This document shows positions 1 through 60,235 of a stretch of 60,235 nt of DNA, one piece after another. Made by a program: the position numbers and the translations under genes. The stretch lies in NCBI GenBank assembly GCA_947629175.1, contig CANRCT010000017.1:1-60235 (forward strand), in the 5' to 3' direction. The notes under the pieces were generated by a model. That model was not told the DNA's origin. It saw nothing but the letters and a program-made list of their open reading frames with translations, and did no database searches. Positions within the stretch are counted from its first letter, which is position 1, and every line of letters starts with the position of its first letter. Origin of the DNA: an uncultured Muribaculaceae bacterium (GTDB lineage: Bacteria; Bacteroidota; Bacteroidia; Bacteroidales; Muribaculaceae).

Positions 1-46
1 CGGCTATAAGAAGCGATATGATGAATATGATGGCTATCCTGTGCAT
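1..46 (-). CDS. Start of a secreted or membrane protein, cut by the window edge
   Basis: An ATG at 44-46 on the minus strand opens a frame reading MHRIAIIFIISLLIA before the window ends. This is a typical short hydrophobic signal peptide or signal anchor. A near-consensus Bacteroidales promoter lies about 20-50 nt upstream (66-96), which makes a real gene start likely. The product cannot be named from 15 residues. Confidence 0.55.
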   Translation of the reverse strand, partial: MHRIAIIFIISLLIA

Positions 47-65
47 GATATTAGGTATTAGGCTG

Positions 66-96
66 CAAAGTTAAGCATTTTGCATTGTTGTGCAAA
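66..96 (-). promoter_or_regulatory. Bacteroidales-type promoter reading leftwards
   Basis: On the minus strand TAACTTTG (66-73) matches the -7 consensus TAnnTTTG. TTTG (93-96) matches the -33 box, with a 19-nt spacer. It lies between the xerD stop (145) and the ATG at 46, so it separates the gene off the left edge from the dapB-xerD operon. Confidence 0.7.
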
Positions 97-144
97 AGTC
101 TGCGGCAAGGCGGTCGGAGGCGGTCGGAGCGGTTCGTCGCGCGG

Positions 145-1062
145 TCAGCGGCGGTTGCGGGGATGGTGGGCGAGGATTTCCTGGCGCAGCCGCGAGCGGT
201 CGAGGTGCAGGTAGATCTCGGTGGTCGCGATGCTCTCGTGGCCGAGCATCTGCTGGATGGCGCGCAGGTTGGCTCCCCCTTCGAGCAGATGGGTGGCGAA
301 AGAGTGGCGCAAGGTGTGGGGCGAGATGGTCTTTGTGATGCCGGCGGCTGCGGCGAGGCGCTTGATGATGGTGAAAATCATCTGGCGCGTCAGCCGGCTC
401 CCGCGCCGGCTCAGGAACAGGTAGGGCTCTTCGCCGCGCCTGATGGGGAGGGCGGCGCGTTCGGGCAGATACCCCCTGATCCACTCTAAGGCGGTCGGGG
501 ATATCGGCACGAGCCGCTCCTTGGAGCCTTTGCCATTGACCACGAGATAGCTTTCGTCGGAATATATCTTGCCGAGCTCCAGATTGACCAGCTCCGACAC
601 GCGCAGCCCGCAGCTGTAGAGCGTCTCGATGATGGCATGGTTGCGCGTGGCCTCGGCGCTCGCGGGGTCGATGGCCGCGAGCATGGCGTCGATCTCCTCT
701 ATGCTGAGCACTTCGGGCAGATGCAGCCCGATGCGGGGCGTCTCAAGCAGCTGCGAGGGATCGGTGTCGAGAAAGTGCTCCGTGTGGAGAAAGCGGCAGA
801 ATGACCTTACGCCCGACAGTATGCGCGCCTGCGACCGCGGGCTTACTCCGAGATCGTGGAGCGCGGCGCCGAACGTCTGCAGGTGCTCAAGGGTCAGATC
901 GGCCAGACTGACCGATTCGTCGGCGAGAAAGCGGAGCAGCTTCTCCACGTCCATACGGTAATTGACGCGGGTGTTGTCCGACAGCCCGCGTTCGAGGCTC
1001 ACGTGGGCCTCGTAGGTGTCGAGCAGACGGTCGAGATCGGTTATGCGGCGCAGCTGGGTCAT
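145..1062 (-). CDS. xerD: Tyrosine recombinase XerD
   Basis: Site-specific recombinase of the XerC/D type, 305 aa, which in this family resolves chromosome dimers at dif with FtsK. The N-terminal SAM-like core-binding domain covers roughly residues 1-95. The catalytic domain carries the expected residues: Arg in SCGLRVSELV, the HTLRHSFATHLLEGG motif, and LGHES followed by the nucleophile Tyr in TTEIYLHL. The start at 1062 was chosen because MTQLRR fits the family N-terminus and gives an ATGA overlap with the preceding gene; a longer in-frame extension to 1146 is Arg/Pro-rich and unlike the family. It is the last gene of the dapB-lepB operon. The housekeeping setting argues against an integrase of a mobile element; XerC versus XerD cannot be fully separated by eye. 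Confidence 0.9.
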   Translation of the reverse strand: MTQLRRITDLDRLLDTYEAHVSLERGLSDNTRVNYRMDVEKLLRFLADESVSLADLTLEHLQTFGAALHDLGVSPRSQARILSGVRSFCRFLHTEHFLDTDPSQLLETPRIGLHLPEVLSIEEIDAMLAAIDPASAEATRNHAIIETLYSCGLRVSELVNLELGKIYSDESYLVVNGKGSKERLVPISPTALEWIRGYLPERAALPIRRGEEPYLFLSRRGSRLTRQMIFTIIKRLAAAAGITKTISPHTLRHSFATHLLEGGANLRAIQQMLGHESIATTEIYLHLDRSRLRQEILAHHPRNRR

Positions 1063-1502
1063 ATGTCGATCATGTAGTCGGTGCGGGGGAGGCGTGGCGA
1101 CCTTATTGCTACCGCGGCGCGCAGCCCCTCGAAGAGCATGCCGCACCCCTCGGCGTCGAGCCTGCGGCGCATCTCCGCGACATCGCCGGCAAACGACGCC
1201 CCTTTCACCGCCATCTCCGCTCCGGATATCTCGGGCTGCCGGTCACGCGGCATCCCGTGCCGGCGCCCCAGGTCCAGCGCCCGCTGCAGCGATTCGTCGC
1301 CGTGGCGCAGCGTCACTTTCTGCGGCGACACGCTCAGAGCCACGCGGTAGGCCATCCGCTCTGCGTCGCTCTCCAGCTCGTCGTAGGCATAATATCCCTC
1401 ATGCTGATGGAGCACTTCGGTGATAAACCGGTAGGCGAACGGGGAGTGGACGCCGTTGCCGCGTCCGCGCCACAGGCGTCTTATTCGGTCGGCGAATCGC
1501 AT
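1059..1502 (-). CDS. Shortened O-methyltransferase-like protein, function unknown
   Basis: 147 aa. The N-terminus has the motif RGNGVHSPFAYRFITEVL followed by YYAY, which opens a Bacteroidetes family of SAM-dependent methyltransferase-like proteins of about 230-260 aa. The C-terminal end (RLPRTDYMIDI) also resembles the end of that family. The middle, where the glycine-rich SAM site should be, is much shortened and no GxGxG motif is visible. It overlaps the end of yfhO by 22 bp and the start of xerD by 4 bp (ATGA), so it is translated within the operon. It is probably a degenerate, non-catalytic relative; the family link comes from motif memory. Confidence 0.6.
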   Translation of the reverse strand: MRFADRIRRLWRGRGNGVHSPFAYRFITEVLHQHEGYYAYDELESDAERMAYRVALSVSPQKVTLRHGDESLQRALDLGRRHGMPRDRQPEISGAEMAVKGASFAGDVAEMRRRLDAEGCGMLFEGLRAAVAIRSPRLPRTDYMIDI

Positions 1503-4063
1503 TGTTTTCCGGCGCCGGCGGCAGCCCCTCTGAGTGCGGCGGCTATGGCTGCCGCGAGTGCCAGATAGATGAGTATTATCGAGATGTAGGCTGTGGTGGT
1601 AGTGGTACGGAGCGAGTCGGGGTCAAACCACATCTCTATCGTGTGGCTTCCGGCCGGGAGGCGCATGGCGCGCAGCAGATAGTCGACGCGGCCTATCTCG
1701 GCGGGAGCGCCGTCGACAGTCGCCTTCCATCCCCAGGGGAAATACACTTCGGAGAACACCGCAAGTCCCCCTTTGGCCGACCGGGCGTGGTAGGTCAGAC
1801 GGTTGGGGGCATAGGAGGTCTCGAATATCGTGTCGCCGGGCGACTTGGGCGTTGCCATATCGCCGAGTATGGGCCTGAAACGGCTGTCGGCTACGGCTGT
1901 CACCGCGGGATCTATATCCGAGAGCGCGGCCATCTCGGCGTCGGCGCCCTCCACGTAGATCAGCGAGTCGGCTATCCATGCGTTGCCGAGGGCGTGGTCG
2001 TTCATCACCGCCTCGCCCTGGGCCGTGATCACATAGCGGGCGTTGAGCATGTCGAGCACCCTGAAATCGGCCTCCGTCGGGTTGCCGCCGAGCAGCGGCT
2101 GCAGATGGCGGTCGATGAGATCCTGGTAGCGGGTGAGTTTTGCGGCGTGGTAGCCGCCTATCGCCTTGTGGTGGTAGGAAGGATCGGCCTGCCAGAACCG
2201 CTGCATGTCCATGACGCGGTAGTTCATGGCAGTGTCGGCGAGAATGGCGCGGTCGGCGTCGCTCAGCGGGAACTGCGGCGCCATGGCCAGGCGTTTGGCC
2301 ACGAAACTCTCAGAATCGACGTAGCGTTTGTCGACAGTAAACAGATCGAGGAGCACTATCGCTCCGATGGCGCCCATCGCTACGGCGGCTTTCAGCCGGC
2401 CGCGCATGAGCATGACGAGCACTATCGCTCCCGCCGCCACCACAAGGAAGCTGCGCAGGGCGTCGCCCGACACCATGGCGTGGCGTATCGTCTCGATGGC
2501 GGCATATATCCGGGGATTTTCAAGGCTGAAATACTGGAGGGTCGACTGGTCGGCCCCTCCGGCCGACAGGCTCTGCGCTATCATGGCGTCGATCTGGCGG
2601 TCGGAGCCTCCGATCGGCGAGCCGTAGATGCCGGGCATGATGATTCCGGCCAGGCAGAGCAGCATGACGGGGCCGAAGCTCCATATCATCGGCTTGCGGA
2701 AACGCTGCCAGGCGTCGGGGGTGGTCAGCAGTTTCTGCAGGGCCATTATGGCCAGCAGTGGCATCGTGAACTCGGCTATGACGAGTATGCTCTCTACGGT
2801 GCGGAACTTGCTGTACATCGGCATGTGGTCGATCATCAGATCGGTCAGCCACATGCAGTTGCGCCCGAGCGCGAGCAATATCGAGATGACCGTCAGCACA
2901 AGCAGCGCCCATTTGACAGGCCCCTTGACGATGATGCATCCCAGCAGGAAGAGGGCTACGATCAGCGCGCCGACATATACCGGTCCGTTGGTGCCCTCCG
3001 GTTCGCCGAAATACTGGCTCATGTATCCCAGATACTGCAGTTCCTGCCGGTCGATCTCACCCTTTGCCGCCAGATCCCTGGCCTTGTCGGTGTCGGCGAG
3101 GGTGAGCATTTTGTTCGATCCTTTCTCCGGCTTCATCGACGCGCCCCCCTTCAGGGCGGGGATGAGCAGCGTGAACGTCTCCGAAGTGCCGTAGCTGTAT
3201 TGGGTGATATAGTCGCGGTCGAGGCCGCCGGCAGTGGCGTTGGATCCGTCGCCCGGCTGTGTGAGCTCGGAGTGTCCGCCGCGCATGGTCTCCTTGGAGT
3301 ATTCGTAGGTATTGTAGAGACTCGGCAGGTTGGCGGCCGCGGCCAGCAGTCCGGCCACGGCGAGCGTGGCGGTGGCGGCGAGCCAGCGGCGCATCATCCG
3401 TTTCCTTACCGACCACACCAGTATGGCCAGCGACAGGCCGGCGATGACAAACATGAAGTAGTAGGTCATCTGCACATGGTTCGACGCTATCTGCATCATG
3501 GCGAAGAATGCCGTCATGGCGCCCCCCGCGAGATAGCGCCCGCGGTAGCAGAGCAGCACTCCCGCTATCGTCGGCGGCACGTAGGCCAGGGTGACGAATT
3601 TCCATATGTGGCCCGCGCCGATGATGATTATGAAGTATGACGAGAATCCGTAGGCTATGGCGCCTATGAGCGCCACATACCACCGCATTTTCATCGTCAG
3701 CAGCAGTATGAGGAAACCTATCATCATCATGGCCACCAGATTGGCCGGCGACGGCAGCCCGAGGCCCATCAGGGTGTTGACCCAGCTGATGAGCGAGCTC
3801 GACGGATATGATGGCGCGATCTGGAATGTCGGCATGCCGGAGAAGAGCGAGTTGGTCCAGCGGGTGGTCTCTCCTGTGGCCTCGCGGAATGCCTCGGCCT
3901 CGTGGCCTATCGCCGCTCCCTGCTGCATGTCGTGCTGGCGCAGCACATTGCCTACGAGGGCGTCGGGGTAGAAGAATGCCAGTGATATGGCCGCGATGGC
4001 CAGCAGCGACACGATAGTGCCGATGAAGCTGCGTGAGCGTAACAGTGTCTTTATATTTTCCAT
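1481..4063 (-). CDS. YfhO family polytopic membrane protein
   Basis: 860 aa, with about a dozen hydrophobic segments spread over the first two thirds and a C-terminal soluble beta-rich part (about residues 640-820) before a last membrane helix. Conserved YfhO/GT-C-like features include the early loop QHDMQQGAAIGHEAEAFR, an acidic-polar stretch with WTNSLFSGMPTFQ, and the C-terminal VYFPWGWKATVDGAPAEI. YfhO proteins in Firmicutes are linked to glycosylation of lipoteichoic acid; in Bacteroidetes the role is not established, but a lipid-linked-sugar glycosyltransferase of the inner membrane is a reasonable inference. It starts 33 bp after the WbqC gene stop in the same operon. Confidence 0.85.
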   Translation of the reverse strand: MENIKTLLRSRSFIGTIVSLLAIAAISLAFFYPDALVGNVLRQHDMQQGAAIGHEAEAFREATGETTRWTNSLFSGMPTFQIAPSYPSSSLISWVNTLMGLGLPSPANLVAMMMIGFLILLLTMKMRWYVALIGAIAYGFSSYFIIIIGAGHIWKFVTLAYVPPTIAGVLLCYRGRYLAGGAMTAFFAMMQIASNHVQMTYYFMFVIAGLSLAILVWSVRKRMMRRWLAATATLAVAGLLAAAANLPSLYNTYEYSKETMRGGHSELTQPGDGSNATAGGLDRDYITQYSYGTSETFTLLIPALKGGASMKPEKGSNKMLTLADTDKARDLAAKGEIDRQELQYLGYMSQYFGEPEGTNGPVYVGALIVALFLLGCIIVKGPVKWALLVLTVISILLALGRNCMWLTDLMIDHMPMYSKFRTVESILVIAEFTMPLLAIMALQKLLTTPDAWQRFRKPMIWSFGPVMLLCLAGIIMPGIYGSPIGGSDRQIDAMIAQSLSAGGADQSTLQYFSLENPRIYAAIETIRHAMVSGDALRSFLVVAAGAIVLVMLMRGRLKAAVAMGAIGAIVLLDLFTVDKRYVDSESFVAKRLAMAPQFPLSDADRAILADTAMNYRVMDMQRFWQADPSYHHKAIGGYHAAKLTRYQDLIDRHLQPLLGGNPTEADFRVLDMLNARYVITAQGEAVMNDHALGNAWIADSLIYVEGADAEMAALSDIDPAVTAVADSRFRPILGDMATPKSPGDTIFETSYAPNRLTYHARSAKGGLAVFSEVYFPWGWKATVDGAPAEIGRVDYLLRAMRLPAGSHTIEMWFDPDSLRTTTTTAYISIILIYLALAAAIAAALRGAAAGAGKQCDSPTE

Positions 4064-4096
4064 TTTTGTCTGATGATGGAGGAGTGCTTACGGATT

Positions 4097-4690
4097 TTAT
4101 TCATGGGTCAGCATCAGCGGGAGCGCTTCCGGCCCGAGGCAGAAGAGCATGTCGAGCACGCTGATCAGGGCGCGTGTGGCCTCGTCGGTCGGTCTTACCT
4201 GCCAGTAGCGGGGTATGGCGTCGTCCCCGGGCCGGTAAAGCCTTTCGGCTCCGACAGCCTCGTGGGAATGCTCTACGCGTGTGGTGATACCGAGCAGGCG
4301 CCTTATCAGCCGGTCGATATCAGCGTTGAAGTCGACAAGTTTTCGTCCGGCAGCTTCCCGGCATATGATATGCCTGAAATCGTCGGCATAAAACTCGAAG
4401 TAGGGCGAGCGGCCGTAGGACGATTCAAGCGCGGTTATATGTTCGTTCCACCAGTCGCCGTGATCCGACACAATGGCGTCGTCCCAGGTTGCGCCGGCTC
4501 CGTGCGGTTTGGTGACGGGCACCGTCAGCGTGATCGTGCCGTGGTTGCCGGGTATCATGCACCGGTGGGCCGATTTGAAGCGTTTGTCAAAGCGCAGTCC
4601 GTCGGCTATGACGGCTTCGCCGTGTCGTGCCATCGCCGCGTAATATGAGGCTGGGGCGCAGTATTGCGGAGGAAAGAGCGGAGCGTTCAT
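4097..4690 (-). CDS. WbqC family protein
   Basis: 197 aa. The N-terminal MNAPLFPPQYCAPASYYAA and the later GRSPYFEFYADDF are hallmarks of the WbqC-like family, often found in O-antigen or surface-glycan loci and in Bacteroidetes beside lepB. The biochemical activity of the family is not settled. The start at 4690 gives an ATGA overlap with the lepB stop; a longer reading frame upstream merely runs antiparallel through lepB in a shadow frame. Its place between lepB and yfhO suggests an envelope role. Confidence 0.85.
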   Translation of the reverse strand: MNAPLFPPQYCAPASYYAAMARHGEAVIADGLRFDKRFKSAHRCMIPGNHGTITLTVPVTKPHGAGATWDDAIVSDHGDWWNEHITALESSYGRSPYFEFYADDFRHIICREAAGRKLVDFNADIDRLIRRLLGITTRVEHSHEAVGAERLYRPGDDAIPRYWQVRPTDEATRALISVLDMLFCLGPEALPLMLTHE

Positions 4691-6135
4691 TGCGGATTGG
4701 CGCTGCGCAGTATCCTGTTCCAGCGAATGCCGCCGCTGAAAAGGCCCTTGTCTTTGTCGAGCGACAGCAGTATCATCATCGGCTTGCCCACGATATGATC
4801 CTCCGGCACGAATCCCCAGTAGCGCGAGTCGAGCGAGTTGTCGCGGTTGTCGCCCATCATGAAGTAGTAGTCCATGTCGAAGGTATAGCTGTCGGCCGGT
4901 TTGCCGTCGATATGGACGGTGCCGGATTCGTCGATGTAAGCGTCGTGGTGCCCCTCGTAGTTGCGTATGCACCGGTTGTATGTCGCCCAGTTCTCGCGGT
5001 TGAGCGGAATGGTCGTTCCCCTGCGGGGTATCCATATGGGGCCGTAGTCGGCGCGTGTCCATCCGTCGGCGATCCCTTCGGGGAAGAGTGTGTCGTCGGT
5101 TGGCGCGGGCTGCTTCATCAGGTGGCTGAACAGATTGGGCTGCGCCAGCATCTGCGCGCGCATTCCGGCTGTGAGCGGAGCGAAATATATGGGCGGTATG
5201 GTGCCGTCGGCGTTGGTGTCGAAGCCCATTGTGGCGAGCGCGGGATAGTCGGCCGGAGATGTCGATATCCGGTGACGGTCGTCCACGGAGATGTCGAGGC
5301 GCTCGAAATCTGACTCGGTCAGCGGCCTGCGTGTCTGGAAGTAGTAATTGTGCTGGGCGTCGGCCGGAGCGGGCTGAAGCTTGCCGTTGATGAAGATTGA
5401 GTCGGAGCGTATCTCAAGCGTCTCGCCCGGCAGCCCCACAGTGCGCTTCACGTAGTTTTCGCGCCGGTCGACAGGCCGGTAGATTATCTCGCCGAATGCC
5501 GGATCGCCTGAATTGACTGCTTCGCGGCCGTAGAGCCTGACGAGGGTGTGGTAGTCGGGATTCTGCATGTTGACGGCCACTGTGTCGCCGGCGGGGAAGT
5601 TGAATACCACGATGTCGCCGGTTTTCACCGTGTCAAGCCCTTTAAGCCGGTGATACTTTATCTGCGGATTGTCGAGATAGCTCTTGGTGCCTCCGAGCCA
5701 TGTGGGCATGGTGTTCTGCACCAGAGGGAAATGCACCGGTGTCATAGGCACGCGCGGCCCGTAGGCCATCTTGTTGACCCAAAGGTAGTCGCCGACGAGC
5801 AGCGATTTTTCGAGCGACGAAGATGGTATCTGATAGTTCTGCCCGACGAAGGCAAACACGAAATATACCACGATGATGGCATAGACTATGGCGTCGACCC
5901 AGCTCATGACGGTGCGCACGGCTTTCGACTTGCTGTTTTTCCACCAGGTGAACGGTATATAGCCCGTAATGTATATGTCGAAGAGGGGCACCAGAAGCAG
6001 AGCCAGCCACCAGTTGCCCATCCATGCCGTCCAGGCAAGCACCAGCAGTGCCACGATGCCGAACCGCGCCCAGCGCGTGGGTTTAGTAGCCTTGATGCGC
6101 TCTTTCAGCCCGGTCGTAAAATTAGTTGTATTCAT
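4687..6135 (-). CDS. lepB: Signal peptidase I, large Bacteroidetes form
   Basis: Membrane-bound serine-lysine peptidase that removes signal peptides from exported proteins. 482 aa, much longer than E. coli LepB (324 aa), as is usual in Bacteroidetes. Two hydrophobic regions (about residues 25-60 and 80-98) precede the catalytic box IPSSSLEKSLLVGDYLWVNK, with Ser107 as the probable nucleophile. The general base is Lys230 in YVKRTVGLPGE. The C-terminal box MMGDNRDNSLDSRYWGFVP is intact. A large insertion of roughly 150 residues lies between the Lys box and the GDNRDNS box. It starts 1 bp after the dapB stop. A second, small S26 peptidase sits at 57289-57972. Confidence 0.93.
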   Translation of the reverse strand: MNTTNFTTGLKERIKATKPTRWARFGIVALLVLAWTAWMGNWWLALLLVPLFDIYITGYIPFTWWKNSKSKAVRTVMSWVDAIVYAIIVVYFVFAFVGQNYQIPSSSLEKSLLVGDYLWVNKMAYGPRVPMTPVHFPLVQNTMPTWLGGTKSYLDNPQIKYHRLKGLDTVKTGDIVVFNFPAGDTVAVNMQNPDYHTLVRLYGREAVNSGDPAFGEIIYRPVDRRENYVKRTVGLPGETLEIRSDSIFINGKLQPAPADAQHNYYFQTRRPLTESDFERLDISVDDRHRISTSPADYPALATMGFDTNADGTIPPIYFAPLTAGMRAQMLAQPNLFSHLMKQPAPTDDTLFPEGIADGWTRADYGPIWIPRRGTTIPLNRENWATYNRCIRNYEGHHDAYIDESGTVHIDGKPADSYTFDMDYYFMMGDNRDNSLDSRYWGFVPEDHIVGKPMMILLSLDKDKGLFSGGIRWNRILRSANPQ

Positions 6136-6136
6136 C

Positions 6137-6892
6137 TCAGAGACCTACCGTTTTCAGAAGTGACGCATCGCTGACCAGACCCTCCATCAGCTCGGGCATT
6201 GTCAGGAATCCCTTGCGGTCTTTTATCCATTCGGCGGCCACTACGGCTCCGAGGGCAAATCCCTCGCGGCTCTTGGCACGGTGCTCGATGGTGATGGTGT
6301 CGGCCGGCGAATCCCAGGTGATGATATGCGTGCCGGGCACTTCCCCCTCGCGCTCATGACCGATGAGCAGAGTGTTGTCGTCGCCGATGCTCTCGCTCCA
6401 GCATCCGATGCGCGGATCCTCCTCCATGATCCCCTCGGCGAGGGTCAGGGCGGTGCCGCTCGGGTGGTCGAGTTTATGGATGTGGTGGATCTCCTTCATA
6501 GAGGGGCGGTATTGCGGGAATCCGGCCATCAGGGCCGCCAGATAGCGGTTGACGGCGAAGAACATGTTCACTCCCAGACTGAAATTGGAGGTCCAGAAAA
6601 AAGTCCCATTCCCGGAGTCGCATATGGCCTTTATCTCGCCGATGCGTGATGTCCAGCCCGTAGTGCCGCATACCACCGGAATCCCCTCGGCCAAAGCTGC
6701 CGTTATATTGCCGAAAGCGGTGGCGGGAGTGGTGAATTCGATCGCCACGTCGGCGCTGCGGAATGCGTCGGAGTCGATCTCTGCGTCGCCGCAGCTGACG
6801 TCGACATGCGCCACTATCTCGTGGCCGCGCTGAAGTGCTATTTTTTCTATGGCATGGCCCATTTTGCCATAGCCAATAAGTGCTATTTTCAT
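6137..6892 (-). CDS. dapB: 4-hydroxy-tetrahydrodipicolinate reductase
   Basis: Catalyses the NAD(P)H-dependent reduction step of lysine/diaminopimelate synthesis, needed for peptidoglycan. 251 aa from the chosen ATG. The Rossmann motif MKIALIGYGKMGHAI is at the N-terminus, the loop VVCGTTGW follows, and the catalytic/substrate motif EIHHIHKLDHPSGTA is present. The start at 6892 places the GxGxMG motif at residue 7 as in the family; the longer frame to 7048 has no family match. First gene of the operon dapB-lepB-wbqC-yfhO-small protein-xerD. The short Bacteroidetes version lacks some loops of the E. coli enzyme. Confidence 0.93.
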   Translation of the reverse strand: MKIALIGYGKMGHAIEKIALQRGHEIVAHVDVSCGDAEIDSDAFRSADVAIEFTTPATAFGNITAALAEGIPVVCGTTGWTSRIGEIKAICDSGNGTFFWTSNFSLGVNMFFAVNRYLAALMAGFPQYRPSMKEIHHIHKLDHPSGTALTLAEGIMEEDPRIGCWSESIGDDNTLLIGHEREGEVPGTHIITWDSPADTITIEHRAKSREGFALGAVVAAEWIKDRKGFLTMPELMEGLVSDASLLKTVGL

Positions 6893-6913
6893 TGTATATC
6901 GTATATTATGATG

Positions 6914-6921
6914 CAAATTTA
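6914..6921 (-). promoter_or_regulatory. -7 element upstream of dapB
   Basis: TAAATTTG on the minus strand, 22 nt before the dapB start, matches the Bacteroidales -7 box TAnnTTTG. No good -33 TTTG is seen at the usual 19-20 nt spacing. Likely promoter of the six-gene operon. Confidence 0.45.
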
Positions 6922-6950
6922 CGAAAAATTCCGCAATTGTCGCTTCCCTC

Positions 6951-7991
6951 TCATCCCGCCACCTCCTCGCGCAGGTGGTAGTGGTTGCGCAGCTGCTCGA
7001 ACGATGCCGGATTCTCGCGCAGCATGGCGGTGTCGGCCAGCGGATCATACGATGCCGCGATTTTCTCCGCGGTTACCGCTATCCCGGCTCCGTCGGCTAC
7101 CGGCTCGTCCCATTTCACACGCGGCAGTCCGAAATATCCGGTAAATACGTCCGTGGCCATGCGTGTGGCGCGTATTTTCCCCTGGCGCGAATAGCCTGCG
7201 ATGTGAGGCGTGGCGATCGCGGCCATGCGTAGCAGTTCAGAGGAGATGTCAGGCTCGTTTTCCCAGCAGTCGATCACCGCCGCCGACACCTTGCCGGCTT
7301 TGAGTGCATCTGTGAGAGCCGCATTGTCGACCACGGGCCCGCGGGCCGAATTGATGATCACGGGGCGTCGCTCCATGCTGTCGAGCAGCGTGGTGTCGCA
7401 GAGATGGTAGGTCGGGCAGTCACCCGATCGTGTAAGTGGCGTGTGGAAAGTTATGGCGTCCGCCTCGCGGGCGATCTCTTCGATGGTTGAGAATCCGTCG
7501 GGGCCTTCGGCTGCGGCGCGTGGAGGATCGCAACGCATGACTCGCATGCCGAGGCGCTCGCCCCAGTCGGCCACGATTTTCCCTACATTGCCCACTCCGA
7601 CCACTCCGAGCGTCTTCCTTTCGAGAGAGCCGAAAGCGGGCAGCGACAGAAGGGATGCGAATACGTATTGCGCCACAGCCGGGGCGTTGCATCCCGGAGC
7701 GTTGGCCACTTCGATGCCATGGCTCCGGCACCAGGGAATATCCACATGGTCGAGGCCGATTGTGGCCGACGCTATGAGGCTTACACGGCTATGGCCGAGG
7801 AGCTGTTCGTCGCATCTCACACGGGTGCGGGTGATGATGGCGTCGGAGTCGGCCACGGTGTCGGGCGTGAACTCGGCCGGCTGCAGGTATTTTACAGCCG
7901 CCATAGGTTCGAGCACTCCGCGTATGAAAGGTATGTTGGCCTCAATTATTACTTCGGGCCGGCGGAGGCGCGTCAGGTTGTCAGATTCCAT
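6951..7991 (-). CDS. pdxB: Erythronate-4-phosphate dehydrogenase
   Basis: NAD-dependent D-2-hydroxyacid dehydrogenase family, second step of the DXP-independent pyridoxal phosphate pathway. About 346 aa. The N-terminal VIIEANIPFIRGVLEP matches PdxB rather than PGDH or glyoxylate reductases. The NAD-binding motif is LGVVGVGNVGKIVADWGERL, the catalytic Arg lies in INSARGPVVDNAAL, and the Glu/His dyad in CWENEPDIS and TPHIAGYS. The C-terminal dimerisation domain with YDPLADTAMLRENPASFE is PdxB-type. Three ATGs (7991, 8000, 8009) could start it; the shortest is given, and all overlap the end of the preceding gene. Last gene of the rlmL-like-purD operon. Confidence 0.88.
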   Translation of the reverse strand: MESDNLTRLRRPEVIIEANIPFIRGVLEPMAAVKYLQPAEFTPDTVADSDAIITRTRVRCDEQLLGHSRVSLIASATIGLDHVDIPWCRSHGIEVANAPGCNAPAVAQYVFASLLSLPAFGSLERKTLGVVGVGNVGKIVADWGERLGMRVMRCDPPRAAAEGPDGFSTIEEIAREADAITFHTPLTRSGDCPTYHLCDTTLLDSMERRPVIINSARGPVVDNAALTDALKAGKVSAAVIDCWENEPDISSELLRMAAIATPHIAGYSRQGKIRATRMATDVFTGYFGLPRVKWDEPVADGAGIAVTAEKIAASYDPLADTAMLRENPASFEQLRNHYHLREEVAG

Positions 7992-8956
7992 AATATGCAT
8001 GACAGGCATCCTGCCGCCAGGGCGAGCACGGCTATATAGGCGCGTCGCTGGCTGTAAAGCCTTACGGTGAACGCTACCTGGAAAGCTGTGCATGCATTAA
8101 GCAGGCAGGCATAGAATATTACGTTGTTGAAATCCACTATGCACAGCAGACCGCTGGCGATGCCTGTGACGGAGAGAAATCCGTGCATGGCGCGGGTGCG
8201 GGCGTTCATGGATATTACTTTCATGAGATTGAGGGTGCCGCACACGAGGCCGGCCGTCAGGCTGACGGCTACCGCGGCGGTGAGTTTAGGCGCTACCGGG
8301 AGGCTGAAAAAGAGATGCGGGTCGGGCATCGGAGGCAGACGCAGGGCTGCGGGCTCGATGACGCCGAAAGCCCAGCAGCACCATAGCGGCGCTATTGTCC
8401 CCATCAGTGCCGCAAGCAGTCCTTTGAACGTCAGCAGCCGCATCTGGCTGCACCCTATCAGGGCTATAGCGAAATACGGCACAAAGCCATACTGGCACAT
8501 CGAACCGGCCGCGAGCAGCATGAATATCAGGAGGACGCGGCGCGTATGCGACGGCGACTGATACGACGCATATAGAGCGGTCATCGACAGAAGCATCACA
8601 AGCGCGAGCAGCGGAGCGCCGCTGAAGCGGGTGAGTTCGGTAGGTATGGAGCTCTGCAGGAGCATGAACAGCCCGGCAAACATCACCGATACAGTCCGAA
8701 GCAGGTTGAACACCCTGTTGACCGCAATCATGACCAGGCCTGTGACCAGGCTTCCGGCCAGCGCGAATGCGAAACTGGTAGAGGTATCGGCGATCCACAG
8801 TCCTGGCGAGGGGAGCCACAGCCCCATGTCGGCCGGAGTGTCGGGCATCGGGAGCATGAAGCTGACACACGCCACCGCAATGGCCACGGCGGTGAGCAGC
8901 CATGTGAATCCGCGCGAACGCAGGAAGTCGGTCAGGCGTTGCTCCGGGCGGGTCAC
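7973..8956 (-). CDS. Polytopic inner-membrane protein of unknown function
   Basis: 327 aa with about ten hydrophobic segments, including [18 protein letters not shown] near the N-terminus and [17 protein letters not shown] at the end. No recognised motif was found, and the loops carry few charged residues. It overlaps purD by 4 bp (ATGA) at its start and pdxB by about 19 bp at its end, so it is translated as part of the purD-pdxB operon. Coupling to purine and pyridoxal phosphate genes may be only positional. Similar unnamed membrane proteins exist in Bacteroidetes; no function is proposed. Confidence 0.75.
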
Positions 8957-10242
8957 TGCTTGCGGCTCTGGAGCTCCATCAGGTCGCGGCCGATGTCGCG
9001 CCGCGAATATTTGCCTTCGAAGTCAATGCCGGCTATCGAGCGGTAGCTGCGCTTCAGGGCGTCGGCTATGTCCGAGCCGAGCGAGCTGACCGAAATCACG
9101 CGGCCGCCTGATGTGACGACCCGCCCGTCGGCCTCCTTGCGCGTACCGGCATGGAACGCTATGCTCTCGCTCACCGTGTCGAGGCCGGTGATCTCCTTGC
9201 CCTTGGCATAAGATCCGGGATAGCCGCCCGACACCATCATTACGGTGACGGCCGTCATCGGGTTCTCTTTCAGCTCCAGACCGCCCAGATCGCCGTGGGC
9301 GGCCGCGTTCATGAGCTGCAGCAGGTCGGAGTCGACGCGGAGCATTACGGCCTCGGTCTCGGGGTCGCCCATCCTGACGTTGTACTCTATCACCATCGGC
9401 TCGCCGCCCACCGATATGAGGCCGAGGAATATGAAGCCGCGGTAGTCGATGCCCTCGCGCCTTAGGCCTTCGAGAGTCGGCAGGATGATGCGGGTGCGCA
9501 CCTTCTCCATGAACTCCCCGTCGGCAAACGGCACCGGGCTTACAGCGCCCATGCCTCCGGTGTTGAGACCGGTGTCGCCCTCGCCGATGCGTTTGTAGTC
9601 CTTGGCTACGGGAAGCACGCGGTAGCCGCCCTGTCCGTCGGTAAGCACGAACACGGAGCACTCTATTCCGGAGAGGAACTCCTCTATGACCACAGTGGCC
9701 GATGATTTGCCGAACATGCCCGAAAGCATCTCGCGCAGCGACTCCTTGGCTTCGTCGAGAGTCGGAAGTATCAGCACGCCCTTTCCTGCGGCCAGGCCGT
9801 CGGCCTTGAGCACGTAGGGGGGCTGAAGCTCTTCAAGGAAGCGGTAGCCCTCCTCTATGGTGTCGGCCGTGAACGAGCGGTAGCGGGCGGTAGGTATGCC
9901 GTTGGCCTCCATGAAGCGTTTGGCGAAGTCCTTGCTCCCTTCGAGCGCGGCTCCGGCCTTGCAGGGGCCGCACACAGCCGGGCCCCCTTTGGCTTTGAAG
10001 AAGTCGGCCAAGCCTGCCACGAGCGGATCCTCGTTGCCCGCCACGATCAGGTCGATCCCTTCGCGGGCGGCAAACTCGGCCAGCGCTTCGAAATCGGTGG
10101 GCGCTATGCCTACATTGGTGCCGAACGCTTCGGTGCCTCCGTTGCCGGGTGCGATATAGAGTTTGTCGAGCAGCGGGCTCTGATTCATTTTCCAGGCGAG
10201 GGCCGATTCGCGGCCGCCGCTTCCGAGCAAAAGTACTTTCAT
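8953..10242 (-). CDS. purD: Phosphoribosylamine-glycine ligase
   Basis: ATP-grasp enzyme making glycinamide ribonucleotide in purine synthesis, 429 aa, the normal family length. The N-terminal domain opens [18 protein letters not shown], the ATP-grasp region includes [16 protein letters not shown], and the metal/phosphate motif [17 protein letters not shown] is intact. It starts 21 bp after the stop of the RNA methyltransferase gene and ends overlapping the membrane protein gene. Confidence 0.96.
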
Positions 10243-10263
10243 CTTTATCTGAGTGGGGAGTGG

Positions 10264-11931
10264 TTAATCGTTGTCATTGACTTCGTTGCCGTCGTTGCGG
10301 CGCCATCCTTTGCGGCTGCGCATGACGATGTTTTCGCCTTTCTGAGGCGGTATCGACGGGCGGCGTCCGGTGATCGACTTAAGCGCGTCGGGATTGCGGC
10401 GGCGCGCCAGCGGATTCTCTTCGTTGTCGCGCGGTGAGCGGTCGGGTCTGTCGTCGACCCTCCGTCGGTCGAATCTGTCGCCTCTGTCGCGGCGGTCGTC
10501 GCGTCCATAGCGGTCATCTTTATCGCGATGTCCCGGACGGTCGTCGCGGCGCCCCGGCTTTTCGGCGAAACGGCCCGATTTCGGTGCGTAGCGGTCGGAT
10601 TTCGGACGCCTGTCCTTGCCGCCGAAGCCGTTGCGGCGTGCGTCGTCGCGCCACTCCTCGTCGGTCATGCGTCGCGGCCCTTTGCGGTCGCGCTTATTCT
10701 CGCGTCCGCTTCCCTCGCTGCTGCGGTCGCCGTTCTTTGAGTGCCGGATTGTGCCTCCCTGACGGCGGAACGAGTTGTAGTCGCCGTCGAATATGACGTA
10801 TTCGCGGAGCTGGCATTCGAGAGCTCCGTTGAAGATCTCCTCTTTTGTGGACGGCGACAGACCGATGGCGTTGAAATGCTCCTCGCGCAGGGCTATGATC
10901 CATGCATGATAGCCGGTGAACACGTGTTTGAGAGCCGCGCCTATCTCGCGGTAGAGGCGGTCCATGTCCTCGGTGACGATGCGTTCGCCGTAGGGAGGAT
11001 TGGTGACGAGTATGCCGTCGGCCGGAGCCTCGGTCCAGTCTTTTATAGCCTTTACCTCAAGGTCGATATAGCGTCCTACGCCTGCCTGCTTGATGTTGGC
11101 GCGGGCCACGGCCACAGCCTTGGGAGATATGTCGGCGCCGATGATGCGGCATGCCGGCTCATGCTCGGCCGATTCGTCATTGTAGATGCTGTCGAAGAGG
11201 TCGGCGTCGAAATCGGGCCACGCCTCGAAGGCGAAGCGCTTGCGGTAGATGCCCGGCATGATGCCCGCCCCTATGAGAGCTGCCTCGATGAGGAATGTGC
11301 CTGAGCCGCACATCGGGTCGACCAGCGGGCAGTCGCCGCGCCAGCCGCTCTTGAGTATGATGCCGGCGGCGAGCACCTCGTTGATCGGCGCTTCGGTCTG
11401 CTCAACGCGGTAGCCGCGCTTGTGGAGCGATTCGCCCGAAGAGTCGAGCGAAAGGGTCACTCTCTCGCCGGAGATATGCACGTTGATCATCACGTCGGCA
11501 TCCTGCAGGCGCACGCCGGGCCGCTTGTCGGGGCCGAAACGGTCCTTGAAGAAATCCACTATGGCGTCCTTCACGCGGTAGGTGACGAAGCGCGAGTGGG
11601 TGAACTCGTCGGAGTAGGCCGTAGTGTCGATGGCGAAGGTCTTGTCGAGCGACAGCACCTTGGTCCAGTCAAACTCCTTGACCAGCGAATAGAGCGTGTC
11701 GGGGTCGGAGGCGGTGAATTTATATATAGGTTTGAGGATACGCAGTGCTGTGCGGCAGCACATGTTGGCGCGGTAGAGCATGGCGAGGTCGCCCTCGAAC
11801 GACACCATGCGGCGTCCGGGCTCCACGTTTTTGGCGCCGAGGCCGCGAAGCTCCTCGGCGAGCACTTCTTCAAGCCCCTGGAAGGTCTTGGCCACCATTT
11901 CAAACTCTCTGCATTCGTCGGTTGCGTCCAT
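10264..11931 (-). CDS. THUMP-domain 23S rRNA guanine-N2 methyltransferase (RlmL N-half/YpsC type) with charged tail
   Basis: SAM-dependent RNA methyltransferase, about 555 aa. An N-terminal ferredoxin-like/THUMP region (EFEMVAKTFQGLEEVLAEEL) is followed by a Rossmann methyltransferase domain with VDPMCGSGTFLIEAALI and the catalytic NPPY motif in VTNPPYGERI. Such proteins methylate N2 of a 23S rRNA guanine (m2G2445 in E. coli RlmL). From about residue 385 the chain becomes a roughly 165-residue low-complexity tail rich in Arg, Asp and Gly (for example RDDRRDRGDRFDRRRVDDR), probably disordered and RNA-binding. An alternative ATG at 11976 adds 15 residues. First gene of the operon with purD, with a consensus promoter upstream. 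Confidence 0.87.
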   Translation of the reverse strand: MDATDECREFEMVAKTFQGLEEVLAEELRGLGAKNVEPGRRMVSFEGDLAMLYRANMCCRTALRILKPIYKFTASDPDTLYSLVKEFDWTKVLSLDKTFAIDTTAYSDEFTHSRFVTYRVKDAIVDFFKDRFGPDKRPGVRLQDADVMINVHISGERVTLSLDSSGESLHKRGYRVEQTEAPINEVLAAGIILKSGWRGDCPLVDPMCGSGTFLIEAALIGAGIMPGIYRKRFAFEAWPDFDADLFDSIYNDESAEHEPACRIIGADISPKAVAVARANIKQAGVGRYIDLEVKAIKDWTEAPADGILVTNPPYGERIVTEDMDRLYREIGAALKHVFTGYHAWIIALREEHFNAIGLSPSTKEEIFNGALECQLREYVIFDGDYNSFRRQGGTIRHSKNGDRSSEGSGRENKRDRKGPRRMTDEEWRDDARRNGFGGKDRRPKSDRYAPKSGRFAEKPGRRDDRPGHRDKDDRYGRDDRRDRGDRFDRRRVDDRPDRSPRDNEENPLARRRNPDALKSITGRRPSIPPQKGENIVMRSRKGWRRNDGNEVNDND

Positions 11932-12025
11932 AATGTCAGATTGGGGATGTCTCGGTTGTTTGGTTGAATATGACATTGTCGGCCGCCTGTCGCCGTCAGT
12001 CGCCGGCGTCAGAGCAGTCGTGGTG

Positions 12026-12056
12026 CAAAGTTAGCGATTCCCCGTCATCCGTCAAA
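12026..12056 (-). promoter_or_regulatory. Promoter of the rlmL-like-purD operon
   Basis: Minus strand TAACTTTG (12026-12033) as -7 box, TTTG (12053-12056) as -33 box, 19-nt spacer. This is a full match to the Bacteroidales consensus. Transcription would start near 12020, leaving a leader of 45-90 nt depending on the start codon. Confidence 0.75.
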
Positions 12057-12099
12057 AAAAGCCGCCCGGATTATTATGGTTTTATTTTATGCAACTTCT

Positions 12100-12909
12100 T
12101 TATTTAAGCAACTTCCTATCATTGTCGCCGCTTTCCAGTACGCTCATCTGATGAATGGCTATCTGATTCAGCTTTACAAGCCGCTCGCCTTGCGTCATGC
12201 CCTGCTCAATGAAAACCGCATTGAGGTTTTCCATATTTGACAGGCAGATAAGTTCGTTGATTGTGGCATAGTCGCGTATGTTCCCTCTGAGATGGGGATT
12301 AGCTTCGCGCCATTGCTTTGCCGTTACACCGAACATCGCTACATTCAGCACATCGGCTTCACTGGCATAGATGATGCTTGCCTGTGCCGGAGTAACCTCC
12401 GCAGGGACAAGATTCTGCTTTATGGCATCGGTATGTATACGGTAGTTGATTTTCGACAGCTCACGTTTTGCCGACCAACCCAACAACCGCTGTTCCTCCG
12501 TTTTGAGCCGCTGAAATTCCTTGACGATGTAGAGTTCAAACTCAACAGAAATCCAGCTCGCGAACTTCAATGCAATATCCTTATGCGCATATGTTCCACC
12601 ATAACGCCCTGATTTAGCAATTATACCAATGGCATTTGTCGCATCCGTCCATTTCTTTGGCGAGAGGGTAAATGCGTTCAGGCCGGCCTGTCGCCTAAAC
12701 CCCTCGAATTCGGTGGGTTTAAAATGTGGATTGTAAAGCTGTTCCCAAATGCCCAAATACTCTATTGTGTTGCGGTTGCGCAACCAGTTTGCAATCACGG
12801 CATTAGGTTCATCGCTTTTATGTCGTGCCAAATCGGTCAACGAAATATAATCATCCCCGTTGACAGCGATAATTGTAATATCGGTATTTTGAACTGTAAT
12901 CTTTGCCAT
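12100..12909 (-). CDS. KilA-N domain protein
   Basis: 269 aa. The N-terminal ~110 residues carry the KilA-N DNA-binding fold seen in phage and plasmid antirepressor-like proteins: GDDYISLTDLARHK, then NWLRNRNTIEYLGIWE, and further on SGRYGGTYAHKDIALKFASWIS. The rest is a mostly helical domain ending in a basic tail. Base composition is clearly richer in A/T than the flanking housekeeping genes, and the following ~500 bp are non-coding and AT-rich, so this is probably an acquired gene. No transposase or integrase accompanies it. Bacteroidetes carry chromosomal, solitary KilA-N genes of this kind; their targets are not known to me. A palindromic element just upstream may be its own operator. 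Confidence 0.85.
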   Translation of the reverse strand: MAKITVQNTDITIIAVNGDDYISLTDLARHKSDEPNAVIANWLRNRNTIEYLGIWEQLYNPHFKPTEFEGFRRQAGLNAFTLSPKKWTDATNAIGIIAKSGRYGGTYAHKDIALKFASWISVEFELYIVKEFQRLKTEEQRLLGWSAKRELSKINYRIHTDAIKQNLVPAEVTPAQASIIYASEADVLNVAMFGVTAKQWREANPHLRGNIRDYATINELICLSNMENLNAVFIEQGMTQGERLVKLNQIAIHQMSVLESGDNDRKLLK

Positions 12910-12922
12910 TGTTTATGGTATG

Positions 12923-12947
12923 GCGTATATGCCAATACGCAAAGTTA
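12923..12947 (-). promoter_or_regulatory. -7 element with overlapping nested palindrome upstream of the KilA-N gene
   Basis: TAACTTTG (12940-12947, minus) fits the -7 box; no TTTG is seen at -33. The transcription start region right after it contains two nested inverted repeats: GCGTAT-ATGCCA-ATACGC (12923-12940) and TGGC-GTATAT-GCCA (12921-12934). A palindrome placed on the start site of a gene for a DNA-binding protein suggests autoregulation; this is inference. Confidence 0.45.
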
Positions 12948-13242
12948 CGAATTCTCGTTGATAAGCAGTGTATTCCATTAAAATAACATGTTTCTTTGTT
13001 CTTATTCTTAAATCACAAAAACGCTCATCGACTGCCAGTGTTTAATTCAGTATTTTATTCAAAATACTTGCTGTTCCATCTCTTAAATCCCTAAATGCAA
13101 CTTTTTCATTACCTCTTTTCCCTAACAGATAGTCGTATCGTTATCTTCTTATGTAGCTGATTATTAGTAATAGATTGAAATTCAATTAAAATTGAGCGTA
13201 TGTTGTTGTATGCAAAAACGGGCCTCAAGTATTATGGCGTAT
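12948..13242. other. AT-rich non-coding stretch
   Basis: About 295 bp without a plausible reading frame and markedly AT-rich against the rest of the window. It contains one perfect hairpin, AGTATTTT-ATTC-AAAATACT (13049-13068), without a T-run. No insertion-sequence ends or target duplications were recognised. Together with the KilA-N gene it marks an insert between the purD operon and the serine acetyltransferase gene. Confidence 0.5.
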
Positions 13243-13267
13243 AAAAAAACCTCCCGTAAAGGGAGGT
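13243..13267 (-). terminator. Rho-independent terminator
   Basis: On the minus strand ACCTCCC-TTTAC-GGGAGGT (13249-13267) is followed by TTTTTTT (13243-13249). It closes either the candidate small RNA or the serine acetyltransferase transcript. Confidence 0.8.
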
Positions 13268-13326
13268 GCGGTCTTGGCGCCAGGTGACACGGATGCCTTA
13301 CCCGGAGATTAAGCTTGACACCGCGT
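13243..13326 (-). ncRNA. Candidate small RNA with its own promoter and terminator
   Basis: Minus strand. A -7 box TATTTTTG lies at 13329-13336. Directly downstream is a stem GTGACGCGG (13321-13329) paired with CCGTGTCAC (13284-13292), containing one G-U pair on the minus strand that would be an A-C mismatch on the plus strand. A spacer with GGCGCC follows, then a perfect terminator hairpin with seven T. The promoter partly overlaps the stem, so the exact 5' end is unclear, and the -33 box is poor. It could instead be the end of the serine acetyltransferase mRNA. It does not match SRP RNA, tmRNA or a riboswitch that I can recognise. Confidence 0.4.
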
Positions 13327-13436
13327 CACAAAAATAATACTTTTCTTTTGATCACAGGTCATAAATCCCCTGATTTCCTGTCTCTCACCGAAAGAAATAA
13401 GCGTGCCTAATCGTGAGGAATCATGACGGGCCGGAA

Positions 13437-14372
13437 TTATTTCGGGAGGCGGACGATGTTGGTGGGGGGCGACTGCACGAGCCGTTCGCCGGGGGCGACG
13501 TCGAAGGTCACCCACAGGTTGCCGCCGATGACGGCTCCGTCGCCGATGGTGATGCGGCCGAGCACGGTGGTGTTGGCATAGATCACCACGTTGTCGCCCA
13601 CGATCGGATGTCGGGGCACTCCTTTTACGGGATTGTCGTCGGCGTCGCGCACGAAAGAGCGTGCGCCGAGAGTGACGCCCTGATATATTTTCACGTTGTC
13701 GCCAATTATTGATGTGGCTCCGACTACCACTCCCGTGCCATGGTCGATCATCAGTCCGGGGCCTATAGTGGCGCCGGGATGCAGGTCGATGCCTGTCTCG
13801 CTGTGGGCGAGCTCGCTGATCATCCGGGGAATGACAGGCACTCCCAGATCGTAAAGCGCGTGGGCTATGCGGTGACATATGAGCGCCCGGAGCCCCGGAT
13901 AGCTGAATATCACCTCCTCGGTGGAATTGGCGGCAGGATCTCCGCGGTAGGTGGCCTCGGCGTCGGCAGCGAGCAGATGACGCATCGAGGGCATCTGCCC
14001 GATAAACCGCAACGTCAGGCGGTCGGCGCGCATGCGCAGCTCGTCCATGTCGGGCGATGTGCCGCATTCGGTCTCGAAGCAGAGTCCGGCGGTGATCTGC
14101 CGTGACAGGATGGCCCGCAGTTCGTCGACAGCCATGCCGATGTGGTACAGCAGGTTGTCGCGTCTCACCTGATTGTTGGCGAAAAAACCTGGGAAAAACA
14201 GATGCCGGCAGAGGTCGACGATGCGCCGGGTGGCGTCATGTGTGGGAAGAGGCTCCCCCTGCAGGCGGGTGCGGCATACGCCGGGGAGATCCTCGGCTGA
14301 CGAAAGCTGTCGGACCACATCGCTTATGGATTCGGCGGTCGTTCGTTCGGTAGGATTGTCGGTGGTTGTCAT
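13437..14372 (-). CDS. cysE: Serine O-acetyltransferase
   Basis: Acetyl-CoA dependent acetylation of serine, first step of cysteine synthesis. 311 aa: a helical N-terminal domain (about residues 1-170) and a C-terminal left-handed beta helix of hexapeptide repeats. Family motifs include IDLHPGATIGPGLMIDHGTG with the catalytic His, IIGDNVKIYQGVTLGARS and ANTTVLGRITIGDGAVIGG. The length and N-terminal domain match the longer Bacteroidetes/EpsC-like serine acetyltransferases. It is monocistronic as far as visible; no cysK is adjacent. The C-terminus ends PPTNIVRLPK. Confidence 0.92.
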   Translation of the reverse strand: MTTTDNPTERTTAESISDVVRQLSSAEDLPGVCRTRLQGEPLPTHDATRRIVDLCRHLFFPGFFANNQVRRDNLLYHIGMAVDELRAILSRQITAGLCFETECGTSPDMDELRMRADRLTLRFIGQMPSMRHLLAADAEATYRGDPAANSTEEVIFSYPGLRALICHRIAHALYDLGVPVIPRMISELAHSETGIDLHPGATIGPGLMIDHGTGVVVGATSIIGDNVKIYQGVTLGARSFVRDADDNPVKGVPRHPIVGDNVVIYANTTVLGRITIGDGAVIGGNLWVTFDVAPGERLVQSPPTNIVRLPK

Positions 14373-14430
14373 ATCGTTTTAACGTGACTTGGCGCTGTGA
14401 GGTTCGTGACGGATTCACGGGGACGGAAAT

Positions 14431-14462
14431 AAAAAACTCCCGATACATCACGCACCAGGAGT
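14431..14462 (-). terminator. Terminator of the tRNA-Asn transcript
   Basis: Minus strand: ACTCCTGGT (14454-14462) pairs over 9 bp, including two G-U pairs, with ATCGGGAGT (14436-14444) around a 9-nt loop, followed by a T-run (14431-14436). It lies 28 bp downstream of the tRNA 3' end. Confidence 0.8.
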
Positions 14463-14490
14463 GTCCCAATTCTTGCTTTTTCTATCTTTG

Positions 14491-14564
14491 CGCTTCAGGA
14501 TGGGCTTGAACCAACGACCCCCTGATTAACAGTCAGGTGCTCTAACCAACTGAGCTACTGAAGC
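14491..14564 (-). tRNA. tRNA-Asn (GTT)
   Basis: Complete 74-nt cloverleaf on the minus strand. The acceptor stem GCTTCAG pairs with CTGAAGC, the discriminator is G, the D arm contains AGCTCAGTTGGTTAGAGC, and the T arm contains GGTTCAAGCC. The anticodon stem-loop CTGAC-TGTTAAT-... gives anticodon GTT. CCA is not encoded. A promoter lies upstream and a terminator downstream, so it is a stand-alone unit. Confidence 0.95.
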
Positions 14565-14641
14565 TTTTGTCATGAAATCGATGCTTGGGCTTCCGCTTTC
14601 GCATCCATGCGGTTGATGCCGTTCCCTCTGGAATTGCGATG

Positions 14642-14673
14642 CAAAGTTAAGTCGTTTTCATGAACTGTGCAAG
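14642..14673 (-). promoter_or_regulatory. Promoter of tRNA-Asn
   Basis: Minus strand TAACTTTG (14642-14649) as -7 and CTTG (14670-14673, one off TTTG) as -33, spacer 20 nt. This predicts a leader of about 70 nt that would be removed during tRNA maturation. Confidence 0.6.
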
Positions 14674-14734
14674 TTTTGACGCAAATTTTATCAAAAAAAA
14701 TTTCGGTCGGAGGATTAAGGGCTTTGTCTGGCGC

Positions 14735-16564
14735 TTACTCCACGATGGTCGACAGTGGTTCCGCGGCCTTATTCTCCAGTATCTCCACCGACCGGCAGTG
14801 CTGCAGCCGTATGGCGAACCGATTGTGGTGGAACGGTGGATAGTCGGAGTTCTTCACGATGGTGTTGCGGCGGAATATCAGGCCGTCGGTCGATTTGGCG
14901 TAAAGCAGCGGAGCGTCGAATGTCTCGAAGGTGTTGTCCTCTATGACAATGCCCGGATATTGCTTGCCTCCGTGGAAATAGCCTTTCTGATCGGCGAGAC
15001 GGTGGATCTCGGGATATATCGAGATTACGGCCTCGGTGAACTGGAAGAGGCTGGTCAGGGCGTTGACGAAACGGTTGCCGCGGATGGTGACGTCGCGGCA
15101 TGCGCCGGTCTCAAACCATCCCATGCAGTCGCCGCAGAGCAGTATTGCTGTGCCTGAAGTGTGGTCGAAGAGGTTGCGCTCCGCAACGACGGGGCGCGGG
15201 GTGGAGAAGAGACTTCCGCGGGCGCGGTTGTTGCGTATGATGTTGTCGGCGAAACTGACGCTCGGCGTCCAGGCCATGTTCTCCAGCCCGAAACGGCCAC
15301 CTTCGGCCGTGATGGCGCTGTCCACGTCGGTGGTGAAGGTGATGTCAAATTCTTTCGCTCCCGCGATCGACGGGGAGTCGGCCGGACGGATCGACTCTAT
15401 GACGAGGGCGTTGCCGTAAGGTTCCATCACAGGAGCGTCGATCGGCTGGACTGTATCGCCCGGCTCGCCCCAGCGGAAACCGTAGGTCTGATGGTGCATG
15501 TAGCGGGCGCGGAGGGTGCGGTCGCCCTGCCGCCCTACCACCTTGAGATACGTGCCGTGCACGTTGATGGCGTCATCCATCATTCCTTCATATAGTCCGC
15601 CGGTGGAGCTTATATGGCCCTTGCATCCGGAGAAGTGGGTCGCGTCGGCCTGGGTGGTGAAATATCTCGGGTCGTTGTCGCCACGGAGAGCCACAGCGAA
15701 GCCGTCGAGCGTTATGTCTGTCGACATCTGCGCGAGCAGTCCCATGCCCTGTGCGTAGTGTACCTTGACATTCTCGATGCGTGTGCCGGTGCAGTCGGCT
15801 ACGAATATCCCCGGAGTGGGACGCGCCCAAGAGCGCATGGCGATGACCATGCCGGGACGCATCGCCTTGTTGCGCCAGCGTGGAGCGAAGTAGCGGCGCG
15901 GACCGGTGGGCACCACGCTGTCGAGCGGCAGATAGATGTCCGACGTGCGGTAAGCCACCCTCCGGGTGTCGGGTTCGAAGGCAATGCCGCCGCGCTGGCG
16001 TTCTGTCCACCCCTCGCCGGTGGTGAAGAATCCTTTCTTGTCGTGGCCGGCTTTTACCCAGGGAGCCACCTCGAACTCTATGCCTGTGGAGTCTGACCGT
16101 ATGATGGTCGACTGGGCGATATGGGGATTCTCGAAGTCGATGTGGAAATCGCGCAGCGTCACTCCGATGGAGCCGATCACAGCCACCGGTATCATCGTGC
16201 CGTGAAACATGAAGTCGGCGCCCGAGCCGTCGATGGTCAGGCTGTCGGTCCCCTCGATGCAGAATGCCACCTGCTTGGGGTTGTCCTGATCATGATTGGA
16301 GATGTATAGCTCTCGCACATGGCTCCCCTTAGGGTGGAAATCATAGCGGCCGGGAGCAAATTTAAGCGTGACGGCCTCTTTGCCGGCATATTTGCTCTTG
16401 ATGTCGGCAAGTGCCTTGGAGAGACGGGGCGACATGTTGCGCCGGGTGTCGGGGCGGATGCCGTAAGAGGTCATGTCGACTGTCACTTCAGCCGAGGCGG
16501 CCGTGGCCGACAGGAGCAGGCTGGCTGCCAGGCAGCGGAGGATGTTACGTAACGGGTAGGTCAT
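14735..16564 (-). CDS. Family GH110 exo-alpha-1,3-galactosidase
   Basis: 609 aa secreted glycosidase. The signal peptide is about residues 1-25 (LRCLAASLLLSATAASA, cut before EVTVDM). The rest forms a right-handed parallel beta helix. GH110 hallmarks are ADATHFSGCKGHISSTGG, then GLYEGMMDDAINVHGTYL, whose Asp-Asp pair corresponds to catalytic acids of the family. GH110 enzymes remove alpha-1,3-linked galactose from blood-group B and related linear host glycans, so the gene points to use of mucin or other host glycans in a gut setting. It stands alone, without SusC/D partners, between tRNA-Asn and a divergent protease operon. The branched versus linear substrate preference cannot be told here. 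Confidence 0.85.
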   Translation of the reverse strand: MTYPLRNILRCLAASLLLSATAASAEVTVDMTSYGIRPDTRRNMSPRLSKALADIKSKYAGKEAVTLKFAPGRYDFHPKGSHVRELYISNHDQDNPKQVAFCIEGTDSLTIDGSGADFMFHGTMIPVAVIGSIGVTLRDFHIDFENPHIAQSTIIRSDSTGIEFEVAPWVKAGHDKKGFFTTGEGWTERQRGGIAFEPDTRRVAYRTSDIYLPLDSVVPTGPRRYFAPRWRNKAMRPGMVIAMRSWARPTPGIFVADCTGTRIENVKVHYAQGMGLLAQMSTDITLDGFAVALRGDNDPRYFTTQADATHFSGCKGHISSTGGLYEGMMDDAINVHGTYLKVVGRQGDRTLRARYMHHQTYGFRWGEPGDTVQPIDAPVMEPYGNALVIESIRPADSPSIAGAKEFDITFTTDVDSAITAEGGRFGLENMAWTPSVSFADNIIRNNRARGSLFSTPRPVVAERNLFDHTSGTAILLCGDCMGWFETGACRDVTIRGNRFVNALTSLFQFTEAVISIYPEIHRLADQKGYFHGGKQYPGIVIEDNTFETFDAPLLYAKSTDGLIFRRNTIVKNSDYPPFHHNRFAIRLQHCRSVEILENKAAEPLSTIVE

Positions 16565-16611
16565 TTTTAATGGTATGTTGTGAAGTAGCCGTAAATGCGG
16601 TTAAAGATATG

Positions 16612-16643
16612 CAAAAATAAGCAGTCGGCGCGAAATATGGAAA
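16612..16643 (-). promoter_or_regulatory. Promoter of the GH110 gene
   Basis: Minus strand TATTTTTG (16612-16619) is a full -7 match. TTTC (16640-16643) is one base off the -33 box, with a 20-nt spacer. The leader would be about 40 nt. Confidence 0.6.
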
Positions 16644-16708
16644 TTCGGGAGCGATTATTTCAAAAAATAATTGCCCGACAGAACGTTATGAAAAATTAAA
16701 CCGGAGGG

Positions 16709-16740
16709 TTTGCGAGTGTGTTGTAATTATTGTAATTTCG
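16709..16740 (+). promoter_or_regulatory. Promoter of the S41 protease-mfd operon
   Basis: Plus strand TTTG (16709-16712) and TAATTTCG (16733-16740, one base off TAnnTTTG), spacer 20 nt. About 40 nt lie between it and the ATG at 16781. Confidence 0.6.
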
Positions 16741-16780
16741 CTCTTCGATTTTGAAATCAACCCCATAACCACATTCCCCG

Positions 16781-18448
16781 ATGAAGAAACTCCTTCAAAT
16801 AGTGGCGATCGCGATCGCTGCGACAATATGCGCAGCCGCCGGTACCCGCAGCAAGAAAAACAGCATAAGCCGCAACCTCGACATTTTCAGCTCGGTATTC
16901 AAGGAAATGCAGACATTCTATGTCGACACTATCGACGCCGACAAGGCGGTGGCGACGGCGATCAACGCCATGCTGTCGGAGCTTGACCCCTATACGGTGT
17001 ATATGCCCAAAAGCGAGACCGAGGAGTTCCGTTCCATCAGCGCCGGCGAGTTCGGCGGCATAGGATCATATATAATGCAGCGCGACGGCAACGTCTATGT
17101 TTCGGGGCCTCACCGCGGCACCCCGGCCTACCGTGCGGGTCTGCGTCATGGGGATCTCATAGTGGCTATAGACGGCGACACGATGCTTGGGAAGACCCAT
17201 ACCGAAGTGTTGGCACGGCTCAAGGGAGAGCCGGGCACGAAACTCCACGTCAGCCTGCGCCGGCCCTATGCCGGAGCCGATTCGGTCATAGAGGTGGATA
17301 TGGTGCGCGAGAAGATACGCATTCCGTCGGTGCCCTATTACGGGATGCTCGAAGGCGACGGCAAGGTGGGATACATCAGCCTGACCTCCTACAGCGAGTC
17401 GACGGCCGACGAGGTGCGCCAGGCGCTCCGCTCGCTGCTCGGACAGGGCGCGCAGTCGATAGTGCTCGATCTGCGCGGCAATCCCGGCGGACTGGTGGAG
17501 AGCGCCGTTCAGGTCGTGGGCAATTTCGTGCCGAAAGGCACCGAGGTGCTCCGCACCCGTGGACGCGGAGTGCTCAACGAGAAGGTGTATAAGACCACGT
17601 CGTCAGCAATTGACACGAAAATACCTCTCGCCATCCTCATCGACAGCGAGAGCGCTTCGGCCTCGGAGATCACCGCCGGCGCGCTCCAGGATCTCGACCG
17701 CGCGGTCATCGTGGGCGACCGCTCCTTCGGCAAGGGACTGGTGCAGATCACCCGCGACATACCCTACGAGGGCTCGCTTAAGGTGACGATGGCGCGCTAT
17801 TACATCCCCTCCGGACGTCTGATCCAGGCCATCGACTACAGCCACCGCGACGAGGAGGGCCGCGTCACCCGCATCCCCGACAGTCTGACCAATGAATTCC
17901 GCACGGCCGGCGGACGCATCGTGCGCGACGGCGGCGGCATCACTCCCGACGTCAAGGTGGAGTATCCCGAGTCGAGCCGTCTGACCTACAATATCGTCAG
18001 GGGGTACTGGGCTTTCGACTTCGCCAACAAATATTTTGCCGAGCATCCCGGTGAAGTGCCCGATATCGCCACATTTACCATCACGGACTCTATCTACGAG
18101 GATTTCAAGCGCTCGATAGATCCCGAGCGCTTCCATTACGACCGCGTCTGCGAGATAATGCTCGACCGTCTGCGTCAGGCGGCAAAGATCGAAGGATATG
18201 AGGGCGATTCGCTCAACGCGCAGTTCGCGGTGCTTGAGAAGATGCTCAAACATTCGCTTTCGGCCGACCTCGACACCCACCGCAAGGCTATAGAGCCGCT
18301 GCTTGTGCGCGAGATCGTGGAGCGTTACCATCAGGAGCCGGGACGCATAGCCTCCGGTCTGCGCTTTGATCCCGGTATCGACAGCGTCCGCAATGTCCTG
18401 ACCGCCCCGGGCCGCGCGGCCGCCATACTCAAACCCGATGGGAAATGA
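16781..18448 (+). CDS. S41 family C-terminal processing peptidase
   Basis: 555 aa periplasmic serine protease of the CtpA/Prc family. Signal peptide about residues 1-20. An N-terminal helical segment leads into a PDZ domain (about 85-175, with GGIGSYIMQRDGNVYVSGP). The catalytic core follows, with the LDLRGNPGG motif (about 229-237), the Ser in SASASE (291-296), and Lys318 in SFGKGLVQ. The C-terminal ~150 residues are an extra helical domain usual in Bacteroidetes members. These proteases trim or destroy envelope proteins, including peptidoglycan hydrolases. The stop overlaps the mfd start by 4 bp (ATGA). Confidence 0.92.
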   Translation: MKKLLQIVAIAIAATICAAAGTRSKKNSISRNLDIFSSVFKEMQTFYVDTIDADKAVATAINAMLSELDPYTVYMPKSETEEFRSISAGEFGGIGSYIMQRDGNVYVSGPHRGTPAYRAGLRHGDLIVAIDGDTMLGKTHTEVLARLKGEPGTKLHVSLRRPYAGADSVIEVDMVREKIRIPSVPYYGMLEGDGKVGYISLTSYSESTADEVRQALRSLLGQGAQSIVLDLRGNPGGLVESAVQVVGNFVPKGTEVLRTRGRGVLNEKVYKTTSSAIDTKIPLAILIDSESASASEITAGALQDLDRAVIVGDRSFGKGLVQITRDIPYEGSLKVTMARYYIPSGRLIQAIDYSHRDEEGRVTRIPDSLTNEFRTAGGRIVRDGGGITPDVKVEYPESSRLTYNIVRGYWAFDFANKYFAEHPGEVPDIATFTITDSIYEDFKRSIDPERFHYDRVCEIMLDRLRQAAKIEGYEGDSLNAQFAVLEKMLKHSLSADLDTHRKAIEPLLVREIVERYHQEPGRIASGLRFDPGIDSVRNVLTAPGRAAAILKPDGK

Positions 18449-21400
18449 GCGGAATAGCTGATCTCTGTACCCGGTTCATGACCGCCGAGCGCCGCAAGGC
18501 CCTCAAGGCGGCATTGTCGTCGGGAAGCGAGGCGCATGCCTTCGGGCTCGCCGGTTCTGCGCCTGCCATGATGCTTGCGGCCATGCCCGCGCGCCGGGAG
18601 CCGGTGATGGTGGTGGGCGATTCGCTCGACGACGCCGGATATCTTTACCACGATCTGTCGCGCATACTCGGCGAGGAAGCAGTGCTGATGTTCCCGTCGG
18701 CCTACAAGCGCTCCATCAAGTATGGCCAGATCGATCCCCCTTCAGAAATACTGCGCACCGAAGCTCTCAACCGTTGGCATGCCGACAAGGGACTGCGTTT
18801 TGTGGTGACATATCCCGAGGCGATGGCCGAGAAGGTTGCATCGCGTTCTGACGTCGACACGCATACCCTGAGGCTTAAGCGGGGCGCCGTGGCTCCGATG
18901 ACCGACGCGGCGCGCTGGCTGCGCGACAATGGTTTCCAGGAGGTCGACTATGTATATGAACCGGGGCAGTTCGCTCTGCGCGGCTCAATTCTCGATATTT
19001 TCGGCTACAGCTTCGAGATGCCTTACCGTCTCGACTTCTTCGGCGACGAGATCGACTCCATCCGCACGTTCAACACCGAGACCCAGCTCTCGGAGCAGCA
19101 GATCGACGCGGTGGCTGTCACCGCCAATGTCGCATCCTCGGCCACCGGCCAGTCGCTGCTCGATTTCATACCCGACGGCACCCTGATAGCGGTGCGCGAT
19201 GCCGCCTACACCCTGCAGCGTATCGAGGCGGTCAGTCATGAAAGCTTCTCGCAGAGCTCACTTCTTGCCGACGAAGGGGATGCCTCGGCGATGGACAAGG
19301 TGGTGGATCCCGAAGCGTTCGCTCTCTCTTTCAGCCGCTTCGCCCGACTCCAGTTCTCGGCCGCGCCGATGCCCGAAGGGAAAGTGCTGCCTGCGGCCAT
19401 CGACTTCGGATGTACTCCCCAGGCCATATATCACAAGAATTTCGATCTCATATCGGAGTCGCTCGGACATTTCCTGGCCGACGGCTATTCCATATGCATA
19501 CTCTCCGACAGCCCCAAGCAGATCGAACGTCTGAAAGCCATCTTTGCTGACCGTGGCGATGAGATACCGTTCACCCCTGTGGGCACGACGCTCCATGCCG
19601 GATTTGTCGATCATCGCCTCCGGACCTGTATCTTCACCGACCATCAGATTTTCGACCGCTTCCATAAATACAGCCTCAAGAGCGACCGTGCCCGGTCAGG
19701 CAAGCTCGCTCTCTCGCTCAAGGAGCTCAGCGCGATAGAGCCGGGCGACTACATAGTCCACGTCGACCATGGCGTGGGACGATTCGCCGGCCTGCTCCGC
19801 ACTCAGGTGGGAGGCCATACGCAAGAGATGATCAAGCTCGTCTATGCCGGCGGCGACACGATCTTCGTGTCGATCCATTCGCTCCACAAGCTTGCCAAAT
19901 ACCGCGGCAAGGAGGGAGTGGAGCCCAAGATCAACAAGCTCGGCACCGGAGCGTGGAACCGCGTGAAGGAGCGCACCAAGGAGAAACTTAAGGATATCGC
20001 CCGCGACCTTATAAAACTCTATGCGGCCCGGCGGCAGGAAAAAGGTTTCAGCTTCTCGCCCGATTCATATCTGCAGCGGGAGCTTGAGGCGTCGTTTATC
20101 TACGAGGATACCCCCGACCAGCTGACGGCCACTCAGGCTGTGAAGGCCGACATGGAGAGCGACCGCCCCATGGACCGGCTGATATGCGGCGACGTGGGCT
20201 TCGGCAAGACCGAGGTGGCCATGCGCGCGGCATTCAAGGCTGCCGGGGATTCGAAGCAGACCGCCGTGCTTGTGCCTACCACGGTGCTCGCCTATCAGCA
20301 TTACAACACTTTCCGTCAGCGGCTGAAAGACTTCCCCGTCAGGGTGGAATATCTGTCGAGGGCCCGCACTCCAAAGCAGGTCAAGGAGATACTCGCCGAT
20401 CTTGCGGCCGGAAAGATCGACATACTCATCGGCACGCACAAAATCATATCGAAATCCGTCAGGTTCAAGGATCTCGGGCTGCTGATCGTCGACGAGGAGC
20501 AGAAATTCGGCGTGGCCGTCAAGGAGAAGCTCAAGCAGATGAAGACCAACGTCGACACTCTGACCATGAGCGCCACACCCATACCGCGCACCCTGCAGTT
20601 CTCACTGATGGGCGCGCGCGACCTCTCGGCCATCACCACTCCGCCGCCCAACCGTTACCCCATAGTCACCACCGTGAGCGCCCTGACCGACGACACCATA
20701 CTCGAAGCCGTCAATTTCGAGATGTCGCGCAACGGTCAGGTCTTTATCGTCAATCCACGCATCGAGGGACTTTATGATCTGGAGCGGATGATTCAGAGGC
20801 TGGTGCCCGACGCCCGCACGATCGTAGCCCACGGACAGATGCCGCCTGAAAAGCTTGAGAAAGCCATAATCGACTTCGCCAACCACGATTTCGACATCCT
20901 CCTCTCCACCACCATCATAGAGAGCGGCGTCGACATGCCAAATGTCAACACGATCATAATCAACAATGCCCACTGCTTCGGCCTCTCGGAGCTGCATCAG
21001 CTCCGCGGACGCGTGGGCCGCAGTTCGCGCAAGGCGTTCTGCTATATGCTCGTGCCGCCTACGGTGCCCCTCTCGCCCACCGCGCGACGCCGCCTGCAGG
21101 CCATAGAGAGCTTCAGCGAGCTCGGATCGGGCATCCATATCGCCATGCAGGATCTCGACATACGCGGCGCCGGCAATCTTCTCGGAGCGGAGCAGAGCGG
21201 ATTCATAGCCGACCTCGGCTACGAGACCTATCAGAAGATATTGAAGGAGGCCGTCACGGAGCTGCGCACAGAAGAGTTCTCCGAGGTCATGGCCGACACG
21301 CCGGAGGAGCAGCAGGACTATGTGGCCGACTGCACCATCGAGAGCGACATGGAGCTGCTCCTGCCCGCTTCATACGTGCCTCAGGAGAGCGAGCGCATAG

Positions 21401-21795
21401 CGCTCTATCAGGAGCTCGACAGCATAGAGCGGGAGAGCGATCTCGATGCGTTCGAGGAGCGTCTGCGCGACCGGTTCGGCGAAATCCCGCCCGAGGCGCG
21501 CGAGCTTCTGAGGATTCCGCGCCTGCGCCGCATGGCCCGACGTCTCGGCGTGGAGAAGGTGGTGCTGAAGCAGGGATCGATGTTTCTGCATTTTGTCGAC
21601 GACAGCAACAAGGCCTATTATCAGTCGGCGGCATTCGGCCGCATACTGTCGTGGCTTCAGGCCAATGTGTCGAGATGTCAGATCCGCGACCGTCAGGGCA
21701 AGCGGAGCTTCGTCATCTCCCACGTGCCCACTGCCGAAGCGGCTACCGCCATCTTTGCCGCGATAATGAAGCTGGATCCGGCTCCTGCCGCGTGA
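18445..21795 (+). CDS. mfd: Transcription-repair coupling factor Mfd
   Basis: 1116 aa translocase that displaces RNA polymerase stalled at lesions and recruits UvrA. Domains in order: a UvrB-like N-terminal region (about 1-340), an RNA polymerase-interacting domain around GDYIVHVDHGVGRFAGLL, and a RecG-like helicase core with Walker A CGDVGFGKTEVAMRAAF, DEEQ in LLIVDEEQKFGVAVK, TMSATPIPRTL, and RGRVGRSSRKAFCYML. The C-terminal TRCF domain ends the chain. Length and motif order are normal. It is translationally coupled to the protease gene, a pairing that probably reflects operon economy rather than shared function. Confidence 0.97.
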   Translation: MSGIADLCTRFMTAERRKALKAALSSGSEAHAFGLAGSAPAMMLAAMPARREPVMVVGDSLDDAGYLYHDLSRILGEEAVLMFPSAYKRSIKYGQIDPPSEILRTEALNRWHADKGLRFVVTYPEAMAEKVASRSDVDTHTLRLKRGAVAPMTDAARWLRDNGFQEVDYVYEPGQFALRGSILDIFGYSFEMPYRLDFFGDEIDSIRTFNTETQLSEQQIDAVAVTANVASSATGQSLLDFIPDGTLIAVRDAAYTLQRIEAVSHESFSQSSLLADEGDASAMDKVVDPEAFALSFSRFARLQFSAAPMPEGKVLPAAIDFGCTPQAIYHKNFDLISESLGHFLADGYSICILSDSPKQIERLKAIFADRGDEIPFTPVGTTLHAGFVDHRLRTCIFTDHQIFDRFHKYSLKSDRARSGKLALSLKELSAIEPGDYIVHVDHGVGRFAGLLRTQVGGHTQEMIKLVYAGGDTIFVSIHSLHKLAKYRGKEGVEPKINKLGTGAWNRVKERTKEKLKDIARDLIKLYAARRQEKGFSFSPDSYLQRELEASFIYEDTPDQLTATQAVKADMESDRPMDRLICGDVGFGKTEVAMRAAFKAAGDSKQTAVLVPTTVLAYQHYNTFRQRLKDFPVRVEYLSRARTPKQVKEILADLAAGKIDILIGTHKIISKSVRFKDLGLLIVDEEQKFGVAVKEKLKQMKTNVDTLTMSATPIPRTLQFSLMGARDLSAITTPPPNRYPIVTTVSALTDDTILEAVNFEMSRNGQVFIVNPRIEGLYDLERMIQRLVPDARTIVAHGQMPPEKLEKAIIDFANHDFDILLSTTIIESGVDMPNVNTIIINNAHCFGLSELHQLRGRVGRSSRKAFCYMLVPPTVPLSPTARRRLQAIESFSELGSGIHIAMQDLDIRGAGNLLGAEQSGFIADLGYETYQKILKEAVTELRTEEFSEVMADTPEEQQDYVADCTIESDMELLLPASYVPQESERIALYQELDSIERESDLDAFEERLRDRFGEIPPEARELLRIPRLRRMARRLGVEKVVLKQGSMFLHFVDDSNKAYYQSAAFGRILSWLQANVSRCQIRDRQGKRSFVISHVPTAEAATAIFAAIMKLDPAPAA

Positions 21796-21863
21796 ACATT
21801 TGCGGGTCCCTTGGCGTTATCCCTGAAGTGACAAGATTGTGTTTAATCAATAAATAGTTTACT

Positions 21864-22385
21864 ATGATCAAAAAGATTATGGCAGCCGCGCTGGTTGTCC
21901 TCGCGCTGGCTCCGCTGGCGGCCTGTGGAGATGACGATGACGACAAGGTATCGCCCGACAAGGAGCTTAAGCAGGCTCTCGCATCGAGATATCCCTCGAT
22001 GAAGGTTGACAAATGGGAGAAGAAAAAGAACTGGAGCGTGGCCGAAGGACGCATCGACGGCGTATCGGCCGATGTATGGTTTGACGTTTCAAACCAGTGG
22101 GCGATGACCGAATATGACTATGACCGCGATCTGACCAAACTCCCGCAGCCCGTGGCCAACGCTATCGCCACCGGCGACTTCCGCGACTGGACAGTCGACG
22201 ATATAGAGTATTTCGAACGCCGCTCGGAAAGCTTCTACCGCATCGAGGTGGAGACGGCCGGACAGCCCGACGTATATCTGATGTATATGCCCGACGGGTC
22301 GCTGCGCGGCACTACTGCTGTCGACGTCGAGGTCTATCCCGACTTCGAGCTGCCCCATCAGGTGCTCCCTCCCTCCGGCAACTGA
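21864..22385 (+). CDS. PepSY-like lipoprotein
   Basis: 173 aa. The N-terminal signal with lipobox APLAAC puts the lipidated Cys at residue 21, followed by an acidic run (GDDDDD) typical of surface-exposed Bacteroidetes lipoproteins. The body resembles two PepSY-like (DUF2874/PF11396) repeats: KELKQALASRYPSMKVDKWE with later VWFDVSNQWAMTEYD, and a second half with IATGDFRDWTVDDIEYFER and VYLMYMPDGSL. Such proteins are periplasmic or surface, possibly inhibitors; function is unproven. It lies 68 bp after mfd with no clear promoter, and a bidirectional terminator follows. Confidence 0.8.
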   Translation: MIKKIMAAALVVLALAPLAACGDDDDDKVSPDKELKQALASRYPSMKVDKWEKKKNWSVAEGRIDGVSADVWFDVSNQWAMTEYDYDRDLTKLPQPVANAIATGDFRDWTVDDIEYFERRSESFYRIEVETAGQPDVYLMYMPDGSLRGTTAVDVEVYPDFELPHQVLPPSGN

Positions 22386-22453
22386 TGCCATTATGATTCC
22401 TCTGTAAGCCTGAGGCTGACTGACGGTCAGCATGGCTTGGCCGGAATGAAGAG

Positions 22454-22493
22454 AAAAAACAGACTGCCGCTCTCGCGATCGAGGGCGGCAGTC
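22454..22493. terminator. Bidirectional terminator between the PepSY-like gene and sdhB
   Basis: GACTGCCGCTCTCG (22462-22475) pairs with CGAGGGCGGCAGTC (22480-22493), a 14-bp stem with one wobble. An A-run at 22454-22459 becomes a T-run on the minus strand, so it chiefly serves sdhB. On the plus strand it is followed by GGCATTTTA, a weaker signal for the PepSY-like gene. Confidence 0.8.
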
Positions 22494-22523
22494 GGCATTT
22501 TATGGGGTTATGTCAGCCGGGCG

Positions 22524-23279
22524 TCAGTCGGCGCACTTGGCTTTGATAAACTCGCGGTTGAGGCGGGCGATGTTGCTCAGAGGTATGTTCTTGGGGCACT
22601 CGGCGGCGCAGGCTCCGGTGTTGGTGCAGTTGCCGAATCCGAGCTCGTCCATCTTCTTGACCATGGCGCGGGCGCGGCGCTTGCGCTCTACCTGGCCCTG
22701 GGGCAGGAGAGCGAACTGGCTGACCTTGGCCGAAACGAAGAGCATTGCCGAGCCGTTCTTGCACGCTGCCACGCAGGCGCCGCAGCCTATGCAGGTGGCG
22801 GAGTCCATCGCCACGTCGGCCACTTCCTTCGAGATCGGGGTGGCGTTGGCGTCGGGAGCGCCGCCGCAGTTGAACGATACATAGCCGCCGGCCTGCTGTA
22901 TCTGGTCGAACGCGTTGCGGTTGACGGCCAGGTCGCGGATCACGGGGAAAGCCGCCGAGCGCCAGGGCTCGATGGTGATTGTCTCTCCGTCGTGGAACTT
23001 GCGCATGTGGAGCTGACAGGTGGTGATGCCCTGTACCGGGCCGTGGGGATGACCGTTGATGTAGAGCGAGCACATGCCGCAGATGCCTTCGCGGCAATCG
23101 TTGTCAAACACCACCGGCTCCTCGTTCTGATCCACGAGCTGCTGGTTGAGCATGTCGAGCATTTCGAGGAAGCTGCTGCCGGTCGACACATTGTCGAGGT
23201 GATAGTTGACGAACTGGCCGGGTTCCTTCGGACCGCGCTGACGCCAAACTTTCAGATTTACGCTTATAGTATTTTCCAT
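22524..23279 (-). CDS. sdhB: Succinate dehydrogenase/fumarate reductase iron-sulfur subunit
   Basis: 251 aa electron-transfer subunit of the membrane quinone-linked complex. It carries the [2Fe-2S] ligands in [16 protein letters not shown], and the two ferredoxin-type cluster sets in [17 protein letters not shown] and [14 protein letters not shown]. Position after the A subunit (27-bp gap) completes the order C-A-B. In Bacteroidales this complex normally works as fumarate reductase in anaerobic succinate production with menaquinol, hence frdB is an equally valid name. Confidence 0.95.
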
Positions 23280-23306
23280 TTCTGTGTTGCTTTTTTCTTG
23301 ACGTTT

Positions 23307-25340
23307 TTACGACTTGTAGTTGCGGGTCTGAACCTGGATGGCCTCATATTTGAGGGGCTCTTTGAGAAGGATGGGCTTCTCGTCGTCGCCGGTGTATTTC
23401 CAGCAGCTGACGTACATGTAGTGCTCGTCGTCGCGCTTGGCTTCGCCGTCGGGAGTCTGGTACTCTTCGCGGAAATGTGCGCCGCACGATTCGTTGCGGT
23501 GAAGGGCGTCGATAGCCATCATGCGTGCCATCACGAGGAAGTCCTCCAGGCGCAGAGCCTTCTCAAGCTCGGTGTTGAGATCGTCGGCGCTGCCCACGAT
23601 GCGCAGATCGGTGTAGAACTCCTTGCGCACCTCCTTGAGCTCCTCGATAGCCTTCACGAGGCTCTGGAGCGTGCGGCCCATGCCCACGAGGTTCCACATG
23701 ATGTGGCCGAGCTTCTTGTGGATCTGGTCGGGGCTCTTGGTGCCCTTGATGGCCATCAGACGGGCTATGCGGTCGCGCACGCCTTTCTCTGCCTCGTCGA
23801 ATTCGGGATGCTTGGTGTCGAATGTCGAACGGCTGACCTTGATCTGGTCGCTGAGATAATTCTGGAGAGTATAGGGGAGCACGAAGTATCCGTCGGCCAG
23901 ACCCTGCATGAGGGCCGATGCGCCGAGGCGGTTGGCGCCGTGGTCGGAGAAGTTGCATTCGCCGATGGCGAAGAGACCCTTGATGGAGGTCTGCAGCTCG
24001 TAGTCGACCCAGATGCCGCCCATGGTGTAGTGCGATGCGGGGAAGATCATCATCGGCGTCTCGTAGGGGTTGTCGTCGGAGATCATCTGGTACATGTCGA
24101 AGAGGTTGCCGTAGCGGTCGCGCACCACGTCAGCTCCCAGACGGTCTATGGCATACTTGAAGTCGAGATATACGGCGTTGCCGGTTCCCACTCCGTAGCC
24201 GGCGTCGCAGCGCTCCTTGGCGGCGCGGCTGGCGATGTCGCGGGGGCAGAGGTTGCCGAATGCCGGGTAGCGGCGCTCCAGATAGAAGTCGCGGTCTTCG
24301 TCGGGGATGTCGGTCGGCTTCTTCTTGCCGGCGCGGATAGCCTCGGCGTCCTCTTTCTTCTTGGGCACCCAGATGCGGCCGTCGTTGCGGAGCGATTCGC
24401 TCATGAGGGTGAGCTTCGACTGGTCTTCGCCGTGCACGGGTATGCAGGTGGGGTGGATCTGTGTGAACGCGAGGTTGGAGAGGTAAGCGCCCTTGCGGAA
24501 TGCCTGGATGGCGGCGGAGCCGTTGCAGCCCATGGCGTTGGTGGAGAGGAAGAATGTGCGTCCGTAGCCGCCGGTGGCGAGCACTACGGCGTGGGCGGCA
24601 TAGCGCTCAAGCTCGCCGGTGACGAGGTTGCGCACGATGATGCCGCGGGCGCGGCCGTCGATGATCACCACGTCGAGCATCTCGCGGCGGTTGAAAGAGC
24701 GCACCTGGCCCTTCTCGATCTGGCGGTTGAGCGATGCGTATGCGCCGAGCAGCAGCTGCTGGCCTGTCTGGCCCTTGGCATAGAACGTACGGCTCACCTG
24801 TGCGCCGCCGAACGAGCGGTTGGCCAGCAGGCCGCCGTATTCACGTGCGAAGGGTACACCCTGCTGCACGCACTGGTCGATGATGTTGTTTGACACCTCG
24901 GCCAGACGGTATACGTTGGCTTCGCGCGAGCGGAAGTCGCCGCCCTTCACGGTGTCGTAGAACAGACGGTATACGGAGTCGCCGTCGTTCTGATAGTCTT
25001 TGGCTGCATTGATGCCTCCCTGCGCGGCGATGGAGTGGGCGCGGCGCGGGCTGTCCTGGATGCAGAAGTTATATACGTTGAATCCGAGCTCGGCCAGAGT
25101 CGAAGCTGCCGATGCGCCGGCGAGGCCGGTGCCCACCACGATCACGTCGAGATTACGTTTGTTGGCGGGATTGACAAGCTTCTGATGGGCCTTGTAGTTG
25201 GTCCATTTCTCAGCTATGGGGCCCTCGGGTATCTTGGAATCGATCTGATATTCGGGGAGCTTGGAGGACTCGATGTCGGCGTAATCCTTCATTATGGGTG
25301 TAGAGTCGATCATGCCCTCTACGCTTTTGATGTCTGCCAT
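23307..25340 (-). CDS. sdhA: Succinate dehydrogenase/fumarate reductase flavoprotein subunit
   Basis: 677 aa catalytic subunit with covalent FAD. The dinucleotide-binding motif [21 protein letters not shown] is near the N-terminus, [18 protein letters not shown] holds the FAD-linked His, and [16 protein letters not shown] and [17 protein letters not shown] belong to the active-site and capping regions. The start at 25340 (MADIKSVEG) was preferred because a longer frame to 25460 runs into the sdhC gene. Length fits the B-type (Bacteroides/Wolinella) enzyme, which pairs with a single diheme cytochrome b subunit as seen here. Confidence 0.95.
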
Positions 25341-25359
25341 ATTTTTGACGTTGTGATGT

Positions 25360-26226
25360 TTATTCTGAAATTTCTGTAGCTTTCTCCCACTTGAGATCCT
25401 TGTTGCCGCAGTCGTGGTGACCCTTGCAGTCTTTGTGCTTTTGGGTGCATTCGCCTTCACCGACGCACACGCCCTCCTGAGGAGCGGTCACGTCGGAAAA
25501 CATTACGCTTGCGGCGTATTCGCGATAAGCCTCGTCAAAGGTGGTGGTGTTGGCGCGTACGGTGAACACTACGGCCTGGGCGATGAAGAGAGCCACTACG
25601 ATGGAGCTCCACCAGAGACCGATGCATTTGAGGCGCTTGATCCAGATGTCATTGTCCCATCCGCAGGTCTGGAACATCGACCAGAAGCCGTGGTTCATGT
25701 GGAACCAGAGGGCTACGAAACCGATGATGTAGACGATCGGGGTCCATACCTGGCTGAATGCGATCTGCAGGAACAGGGTGCCTGCCGCGGGAGGAACGGG
25801 AGCGCCGTCGTGGACATACTCGCAGTGGATTATCTCGGCGAGCTGCATCTTTGCCCAGAACTGAATCAGGTGGACAGCCAGGAAGGCGAGCACCACGATG
25901 CCGAGTACGAGCATGTTTTTCGACGACCACTCTACCTGAGGCTGGCGGGCATTGACCAGATAACGGTCGGCGCCGCGGGCCTTGCGGTTCTGCACGGTCA
26001 GCCAGAGAGCGTAGCAGATGTGGATGATGAAGAGCGCCGCCAGACCCATGGATGCCACCAGCGCATACCAGTTGGCACCGAGGAAAGCGCAGATCAGATC
26101 ATAGGCCTGAGGCCAGAAAAGGGCCACGCCGTTCATCAGTGCGTGAAACGTAACGAATAGGATAAGGCATGCTCCGGTGATTGACATCACGAGCTTCCTA
26201 CCTATAGATGAGTTGGTTAACCACAT
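25360..26226 (-). CDS. sdhC: Succinate dehydrogenase/fumarate reductase cytochrome b subunit with Cys/His tail
   Basis: 288 aa membrane anchor of the B-type complex with five hydrophobic segments and His residues spaced for two hemes (for example [34 protein letters not shown]). After the last helix (about residue 220) there is a soluble C-terminal extension. It ends with several Cys and His residues in about 25 positions ([18 protein letters not shown]), then [11 protein letters not shown] do not know this tail from characterised homologues; it could bind metal. First gene of the operon, preceded by a consensus promoter and a roughly 160-nt leader. Confidence 0.93.
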
Positions 26227-26391
26227 AATGAAAGTGAAATTTTAAGTATTTGTTTTTTATGATGGATTTTCAGGTGTCAGCCGATTGCCGGCGGCTGCCT
26301 CCAGCTTGTCGCTTCCGTCATATCCGGCGCACGCTCTGTCCAGCAACGCCCGGTTTTGACTTTAGTATAGAAGATGAAGTCAGTCAATGTG

Positions 26392-26423
26392 CAAAATTAA
26401 GCGAAATTAACCATTCCTGCAAA
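26392..26423 (-). promoter_or_regulatory. Promoter of sdhCAB
   Basis: Minus strand TAATTTTG (26392-26399) and TTTG (26420-26423) with a 20-nt spacer form a perfect consensus. The resulting leader of about 160 nt before the sdhC ATG is long; no known riboswitch was recognised in it. Confidence 0.8.
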
Positions 26424-26427
26424 AATA

Positions 26428-26463
26428 TTTGGCCTATCCTCCCAAGATTATTTGGTAACTTTG
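26428..26463 (+). promoter_or_regulatory. Probable promoter of the GH20 gene
   Basis: Plus strand TAACTTTG (26456-26463) is a full -7 match. The nearest TTTG (26428-26431) is 24 nt upstream, longer than the usual 19-20. It is back to back with the sdhCAB promoter; the two -33 regions are 5 bp apart. Confidence 0.5.
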
Positions 26464-26521
26464 CGGAAACTAACCTCTGACAAGTATTATTCACCACATA
26501 TCACATCATTTTTTCCACACA

Positions 26522-28711
26522 ATGACACTACGCAATTTCATCGCGGTGGCGGCACTGCTCTGCGGCGCATTTGTAGCCGGAGCTTCTGTCAATGTCGTGC
26601 CGCAGCCGGTTTCGGTTGAGGAGCATAAGGGGCAGTTCACTCTAACACCAAAGACGTCGATAGGCTATGCCGGCGACCTCGGGGAATATGCGGCATATCT
26701 CGACAGTGTGCTGCTGCAGTCGACAGGTTATGATCTGAAAGTGGTCAGCGGCATCGCGAAGGCTGATATAGCCCTTTCTGTCGACAGTGAGGCCGTAGGA
26801 GCCCCCGAAGGCTACCGTCTGGAGGTAAGCCCTAAGCGCGTCAGTGTGGTCGGAGCCGACAAGGGAGGACTGTTCTATGGCATCCAGACCCTGCTGCAGC
26901 TTTTCCCGGAAAAGATCCATGCCGACCGTCCGCAGCGCCATATGGAGTGGACCGCGCCATGCGTCAGCATCTATGATGCTCCCGAACGCCCATGGCGAGG
27001 CATGATGCTTGATGTGGCCCGCTATTTCCACGATGTCGACTATGTGAAGCACTATATAGACATGATGGCCATGTATAAGCTCAACAAGCTCCAGTTCCAC
27101 ATGATCGACGACTCTGGATGGCGTATGGAGAGCAAGAAATATCCCCGTCTGACCGAGGTCGGCGCATACGCTGGCACCGGCCCCGACCGTCTGGGAGGAT
27201 TCTATACGCAGGATCAGATACGCGACATCATCGAATACGGACGTCTGCGCAACGTGGAGATTATCCCCGAGATAGAATTTCCGGCCCATATACTTTCGGC
27301 GGTTGTCGCCTACCCGTGGCTGTCGTGTACCGGTCTGCAGCATGAGCTTCCGCGCCAGCACTTCATTAGCCGCGACCTGCTCTGCGTGGGCAAGGAGAGC
27401 TCGATGAAGTTCCTCTCGGATATTCTTGACGAGACGGTGGAGCTGTTCCCCTCGAAATATATCAATATCGGCGGCGACGAGGCTGTCTACGACCGCTGGG
27501 AGAAGTGCCCCGACTGTCAGGCGCTGCTCAAGCGCGAGGGGCTGTCGAAGGCTTCCGAGCTGCAGGGCTGGCTGACCGACACCGTGGCGCGCATGATGGC
27601 CGACCGCGGACGCACGGTCATCGGCTGGGAAGAGATCATCACCCGTGGCGACGTCAGTACTCCCGTGGTGGCTCTGATATGGCACAATGTGGCCGATTCC
27701 ACTTTCGCTTCCGAAAAAGGACATAAAGCCATACTGACGCCTGCCACACATATGTATCTCGACTTTCCTGAAAGCTCCACGCCCGGAGAGATCAAGGCCG
27801 CCGGCTGGATGCCCCCGATCTCGCTTGAGAAAGCCTATTCGATGCCGGTCAACGACTATTCCGACAGTTCTTCGGTGATCGGCGTGCAGGGCTGCCTGTG
27901 GAGCGATCAGTTTATTCACGGCACGGTGCTTCAGGAGCTTCCTCAGCTCGACGAGAACCGGTCGGAGACTTATGTCGACTATCTCACCTTCCCGCGTCTG
28001 CTCGCCGTGGCCGAGGTGGCATGGGACAAGGAGAGCCGCCGCTCATGGTCCGATTTCCAGCGCCGTGTCATGACCCACTTCCCGCGTCTGGAGGCGATGG
28101 GCGCTTCGTATCGCGTGCCGGAGCCGGTCATATCCTCGATGAAGCAGCTGCCTTCGGGTGAATGGGAATTTTCGCTCTCCCCTTCGATCCCCGGCAGCGA
28201 GATCCGCTATACCACTGACGGCACATATCCCACCGTCCACTCTGCTCTTTATACCGGCGGTGCGGTCACAGCCCCGTCAAAGGCCGATTTCCATGCAATA
28301 ACGGTCAACGGGCGCAAGGTGTCGCTCCCGACCTATTTCGCACCCGATTATTCCCGATATGCGCAATACGGCAAGATCACTGCCCAGTGGCAGCCCCTGC
28401 AGGTGCAGACGGTGCCCACTCCGTGGAAGATCGACGCAACCGGCAAGATTTCGGGCAACGGATCCTATGAGGTGACTTTCATACCCGAGAAGGGGGGAGA
28501 GGTTCATTTCGGACAGCTGCGCCTGATGAAACGTGACGAGATGCTTGCCGACGTGGCCGGCGACTATACCGTCAAGCCCGGACAGACGGCCACCTATCGC
28601 TTCGACGTGGATGCCTTCGAGGCAGGCACGCCATTCACAATCATAGTGGAGCGCAACGGCGTGGGATCAAACGAAACCTCCGGCCTGGTATTCGTGCGTA
28701 AGCTCCGATGA
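26522..28711 (+). CDS. Family GH20 beta-N-acetylhexosaminidase
   Basis: 729 aa secreted exo-glycosidase removing terminal GlcNAc/GalNAc. Signal peptide about residues 1-22 (FIAVAALLCGAFVAGASV). An N-terminal GH20b domain precedes the TIM barrel (about 150-500), which begins PWRGMMLDVARYFHDVDYVK. The catalytic pair is Asp319-Glu320 in NIGGDEAVYDRW; Glu polarises the bond and Asp assists the substrate N-acetyl group. The C-terminal ~180 residues include a chitobiase-like segment (GSEIRYTTDGTYPTVHS) and a beta-sandwich. With the GH110 gene this suggests host-glycan foraging, although no SusC/D pair is near. Confidence 0.93.
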   Translation: MTLRNFIAVAALLCGAFVAGASVNVVPQPVSVEEHKGQFTLTPKTSIGYAGDLGEYAAYLDSVLLQSTGYDLKVVSGIAKADIALSVDSEAVGAPEGYRLEVSPKRVSVVGADKGGLFYGIQTLLQLFPEKIHADRPQRHMEWTAPCVSIYDAPERPWRGMMLDVARYFHDVDYVKHYIDMMAMYKLNKLQFHMIDDSGWRMESKKYPRLTEVGAYAGTGPDRLGGFYTQDQIRDIIEYGRLRNVEIIPEIEFPAHILSAVVAYPWLSCTGLQHELPRQHFISRDLLCVGKESSMKFLSDILDETVELFPSKYINIGGDEAVYDRWEKCPDCQALLKREGLSKASELQGWLTDTVARMMADRGRTVIGWEEIITRGDVSTPVVALIWHNVADSTFASEKGHKAILTPATHMYLDFPESSTPGEIKAAGWMPPISLEKAYSMPVNDYSDSSSVIGVQGCLWSDQFIHGTVLQELPQLDENRSETYVDYLTFPRLLAVAEVAWDKESRRSWSDFQRRVMTHFPRLEAMGASYRVPEPVISSMKQLPSGEWEFSLSPSIPGSEIRYTTDGTYPTVHSALYTGGAVTAPSKADFHAITVNGRKVSLPTYFAPDYSRYAQYGKITAQWQPLQVQTVPTPWKIDATGKISGNGSYEVTFIPEKGGEVHFGQLRLMKRDEMLADVAGDYTVKPGQTATYRFDVDAFEAGTPFTIIVERNGVGSNETSGLVFVRKLR

Positions 28712-28721
28712 GGCGGCTGGC

Positions 28722-29081
28722 CTATTGACGCAGGAAGCGGGCGAGCACTACGGCGTTGTTGTGGACGGTGTCCTTCGATCCGTAGAGCAGCGTGACGAGA
28801 TTTTGTCCTGCTATGGACTCGCGCAGTTTCAAGGCCGACGGATTGGCTTGGAGTTCGGCGTAGTAGCGTCTCGCGAATTCATCCCATCTGTCGGCGCGAT
28901 CGGCATGAAACCATTCGCGCAGCTCGGCCGAAGGAGCGATATCCTTGGCCCAGAGGTCGTAGTGGAAAGCCGCTTTCGACTCGCCGCGCGGCCACAGGCG
29001 GTCGATGAATATGCGGTATCCGTCGGCGGCGCGGTCGCCGTCGGGGTCGGCATAGACCCTCTTTGTTCTTATTTCAGGCAT
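28722..29081 (-). CDS. DUF488 (YeaO-like) protein
   Basis: 119 aa cytoplasmic protein. It starts MPEIRTKRVYADPDGDRAAD and contains RIFIDRLWPRGESKAAF and LREWFHADRADRWDEFARRY, then NLVTLLYGSKDTVHNNAVVL, all typical of DUF488. The function of the family is unknown. The start at 29081 matches family N-termini; a longer frame to 29156 adds an unrelated segment that runs into the preceding terminator. It converges on the GH20 gene with 10 bp between stops. Confidence 0.85.
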   Translation of the reverse strand: MPEIRTKRVYADPDGDRAADGYRIFIDRLWPRGESKAAFHYDLWAKDIAPSAELREWFHADRADRWDEFARRYYAELQANPSALKLRESIAGQNLVTLLYGSKDTVHNNAVVLARFLRQ

Positions 29082-29114
29082 GACTGCAGAATATTGAATT
29101 GACTGGACTATGTG

Positions 29115-29159
29115 AAAAAATGGCGCCGCGTCGGCTATCGGTTGACGTGGCGCCATTTT
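29115..29159 (-). terminator. Terminator downstream of the small lipoprotein gene
   Basis: AAAATGGCGCC (29117-29127) pairs perfectly with GGCGCCATTTT (29149-29159); an inner CGTC/GACG extends the stem. The flanking A-run gives a T-run on the minus strand. It separates the lipoprotein gene from DUF488. Confidence 0.85.
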
Positions 29160-29174
29160 GTGTGAAGTTATGGG

Positions 29175-29666
29175 TTATTCCTGTATGTCGGGCTTGGCAG
29201 TGATGCGTCCCGGCGCTTCTTCGGAAGGATCGTCGGGCGTGGTCTCCGGCAGGTCGGCTTCGGTCGGCACTACCACGAGATCAAAAGCCAGATAACCGGT
29301 GGCAAGCTCGCAGTCCACTTCGGCTATGATCATCGACATCGACATCACGTGTTTGCCGGGAGCGAGTTCGGAGGTGTCGATAGCTATGGTGAACGGCGAC
29401 AGGTTGGTGGCTCCGAGCACCCATCCGTCCATGCCGTAAGTCACGGCCGTGATGGCTGCTTTCTTGCCCTGACGCAGGGCGGTGCAGCTGACGGAAGTGA
29501 TCTCGAACTTCTGTCCGGCCACGGCATAAAGCTTGCCGTCGGCTTTCTTGGCGCCCGTATACTCGATATTGATGTCAACGTCGGGCAGATCCTTGTCGTC
29601 GTCGCTGCAGGCGCTCATGCCCAGAAAGGGCAGAGCGGCCATCAGCATGTAGAGTATCTTTTTCAT
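29175..29666 (-). CDS. Lipoprotein of unknown function
   Basis: 163 aa. Signal peptide with lipobox LGMSAC (Cys20), followed by the acidic SDDDKD run that marks outer-surface lipoproteins in Bacteroidetes. The mature part looks beta-rich (KFEITSVSCTALRQGKKAAI, SPFTIAIDTSELAPGKHVMS) and ends in a Pro/Glu/Asp-rich tail. It resembles small Ig-like lipoproteins, but I cannot assign a family. It lies 55 bp downstream of clpB and may be cotranscribed with it. Confidence 0.7.
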   Translation of the reverse strand: MKKILYMLMAALPFLGMSACSDDDKDLPDVDINIEYTGAKKADGKLYAVAGQKFEITSVSCTALRQGKKAAITAVTYGMDGWVLGATNLSPFTIAIDTSELAPGKHVMSMSMIIAEVDCELATGYLAFDLVVVPTEADLPETTPDDPSEEAPGRITAKPDIQE

Positions 29667-29721
29667 AATAGAGTGATTAAGTGTGCGGTTTTCTTAAGAA
29701 AGAGGGCTGACTGCCGTTGGG

Positions 29722-32319
29722 TCAGTTTCTGAACACCAGTCCGGGATCGTCGCCATCCTGATAGTCGATGACGATAGGATGGTCGCGGTCGACTTTCTGG
29801 GCCAGAATGTCCTTCGACAGCTGGTTGAGCACGAGGCGGTGTATCGCGCGCTTTACCGGGCGGGCGCCGAATTCGGGGTCGTAGCCCTCCTCCGCGAGAT
29901 AGTGGAGTGCTGCGGGGGTGACTTCAAGCGTGACGCCGTTGCGGGCGAGCATCTTCTTGATGGAATTGATCTGCAGTCCGACGATCTCCTCGATTTCAGC
30001 CTCGTTGAGCGGGGTGAACATTATGATCTCGTCGATACGGTTGAGGAATTCCGGACGTATCGTCTGTTTCAGCATCTCGAGCACCTCGTCCTTTGTGGTC
30101 TCGATCGTCTCCGTGCGGTTCTCCGGGGTCATCTTTGAGAAATTGTCGCGGATTACGTTGGAGCCCATGTTGGAGGTCATGATGATGATGGTGTTCTTGA
30201 AGTTGACAAGCCGTCCCTTGTTGTCGGTCAGACGTCCGTCGTCGAGCACCTGAAGCAGTATGTTGAATACGTCGGGATGGGCCTTCTCGATCTCGTCGAA
30301 CAGCACTACCGAGTAGGGTTTGCGGCGCACGGCCTCCGTCAGCTGTCCGCCCTCGTCGTAGCCCACGTATCCCGGAGGCGCTCCGACGAGCCTCGACACG
30401 GTGTGTTTCTCCTGATATTCGCTCATATCGATGCGCGTCATCATGTTTTCGTCATCGAAGAGATATTCGGCCAGGGCCTTGGCAAGCTCGGTCTTGCCCA
30501 CACCGGTGGTGCCGAGGAATATGAACGAGCCGATAGGACGGCGCGGGTCGTTGAGGCCGGCGCGGCTGCGGCGCACGGCGTCGGCTATGGCGCGGATGGC
30601 GTCCTCCTGACCGACTACGCGTCCGTGGAGCTCCTCTTCAAGATGCAGCAGCTTCTCTTTCTCGCTCTGCACCATCTTGTTGACCGGTATGCCGGTCCAG
30701 CGGCTTACTACGTCGGCTATGTCCTCGGCGTCGACCTCCTCCTTGATCAGAGCCTTCTCGCCCTGCATCATGGCAAGCTGTTCCTGAATCTGCTTGTTCT
30801 CGGCCTCCTTCTGCTGCACTTTCGAGTAGCGGATCTCCGCCACTTTGGCATAGTCGCCCTCGCGTTCGGCCCGTTCGGCCTCGAAATTGAGCTGCTCGAT
30901 GTCGATCTTGTTCTGCTGTATGCGGTTGATCAGGTCTTTCTCCGCTTTCCATTTGGCGGTGAATTCCTTCTCCTCCTCGCGCATCTGTGCGAGATCTTTC
31001 TCGATCTCCTTGACCTTCTCGCTGTCGCCTTCGCGCTTGATGGCCTCGCGCTCGATCTCCTTCTGCGCTATCATCCGGATGATCTCGTCGAGCGCCTGCG
31101 GCACGGAGTCCATCTCCAGACGCAGCTTCGAAGCGGCTTCGTCCACCAGGTCGATGGCTTTGTCGGGGAGGAAACGGTCGGTGACATAGCGCTCCGAGAG
31201 CTGCACGGCGGCTATGATCGCCTCGTCGCGGATACGCACCTTGTGGTGGTTTTCATAGCGCTCCTTAAGGCCGCGCATGATGGCTATGGCGCTCATCTCG
31301 TCGGGCTCGTTGACCATCACTTTCTGGAACCGGCGTTCGAGCGCCTTGTCCTTCTCGAAATACTTCTGGTACTCGTCGAGCGTGGTGGCGCCGATGCTGC
31401 GGAGCTCACCGCGCGCCAGAGCGGGCTTCAGAATGTTGGCGGCGTCCATTGCCCCCTCGCCTTTGCCTGCTCCGACAAGGGTATGTATTTCGTCGATGAA
31501 GAGTATGATCTCTCCGTCGCTCTGTGTCACTTCGTTGACGATCGCTTTCAGGCGCTCCTCAAACTCGCCCTTGTATTTCGCTCCGGCCACGAGGGCTCCC
31601 ATGTCGAGCGAGAAAATCTGCTTGGAGCGCAGGTTTTCAGGCACGTCGCCGCGCACTATTCTCTGGGCCAGACCCTCGGCTATGGCGGTCTTGCCGGTTC
31701 CCGGCTCGCCTATGAGCATGGGGTTGTTTTTGGTGCGCCGGCTGAGTATCTGGAGCACGCGGCGGATCTCGTCGTCGCGGCCTATCACCGGATCAAGCTT
31801 GCCCTGACGGGCTCGCTCGTTGAGGTTGATGGCATACTTGTTGAGGGAGTTGTAGGTCTCCTCCGCGCTCTGGTCGGTTGCTTTCTTGCCTTTGCGCAGC
31901 TCGTCGATGGCTGCCTTGAGCTCTTTGTCGGTCAGTCCGGTATCCTTGAGGATGTTCGATGCCGGCGAGGGGATCTCAAACAGAGCGGTGAGAAGAGCTT
32001 CGAGAGTGACATATTCGTCGCCCTGTTTCTTGGCGATGTCGAGGGCTTTCTGGAGCACGTCGTTGGAGCTCCTGCTCAGATACGGTTCGCCTCCCGACAC
32101 TTTGGGCAGCGATGCGATCTCGCGCTCTATGGCGGCGTTTACGGTGTTGATGTTGGCGCCGGTCTTGGCGAAAATAAATTTCACGAGCGACTCGCCTTCC
32201 GACATCACTGCCTTAAGGATATGCACCGGCTCGATGGCCTGTCCGCCGCTCTCACGGGTCAGTTCCACAGCCTTCTGGATGGCTTCCTGCGACTTGATGG
32301 TAAAATTGTTGAAATTCAT
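29722..32319 (-). CDS. clpB: ATP-dependent disaggregase ClpB
   Basis: 865 aa AAA+ chaperone that threads aggregated proteins with DnaK. The Clp N-domain (about 1-145) is followed by NBD1 with Walker [18 protein letters not shown] and Walker [16 protein letters not shown]. The long M-domain coiled coil (about 405-530) identifies ClpB rather than ClpA/C. NBD2 has [17 protein letters not shown] and [16 protein letters not shown]. Start [15 protein letters not shown] and length are standard. No CIRCE element or TAnnTTTG promoter was found upstream; a 6-bp inverted repeat at 32423-32438 lies in the shared regulatory region. Confidence 0.97.
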
Positions 32320-32422
32320 ATCCTAAATAAATAAACAGTTTTATGCGGTTTTATTCCGACGCGGAAGCGAGCCGCCGGGGCTTGCCGTCCGCTGATTTTC
32401 TAACAATCACGGGAGCTCAAAA

Positions 32423-32438
32423 GTTGGTAAGAACCAAC
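32423..32438. repeat. Inverted repeat between clpB and the thioredoxin-family operon
   Basis: GTTGGT-AAGA-ACCAAC, 6-bp perfect arms, in the divergent regulatory region and about 20 bp upstream of the -33 region of the plus-strand promoter. On the plus strand it is followed by ATTTTT, so a weak terminator is possible, but no gene ends there. A regulator-binding site for either operon is more likely. Confidence 0.35.
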
Positions 32439-32453
32439 ATTTTTACCCCACGC

Positions 32454-32486
32454 TTGCCGAAAATTCGGTCAGAATGTCTAACTTTG
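32454..32486 (+). promoter_or_regulatory. Promoter of the eight-gene plus-strand operon
   Basis: TAACTTTG (32479-32486) is a full -7 match. TTG (32454-32456) sits at about -33 with a 22-nt spacer. The ATG at 32509 is 22 nt downstream. No other promoter is evident until the end of the TPR gene at 40263. Confidence 0.6.
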
Positions 32487-32508
32487 TATCTGCAAACAGC
32501 ATGCCACA

Positions 32509-33399
32509 ATGAAAAAGTCACATAATATCCTTCTGCGTGTCGCCATCTTCATGGCGGCGCTGGTGGCTTCGCCTTCGGTGATGGCCCAGGACACCTATTT
32601 CCAGCTCCCGATTGTGCCCGATTCGCTGCAGGGACTGCAGCCGAGAGTGGACTATCTCATTCAGCACTACTGGGATTTCTGCGATTTCAACAAGGCTTTC
32701 AGCAACCGCGAGCGTATGGGTGAGAGCTTCAAGACCTATCTCAATCTCATGCCTCACGCATCGGCCCGGCAGGTGCACCGCTGCATAGCCAAGTTTCTCA
32801 AGGATCTTGAAAAGCGTCCCGACGACCTGGTGTTCCTTGCCAATACGGCAGAGGAATATGTACATTCTGACACGTCGCGGATTTATTCCGACGAACTTTA
32901 TCTGCCGTTCATACGCGCCGTGGTCGACAACAAGCGTGTCGACAAGAGCCTCAAGGCCCGCTACGAGCATCAGGTGCGTGTGCTCTCGGCCTCGCAGGTG
33001 GGCATGTCGGCGCCTGAATTCGAATTTACCGACCGCGAGGGCCGGAAACGCACGTTTGCTCCCGACTCGTCGGAAGTGACGCTGATCTACTTCTTCGATA
33101 CGGAGTGTGGCGACTGCCATCTGGCACGCACGCGCCTCAATGCCGACATACCGACGTCGAACTATATCGACCGTAAGCTTGTGAGAGTGGTGGCCATATC
33201 GCTCGAAGAGCCCACGGAGGAATGGCGTGAGAAGGTGAAAAACTATCCTGAAACATGGACGGTGGGTGCGGCTCCCGATATCGACACCATCTATGATATC
33301 ACTACCATCCCATCGTTCTACATCCTTGATGAGAATGCCGTTATCCGCATGAAAAACGCGAGCATCGACACCGTCCTCCAGGTCATGTCGAGGCTGTGA
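32509..33399 (+). CDS. DUF5106-type thioredoxin-like exported protein
   Basis: 296 aa. Signal peptide about residues 1-26 (LVASPSVMAQ). The N-terminal helical half (about 30-165) resembles DUF5106, which precedes redoxin domains in many Bacteroidetes proteins. The C-terminal thioredoxin fold contains TLIYFFDTECGDCHLA with a Cys200-Gly-Asp-Cys203 active site and the cis-Pro loop TTIPSFYILD. It probably reduces or forms periplasmic disulfides. First gene of a long operon. Its DoxX neighbour, a quinone-linked membrane protein family, may supply redox power. Confidence 0.82.
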   Translation: MKKSHNILLRVAIFMAALVASPSVMAQDTYFQLPIVPDSLQGLQPRVDYLIQHYWDFCDFNKAFSNRERMGESFKTYLNLMPHASARQVHRCIAKFLKDLEKRPDDLVFLANTAEEYVHSDTSRIYSDELYLPFIRAVVDNKRVDKSLKARYEHQVRVLSASQVGMSAPEFEFTDREGRKRTFAPDSSEVTLIYFFDTECGDCHLARTRLNADIPTSNYIDRKLVRVVAISLEEPTEEWREKVKNYPETWTVGAAPDIDTIYDITTIPSFYILDENAVIRMKNASIDTVLQVMSRL

Positions 33400-33451
33400 T
33401 GAGGCGGCATGCAGGCAAGAATGATTCAGTGTAACGTCAAAATCCAGTCAG

Positions 33452-33961
33452 ATGTCGAGATTTAACAAAATCGTGGCGCACACATTCGTCAAGTGCACCG
33501 GCTATACATACAGCAACCTCGCGAGGCTTTTCATACGCCTGTTTGTGGGAGTGATGTTCATGCAGTTCGGCATACGCCATCTCGTGGCTTTCGAGCAGCT
33601 GCGGGGGTCGTTCCCGTGCATGTTCGGCCTTCAGCCCGAGACGTGTCTGATACTGATGATCATAGTCGAGATCGTATGCTCCCTCTTCATCATGGTCGGT
33701 TTCCTGACGAGGATCTCCGTGATTCCGCCGGCCATCTCCATGATTGCGGCCGAATATTATATACTTCACAATATGCTCCCTCATGTGTCGGTCTACGGAC
33801 TGTCCGACACTCAGCCGGGATACCTGCCCATAATGTTCATAGGCATCTACCTCTATATCCTGCTGGCGGGTCCGGGCAAGATCTCGCTCGATTATTTCAT
33901 ATCGCTGTTTCTCATAAGCCGTCAGGGCAAGAGCGGCGACGAGGAGCTTGAGGATGTATGA
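33452..33961 (+). CDS. DoxX family membrane protein
   Basis: 169 aa with four hydrophobic segments (about residues 22-42, 66-85, 90-110 and 128-148). The opening LARLFIRLFVGVMFMQFGIRHL matches DoxX/MauE-like proteins, which are associated with thiol and quinone redox at the inner membrane. It lies 52 bp after the thioredoxin-like gene and overlaps the start region of mnmA, so a shared transcript is likely. Confidence 0.78.
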   Translation: MSRFNKIVAHTFVKCTGYTYSNLARLFIRLFVGVMFMQFGIRHLVAFEQLRGSFPCMFGLQPETCLILMIIVEIVCSLFIMVGFLTRISVIPPAISMIAAEYYILHNMLPHVSVYGLSDTQPGYLPIMFIGIYLYILLAGPGKISLDYFISLFLISRQGKSGDEELEDV

Positions 33962-33965
33962 TGCC

Positions 33966-35087
33966 ATGAGGATAGCAGCGTTGATATCCGGAGGCGTCGA
34001 CAGCGCCGTAGCCGTCCACCGGCTGGTGGAGCAGGGCCACGACGTCAGCCTCTTCTATATCCGCATTGCGTCCGACGATGGCCGTGGCGACTGTTCGGCC
34101 GAGGAGGATCTCGAGATGTGCCGGCTCATAGCGGCGCGCTACCGCCTGCCCCTCGAAACGGTAGATCTCAACCGTGAATACTGGGAAAGCGTGATGGAAT
34201 ATGCATTGCGGACCGTCAGGCAGGGACTCACCCCCAACCCCGACATCATGTGCAACCGCTTCATCAAGTTCGGTTACTTCGAGGAGCGGCGCGGTCATGA
34301 ATTCGACTTCACTGCCACCGGACATTACGCCCGCACTTATACCGATCCTTCCGACGGCCTCGTATATCTGGCCACAGCTCCCGACCCGGTCAAGGATCAG
34401 ACCGATTTTCTCGCCCGCATAAGCTACAGCCAGCTCCGGCATGCTATGTTTCCTATTGGCGACATGCCCAAATCGGAGGTGCGCCGCATGGCCATGGAGC
34501 TCAACCTGCCTAATGCACGCCGGCGCGACAGCCAGGGGATCTGCTTTCTCGGCAAGATCAATTACAACGATTTCATCCGCCGTCACCTCGGCGAGCGCCC
34601 CGGGCCGATCATTGAGATAGAGACTGGCCGCAAGCTCGGCGAGCACCGCGGCTACTGGTTCCACACCATCGGGCAGCGCAAGGGGCTCGGGCTGAGCGGA
34701 GGGCCTTGGTACGTCGTCGGCAAGAACATAGCCGACAATGCCGTCTATGTCAGCGGCGGTTACGGCACGGAGCGCCAGTATGGCCGCACGATATGCCTTG
34801 ACGAGATGCACTGGATCACGCGCGATCCGTGGCCCGGAGTGTGCGATTCGGAGCCGATAGTGTTCAAAAACCGTCATATGCCTGAATTCATCGAGGCGAC
34901 CCTGACGAAGGTAGATGCCCGACGCTACGTTGTCGAAAGCTCTCAGCCCGTGCAGGGTATCGCTCCCGGGCAGTTCGCTGTGATATATACGCCCGACCGG
35001 CGTCTATGCCTCGGCAGCGGCATCATCACCACCGACGATCCTCGTCATTTCAAACTCACACAGCCATGTCAGAACGAATCAGACTGA
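33966..35087 (+). CDS. mnmA: tRNA-uridine 2-sulfurtransferase MnmA
   Basis: 373 aa enzyme that thiolates U34 of tRNA-Lys, Glu and Gln. The PP-loop SGGVDSAVAV is at the N-terminus. The two catalytic Cys lie in NPDIMCNRFIKFG and SQGICFLGKI, and the substrate motif GHYAR is seen in TATGHYARTY. The C-terminal beta-barrel follows HTIGQRKGLGLSGGPWYV. The start ATG at 33966 puts the PP-loop at residue 8; ATG 33954 is an alternative that overlaps the DoxX gene further. It overlaps the next gene by 22 bp. Confidence 0.94.
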   Translation: MRIAALISGGVDSAVAVHRLVEQGHDVSLFYIRIASDDGRGDCSAEEDLEMCRLIAARYRLPLETVDLNREYWESVMEYALRTVRQGLTPNPDIMCNRFIKFGYFEERRGHEFDFTATGHYARTYTDPSDGLVYLATAPDPVKDQTDFLARISYSQLRHAMFPIGDMPKSEVRRMAMELNLPNARRRDSQGICFLGKINYNDFIRRHLGERPGPIIEIETGRKLGEHRGYWFHTIGQRKGLGLSGGPWYVVGKNIADNAVYVSGGYGTERQYGRTICLDEMHWITRDPWPGVCDSEPIVFKNRHMPEFIEATLTKVDARRYVVESSQPVQGIAPGQFAVIYTPDRRLCLGSGIITTDDPRHFKLTQPCQNESD

Positions 35088-35662
35088 AAGTGCTCGGCCT
35101 TTCATACAGCCAGATACGCACGGGCGCGTATGCGCTGATACTCGCCGAGGCCGACGGCCCGGGGCGAATACCCGTAGTGATCGGGCCTTCCGAAGCCCAG
35201 TCGATAGCGATACGCATGGAGAGCATCACTCCTCCACGGCCGATGACCCACGATCTGTTCGTAAGCTTCGCCCATGCTTTCGGAGTGACGCTGCGCGAGG
35301 TGTTCATCTACCGGTTTGAGGACGGCATCTTTTCATCGGAGCTGACATTTACCGACGGCGAACGGACGGTGACGGTCGATTCACGCACTTCCGACGCAAT
35401 TGCCATCGCCATGCGCACTTCGGCACCCATCTATACCACACGTGCTATACTCGAAGAGACCGGATTTGAAGTCGAGGAGTCCATTGCGGAAGATTTGCCC
35501 GACGATGAGGAGGCCCCACAGGCTCCGAAGCTTGAAAACTATGCCGTCGAGGAACTTGAGCGGACCCTGCAGAAGCTCATTGCCGATGAGAATTATGAGG
35601 AAGCGGCCAGAGTGAGCCGTATTCTCGAACAGAAACGCCGCGGGCCCGCCCCGGATCAGTGA
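35066..35662 (+). CDS. Bifunctional nuclease (DUF151) with C-terminal UVR motif
   Basis: 198 aa. An N-terminal DUF151 domain (about 1-130; VVIGPSEAQSIAIRMESI, then FEDGIFSSELTF and DSRTSDAIAIAMRT) is followed by an acidic linker and a UvrB/UvrC interaction motif (ERTLQKLIADENYEEAARVS). DUF151 proteins have been reported as bifunctional nucleases in plants; in Bacteroidetes the UVR fusion suggests docking to another UVR protein or to Clp machinery. The start at 35066 overlaps mnmA by 22 bp. Confidence 0.88.
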   Translation: MSERIRLKVLGLSYSQIRTGAYALILAEADGPGRIPVVIGPSEAQSIAIRMESITPPRPMTHDLFVSFAHAFGVTLREVFIYRFEDGIFSSELTFTDGERTVTVDSRTSDAIAIAMRTSAPIYTTRAILEETGFEVEESIAEDLPDDEEAPQAPKLENYAVEELERTLQKLIADENYEEAARVSRILEQKRRGPAPDQ

Positions 35663-35713
35663 CATGACCGCAACAGTTATTATCCCTAACAAAATATTTC
35701 CTACCGTCACGAT

Positions 35714-37093
35714 ATGCTGAAGTTTCGACTTATCATACTCAACTTCCTCCAGTTTGCCGTCTGGGGAGCCTATCTTACCTGTCTCGGACAGTATGTGGGC
35801 GCCGCAGGTCTCGGGAGCGACATAGCCCTGTTTTATTCAGTGCAGGGCATGGTGTCGATATTTATGCCCGCATTGATGGGCATCATCGCCGACCGATGGA
35901 TTCCGGTCAACCGCGTGCTTGGCATCTGTCATCTTCTGGCAGCCGCTTTCATGGGCGCGGCCTGGTGGTATGGCCACAATCATCCCCAGCTTGAATTCGC
36001 GCCTTTCTTCACGCTTTATACCCTCAGCGTGGCGTTTTACATGCCTACCATCGCGCTTGCCAACTCTACGGCATTCAAGGCGCTGAAGATGCGCGGTTAT
36101 GACACCGTCTCGGCGTTTCCCCCGATCCGCACCTTCGGCACTATCGGTTTCATAGCATCAATGTGGCTTGTCAATTCAGTCTACTGGCATGCCGGCGAGT
36201 GGGGATTCACGCTCTCAGATGCCAACCCGATGAGCGCGTTCCGATTCCAGTATACCGACATGCAGCTTCTGACGTCGGCCGTGCTCGGGCTGCTGCTCGG
36301 ACTCTTCGCGTTCACTCTCCCGGTGAGCCCTGTCGACCGTAGCGCGGCTTCCTCCGGACGAAGTGTGGCCGACTCTTTAGGACTCTCGGCATTCCGTCTC
36401 TTCGCCGACCGCCGCATGGCTCTCTTTTTCGTATTCTCGATGCTTCTCGGCGTGGCACTTCAGATCACCAACGGTTTCGCCACCACATTTATCACCTCCT
36501 TCAAGGGCGTGGAGGAATATGCCTCTACTTTCGGCGCCAACAACGCCACTCTGCTGACGTCGCTGTCGCAGGTGAGCGAGGCGCTGTGCATATTGCTGAT
36601 ACCGTTCTGCCTGCGCCGCTTCGGCATCAAGCGGGTGATGCTCATCGCCATGCTCGCATGGGTGCTCCGCTTCGGGTTCTTCGCCATAGGCAACCCCGGG
36701 TCGGGCGTATGGTTCTTCATACTGTCGATGATCGTCTACGGAGTGGCGTTTGACTTCTTCAATGTCAGCGGCGCGCTGTTTGTGGAGCAGGAGACCTCCG
36801 AGCGGGTCAAGTCATCGGCGCAGGGACTGTTCATGCTGATGACCAATGGTATCGGCGCATCGATAGGCACCCTGATAGCCGGAGAGGTCGTAAACCGTTA
36901 TGTCAGCTGGCAGACGATGCCCGACGGCCGCTCCTACATGCTCGGCGACTGGTCGACGCCATGGCTGATATTCGCCGCATACTCACTTGTGGTTGCAGTG
37001 CTTTTTGCTATATTTTTCAGGTACAGTCATAAACCGGCGCCCGACGGCCGCCAGATCGGCGAGGCCGAGGATGCCGCTCTTGAGATCGAGTGA
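35714..37093 (+). CDS. MFS nucleoside permease (NupG family)
   Basis: 459 aa with 12 hydrophobic segments. The first helix LIILNFLQFAVWGAYLTCLGQYV and the loop GIIADRWIPVNRVLGICHLL fit nucleoside:proton symporters of the NupG/XapB group, common in Bacteroidetes. A central cytoplasmic loop (about 205-235) separates the two six-helix halves. It imports nucleosides for salvage; substrate choice is not visible. Its stop TGA overlaps the rsmE ATG by one base. Confidence 0.85.
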   Translation: MLKFRLIILNFLQFAVWGAYLTCLGQYVGAAGLGSDIALFYSVQGMVSIFMPALMGIIADRWIPVNRVLGICHLLAAAFMGAAWWYGHNHPQLEFAPFFTLYTLSVAFYMPTIALANSTAFKALKMRGYDTVSAFPPIRTFGTIGFIASMWLVNSVYWHAGEWGFTLSDANPMSAFRFQYTDMQLLTSAVLGLLLGLFAFTLPVSPVDRSAASSGRSVADSLGLSAFRLFADRRMALFFVFSMLLGVALQITNGFATTFITSFKGVEEYASTFGANNATLLTSLSQVSEALCILLIPFCLRRFGIKRVMLIAMLAWVLRFGFFAIGNPGSGVWFFILSMIVYGVAFDFFNVSGALFVEQETSERVKSSAQGLFMLMTNGIGASIGTLIAGEVVNRYVSWQTMPDGRSYMLGDWSTPWLIFAAYSLVVAVLFAIFFRYSHKPAPDGRQIGEAEDAALEIE

Positions 37094-37821
37094 TGATACA
37101 GTTTTATGCTCCTGACATAGCTTCGACCCTCACGCTGCCCGAGAGCGACTCGCAGCACGCAGTGAGAGTGCTGCGCCTGCGCGAGGGCGACGAGCTGACC
37201 GTCGTCGACGGACGCGGCAGACGCTACCGGTGTGTAATCACGGGCGCACATCAGCGCCACACGTCGGTGGAGATCATCTCGTCGGAGGTGGTCGCTCAGT
37301 CCTGGTCGGGCGAGATCGTGGCCGCGGTGGCGCCGTCGAAACATCTTGACCGCATGGAGTGGATGACCGAAAAACTGACCGAGATCGGGGTCAGCCGCAT
37401 AGTCCCCATTCTCTGCCGCCGGTCGGAGAGGCGCGAGCTAAAGCCCGAACGCCTTGAGAAGATCGCCGTTTCGGCCATGAAGCAGTCGCTTAAGGCCGTT
37501 CTGCCGATAGTGGAACCGCTGACACCCGTAGAAGCGATAATATCACGCTATGCCGGAGTCCAGAGTTTCATAGCTTACTGCGACCGCACCATACCGCGTC
37601 GCGAGCTTGTAGAGGCTTACCGCACCGGAATGCCGGTCACCGCCGTAATGATAGGGCCGGAAGGCGACTTCGCCCCCGAAGAGATAGCGTCGGCCATCGG
37701 AGCCGGATGGCAGCCTGTGGCGCTGGGCCCCGAGAGGCTCCGCACGGAGACTGCGGCCTTCCGGGCGGTTGATACGATCCATGTACTCGACCAGTACATG
37801 TCGCTGAAAGATAATCAATAA
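37093..37821 (+). CDS. rsmE: 16S rRNA m3U1498 methyltransferase RsmE
   Basis: 242 aa SPOUT-class enzyme. An N-terminal PUA-like domain (SQHAVRVLRLREGDELTVVDG) is followed by the knotted domain with AVAPSKHLDRMEWMTEKLTE, ITRIG-equivalent ILCRRSERRELKPER, and SAM-binding GPEGDFAPEE and LGPERLRTETAAF. The ATG at 37093 is preferred over the GTG at 37090 and gives a TGATG junction with the permease gene. Confidence 0.93.
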   Translation: MIQFYAPDIASTLTLPESDSQHAVRVLRLREGDELTVVDGRGRRYRCVITGAHQRHTSVEIISSEVVAQSWSGEIVAAVAPSKHLDRMEWMTEKLTEIGVSRIVPILCRRSERRELKPERLEKIAVSAMKQSLKAVLPIVEPLTPVEAIISRYAGVQSFIAYCDRTIPRRELVEAYRTGMPVTAVMIGPEGDFAPEEIASAIGAGWQPVALGPERLRTETAAFRAVDTIHVLDQYMSLKDNQ

Positions 37822-37833
37822 AAAGTCTACAAT

Positions 37834-38637
37834 ATGAAATCCGTTACAACGTCAGATAATTTTTTTCTGCTTGCCGGCCCGTGCGTGATCGAGGGAGAAC
37901 GCATGGCGCTTGACATAGCCGGGCGTATTACCGAGATCACCTCGCGTCTCGGCATCCCTTACGTGTTCAAGGGCTCCTACCGCAAGGCCAACCGTTCGCG
38001 TCTCGACTCTTTCACCGGCATCGGTGATCTGGAGGCGCTCCGCATACTTGCCAAGGTGAGGGAGGAGTTCGGAGTGCCTGTGGTCACCGATATCCATTCG
38101 CCTGAAGAGGCCGGGATGGCCGCCGAATTTGTCGATGTGCTCCAGATCCCGGCGTTCCTCTGCCGTCAGACCGATCTGCTTGTGGCTGCAGCGCGCACCG
38201 GTCGTGACGTCAACATCAAGAAGGGCCAGTTTCTCTCTCCGGAGGCCATGGAGTTTGCCGTGCAGAAGGTCCGCGACGCCGGCTGCGACGATGTGGCCGT
38301 GACAGAGCGTGGCGTCACGTTCGGATATCAGGATCTGGTGGTGGATTATCGCGGGATTCCTGTGATGAAGGGTTTCGGATGCCCGGTAATACTCGACTGC
38401 ACCCATTCGCTGCAGCAGCCCAACCAGACATGCGGCGTCACCGGCGGGCGTCCCGACATGATAGAGACCATAGCCCGCTGCGGTATCGCTGCCGGGGCCG
38501 ACGGTCTGTTCATAGAGACTCATCCCGATCCCTCGCATGCAAAGAGCGACGGAGCCAATATGCTCCGTCTTGACCTTCTGCCCGGACTGCTCCAGCGTCT
38601 GACGCGCCTGCGTGAGGTCGTCAACGAGATATCATAA
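37834..38637 (+). CDS. kdsA: 3-deoxy-8-phosphooctulonate synthase
   Basis: 267 aa aldolase joining phosphoenolpyruvate and arabinose 5-phosphate to make KDO-8-phosphate for lipopolysaccharide core. Motifs: LLAGPCVIEGE, VFKGSYRKANRSR, DVLQIPAFLCRQTDLL, KKGQFLSPEAM, LDCTHSLQQPNQ. Slightly shorter than the E. coli enzyme (284 aa), as usual for this phylum. It sits 12 bp after rsmE and shows that the organism makes KDO-containing lipid A. Confidence 0.96.
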   Translation: MKSVTTSDNFFLLAGPCVIEGERMALDIAGRITEITSRLGIPYVFKGSYRKANRSRLDSFTGIGDLEALRILAKVREEFGVPVVTDIHSPEEAGMAAEFVDVLQIPAFLCRQTDLLVAAARTGRDVNIKKGQFLSPEAMEFAVQKVRDAGCDDVAVTERGVTFGYQDLVVDYRGIPVMKGFGCPVILDCTHSLQQPNQTCGVTGGRPDMIETIARCGIAAGADGLFIETHPDPSHAKSDGANMLRLDLLPGLLQRLTRLREVVNEIS

Positions 38638-38664
38638 AGCAAAAATTCAACGACAATCTACTAA

Positions 38665-40263
38665 ATGAAGCATTTCATCGCATTTCTTCTGTTGCTGTCG
38701 GCGCCGTTCGCTGTCAGCGCGCAATCGGCCTCCGACACCCCCATGACAAGGGCTGTCATGAAGGTCTATGACAAGATGATCGAGAATGATCCTACCGACT
38801 ACGAGACTCTTCTGGCACGAGCCGGAGAGCTCTACAACCACGATGACTATGTCAAGGCCCAGGCCGATCTCGACCAGGCGCTCCGTTACGCGCCCGAGTC
38901 GGCCAAAGAGGTTCGCTTCTCGGCCCATCAGCTGCGTGCCGCTGTCAGAGAGCGCATGGGTCATTATGCCGACGCGCTGACCGATCTCAATGCAGCCCTG
39001 CAGCTCGATCCGTCGGCCTACACATGCCTTTATCAGCGGGCCAACGTGCTCTATGAGCTTGGACGCTATGCCGATGCGCGCGCCGATTATCTGCGGCTGC
39101 AGCGTCTCTTCCCGCGGTCGCAGGAAGCCGCGTTCGGACTGGCGCGGTGCGCGGCCCGCGAGCAGAATTTCGGCACAGCCAACGATCTGGCCGACCGTGC
39201 TGTGGATTATGCACCCGACAAGGCTGAGAGCTACATAAGGCGTGCGTCGGTGCGCACTCTTCTCGGCAATACCGAGGGGGCGGTCGACGACTATATCATA
39301 GCGCTTTCGATGGACAGCAATGTCAATACCAAGGCGCTCAACGAACTCGTCGGTCTCGCGCGGACGAATTATCCGGCCGTGATGAACGGTCTTTCGCGCG
39401 CCATCCGCCAGGCTCCCAGAGTGGGAATGTTCTATTATATCAGGGCTGCTATCGCCGAAGGTCATTACAACTACACCGCTGCCATCGAGGACTACGATAA
39501 GATACTCAACGACGGCCTGTACTCTTATGCGGGCCTCAACTCGTCGCTTGCCAAGTGCTTTTATGCCCTCGGACAGTATGACACGGCTCTCGCCAACGCC
39601 GACTATGCCATATCGGCCGCTGAAGAAAATGCTCCGTATTATGCTCTGAAAGCCAAGATACTCTGTGCGCTCGGCGAATATCGCGAGGCTCTCGTCAACG
39701 CCGATCAGGCTCTGGCCAAACAGCCCGGACTGCTGGCAGGGCTTGAGGCAAAAGCAATGGCCGACCTGGCGCTCGGACATCCTCATGACGCGTCGGTAAG
39801 TCTGGCTGAGGCCATACTCGACAATCCCGGCGATCCGCGCCTGCTTCTTCTTCGTGCCTGGGTGTGCTCCGACAGCCTCGCGCAGATTCCCCTCTCGCGC
39901 ACTCTCTGCGAAAGGGCAGCCGAGGCAGCAGGGCAGATGTCGCCCGACAATGTCAGCTCGTTGCTCGGATTCGCGCTGATGCGTCTTGACCGGACAGAGG
40001 AGGCCGACAGCTGGATGGAGCGCATACTCAACACCCAGCCCGACTACGACGGACTCATCCATTACTATGCCGCCTGCTATTATGCCCGGCGAGGCATGAC
40101 CGACAGAGCTATTGAGTGCGCGCAGCTCGCCATGCAGAACGGGTATGCCGACTATCACAACTGGATGGATCTCGACACGGGATATATCAACGTGGAGCCG
40201 CTGCGTTCCGATCCGCGGTTCCATCAGCTGATGGTTCGCTACGCCTCTATTTTCAACCGCTGA
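38665..40263 (+). CDS. Exported TPR protein
   Basis: 532 aa. Signal peptide about residues 1-20 (FIAFLLLLSAPFAVSAQ). The remainder is a run of at least ten tetratricopeptide repeats, for example YETLLARAGELYNHDDYVKAQ, ADALTDLNAALQLDPSAYT and REALVNADQALAKQPGLLAG. It probably acts as a periplasmic or outer-membrane scaffold; partners are not visible. Last gene of the plus-strand operon; its last 25 bp overlap the end of the convergent GNAT gene. Confidence 0.85.
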   Translation: MKHFIAFLLLLSAPFAVSAQSASDTPMTRAVMKVYDKMIENDPTDYETLLARAGELYNHDDYVKAQADLDQALRYAPESAKEVRFSAHQLRAAVRERMGHYADALTDLNAALQLDPSAYTCLYQRANVLYELGRYADARADYLRLQRLFPRSQEAAFGLARCAAREQNFGTANDLADRAVDYAPDKAESYIRRASVRTLLGNTEGAVDDYIIALSMDSNVNTKALNELVGLARTNYPAVMNGLSRAIRQAPRVGMFYYIRAAIAEGHYNYTAAIEDYDKILNDGLYSYAGLNSSLAKCFYALGQYDTALANADYAISAAEENAPYYALKAKILCALGEYREALVNADQALAKQPGLLAGLEAKAMADLALGHPHDASVSLAEAILDNPGDPRLLLLRAWVCSDSLAQIPLSRTLCERAAEAAGQMSPDNVSSLLGFALMRLDRTEEADSWMERILNTQPDYDGLIHYYAACYYARRGMTDRAIECAQLAMQNGYADYHNWMDLDTGYINVEPLRSDPRFHQLMVRYASIFNR

Positions 40264-40787
40264 ACAATCAGTGCGTCGACCCATTGCCGGCCGCGGCGGA
40301 TCCAGCTCCGCATGCGGCCGGCTGTCGTAAATCCGGCGCTGGCAAAGGCGCGCGCGGCCGCTGTGTTGTCGATGGCAGTCATGGCCCAGAGCTGATGCAT
40401 GTCGAGATGGAGCGAAGCGTATTCCCAGAGGAGTGTCAGAGCGCGCACGGCATAGCCGCGGCCACGCGCCGCCTCGTCGATGATGATGCCTACGCCGGCC
40501 CTGCGGCTGAACGGGTCGAAATCATACAGGTCCACAGCTCCCACGGCGTTGCCCGATGCCGTTTCAGTCACGATCAGGCGCAGCTGACGGGCCGAGAATA
40601 TGTCGGCGTCGTAGTTTGCTATATACTCGGCTATCTGATGCCTTGACATGGGAGCGGCCTGGCTCCCTGCCGACCATACGCGGGTATCGTTTTCCCACCT
40701 TGTCATGTCGTCAAGGTCGGCCGGTTCGAGTGCGCGAAGCGCTATGATTCCGTCGTTGAGCAGTTTTTTGTTCTCTTTATGGGTCAT
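40239..40787 (-). CDS. GNAT N-acetyltransferase (RimJ/RimL type)
   Basis: 182 aa. The acetyl-CoA binding segment GVGIIIDEAARGRGYAVRAL and the C-terminal NTAAARAFASAGFTTAGRM are typical of GNAT enzymes that acetylate ribosomal-protein N-termini, polyamines or antibiotics. The start (MTHKENKKLL) at 40787 overlaps the preceding gene by 11 bp. The substrate is unknown. It converges with and overlaps the TPR gene by 25 bp. Confidence 0.85.
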   Translation of the reverse strand: MTHKENKKLLNDGIIALRALEPADLDDMTRWENDTRVWSAGSQAAPMSRHQIAEYIANYDADIFSARQLRLIVTETASGNAVGAVDLYDFDPFSRRAGVGIIIDEAARGRGYAVRALTLLWEYASLHLDMHQLWAMTAIDNTAAARAFASAGFTTAGRMRSWIRRGRQWVDALIVQRLKIEA

Positions 40788-41286
40788 GTGGCTGGCGTGA
40801 TGATTGATTTGTCGGAACGCGGGGATATACCGCCCGCAGCGGCCGTATGCTGACATCGTACATCGTGCCGTCCGACGTGCGCGGACGGCCGGTCAGCCTG
40901 TAGTAGAATGTGCGTTGTACGTCCCACGACCTGAAGCTGAACCTGCGTGTCTCTCCCGGCGGAATGTCGGCCGGCAGCCAGTGGACGGCTTCATGAAGCT
41001 GACGTCCCTTGGCGTCAAGATAGATGATCCTCAGTTCCACGCCCTTCAGAGTGCGGGCGCTCCGGTTTGTGACAAACAGTGTCTCGCGCGAAGAGCGGAG
41101 CGGTTTGTCGTAGCCCGATATGTCGATCATGCCGGGAGAGGGTGTGACCGTGTCGTGGCGCAAGGCGACAGCATTGACGGCCGTCGGCGCTACCGCCTTG
41201 AGCCCCCGCCGCGTAGTGCGGTCCGGCAATGCCGATGCCATCACCGTTGCTGCTAAAATGAAATATATGGCCAAAGGCAGTCTCAT
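40777..41286 (-). CDS. Exported protein of unknown function
   Basis: 169 aa. N-terminal signal peptide (LAIYFILAATVMASALP). The body has a beta-sandwich look with RETLFVTNRSARTLKGVELR, which resembles FxLYD-type domains, and a following WLPADIPPGETRRFSFRSWD. The C-terminal end is basic. It overlaps the upstream gene by 4 bp (ATGA) and the GNAT gene by 11 bp, so it is part of the DUF3078 operon. Confidence 0.65.
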   Translation of the reverse strand: MRLPLAIYFILAATVMASALPDRTTRRGLKAVAPTAVNAVALRHDTVTPSPGMIDISGYDKPLRSSRETLFVTNRSARTLKGVELRIIYLDAKGRQLHEAVHWLPADIPPGETRRFSFRSWDVQRTFYYRLTGRPRTSDGTMYDVSIRPLRAVYPRVPTNQSSRQPHDP

Positions 41287-41840
41287 AAGTAAGTCGGACT
41301 GGCCGGCACAGCCGGCTGTGGAACCTTTTTGACGCAGATCTGCGCGGGAGCCGATGTGGGCTGACGATGGCGTATGGTGCGCCTGAACATGTAGGGGAGC
41401 AGACGTGTCAGATCGAGATAGTATTCACTTCGGGCTTTGCTGAAAGCCAGGCGAGAGGCTTCGTCCTCCAGACGGATCGTGAAGCGTCCGCGCGACAGAC
41501 GTCCCTGCTCGCGGTCGGAGCCGGTGGAGATCCTGGCGTCGAATGTCGATCCGTTGCCGGCAGGAGTTGCCAGGCCGATAAGTGTGCCGGGTCTTACCGT
41601 GCGGTCGGCGCTTCTCACCACCACGAGCCTGTAGACGGTGGATCCCGACGGATCATGACGCCGCTCGATAGCCATCAGAGAGCCGTCGGCCGGAAACTGC
41701 CAGATGCCCTCGATCGGGTGAGGGCCCGACGCGATGATGCGTGCGGCCACCGAGTCGGCGTCGTCATATCCCGGCTCGATGGCGGCGGCGCCGGCCGCTG
41801 TCAGCAGAAAGATGAAAGTGAGGAGGAGACGCGATGACAT
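41283..41840 (-). CDS. Exported protein of unknown function
   Basis: 185 aa. Signal peptide about residues 1-20 (LLLTFIFLLTAAGAAA). The mature part has IEGIWQFPADGSLMAIERR and YRLVVVRSADRTVRPGTLIG, a beta-rich pattern that I recall from small Bacteroidetes envelope proteins but cannot name. It is followed within 4 bp (ATGA) by the next exported protein and preceded by the DUF3078 gene (12-bp gap). Confidence 0.65.
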   Translation of the reverse strand: MSSRLLLTFIFLLTAAGAAAIEPGYDDADSVAARIIASGPHPIEGIWQFPADGSLMAIERRHDPSGSTVYRLVVVRSADRTVRPGTLIGLATPAGNGSTFDARISTGSDREQGRLSRGRFTIRLEDEASRLAFSKARSEYYLDLTRLLPYMFRRTIRHRQPTSAPAQICVKKVPQPAVPASPTYL

Positions 41841-41852
41841 GGGCCTGTGGCA

Positions 41853-43268
41853 TCAGGTGTTGGCAAACGTGTAGGAGAAGCCGAACGACAGGATCTCCTT
41901 GAACTGGAATTTCGACCAGCCACGCTCGCGGACGGTCGACGTGTCATAGCGCATGTGGGCGTAGATGTTGGTCGAGAGGTAGCGGTTGATGTTGAATTTG
42001 AAGGTGTGTTCCCAGTCGCCCTGAAAACGTGAGTAGTCGGTGAAGAGGAATAGCCGCGACTGATATTGGATGTTGTAGGTGATCTTCCAGTTCATTTTGT
42101 ACTCGGCGTTCGAACCGTATTCGCATCTGGCGTTGCGTCCGGGGCGTATGCCGTATGACTGTTCGTTGATCTTGTTGTCCAGGCATGTCGACAGCTGCCA
42201 CGACAGAGGAGCTATGGTGGCGTTGAAATCAAACGTCTTTTTCGGATTCTGATAGTTGTAAGTCATACCGAGACCGATGTTGAGTTCGCCCGGCGACAGG
42301 AAGGCCGATTTGAGCTTGTCGGAATTTGAGGGATAGGAGTGGAACAGCTGCGTCTTGAACTGCAGGTTGAGCGAATAGTACCAGCGGCGTGCGGCCTTGT
42401 AACCGAATGTGGCGTTGACCTGCAGGAGGTCTTCGGAGATGTTTATTGACCTTACGGTGTCCTCCGGAGTGGTGTTCATGCCCAGTTTATAGCCTGCCGA
42501 TGCTTCGAAGAGGAGCTTGGGATAGTAACGTTGGTTGAGTTTGACGTTATATGCGGCGTTGATAAGCATGATCAGGCTCCGGTTGCCGCCCTGATACCAG
42601 TTGGGCGACACGTATGCCTGCGAGAACTGGGCGTTGACCCCCAGGCTCTGGATCCAAATCTTGCGATCCACTTCAGGCGCGAGGGCAGTCACCTCTTCAC
42701 GTCGGTCGCCCACAGCTTTCTCATGCATCTCTATGCGGCGTGTCTGCGGATTGATGATGGCGGCATATTCTTTAGGCTTCTCGGGCAGCATCCATACGTT
42801 GTATCTCACGTCCTGAGGATGCTCCGACATATAAAGTTGCCTGGCGCGGGCCGCCAGCAGACGTCCCTGCTTCAGGTCGTCGAGCCAGTCGTAAGCCGAT
42901 CCTGCTATTTCGGAATGACGGGGAGGAGTGAGCGCGACAGTGTCGAGGAACTGGTAGCCGTCGAATACCGGGCGTGAAAAGTCGGCTGAAGGTATAGGCA
43001 TTATTTCCCTGTAGTGGTAGACGATCACGGTGTCGGGCTCTGCGTCGGAGCTGTCGAGCAGATGGATGTCGTCGGCGAGTTCCTCGTCAAACCACGGAAG
43101 TATTATGAGCGTGTCGGGGTCGCTTGCCTCCGGGTGCTTCAAACCGCCGTCGGATTCCGTAGCCTGATGACGCGATTTTAGTTCCGAAACCAGTGAGGTC
43201 TGGGCATATACGGCTCCTGAAATGGCCGAAATAGCCCACAAAGTCATGTGCAATATCAGTCTTTTCAT
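41853..43268 (-). CDS. DUF3078 outer-membrane protein
   Basis: 471 aa. Signal peptide about residues 1-22 (WAISAISGAVYAQ). The N-terminal ~190 residues are soluble. The C-terminal ~270 look like antiparallel amphipathic strands ending FKEILSFGFSYTFANT with an aromatic near the end, as in outer-membrane beta barrels. WIQSLGVNAQFSQAYVSPNWYQGG is the family signature. Function unknown. The start at 43268 gives the best signal peptide; 43274 and 43295 are possible. First gene of a four-gene operon ending in the GNAT enzyme. Confidence 0.82.
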   Translation of the reverse strand: MKRLILHMTLWAISAISGAVYAQTSLVSELKSRHQATESDGGLKHPEASDPDTLIILPWFDEELADDIHLLDSSDAEPDTVIVYHYREIMPIPSADFSRPVFDGYQFLDTVALTPPRHSEIAGSAYDWLDDLKQGRLLAARARQLYMSEHPQDVRYNVWMLPEKPKEYAAIINPQTRRIEMHEKAVGDRREEVTALAPEVDRKIWIQSLGVNAQFSQAYVSPNWYQGGNRSLIMLINAAYNVKLNQRYYPKLLFEASAGYKLGMNTTPEDTVRSINISEDLLQVNATFGYKAARRWYYSLNLQFKTQLFHSYPSNSDKLKSAFLSPGELNIGLGMTYNYQNPKKTFDFNATIAPLSWQLSTCLDNKINEQSYGIRPGRNARCEYGSNAEYKMNWKITYNIQYQSRLFLFTDYSRFQGDWEHTFKFNINRYLSTNIYAHMRYDTSTVRERGWSKFQFKEILSFGFSYTFANT

Positions 43269-43292
43269 TGTCATTGCAAGAAACGTGAATTG

Positions 43293-43300
43293 CAAAATTA
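43293..43300 (-). promoter_or_regulatory. -7 element upstream of the DUF3078 gene
   Basis: TAATTTTG on the minus strand, 25 nt before the start codon, matches TAnnTTTG. No -33 TTTG at the standard spacing (one lies only 12 nt upstream). Confidence 0.4.
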
Positions 43301-43428
43301 CATATTATTTCACAAAATATTGCCCTCTTTTCTCCGATTTTGCTTAATCGCCTGATGTCGGCGTGGATTTTTTATAGGGGCTCTGAGTCGGCGACAGGGT
43401 TTCTGATTTCTTCCCCCCAACAGATCAG

Positions 43429-43950
43429 ATGCGACGGGCTGAAATCAGTTTCGTGCCTCTTGTGGAGTATCAGGGCGGAGGAGCGGCCGCCACTCTGGAG
43501 CCGCTGAGCGATCATCTGTATGAATACCGCACGCTGATGTTCCAGAACTACGGCGCCGGAGTGCAGGCGTGCTACCGCGGGCCGCGGCTTTACGACGCCG
43601 AGGAGACCAAGGAGGCCGTAAAGGAGATCATCGGCTGGTACAAGAAATACCGCCGCATCCTCAACAGCGACATCATCCATCTTCGCCGCCCCGACGCCAA
43701 CGACTGGGACGGCATCATGCATGTCGATCCGCAGGGCAGCGAGAAGGCGCTCGCCATGTTCTACAACCCCACCGACAGGGATATCACACGCCGTATCAGC
43801 CTCCCGCTCTATTATACCGGCCTTACCGACACGGCGAGCATCCGCCGCGAAGAGGGCGAGGCTGCCAGCCATGAGCTCGGCCGCGACTATACGGTCGAAT
43901 TCGATGTGACCATACCGGCGCGCGGCTATACGTGGTATGTCGTTGAATAG
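43429..43950 (+). pseudogene. C-terminal remnant of a large glycoside hydrolase
   Basis: 173 codons. The sequence resembles the end of large Bacteroidetes glycosidases (roughly 800-1000 aa): FQNYGAGVQACYRGPRLYD, WYKKYRRILNSDIIHLRRPD, LPLYYTGLTDTA and the final ARGYTWYVVE. The catalytic domain is missing. In frame upstream the reading continues only to a stop at 43384-43386, and beyond that lies the regulatory region of the divergent DUF3078 gene. No promoter or signal peptide precedes it. This is best read as the leftover of a deleted polysaccharide-use gene; a small independent protein is unlikely. Confidence 0.75.
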
Positions 43951-44051
43951 TCTGTGGCATTGAAGCGGCACAACGGATTAAAAATGGCCTGTAGGGATGG
44001 TAAATTGTCCTGACGCGGCGATTTCGTTTTTAATCTTTTGATAAAATTGAC

Positions 44052-44059
44052 TAAATTTG
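44052..44059 (+). promoter_or_regulatory. -7 element upstream of hppA
   Basis: TAAATTTG matches TAnnTTTG, 45 nt before the hppA ATG. The region 20 nt upstream is T-rich (TTTTT) but lacks a clean TTTG. Confidence 0.5.
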
Positions 44060-44104
44060 CTAATTCAAAATCTTACCTTATAAATCAAATATCAAATCAG
44101 TCAA

Positions 44105-46306
44105 ATGGAACAGACTTTATTCTGGATCGTACCAGCGGCGGCGGTGATAGCGCTGTTGCTCGCATGGTACTTCTACAGAGGAATGATGCGCAAGAGTGAG
44201 GGCACCGACACCATGCAGCGCATCGCCTCTCATGTGCGTAAGGGAGCTATGTCGTATCTCCGGCAGCAGTACAAGATCGTCGGCATCGTATTCCTCGCTC
44301 TCGTAGTCCTTTTCTCGATCATGGCCTATGGATTCCAGCTGCAGAATCCCTGGGTGCCGGTAGCCTTCCTGACCGGCGGCTTCTTCTCGGGCCTCTCGGG
44401 CTATCTGGGCATGAAAACGGCCACCAACGCCTCGGCCCGCACGGCCAATGCTGCCCGCGAGAGCCTCAACGGCGGCCTTAACGTGGCATTCCGCTCCGGC
44501 GCAGTCATGGGTCTGGTCGTAGTGGGCCTCGGTCTGCTCGACATATCGCTCTGGTATGTGCTCCTCAATGTGTTTGTCGACAACGCCAATCCGATGCAGA
44601 AGATGACCATGATCACCACCACGATGCTGACATTCGGCATGGGAGCCTCCACGCAGGCGCTTTTCGCACGTGTGGGCGGCGGCATCTATACCAAGGCTGC
44701 CGATGTCGGCGCCGATCTGGTGGGCAAGGTCGAGGCCGGTATACCCGAGGATGATCCCCGCAATCCGGCCACAATCGCCGACAATGTGGGCGACAACGTG
44801 GGTGACGTGGCCGGCATGGGCGCCGACCTCTACGAGAGCTACTGCGGCTCCATCCTCGCCACGGCCGCTCTCGGCGCAGCGGCTTTCATGCAGGCCGCGA
44901 CGCCCGATCCAGTGATGCAGGTCAAGGCTGTCATCGCGCCGATGCTTATCGCGGCCGTGGGCATCATACTGTCGATCATAGGCATATTCACCGTCCGCAC
45001 ACGTGAGGACGCCGACATGAAAGGGCTGCTCAAAGCGCTTTCGCGCGGCACCAATCTCAGCTCGGCGCTGATTGTGGCCGCGACATTCGCCATACTCTGG
45101 CTCCTCCAGATCACCAACTGGGCGCTGATAGGCTGCTCTGTGGTGGTAGGTCTGCTCGTGGGCATCATCATCGGTCAGGCTACCGAATATTATACTTCAC
45201 AGAGCTACAAGCCCACCAAGCGTCTGGCCGAGGCAGGCAAGACAGGTCCCGCCACGGTCATCATCTCGGGCGTCGGACTGGGCATGGTGTCCACCGCCGT
45301 TCCGGTGATAGCTGTTGTGGCCGGCATAATCCTCTCCTACTGGTTCGCTTCAGGCTTTGATTTCGCTAATGTGGGCATGGGTCTCTACGGCATAGGCATA
45401 GCGGCCGTAGGCATGCTCTCCACTCTCGGCATCACTCTGGCTACCGACGCATACGGCCCCATCGCCGACAATGCGGGCGGCAACGCGGAGATGAGCGGTC
45501 TCGGAGAGGGCGTGCGCAAGCGCACCGATGCCCTCGATTCTCTCGGAAACACCACAGCCGCCACCGGCAAGGGTTTCGCCATCGGTTCGGCCGCTCTGAC
45601 AGGCCTGGCGCTTCTCGCATCATACATCGAGGAGATCCGTATCGGTCTTGACCGCCTCGGAGAGACATTCATACAGATCGGCGACCGCGCCGTGGCGCTC
45701 CACGATGCCACATTCACCGATTTCATGGCCTATTTCGAGGTGAATCTCATGAGTCCGAAAGTGCTCTCGGGTATGTTTATCGGCTCCATGATGGCATTCC
45801 TTTTCTGCGGCCTGACGATGAACGCCGTGGGCCGCGCCGCTTCCCACATGGTCGACGAGGTGCGCCGCCAGTTCCGCGAGATCAAGGGCATCCTTGAGGG
45901 CAAGGCCGATCCTGACTATGCCCGCTGCGTGCAGATTTCCACCAAAGGCGCTCAGCGCGAGATGGTGTTCCCGTCGGTACTGGCCATCGTGGCTCCCATC
46001 ATCACCGGTCTGGTGTTCGGCGTGCCGGGCGTGATCGGTCTGCTCACGGGCGGTCTCTCCGCAGGCTTCGTCCTCGCCATCTTCATGGCCAACTCCGGCG
46101 GCGCCTGGGATAATGCCAAGAAATATGTGGAGGAAGGCAATTTCGGAGGCAAGGGCAGCGAGGTCCACAAGGCTACCGTCACCGGCGACACCGTAGGCGA
46201 TCCGTTCAAGGACACGTCGGGCCCGTCGCTCAACATTCTCATCAAGCTTATGTCGATGGTGGCCATCGTGATGGCCGGCCTGACCGTCAGCTGGTCGCTC
46301 TTCTGA
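44105..46306 (+). CDS. hppA: Membrane-bound proton/sodium-pumping pyrophosphatase
   Basis: 733 aa with about 16 membrane helices. It hydrolyses pyrophosphate to pump H+ and/or Na+ across the inner membrane. The substrate loop [20 protein letters not shown] and the acidic motif [17 protein letters not shown] are intact, as is [32 protein letters not shown] has Ala where potassium-independent enzymes carry Lys, which points to the potassium-dependent class. The choice between Na+ and H+ cannot be settled by eye. It is monocistronic and ends at a bidirectional terminator. Confidence 0.95.
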
Positions 46307-46328
46307 TCGCCCGTTACGATATATCCTT

Positions 46329-46373
46329 AAAAAGGCAGCCGCGATTCTTCAGCGAACCGCGGCTGCCTGCATT
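46329..46373. terminator. Bidirectional terminator between hppA and the EnvC-like gene
   Basis: GGCAGCCGCG (46334-46343) pairs perfectly with CGCGGCTGCC (46358-46367). TTTT follows on the plus strand after GCA, and an A-run (46329-46333) gives T on the minus strand. The two genes converge here. Confidence 0.85.
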
Positions 46374-46388
46374 TTATACCGGCGCAGA

Positions 46389-47732
46389 TTATTTCACCCA
46401 GAGAAGGGGATTGAGCTTGGTGCGCTCCTTGCGCAGCTCGAAGTGGAGTATCGAGCGGTCATCCTCGTCGGGATCAGGATAGATCGTGCCGAGCGACTGG
46501 CCTGCCTGGATCTCCTGTCCCTTGGCTACATCAATCTGCGAGAGGTTGGCGTAGATGGTCAGATAGTTGCCGTGGCGCACCATTATGATGGTGCCGTAGC
46601 CGGGCTGCTTGAAGATCTCCGACACGCGTCCCTTGAATACGGCGCGGGCCTTGCCGCCGCCGACGGCCTCGATGTCGATGCCCGAATTGTCGGTCTCCAC
46701 ATGTTCGAGCTCGGGATGTTTCTGGCGTCCGAAGCCGCGCACTATCCGGTAGCGTCCGGCCACCGGGAAGAGCAGACGCCCCTTGTTGCTCTCGAAGCTG
46801 CCGGTGAGCGCCCGGTCGGCCGCTGCTACGCTTGTCGGGGCTTCTGGCCGGCTTTTCGATGGTTTGGGAGCATTGGCAGCCGTGGCGGTCTCTGTCGAGG
46901 TTTTCGCCGGTTTGTTCTGCCCGGCTTTACGGCGCGCCTCCCGTTCGCGGCGTTCGGCCTCGCGCTGTTCCTGCTCGCGTCGCCGCTGTTCCTCGGCTAT
47001 GAGTCTGTCGAGCTCGCGGTCGAGTGCGCGCGCCTTGCGTTCCTTCTCTTTAAGCAGCGCCTTTAGCGACGATCCTTCGCTGCGCAGCTTCCCCACAAGC
47101 TGGTCGGTCTCCTTGCGCTGGGCCTCAAGCTGTCGCTGCGAGATCGACATTCGGGCTACGGCAACACTCCGCTCGCGGCGAAGCGTGTCGAGCCCCTGAC
47201 GGCGCAGTTCAAGGGAATCGGACGTGCGCATGATGCGTTCGGTCTGATTGTGGCGCCACTGGCCGAAGCGGCGCAGATAGCGCACTCTCTGCCACGCGTT
47301 GCTGAATGTTTCCGAGGAGAAGATGAAGGCGAGGGTGTTCATGGCGCCGTTGCTCCCCTGTGTGCTCCTGAGAGCCTTGGCGTAAGTCTGGCGCATGGTT
47401 TCCACGCGGGCCTGAAGGGCGGTGATGGAGTCGGCAGTGGCGGCGATGCGGCCGTCGAGAGAGTCTACTCCCTGCTGCATGCGGCTGATCTCCCGGGTGG
47501 TGCTGGCTATTTCGCCCGAGAGGGTGTTGAGCCGCGCGAGCTGTCGGCTTGTCTCGCGGGTGTTTGCCGTGATCTTTTTGGATGTCTCGGCTATCTCGCG
47601 CTTGGTGTCGCGCAGTTCGGTGCGCACGCTGTTGATGTCGCGCTGCTGCCGCCGTTTTTTCTGGGCGGCGGGAGTGTCGGGTATTGCCGCTATGATTGTG
47701 GCGGCTACAAGAAATGTGATGATTCGTCTCAT
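46389..47732 (-). CDS. EnvC-like murein hydrolase activator (degenerate M23 domain)
   Basis: 447 aa periplasmic protein. Signal peptide about residues 1-22. A long coiled coil (about 25-280), with a Glu/Arg-rich end (RRREQEQREAERRERE), precedes a C-terminal LytM/M23 domain. The zinc motif is broken: NSGIDIEA has Asn where the metal His should be, and ILHFE replaces HLHFE, leaving only one His. Like E. coli EnvC, it should therefore activate amidases for cell separation rather than cut peptidoglycan itself. Last gene of the operon dut-TPR-DUF4292-EnvC, linked by 4-bp ATGA overlaps. Confidence 0.85.
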   Translation of the reverse strand: MRRIITFLVAATIIAAIPDTPAAQKKRRQQRDINSVRTELRDTKREIAETSKKITANTRETSRQLARLNTLSGEIASTTREISRMQQGVDSLDGRIAATADSITALQARVETMRQTYAKALRSTQGSNGAMNTLAFIFSSETFSNAWQRVRYLRRFGQWRHNQTERIMRTSDSLELRRQGLDTLRRERSVAVARMSISQRQLEAQRKETDQLVGKLRSEGSSLKALLKEKERKARALDRELDRLIAEEQRRREQEQREAERREREARRKAGQNKPAKTSTETATAANAPKPSKSRPEAPTSVAAADRALTGSFESNKGRLLFPVAGRYRIVRGFGRQKHPELEHVETDNSGIDIEAVGGGKARAVFKGRVSEIFKQPGYGTIIMVRHGNYLTIYANLSQIDVAKGQEIQAGQSLGTIYPDPDEDDRSILHFELRKERTKLNPLLWVK

Positions 47733-48376
47733 TCGAGCGTAAGCAGTTTCGTCAGGTCTACTTCGGTATATCCTGCGGGAATGGTCAGCGGGCTGACGGT
47801 GGCGTTCTCATTCCATCGCGCACGGCCCAGATCCCATTCGATAGTGCCGCTGATGCTTTTGCCTTTGATCTTCGCTTTCCATGCGATTCCGGTGGCCATT
47901 TCTCCAAAAGGAGTGGACGCCGTGCCTGTATAATCAACCGACAGGGCTTCGCTCCCCCCTCTGACGGTGGCTTTTGCCGTTTCCGGATGATCGTCGATGC
48001 CGAGCAGCAGATCCTGCAGCGATGTCATGTCGAGCCCGGCGCGGCTGAGGAAGTCGGCAGGATCGACGCTGATATATTTTTTATGAAACTTGTCGATGAC
48101 GGTGGCGGAGTCGGCGGTGAGTCGCGCCCGGGCCACTTCCATGCCTATCATGCGGAATGACAGGTTGACCGACCGGCCGCGCTCGAATGTAGCCGTCCCG
48201 CTTACCGATGTCTTCTGCGGCTCGGCGATGCGTATCTTCACCGGCAGGCTCAGTGCGCTCCAGCTTTCAGTGGAGGGCACGACGGCGGCTTTATGGCTGC
48301 GGCAACCTTCAAGACATGTGACGGCCAGAAAGGCCATTATCGCGGCGGCTATTGTCAGCAGACTGGTTCTCTTCAT
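47729..48376 (-). CDS. DUF4292 lipoprotein
   Basis: 215 aa. Signal with lipobox CLEGC, which puts the lipidated Cys at residue 25. The body shows a LolB/LolA-like half-barrel pattern (SVSGTATFERGRSVNLSFR, KIKGKSISGTIEWD), as expected of DUF4292 (PF14125). This may be a lipid- or lipoprotein-handling outer-membrane protein; function is not proven. It overlaps both neighbours by 4 bp, so expression is tightly coupled to the TPR and EnvC-like genes. Confidence 0.8.
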   Translation of the reverse strand: MKRTSLLTIAAAIMAFLAVTCLEGCRSHKAAVVPSTESWSALSLPVKIRIAEPQKTSVSGTATFERGRSVNLSFRMIGMEVARARLTADSATVIDKFHKKYISVDPADFLSRAGLDMTSLQDLLLGIDDHPETAKATVRGGSEALSVDYTGTASTPFGEMATGIAWKAKIKGKSISGTIEWDLGRARWNENATVSPLTIPAGYTEVDLTKLLTLE

Positions 48377-50133
48377 TCGGTATAAATGTTTTTGAGACGT
48401 ATTTTTTTTGCCAGTGTGTCATTGTCGGGATCGAGCTGGAGGGCTTTCTTCCAGAATTCGACCGCTTCCTGAGGTTTGCGGTCCATGAAGTAGATGTCGC
48501 CGGCATGCTCGTAAAGCTCGGCCGAGGGCTCGTCGGTGTGAGAGAGGGCATTGTCGATCGCCTCACGCGCCTTTTCATAATCTTTTTTCATGAACAGCAC
48601 CCAGGCGTAAGTGTCGAGCGACGTGGATTCTTCCGGACGCGCCGCCACCACCTTCAATATCAGCGCCAGGGCGTATTCCAGATCGCGGTTCTCGCATGCC
48701 AGATAGTAGGCGCAGTTGTTGAGCGCGGTCATGTTTTCTGGATTGAGGCGCAACGCTTCGGAATAGTCTGTGAAAGCGCTGTCGGGCTCTCCGGCCGCAT
48801 AGCGGGCGTCGCCCCGGGCGGTGGCTATGTCGCTGAGGGTCTCCTTGTCGTCGGGAGGCACCGACATGGCGGCCACTCCGAGCATTACGAGCGCCGAGTC
48901 ATACTGCTCAAGCTGCGTCAGTCCGGCGGCTTCGAGTATGGGCAGATTGGGGTTGGAGGGGAAGAAATGGCGCCCGCGTTCGGCTGCGGCCACAGCGTCC
49001 TCCATCCGCCCTGTCTGCATATACAGGCTTGTCAGGGCGAGCCACTGGCGCTCGTCGTTGGGATTTATGTCGAGGGAGTAGGACGACTGTTCGGCCGCTC
49101 CCTCGTAGTCGTTGATGGCCACGAGATAGTCGCGGTAGAGATTGCGCACGTCGGCCTCATGGGGGTGAAGCTCCACCAGGCGGCGATACATCTTGTCGAT
49201 CCTCGGCTGCTGCACGGAGTCCTGATACAGCGATGCCGTATAGTCGCGGATGATCTGCAGTTTCGGCGCCACGTCGAGGCTCTCCTGCTCAAGGGCGCGG
49301 AATATGTCGGCATCGTAGGCCGCGCTGTCGCCGACAGCGTTGAAGTAATTCGCACGTGAGTAATATGCCACTCCGCTGCCCGGATCAAGCTCTACGGCGC
49401 GGTTGAAGTAGACGAGCGCCGAATCGGTGTCGCCGAGATCCATCTCCACGTTGCCGGCGAAGATATTGTAGTCCACTACTCCGGGTGCGGCATCAACAAG
49501 GCGCCGGGCGTCGGCGAGCATGGCAGCGGTGTCCTCCTGCTGGTAGTGGAGCTGCACCATCATCTGCGCGAGCCTGACGCTCGGCCCCTCCGAAGCCCAC
49601 AGCGAGTCGTAGAGCTGGCCTGCTCTGGCAAGCGAGCTGTCGGAACCCTCCGCCACCATGGCCTCGGCCAGACGCAGCGTCAGCTCCGGGCGATGGGGCT
49701 GACCAGCGTGCAGCCTGCCCCATACATCAATCGCGCGGTCGTTACGTCCGATCTGCGACGACACAGCCGCGAAGAGCACGCATCCGTAGAAGTCGTCGGG
49801 GTTGGACTCCACGTAATCCTCCATGAGCGCGTATCCGCGGGCCATTTCGGCGCTGTCGCCCCGGGCGAGACGCATGCGCATGTAGCCCAGCTCCATCCCG
49901 ACGTATTTGTCGGTCGAGTCGAGCTCATGGGCGCGTTTGAGCAGCTCGTAGTAGGCGTCGGGGTTGCCGATCTGATTCTGGCGCTGTCCTTCGAGAAATA
50001 TATAGTCGGCTTTGCGGCTGTCGGCCATGCCGGTCCGCTCATGGCGCTGGCGGGCTCCTATGGCCGCAATGCCGGCCACAATGGCTGTCAGCACTGCGGC
50101 GATGCGGAGGGTTCGGGTAGCGCGGTTCATCAT
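48373..50133 (-). CDS. TPR protein, membrane-anchored or exported
   Basis: 586 aa. A hydrophobic N-terminal segment ([18 protein letters not shown]) is an uncleaved anchor or signal peptide. Numerous tetratricopeptide repeats follow, for example [40 protein letters not shown] and [20 protein letters not shown]. In Bacteroidetes this TPR gene is regularly found between dut and DUF4292, suggesting an envelope assembly role; that is inference from order. Confidence 0.85.
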
Positions 50134-50573
50134 TCGAGTCCGGTATGGCCGAATCCTCCGGTGCCACGCTGTGTGGCCTCAAGCTGTTCGGCGGGTTCCC
50201 AGTCGACCTGCGAATATCGTGTGATCACCATCTGGCATATGCGTTCGCCGTCGTTGATGGTGAACGGCTGGTCGGAAAGATTGATCAGTATGGCGCCGAT
50301 CTCGCCGCGGTAGTCGGCGTCGACAGTGCCGGGCGTGTTGACGAGCGTGATGCCGCTTTTTAGAGCCAGCCCGCTGCGGGGGCGCATCTGGCATTCGTAT
50401 CCCTCGGGCAGGGCTATGCGCAGTCCGGTCGGTATGAGCGCGCGCTGAAGGGGCCGGAGCGTCACAGGCTCTTTGAGGCAAGCATGCACGTCCATGCCTG
50501 CGGCCTGGGGCGTCTCGTAGGCGGGCAGCTCGTGGCCCGAACGGTTGACAATCTTTACAGTCACTCTGTCCAT
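50130..50573 (-). CDS. dut: Deoxyuridine triphosphatase
   Basis: 147 aa trimeric dUTPase keeping uracil out of DNA. All five motifs are seen: [44 protein letters not shown] and GTGGFGHTG. Start [10 protein letters not shown] is normal. First gene of the operon with the TPR protein (ATGA overlap). Confidence 0.95.
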
Positions 50574-50621
50574 ATTTCTCTATGTATCGTTGTCGGATAT
50601 TGTTCTTATCTATTCAAACAG

Positions 50622-50629
50622 CAAAATTA
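50622..50629 (-). promoter_or_regulatory. -7 element upstream of dut
   Basis: TAATTTTG on the minus strand, 48 nt before the dut ATG, matches TAnnTTTG. A -33 box at standard spacing is not evident. Confidence 0.4.
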
Positions 50630-50781
50630 CCCAAAAATATCTCATCATCCTTATTTTTGCGCCAAAAAACCGGTCATGGACGACGACAACAGGCGGTATT
50701 TGTTTCTGATCATGGGTGAAGTGACGGCACAATGGAAACAGAATTCCCTCATGCAAATCCACTGACCGGCGCGCTATGTGA

Positions 50782-50808
50782 CAAAAGCCCCCCGCAAGCC
50801 GAGGGGCT
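50782..50808 (-). terminator. Terminator of the fimbria-like operon
   Basis: Minus strand AGCCCC (50803-50808) pairs with GGGGCT (50786-50791), then TTTTG. It lies 49 bp downstream of the last gene of the operon. Confidence 0.65.
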
Positions 50809-50856
50809 GCGGAGGGCAGTGTGAGTCGTCGCGTCAGTGCGAGAAGCGCCGGGGGT

Positions 50857-52983
50857 TTACTCCGACTTTGCCTTGATCTCCCACTGGATCAGCGTATTCT
50901 CGTCGTCAGTCACTTTAACGTAATCATCCGGCTGGTAAACGGTTTTCGTTTCAAAGTTGCAGGCTTTGCCTGAGAATCTTCCGCTCTTGATCACGATAAA
51001 GCCTACCGGAAGATTGACGTCGTTGTCGTCGCTTACGATGCAGCTTGTGCCTTCACACATGTTATCGCGTTTGTTGGGGCTGTAGAACTCTCCTCCATCT
51101 ATGATAAATGTACCGTTATTAGTGGCGTAGACGGGATAGAAAGCATCAGTTTTGCCGGGGTTATTCTCCGTATAGTACTTTCCGCCTTTAAGGGTGAATT
51201 CACCCTCTTCGCCTGAGATACCACCCTGCACTCCCTTCACCTCGCAATCGGTGAATACTCCCGACTTACCGAACACACGTATGCAGTAAGCCCAGTGCTG
51301 TCCATTATAAATATTGGAGGATGTGCTCTCGAATCTGGAATTTGTTGCTGTTACGGTAGATTGGTTGGCTCCTTCTCTGCCCATGCCGCAAAGTGCGTAC
51401 ATGCCTGACTTGATGGTCGTGTTCTCAATGGTGATGTCGCAGGCTCCCCAGTATGAAACGGCAGAAGAGTTATAGGTTTCTCCATGCCAGTGGTGATTGA
51501 GGTCGTTGACAAGAGTGACGTCGCGCAGGGTCAAATTGGCATCCTTGACATGAATGAGCGATTTGGAGACTCTCTCGGTAGAGGCGCGTGAGGATCTGGC
51601 TGCGAGGGCGCTTTCTGCATCGGCGTTGGTTACTGTGCCGCCCTCTATGGTCAGGTCGTGACGCTCGGTATAGAAGAATTGATCGCCGGGGAGTACTATC
51701 TTCGAGCCCTCGGTCATGATGATGGTCTTGTCGGTGGTCAGGGTGAGGTCTTCGGCGGTGGCGTTGGTCAGGTCGATGGTGCCGTCGATGCATATCTCCT
51801 TGCGCTCGTCGTTCTTGAACAGAGGGAGGAAGTGGTCGGCGTCGCCCGCTATCTCGAGGTCTCTGTCGTTGCCCTGCCACTTGTAGTCGATAACGATGTC
51901 AAACTGGTCGGAGGTCTCGAGCACGCGGCCGAGTATGTTGGTGCGGTAGTTGCGGCGCACCGGCAGGGAAGTGGCTATGATGGTGTTTTTCTTAGCACCG
52001 TCCTCGCTGGTGAATTCAAACTCGGCGTCGACTGTCATGTCTTGTCGGCGTCCGGCCAGTATGTAGGTCATCGATACCCAGCGATACTGTGTGCGCACCA
52101 GCTGCGTCGCGATATCGGTGTGGGGCACGGTGAGCCATTTCATCTCTTCCTTACTCTCGTCGGGCTGCAGGAAGGCAGCCGACTCGAATGTGATGGGGCC
52201 CTCCGTGCGTGAGTTGAGATCGGTGAAGCCGGTGAGTATGTCGAGCTTGTTGGGCAGACCCTTGATGGTGACTTTCGACTTGGAGTAAATGGCTTTGCCG
52301 CCGTTGGCCTCGACCATGCTCTGCCACTTCTCCTTGTCGGCGCCAACGTTGATCTGGGCCACGGCGCGGGTGAGCGTCACGGTCTTGGCCTGGGCGTTGG
52401 TGTTGCCGGAGGAATGATCCACGTTGATGTGGCCCGAGAAGGCGTTCATGAAGAGCAGGTTGTTGCTCGCGACTTTGGAGTAGTCCACCTCCACGGCGCG
52501 CAGGTCAATGTCTTTGCCGTTGTCGAAGTCCTTTTTCCATATGCCGGCGGTCTCGGCCTCGGGGTTGATGGCGAAGAATGCCACCACGTAGCTGGCGCCG
52601 GTAGGGAGGGAGAGGTTGATGGATGCCTGTCCGTTCACGAGGTTTACCACCTTGTTGCGCTCGAACACTGGCACTTTGTCGGTGCCGCTCGACACGTCGC
52701 CCTCGATAATGGCGTCGCCGTCGGTGTTGACATCGGAGAGGTCGCGGTAGTAGGCGTTGTAGTAGAGGCGTGTCACGCCGGCATCGCCCACGGCACCTAC
52801 GGTCACGTTGGTGGAGCCTTCGCCATCGGCGCGCGAGGTTGGGTTAAGGGTCTCTAAGCCCACGTTGATGGAGTAGCTGACGGTGGCTGCGTCGGTGTCC
52901 TGCACGAGTTCGTCGTGCTGGGAGCATCCGGCGAGCATGGCTGCCGCCGCGAGGGCCGCAAGGCCCGGATGTAGTTTTCGCAT
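50857..52983 (-). CDS. Large fimbrillin-like surface lipoprotein with beta-helix C-terminus
   Basis: 708 aa. Lipobox MLAGC with Cys20, then an N-terminal fimbrial domain (about 25-375). It ends with the DUF6562-like motif SLPVRRNYRTNILGRVL. From about 390 on, repeated short strands (IDLTNATAEDLTLTTDKTI, LIHVKDANLTLRDVTLVND, CDITIENTTIKSGMYAL) suggest a parallel beta helix, as in pectate-lyase-like or adhesin tips. This combination of fimbrial anchor and long helix would suit a tip or accessory adhesin. Third gene of the operon behind the poly-C switch, 79 bp after the preceding lipoprotein. Confidence 0.75.
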   Translation of the reverse strand: MRKLHPGLAALAAAAMLAGCSQHDELVQDTDAATVSYSINVGLETLNPTSRADGEGSTNVTVGAVGDAGVTRLYYNAYYRDLSDVNTDGDAIIEGDVSSGTDKVPVFERNKVVNLVNGQASINLSLPTGASYVVAFFAINPEAETAGIWKKDFDNGKDIDLRAVEVDYSKVASNNLLFMNAFSGHINVDHSSGNTNAQAKTVTLTRAVAQINVGADKEKWQSMVEANGGKAIYSKSKVTIKGLPNKLDILTGFTDLNSRTEGPITFESAAFLQPDESKEEMKWLTVPHTDIATQLVRTQYRWVSMTYILAGRRQDMTVDAEFEFTSEDGAKKNTIIATSLPVRRNYRTNILGRVLETSDQFDIVIDYKWQGNDRDLEIAGDADHFLPLFKNDERKEICIDGTIDLTNATAEDLTLTTDKTIIMTEGSKIVLPGDQFFYTERHDLTIEGGTVTNADAESALAARSSRASTERVSKSLIHVKDANLTLRDVTLVNDLNHHWHGETYNSSAVSYWGACDITIENTTIKSGMYALCGMGREGANQSTVTATNSRFESTSSNIYNGQHWAYCIRVFGKSGVFTDCEVKGVQGGISGEEGEFTLKGGKYYTENNPGKTDAFYPVYATNNGTFIIDGGEFYSPNKRDNMCEGTSCIVSDDNDVNLPVGFIVIKSGRFSGKACNFETKTVYQPDDYVKVTDDENTLIQWEIKAKSE

Positions 52984-53062
52984 AAGCTAATTTTTATTTG
53001 GTTGATTGGTTTTATGTGAAATATGGATAGAGGAGGCGTGTGCGGGTTATTGCGTATCAGTA

Positions 53063-54013
53063 TCAGATGATTATGTTGATGTCGCCGCTGAAGTCGACGT
53101 CGATGTCGATGCCGCCCTGGTCGCGCACGGTGAGAAATGCGCCTCTCACAAGGGTGTTGACTCCGGGTGCTATGGGCACATTGACCACGGGCGATATGGC
53201 ACGCCTCACTCCGGAGGGGGTTATGAGGTAGGCCTGCACCGACACGGCGCTCTCGCCGCCAGAGGTGAACACGTGGTCGAAGCCGAGCGAGGCCTCCGTC
53301 TCGGAAATGCGCCGGAGCGAGCCGGCGTAGGTGATGGAGGTGACGGAGTTGTAGTTTAGGCCGAGAAAGGCGTTGTAGGCGGTGGTGAGATAGCCGGTGT
53401 AGACAAACTCCACGCGATAGCCTTCGAGGCCGGCGTCGGCGCTCTCGTCGCGCAGGAATTCGGCGAGGTCGGTGGCCACGAACTCATATCGAGCCACGGG
53501 CCGGACAAGCTGAAGCGTCAGCGATCGGTCGGCGGGATGCATGGCGATGCCGCCGCACATGGCGTCGCGGCTGTCGTCGCAGGCGGGATAGGGCGAGGTG
53601 GTCAGCTTCACCTCGTTGAGGCGAGAGGCGTCGTAGTGGAGCGGTCGGCCGTCGGATCCGATGCCGTCGGCCCATACCCAGAGCTCCACTTCGCCGGAGG
53701 GTCGATCGAGGGTTATGGTGAAATCGTCGAGCGTGGCCGGCCGCGTAATCACTTGCTCGGTGAGGGGGGCGGCGTTGAAGTGCTGGGCCATGCCAGGAGG
53801 GTAGGTGCGCACCACATAGCGCATCATTGTCGCGGAGGCGCGGGTCGCGGTTTCCACCTCGTGGGTGCGTGTTGTCCAGTCGGCGGGATGGGCTATGCAC
53901 ACCTCCAGAGTGTTCTCGAGGCCCGGGTTGGTGTCGGGCGGCAGCTCGTGGACGCAGGCCGATGCGATGACAGCTATGGCCGTCAGAAACAGGGGAGTGA
54001 GCCGTCGGGTCAT
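53063..54013 (-). CDS. Fimbrillin-like lipoprotein (DUF6562/DUF5119 type)
   Basis: 316 aa. Lipobox IASAC with Cys20. The beta-rich body begins LEVCIAHPADWTTRTHEVE, carries LDRPSGEVELWVWADG and LVRPVARYEFVATDLAEF, and ends in the strand pattern VNVPIAPGVNTLVRGAFL and IDIDVDFSGDINIII. These fit fimbrial subunit or anchor lipoproteins that follow DUF3575 genes in Bacteroidales. Its ATG overlaps the DUF3575 stop by 4 bp (ATGA), so translation is coupled to the gene that contains the poly-C tract. The exact Pfam family is uncertain. Confidence 0.72.
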   Translation of the reverse strand: MTRRLTPLFLTAIAVIASACVHELPPDTNPGLENTLEVCIAHPADWTTRTHEVETATRASATMMRYVVRTYPPGMAQHFNAAPLTEQVITRPATLDDFTITLDRPSGEVELWVWADGIGSDGRPLHYDASRLNEVKLTTSPYPACDDSRDAMCGGIAMHPADRSLTLQLVRPVARYEFVATDLAEFLRDESADAGLEGYRVEFVYTGYLTTAYNAFLGLNYNSVTSITYAGSLRRISETEASLGFDHVFTSGGESAVSVQAYLITPSGVRRAISPVVNVPIAPGVNTLVRGAFLTVRDQGGIDIDVDFSGDINIII

Positions 54014-54686
54014 CGGCGGCCTCCTTTCTTAGGGCTGAGGTCAAAGATCCGGCCTATCGACACGGCCACGCGGTCGATTCCGGCCCAAACGCGGCTGCGA
54101 CTCTCCAGGCGCGGGCCGTTGCAATGGTTGGCAAAAACGTCATATTTAGTCGAGTACACTCCGGCGCCAAGGCTCACTTCAAGAGTCCAGCGGCCGGAAC
54201 TCCCCATCGGGCGACGCCACCCGGCGCTGATGCCCGCCCCCAGAGCCGGGCGCGTGTCCTGATAGCGGCGCGAGCCGCCGAAAGCCACGTCAAACCAGGC
54301 CACGCCCAGATGCGGGCCTACCCACCAGCCGTGAGCAGACGATTTGCCGAGCCACACCCGCAGGGTGGGCTGAAGCGTGAACGTGCGGAATTTCAGGTCG
54401 CCTCTGAAATAGTTGAAGCCGCTGTAATACAGCGGCAGAGAGGCTGAAAGCCGTCCCTGGAGGGTGATCTCCGGCTCGGCGTTGATCATCAGGAGGGCCC
54501 ATGCCGGGGCGTTGGTAGATATGACGAAACGGCACGGTTGTTCGCCGTGCTTGCGTAATGTCTTGTTAATTAGTGGTTTATCGGGGGGGGGTAGCCACTG
54601 ACATTGTCCCCAACTTCGGCGCTAACGCCGAGAGAGCAGAGGAGAGCTAATATGATGAGGCGAGTGGCTGGTGTCAATAAAGGCAC
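54010..54686 (-). CDS. DUF3575 outer-membrane protein, out of frame at a poly-C tract
   Basis: The long in-frame part (ATG at 54489 to 54010, 159 aa) matches the DUF3575 family: LPLYYSGFNYFRGDLKFRTF, then TLQPTLRVWLG and a C-terminal VAVSIGRIFDL. Family conservation extends upstream of that ATG (VISTNAPAWALLMINAEPEI), so 54489 is not the true start. A GTG at 54684-54686 opens a frame with a good signal peptide (RLIILALLCSLGVSA) ending in the tract C9 (54583-54591). With nine C, this frame stops at TAA 54570-54572 after 38 codons. Ten (or seven) C would join it to the barrel, giving about 225 aa, the normal size. A perfect promoter lies 44 nt upstream of the GTG. The gene is OFF as assembled. 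Confidence 0.82.
54583..54591 (-). repeat. Homopolymeric C9 tract, candidate phase-variation switch
   Basis: Nine C on the minus strand, placed 12 codons after the predicted signal-peptide cleavage site of the DUF3575 gene. It is the longest G/C homopolymer I noticed in the window. Upstream and downstream coding frames differ by exactly one base across it. Confidence 0.85.
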
Positions 54687-54729
54687 TGTGTAATGGGTGT
54701 TTTTATATAATTCTTAGGTTTTGCGTCTG

Positions 54730-54761
54730 CAAAGGTAACCCTTTTTATCCATCTCCGCAAA
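54730..54761 (-). promoter_or_regulatory. Promoter of the fimbria-like operon
   Basis: Minus strand TACCTTTG (54730-54737) and TTTG (54758-54761) with a 20-nt spacer, a full consensus match. Transcription should begin near 54725, 40 nt before the GTG at 54686, which supports that start. Confidence 0.8.
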
Positions 54762-55126
54762 ATCCGGGCTCGATTTCCTGTCCCTAAATAGGGGTCAGAG
54801 CCGGCGACAACGGGATGCGGAGAGGTTCGGCTCCGATTTTTGGGTTTTTTAAGTTCTTTTATGGCTGAAAGCGAAAGCCTTTTTTGCCCGGCCGATTGTT
54901 GTCTATACTGAACCGCATGATAAGTGTGATGCTATTTTAATGTGACGCACCAACGGGACTGAATGATATTCTACATCCCTCGTCCCTGTTGATCGGGTAG
55001 TGATACCGGGCTGCAGGGCTCTCATAAATAAATAGTTGAAACGTGAGAGGGGGAGACGGCCGAGCCGTCTCCCCCTTTGCGGTCAATGCTCCGGATAGAT
55101 GGAGCTGACGTTGAAATGTCAGTGGA
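54762..55126. other. Non-coding region between the fimbria-like operon and ychF
   Basis: About 365 bp with no plausible gene. One hairpin, GAGCCG (54798-54803) with CGGCTC (54828-54833), is followed by T-rich sequence on the plus strand, though no plus-strand gene precedes it. A second, very strong hairpin lies at 55049-55075. Confidence 0.5.
55049..55075. terminator. Strong hairpin downstream of ychF
   Basis: GGGGGAGACGGC-CGA-GCCGTCTCCCCC, a perfect 12-bp stem with a 3-nt loop, 52 bp after the ychF stop. TTT follows on the plus strand; on the minus strand there is no immediate T-run, so termination of ychF is likely but not certain. Confidence 0.6.
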
Positions 55127-56230
55127 TCAGACGTTGAAGAGGAAGTGCATGATGTCGCCGTCCTGCACTACGTATTCCTTCCCCTCCACTCCCATCTTGC
55201 CGGCGGCTCTTACGGCGGCTTCCGATCCGAGCTCCACATAGTCGGGATATTTGATCACCTCTGCGCGGATGAAGCCTTTCTCGAAATCGGTATGGATGAT
55301 TCCGGCGCATTTCGGGGCCTTGCTGCCGCGCATGAATGTCCAGGCGCGCACTTCGTCGGGGCCGGCTGTGAAGTAGGTCTGCAGGTCGAGCAGGGAGTAG
55401 GCGGCGCGGATGAGGCGCGACACGCCGCTCTCCTCAAGTCCGATCGACTCAAGGAATTCCTGCCGCTCCTCGAAGGTGTCGAGCTCGGCTATCTCGGCCT
55501 CGGTCTGCGCGGCCACGACAAGCAGCTGAGCCCCCTCACCCTCGATGGCCTTGCGCACGGCCTCTACGTAGGCGTTGCCCGTGGCGGCCGAAGCGTCGTC
55601 GACGTTGCACACATAGAGCACAGGCTTGTCGGTGAGCAGGAACAGGTCGCGGGCGAAGCGCTGCTCGTCGACGGTCTCGAACTTCACCGAGCGGGCGGGT
55701 CGGCCGGCCGACAGGGCCTCGTGATAGGCCGAAAGCACCTCATACTGCATTTTCGCCGTCTTGTCGCCTCCGGTCTGGGCCTGTTTCTGAGTGCGGGCCA
55801 TTCGCGACTCCACCGTTTCGAGATCCTTCACCATCAGCTCGTAGTCGATGATCTCCTTGTCGCGCACCGGATCGACAGAGCCGTCAACGTGGGTGATGTT
55901 GTCGTCGTCGAAGCAGCGGAGCACGTGGATTATGGCGTCAGTCTCGCGTATGTTGGCCAGGAACTTGTTGCCCAGTCCCTCGCCCTTGCTTGCGCCTTTA
56001 ACCAGTCCGGCTATGTCGACTATCTCCACCGTGGCGGGCACCACGCTCTTGGGCTGGCACATTTCCACAAGTTTTGTCAGACGTTCGTCGGGGACGGTGA
56101 TTACGCCCACGTTGGGCTCGATCGTGCAGAACGGGAAGTTGGCCGACTGCGCCTTGGCGTTCGACAGACAGTTGAAAAGTGTTGACTTGCCTACGTTAGG
56201 CAGGCCTACTATACCGCATTGTAATGCCAT
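55127..56230 (-). CDS. ychF: Redox-regulated ATPase YchF
   Basis: 367 aa Obg-family P-loop protein that binds ribosomes and hydrolyses ATP. G1 motif [18 protein letters not shown]3 [20 protein letters not shown], a coiled-coil segment around residues 130-210, and a C-terminal TGS domain ending [14 protein letters not shown]. The start at 56230 (MALQCGIVG) matches the family; the longer frame to 56338 adds unrelated residues and covers the promoter. It is monocistronic. Confidence 0.96.
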
Positions 56231-56259
56231 GATTTCAATGATTTTCGTGTTTTGGTCTG

Positions 56260-56290
56260 CAAAGTTACTCACAATCTTCCAAACCGCCAA
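56260..56290 (-). promoter_or_regulatory. Promoter of ychF
   Basis: Minus strand TAACTTTG (56260-56267) is a full -7 match. GTTG (56287-56290) serves as -33, with a 19-nt spacer. Leader about 25 nt. Confidence 0.6.
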
Positions 56291-56353
56291 CTCCCCCGCC
56301 GGCAAGTAATCCCCGGGCGCCTCGCGCCGGTGAGGCATTCTGCTTCCGATATA

Positions 56354-56487
56354 CCTCTCCCTGCGGCTCTTCTACGAAGAAGCAGCCTATGCCCGTCCGC
56401 TATCCCCACCAAGGCATCGCTCCGCGCGCCATGGCGGGGTTAACCGAGGTCACGCGGTCTCCGACCTCTCCCGCCTCGCCCCGGATG
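56354..56487 (+). repeat. Left arm of a diverged inverted repeat
   Basis: About 120-130 bp starting CCTCTCCCTGCGGCTC and containing CCCCACCAAGGC, GCCATGGCGGGG and GGTCTCCGACC. The same blocks occur in the same order on the opposite strand at 56955-57074. No plausible gene overlaps it; the short frames it opens are shadows of the repeat. Confidence 0.7.
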
Positions 56488-56526
56488 GGTTGTCGCCATC
56501 CCCCTCCCGCAGGAGCCATCATCCAT

Positions 56527-56722
56527 GCTGTAGGGCTTTACCCCAGATGCAGCCGCCATCCCGCCCTCCCCTAGTGCATCCGCTCCCTCGTTCCCTATGG
56601 GTTGCCGCCCTCGGAGCCGCTCTCATTCCGGCTGTAGGGCTGTACCCCCGGTGCAGCCGCTCCCTCCGTCCAGGTGCAGTCGCCATCCCGTCCGTCCGGT
56701 TTGCCGCCATCGGAGCCGCGGA
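56527..56722 (+). repeat. Tandem GC-rich palindromic repeat units
   Basis: A 30-bp element with core GCTGTAGGGCT-TACCCC and end TGCAGCCGC occurs at 56527-56556 and 56631-56660 (27 of 30 identical, period 104 bp), with a partial third copy after it. Each element can fold (GGCTGC-type ends pairing, inner GGG/CCC). Flanking GGGTTG(C/T)CGCC and GGAGCC blocks recur too (56487, 56600, 56698), so the unit is about 100 bp. Confidence 0.65.
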
Positions 56723-56954
56723 GCGGGCGGAGCACTGGTAACCGGGGTTCGGAGCGCAGCGGAGGCCCCGGACAGCATCAGGTCCTCCCCGTTCGGCCGA
56801 GCCCCGGAGGGCGCGGGATCAGCCGCCTGGCGTCAGCGTAGGCTCCCCCATAAGAGTGTCACAGTAGCCACATTCCGGCCCGTATGCTGTCGCCCCGAGC
56901 CAGCCCTGACATCACGCATTGAGCATCATTCCATCCCATCGCTATCGCATCGCC

Positions 56955-57074
56955 ATCGGGAGTGGTCGGAGACCACGCCACTTTTGTTATCCCCGCCATG
57001 GCGGGCGTAGCCACGCCTTGGTGGGGGCACCGCGCGACCACGCTCGGCCTCTTCGTAGATGAGCCGCAGGGAGA
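56955..57074 (-). repeat. Right arm of the diverged inverted repeat
   Basis: Minus-strand copy of the element at 56354-56487, sharing CTCTCCCTGCGGCTC, TCTACGAAGA, CCCCACCAAGGC, GCCATGGCGGGG and GTCTCCGACC in order with diverged spacers. The arms enclose about 470 bp holding the tandem units. From 57075 to 57288 I see no gene; the last 70 bp turn AT-rich. Confidence 0.7.
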
Positions 57075-57288
57075 GTGCCTCGATACAGCAGCGGGCCGGA
57101 TGGCGCGGGGGGATCGCTCCCTCGTCGTCTCTCCGGCCCGGCGGCATTGGCCGGCGCAGTCGTTTCTCTCAAGCTTAATCAATCGGATGGAATCTGCTCC
57201 TCACTCCGCGCCGGCCCGATAGAAAAACCACCTATATTGATTTGTGATTAGTTCGTTTGATCTATTCATGATATGATAATATTCAAAA

Positions 57289-57972
57289 TTATAGGAGTTT
57301 ACCTATGATTCTGTTTACGGCTATAGGTCCCCATAGTCGTGAATCATCCGATGCCTTACGGTTGTCACCCATCACAAATATAAAATCGTCAAGAGCTATA
57401 AACGTGGAGTCAACCGAATCGAAACGGAAATCTCTGTTATACATCATCTGATCGATCTGGCAGGTGCTGAGTCTACGGCAATCTATTCTGCTTCCTTTTT
57501 GCGGTATTATAGTAAACAGTTTTGCTAGGCTACTCAAAGATGCGGTATCGACATAGCAGTGAAGCGAGTCGCCGGCAATTGCCACGCATCTTTTTATCGC
57601 GAGAAAACGATCATTGCTAGGGATATTGATAGCTACTATGTCATCTCTTTCCGGCAGACGGCGTCCAGTGTAGCTGAAAGATCTGTCGACCGCAAGAATA
57701 GAATCAATATGTCGATCATCATAGAGCAGCGATGCTATGTAGCCGGCCCATCCGACTTCATAGACATTGCGTGGACTTCGGAAGCCTCCCACCCAACGGT
57801 TGACAATCACAGTCTGTCCATTTTCAAGAGTGGGATACATGGAGTTGCCTCTGACAACAAATGTCTGTATATAGAACGTCTTTATGAGTATAACCCCGGC
57901 AAGCATCATAATCCCGCACAGAAGCATGACCATATTACTCCGATTGAAGATAACGCAGAGTCGTTTTTTCAT
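57289..57972 (-). CDS. Small type I signal peptidase of the NVEALA cassette
   Basis: 227 aa from the ATG at 57972. One membrane helix (about residues 14-40, MVMLLCGIMMLAGVILI) precedes the catalytic box VVRGNSMYPTLENGQTVIVN, with Ser44 as nucleophile. Lys127 lies in RFLAIKRCVAIAGD, and FVMGDNRKASDDSRLWGPI is the last box. It is shorter than the housekeeping LepB at 4687-6135 and visibly AT-richer than most of the window. It overlaps the preceding lipoprotein gene by about 38 bp, the last gene of a likely operon with the NVEALA peptide, whose precursor it may cleave (inference). Confidence 0.85.
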   Translation of the reverse strand: MKKRLCVIFNRSNMVMLLCGIMMLAGVILIKTFYIQTFVVRGNSMYPTLENGQTVIVNRWVGGFRSPRNVYEVGWAGYIASLLYDDRHIDSILAVDRSFSYTGRRLPERDDIVAINIPSNDRFLAIKRCVAIAGDSLHCYVDTASLSSLAKLFTIIPQKGSRIDCRRLSTCQIDQMMYNRDFRFDSVDSTFIALDDFIFVMGDNRKASDDSRLWGPIAVNRIIGKLL

Positions 57973-58507
57973 AAAGTTCTTCCAACTTTTTGTTGAGTAG
58001 CGGATTTCCGACAAGCCTTATTGTGTCAAACGCATCGCACAGGATGGCTTGGAATCTGTCATCCTCGATTTTGTTGTAAAATGTGAAATCACCCATAGGA
58101 TCATATATCCACGCACGCTTCCATAATCTCCCTACAAACGCCTCAGTTGCATCGTCGAAATCAGATGATGTGATGACTGCCATGATCGGAAGAGCATGAT
58201 GATGACGTCGTTCGAATCTGCCGGCAAAATCTTCCCAGTATGCAAACTTTGATATGCATACACTGCAATCCAGGTCAACGTTGAATATTATTTTTGCGTG
58301 GCTCTGCATTATTTCGCCTATTGTAAGACTATCTGGGCGTATGGCGCACAGGCTGTCAGGGAGCACTACATGTGATCCGATGATCTCCCGCAGTCTCGTT
58401 TCTGAATATTGCTTCCATTCCGTGGTTGAACCATTGTCGGACCCGCTGCCGCAGGCGATGGATATCGCGCACAATAGCGACAGCCATGGATAACGCTTAC
58501 AGCTCAT
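57935..58507 (-). CDS. Lipoprotein with a CxxC thioredoxin-like motif
   Basis: 190 aa from the ATG at 58507 (58528 is an alternative). Lipobox ISIAC puts the lipidated Cys at residue 19. The mature part has IIFNVDLDCSVCISKFAYWE, with a Cys-Ser-Val-Cys pair in the position of a thioredoxin-fold active site, then LPIMAVITSSDFD and a C-terminal VGNPLLNKKLEELYEKT. Proteins like this accompany BF3164-type lipoproteins in Bacteroidetes; a role in disulfide handling of the Cys-containing NVEALA peptide is possible but unproven. It overlaps both neighbours. Confidence 0.72.
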   Translation of the reverse strand: MSCKRYPWLSLLCAISIACGSGSDNGSTTEWKQYSETRLREIIGSHVVLPDSLCAIRPDSLTIGEIMQSHAKIIFNVDLDCSVCISKFAYWEDFAGRFERRHHHALPIMAVITSSDFDDATEAFVGRLWKRAWIYDPMGDFTFYNKIEDDRFQAILCDAFDTIRLVGNPLLNKKLEELYEKTTLRYLQSE

Positions 58508-59597
58508 AACGCAGGACGGTATACCCATCGGTTGATGACTCGGTCAACGCATACAGATATTTCTCGTCAGGTGTGACTGCAATATGTTTCACACAATGAT
58601 CGAGTGATATCTTACGGCACAGATTGCCTTGACGGTCATATACATTTACCTGTCGGGTTCCGCTACGGTGTGTATCCCTGAAAAAGTCAGTATTACGCAT
58701 CTCCGCATCCGACAAGCCAATATACAACTGGAACACATGTTCGTTACTCAATGTCAGATCTTGAGAATATAGCATGGATTTGTCAGTGAATATTCCTTGC
58801 ACATAGTCAGATCCTGCATTCATTATGAATATGTCATTGGGTAATGCTTTCTCAAAATCATACGAGACTATAGAGTCGCCATTGATTGCCACCAATGTGA
58901 GAATATCTGCACCACTATAAACAGCAGCAGCAAACTGACCGTTAGGACTGACCCTAATGATCGGTCCGTATAGATCAATGTGCGCGATGTCTGTCAATCT
59001 TTCGTCAATCAATTTCTTATCCGGATAAGTGCCGACCATCTTAAACACTGTCCCATCCTTGTTGATTAAGGCTAAGCGCCCTGCTTTAGAATGGTTTGCA
59101 GCAATATAGATATCATTGGCCATACGTCCGATATAGCTGCTTAATGCAAGGTCAGTAATTGCATCTGTGGTATCCGTTTCATTTGAGGTAGGATCATAAT
59201 CCGTTGTAATTATATACCCGTCTGCACCTGATTCCGTTATTTTGAATAGCACATGCTTTAGAATATCAGGGACATAAAACGCTTTTGTTCTATCGTCATA
59301 TTGTATACTTTCTATAAATAACGCTTCATCCGGCCCCTCTCCTTTTTTTAATAAACGGGCATATGATTTCCCCTCGTTATCGAAAATATCTATAAGAGTA
59401 TCAGCTTTAGATGTATTGGAGATTACGAGCATCTTTCCTGTCGACATCATCCATCCGGGGGATGTCAGGACTGAATCATTCAGAAACACTTGAGAACTCA
59501 ATGACTCTTCTATTATTGTATTTTCTTGTACCCTTTGACATGATGCTAAAATGACTACCGACAATATCGAGAGTAACCAGATACTATTTTTTGACAT
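58497..59597 (-). CDS. BF3164-type TolB-like propeller lipoprotein
   Basis: 366 aa from the ATG at 59597. Lipobox VILASC with the Cys at residue 20. The rest is a repeating four-stranded pattern fit for a six-bladed beta propeller: DIFDNEGKSYARLLKKGEGPDEA, IRVSPNGQFAAAVYSG, IAVTPDEKYLYALTES. The GEGPDE motif is the hallmark of the BF3164/TolB_like_N family. It is probably attached to the outer membrane; ligands are unknown. A 184-bp palindromic spacer separates it from the NVEALA gene. Confidence 0.83.
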   Translation of the reverse strand: MSKNSIWLLSILSVVILASCQRVQENTIIEESLSSQVFLNDSVLTSPGWMMSTGKMLVISNTSKADTLIDIFDNEGKSYARLLKKGEGPDEALFIESIQYDDRTKAFYVPDILKHVLFKITESGADGYIITTDYDPTSNETDTTDAITDLALSSYIGRMANDIYIAANHSKAGRLALINKDGTVFKMVGTYPDKKLIDERLTDIAHIDLYGPIIRVSPNGQFAAAVYSGADILTLVAINGDSIVSYDFEKALPNDIFIMNAGSDYVQGIFTDKSMLYSQDLTLSNEHVFQLYIGLSDAEMRNTDFFRDTHRSGTRQVNVYDRQGNLCRKISLDHCVKHIAVTPDEKYLYALTESSTDGYTVLRYEL

Positions 59598-59627
59598 ATT
59601 CGTTGATAAATTGTTTTGATTAATCCA

Positions 59628-59720
59628 ATAAACCGGTTTATCGGTACAGGACATGCTTTTACAAGCATCCAGTCACTCTTGAGTGCAAGGGCGACCTAAA
59701 ATACCCTGTACCAATAAACC
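59628..59720. repeat. Nested palindromes in the NVEALA-propeller spacer
   Basis: GGTTTATCGGTACAGG (59635-59650) pairs with CCTGTACCAATAAACC (59705-59720), a 16-bp stem with one mismatch. The left end also forms a perfect 14-bp palindrome ATAAACCGGTTTAT (59628-59641). Inside are two more hairpins: ATGCTT/AAGCAT (about 59653-59668) and CACTC-TT-GAGTG (about 59674-59686). CCAATAAACC also recurs as a direct repeat (59625, 59711). Confidence 0.7.
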
Positions 59721-59743
59721 AGTTGATCATTGTAGAATTGCCA

Positions 59744-59777
59744 CGATGGAGATCATTTGAACAAATGGCCTCCATTG
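59744..59777 (-). other. Long hairpin directly after the NVEALA stop codon
   Basis: 16-nt arms (59744-59759 and 59762-59777) around a 2-nt loop, with three mismatched or wobble positions, starting 4 nt after the stop codon. No T-run follows on the minus strand, so it looks like an mRNA-stabilising or processing structure rather than a full terminator. Confidence 0.55.
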
Positions 59778-59781
59778 TGCT

Positions 59782-60012
59782 TTAGAATTGCATCACAGCT
59801 CTACCTGTGCTGGTTAGTTTGATTCCCTCCTCATTATTGGTAATCGTGCAGGTTTGATCGTTTGAGCAATCACAGATCGCTTCTCCTGCTGACAGACCTA
59901 CGGTCTCGATGTTTTCGAGAGTAAGGTCATCCGCTTTCTCGGGAGCCTGCGGACTGTACACATAGGTTCCAACGCTTGCTGCGCAAGCGAGCATGAAAAA
60001 TAGCTTTTTCAT
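59782..60012 (-). CDS. NVEALA-family small exported peptide
   Basis: 76 aa. An N-terminal KKLFFMLACAASVGTYVYS segment is the export signal. DLTLENIETVGLSAGEA corresponds to the NVEALA signature (usual form LANVEALA) that marks this Bacteroidetes family of small secreted proteins. The C-terminal part has three Cys (48, 50, 55; CDCSNDQTC), as many members do. The function of NVEALA proteins is not established; a cleaved, secreted peptide is the usual assumption. The region upstream is very AT-rich without a clear TAnnTTTG. First gene of the cassette. Confidence 0.8.
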   Translation of the reverse strand: MKKLFFMLACAASVGTYVYSPQAPEKADDLTLENIETVGLSAGEAICDCSNDQTCTITNNEEGIKLTSTGRAVMQF

Positions 60013-60090
60013 TGTGGATTTTTTAATTAATTAATATTTATTTTTGATTATTCCAAGCTTCGTAGTATACATGGAAGCATGAAAGTTCTT

Positions 60091-60235
60091 TTATAGTGTA
60101 ATGGATCCGGCGAGGGCGTAGCCGTCGCCGCGCAGCTTGATCACTACGGCCTGCCCTAAAGAGGCTGCGAGCGCGTCGAGGAACTCCTCCTTGCTGCCGA
60201 ACACCTGCAGGCAGGCCTGTCCGTCGGCGTCCCAT
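60091..60235 (-). CDS. C-terminal end of an unrecognised protein, cut by the window edge
   Basis: The minus-strand frame open from the right edge codes 47 residues, including WDADGQACLQVFGSKEEFLD and VIKLRGDGYALAGSITL, and stops with TAA at 60091-60093. It is GC-rich like the housekeeping parts, unlike the adjacent NVEALA cassette, so it marks the far border of that cassette. The product cannot be identified from this end. Confidence 0.6.
   Translation of the reverse strand, partial: WDADGQACLQVFGSKEEFLDALAASLGQAVVIKLRGDGYALAGSITL

Follow-up and report, generated by a model that had tools for sequence, protein, structure and literature searches.

Neisseria, Bordetella, Helicobacter and Campylobacter are well-known examples of bacteria in which repeat tracts switch genes. 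In Bordetella, the length of a C-stretch in the promoters of fim2, fim3 and fimX alters transcription (PMC1891110), and repeat tracts in the promoters of porA and nadA of Neisseria meningitidis vary the expression of the encoded surface proteins (PMC3639595, PMC2791445). Repeat tracts are also located in the promoter region of the gene encoding the Helicobacter pylori adhesin SabA (PMC2715451), and 29 poly-G/C loci of at least 7 bases were found in one genome of Campylobacter jejuni, where tracts within reading frames switch genes on and off (PMC4965091). Random switching in gut Bacteroidales has so far mainly been attributed to DNA inversion, which has been described for SusC/SusD proteins and fimbriae of B. 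fragilis (PMC8748976, PMC12632263); the available text of a further study mentions, for Bacteroides, inversions, invertible promoters and a temperature-dependent shift (PMC11868660). For a polysaccharide locus of B. fragilis, a frameshift in a C run was reported and slipped-strand mispairing was proposed as a possible source of variation (PMC3090145). The FSD genes of Ornithobacterium hominis, which are linked to adhesins, are associated with a phase-variation mechanism whose type is left unspecified in the available text (PMC13183296). Judged by titles and the beginnings of abstracts, no paper on homopolymer switching in Bacteroidales was found among the matches listed in the open-access literature, and the available parts of PMC10994844, PMC4060949 and PMC6421346 contained nothing relevant. 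The tracts analysed here point to a random homopolymer on/off system, of which we found no description for this group in the open-access literature.

The locus analysed here lies within a stretch of 60,235 nucleotides from an uncultured Muribaculaceae bacterium, referred to as the window. We propose, with a probability of roughly 80%, that a tract of nine C at the signal-peptide/mature junction of a DUF3575 gene, the lead gene of a fimbria-like operon, is a slipped-strand contingency switch. All elements are located on the minus strand. The operon promoter, which we take to be of the consensus Bacteroidota type, consists of a -33 box TTTG (54758..54761) and, after a 20-nt spacer, the -7 box TACCTTTG (54730..54737). 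The GTG start codon (54684-54686) opens a signal-peptide segment (VPLLTPATRLIILALLCSLGVSAEVGDNVSG; 54594..54686) with a hydropathy score of 3.15, which is followed by C9 on the gene strand (54583..54591), that is, G9 on the plus strand with TA behind it there (54592-54593). The signal-peptide frame reaches a stop codon at 54570..54572, 38 codons in. The DUF3575 domain is encoded one base off in an open frame (54010..54621), whose match to PF12099 begins at about 54531 and whose first start codon is ATG 54489; since domain and signal peptide are in different frames, the assembled gene is out of frame. The DUF3575 stop overlaps the start of a DUF6562 ORF (53063..54013; PF20200, 3.4e-52) as ATGA (54010-54013), and a 708-aa ORF (50857..52983) with a lipoprotein-like N-terminus (by eye) and a weak DUF6562-like match below the family cut-off is the probable third gene of the operon. 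An earlier note on this DNA had described the promoter, the GTG start, the signal peptide and the C9 tract, a signal-peptide frame of 38 codons with the DUF3575 frame one base off, and the overlap with the next gene; every element was recovered, and the frame arithmetic is correct.

C9 is the longest C/G run of the 60-kb window, in which no other run exceeds 6. A signal-peptide-like start (score of at least 3.0) located 20 to 60 codons upstream in a given frame was found at 0.5% of random points, using a simple hydropathy rule made for this analysis. None of the three window ORFs matched a fimbrillin profile; the second gene encodes a DUF6562 protein, whose counterpart in the congener G007 also matches the Mfa1/Mfa2 anchor family PF08842. 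A search for inverted repeats flanking the promoter, as expected for an invertible promoter, revealed between 54000 and 55200 and with arms of at least 12 only a 13-nt hairpin at 55048-55076. On the plus strand, a putative remnant of a promoter at this tract (TTAAT...TTTATC-G9-TA-N17-CAACTTCG) was considered for the C9 position and rejected; its PWM p value in an AT-rich background is 0.23, and its -7 box has two mismatches. Elsewhere in the window, a G+C-rich segment without a clear gene (56300-57200) resembles by eye the surroundings of a tract in another locus (L034, around 3228), whose G9 corresponds to a short G run in the window copy. A cluster at 57289-60012, which is presumably reminiscent of NVEALA-type peptide clusters, encodes a 76-aa cysteine peptide with a signal-peptide-like start and no Pfam match, a 385-aa ORF, a 197-aa ORF and an S26 signal peptidase.

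The DUF3575 frame of the window scores 82.5 bits against PF12099 (cut-off 21.1). The score rises from 69.4 to this value when the residues upstream of ATG 54489 are added, and the match begins 14 residues before this ATG, in agreement with the earlier claim that the conserved sequence starts ahead of the nearest ATG. In an alignment with two relatives, ATG 54489 falls within the conserved N-terminal stretch, and initiation at this codon would therefore remove both the signal peptide and conserved sequence. A fold predicted from three sequences is beta-rich with ten strands, the first of which (residues 30-37) is predicted to precede the ATG (residue 45). The product had been called a barrel in the earlier note; the beta-rich fold agrees with this, but the step to a barrel is weakly backed, and because the three-sequence prediction is of low confidence (mean pLDDT 60.9), the product is only likely to be one.

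The number of long runs in the own genome gives little information by itself, since the 22 C/G runs of at least 9 are close to the 19 expected from a first-order Markov model. An excess of long runs by raw number was thus dropped as an argument, and the fit of the count to the model speaks against the switch reading. The non-random features of these runs are a shortage of lengths 7 and 8, the TA flank and their positions. Exact lengths of 7, 8, 9 and at least 10 occur 17, 9, 15 and 7 times, whereas the model expects 307 runs of exactly 7 and 77 of exactly 8. On the 3' side, T directly follows 3 of the 17 G runs of length 7, 6 of the 9 of length 8, 11 of the 15 of length 9 and all 7 that are longer. 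TA was observed directly on this side in 17 of the 22 tracts of at least 9, the window tract included, as compared to about 4-5% for lengths 1 to 4, 8% for length 5 and 5% for length 6. The five tracts without TA include those in the conserved genes MnmE (L032, 525 aa; G000:C12:16156) and Der (L045, 439 aa; G000:C63:8297), both of which are 9-base runs in frame in full-length genes. In an order-wide test, in which one flank base was visible and was judged by eye, T was not general in other families.

The same flank was found in the congeners. TA is located on the 3' side of the G strand in 53 of 79 tracts of at least 9 from four genomes (about 5% expected). This set was not chosen by flank and comprises all 22 tracts of the own genome, 20 of 21 from G028, 18 of 18 from G017 and 19 of 19 from G011; the tracts of G007, G013, G006 and G016, in contrast, were selected by TA. 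Forty-three of the 53 TA tracts lie within -350 to +120 nt of the start of a signal-peptide-bearing ORF, as compared to 17.7% of 4680 positions drawn at random from these loci and to 12 of the 26 tracts without TA. Across the 34 genomes of the genus, 436 tracts of at least 9 were counted. Exactly G9TA occurs 161 times and the reversed pattern 74 times (sums by hand), the latter being no neutral control because AT often precedes promoter tracts. Long G/C runs are a separate population in this genus, the tracts are enriched at genes for surface or exported proteins, and the window tract is one of a class of G/C tracts at surface genes that is specific to this lineage. This class is genome-wide and therefore wider than the single locus of the earlier note, which had missed the TA flank and the promoter class described below. 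Tracts were also seen by eye inside ORFs of other kinds, namely G9 in a membrane acyltransferase-like ORF (L026, G000:C1:14237; in frame) and G9 in a sugar acetyltransferase-like ORF (L302, G016; out of frame), and polysaccharide modification may also be switched.

Slippage alone does not account for the TA rule; as simple slippage does not predict such conservation, the rule counts against the switch reading in its plain form. GnTA could be a lineage-specific TA-edged element, used in either orientation, whether in promoters, leaders or coding frames, and read by a dedicated factor that keeps or generates tracts of 8 to 12 G or binds them, a possibility that we regard as tentative and somewhat doubtful. 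If true, the family would possess programmed homopolymer contingency loci rather than tracts arising singly.

Many tracts are located in promoters, with the layout TTAAC-N5-TTAAC, G8-12, TA and -7 box, whereas others lie in leaders or at signal-peptide/mature junctions. In the genus, G8-TA-N15-22-TAnnTTTG was matched 68 times, in 25 of the 34 genomes, as compared to 2 matches of the reversed pattern; at family scale, 167 of 247 genomes contain it, and the reversed pattern was matched 6 times in total (control counted by eye). In a scan of named genomes, the matches listed were largely from Bacteroidales with some records from other groups, which may be chance matches or mislabelled bins. TTAAC precedes the run by at most 22 nt in 74 of 104 distinct cases among the matches listed, against a background of 0.27% of 22-mers in the window, which is richer in G+C; 59 cases among the matches listed have two half-sites, and in 50 of these the half-sites are exactly 10 bp apart. 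Perfect -7 boxes at most 50 nt after the run cluster at 18-22, 28-30 or 38-41 nt (24 boxes; one more lies at 4 nt), distances which are about whole helical turns apart. With fixed spacing and one mismatch allowed, 24 perfect and 7 imperfect sites were found, 5 of the latter with an interrupted run, and the reversed control gave 3. By eye, many genes behind promoter tracts start with a signal peptide. A proposed connection between C-type leader tracts and an adjoining -7 box was rejected; TAnnTTTG was present in none of 43 cases in the 45 nt upstream of the run, a set that includes some promoter tracts seen from the opposite strand, and in 2 of 52 in the 60 nt downstream. A third setting is TAC9-11 on the gene strand about 80-210 nt upstream of large ORFs starting with MKKLLL- or similar, without a clear -7 box nearby (L031, L037 and L041 in the own genome; L224, L229, L230, L232 and L233 in G028). 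Compound tracts of about ten T directly followed by G9-11 were seen by eye in L218, L221 and L226 of G028.

Tracts at the junction between signal peptide and mature protein, as in the window, form a second class. Of ten such genes, six are in frame (L196, L205, L219, L278, L285, L291) and four, the window gene among them, are out of frame (L197, L211, L266), these states being read directly from the assembled sequences. The nine congener genes encode TonB-dependent receptors with tracts within or just after the signal peptide; all nine match the Plug and carboxypeptidase-regulatory-like families, and six also match the receptor barrel family in the fetched part. Their receptor frames are open for more than 800 codons, up to the locus end, in in-frame and out-of-frame copies alike. 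L266 and L278, which are located in one genome, differ by one G, with G10 out of frame and G9 in frame; their flanks are 77% identical over 317 nt. L266 possesses an ATG in the receptor frame slightly upstream of the tract, without a signal peptide. L211 and L266 were added by eye, the filter having missed both. The set leaves out genes that are not signal-peptide surface genes or are apparently spurious: L206, L220, L221 and L290 (in frame), L302, L267 and L273 (out of frame), and a second frame of L205 of 158 codons (out of frame). Two features of this class weigh against the switch reading: on the gene strand, the window has a C tract and the nine receptors have G tracts, and TG instead of TA follows the run in L266 and L278.

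The in-frame and out-of-frame congeners also bear on two explanations by which the C9 tract would not be a switch. Homopolymers are error-prone and the genome is present in 79 contigs, so the tract could contain an assembly or sequencing error; however, the same assembly has MnmE and Der in frame across their 9-base runs, and out-of-frame junction tracts are also found in three other assemblies, which makes an error hardly credible. Ribosomal or polymerase slippage on the C run would result in a constant partial output of full-length protein. The run length could permit slippage, and the downstream frame stays open; at least 8 nucleotides are typical of transcriptional slippage, usually in runs of A or T (PMC3711429). 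The coexistence of in-frame and out-of-frame copies among the congeners, however, argues against constant output, and this explanation appears very improbable.

DUF3575 genes elsewhere in the genus show how the tract relates to this family. There are 35 DUF3575 matches in ten genomes (own genome and nine congeners); 30 loci were examined, and the window is among the other five. A run of at least 8 is present at 17 of the 30 loci, and all 18 runs there carry TA, in both orientations. The 13 loci without such a run, one of which (L249) has only 73 nt of upstream DNA, stand against the switch reading. Of the five DUF3575 loci of the own genome, four including the window have a tract, two in promoters and two in coding sequence, and the fifth (C16) has none. 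In the G007 operon, an intact DUF3575 gene (233 aa, 37% identical) shows the same overlap with a DUF6562 gene, and G9TA with a -7 box is located in its promoter, in place of a junction tract. Another DUF3575 gene of the own genome (L028, G000:C6:49000-55500), located behind a promoter G10TA (L028:3082), is frameshifted away from any homopolymer, which brings the number of apparently broken DUF3575 genes in the own genome to two out of five. Together with the frame of the window gene as assembled, this would fit a one-off frameshift in a decaying gene. Against decay, the gene has retained its promoter, its overlap with the next gene and a DUF3575 frame of 203 open codons that scores well against the profile, and congeners have the same arrangement both in and out of frame; we therefore consider it very unlikely that the window gene is simply being lost.

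Tract length was observed directly to vary between copies with similar flanks. It differs in 23 of 36 non-identical pairs, which are not independent as some loci are present twice; a further 43 pairs, equal in length and with flanks nearly identical, were excluded because most of them represent one record duplicated. L267 and L273, from one genome and with flanks 95% identical (L267 contains N), have lengths of 11 and 9. These comparisons are between paralogues or orthologues, with one genome per species. The comparison of homologous loci for tract length and frame that the earlier note had called for thus yielded both in-frame and out-of-frame congeners and length differences between similar copies. 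They also bear on the suggestion that GnTA is a fixed-sequence protein-binding operator near the 5' ends of surface genes, whose length switches nothing. Such an operator would account for the fixed TA on one side, the use of both orientations, the prevailing length of 9 and the vicinity to promoters and gene starts; however, lengths range from 8 to 13 with one of 19, similar copies differ, perfect runs outnumber interrupted ones by 24 to 5, and an operator of fixed length would not leave four of ten junction tracts out of frame. An operator without switching is thus unlikely.

The slipped-strand switch remains the preferred reading, as the homopolymer phase switch first suggested for this locus gains support from the class of tracts at surface genes and from the junction genes in and out of frame. 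A pure repeat tract sits where its length alters the reading frame, as in the window, or the promoter spacing. From these sequences, we infer that the tracts slip in living populations and thereby affect expression. A change in tract length would shift an exported surface protein into or out of frame, the assembled window copy being out, and loss of frame would probably also lower the expression of the downstream genes, because the DUF3575 stop overlaps the DUF6562 start. The window tract would be one member of a lineage-wide GnTA set, in whose promoter members the length would alter the distance between the TTAAC direct repeat and the -7 box. If true, the state in which numerous surface receptors and fimbria-like operons are expressed across a gut family is determined by tract length, and out-of-frame copies are open to misreading as pseudogenes.

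A comparison with the described systems reveals likenesses and differences. The Bordetella fim tract is located in promoters, whereas the window tract is coding; as compared to fim, the promoter class described here has a TTAAC direct repeat with a putative binder, a Bacteroidota -7 box and a usually fixed TA. The porA and nadA genes of Neisseria belong to another phylum and have another promoter type, and to our knowledge no fixed TA flank accompanies their tracts. H. pylori SabA also has a repeat tract in the coding sequence, but lineage and repeats differ from the tracts described here. We know of no conserved flanking dinucleotide at the C. jejuni poly-G/C loci. The FSD genes of O. hominis have the phylum in common with our tracts. 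The proposal for the B. fragilis polysaccharide locus concerns a single locus with a run of 4 C, and the available text mentions neither a tract or promoter class nor a TA flank (PMC3090145). The inversion systems of the Bacteroidales are alike in random switching, in the kinds of surface genes concerned and in belonging to the same bacterial order; however, inversion needs inverted repeats and a recombinase, and no such repeats with arms of at least 12 were found between 54000 and 55200. If the switch reading is true, random switching in gut Bacteroidales is not confined to DNA inversion, and a gut family has a second system, which is based on homopolymers and has a promoter architecture of its own.
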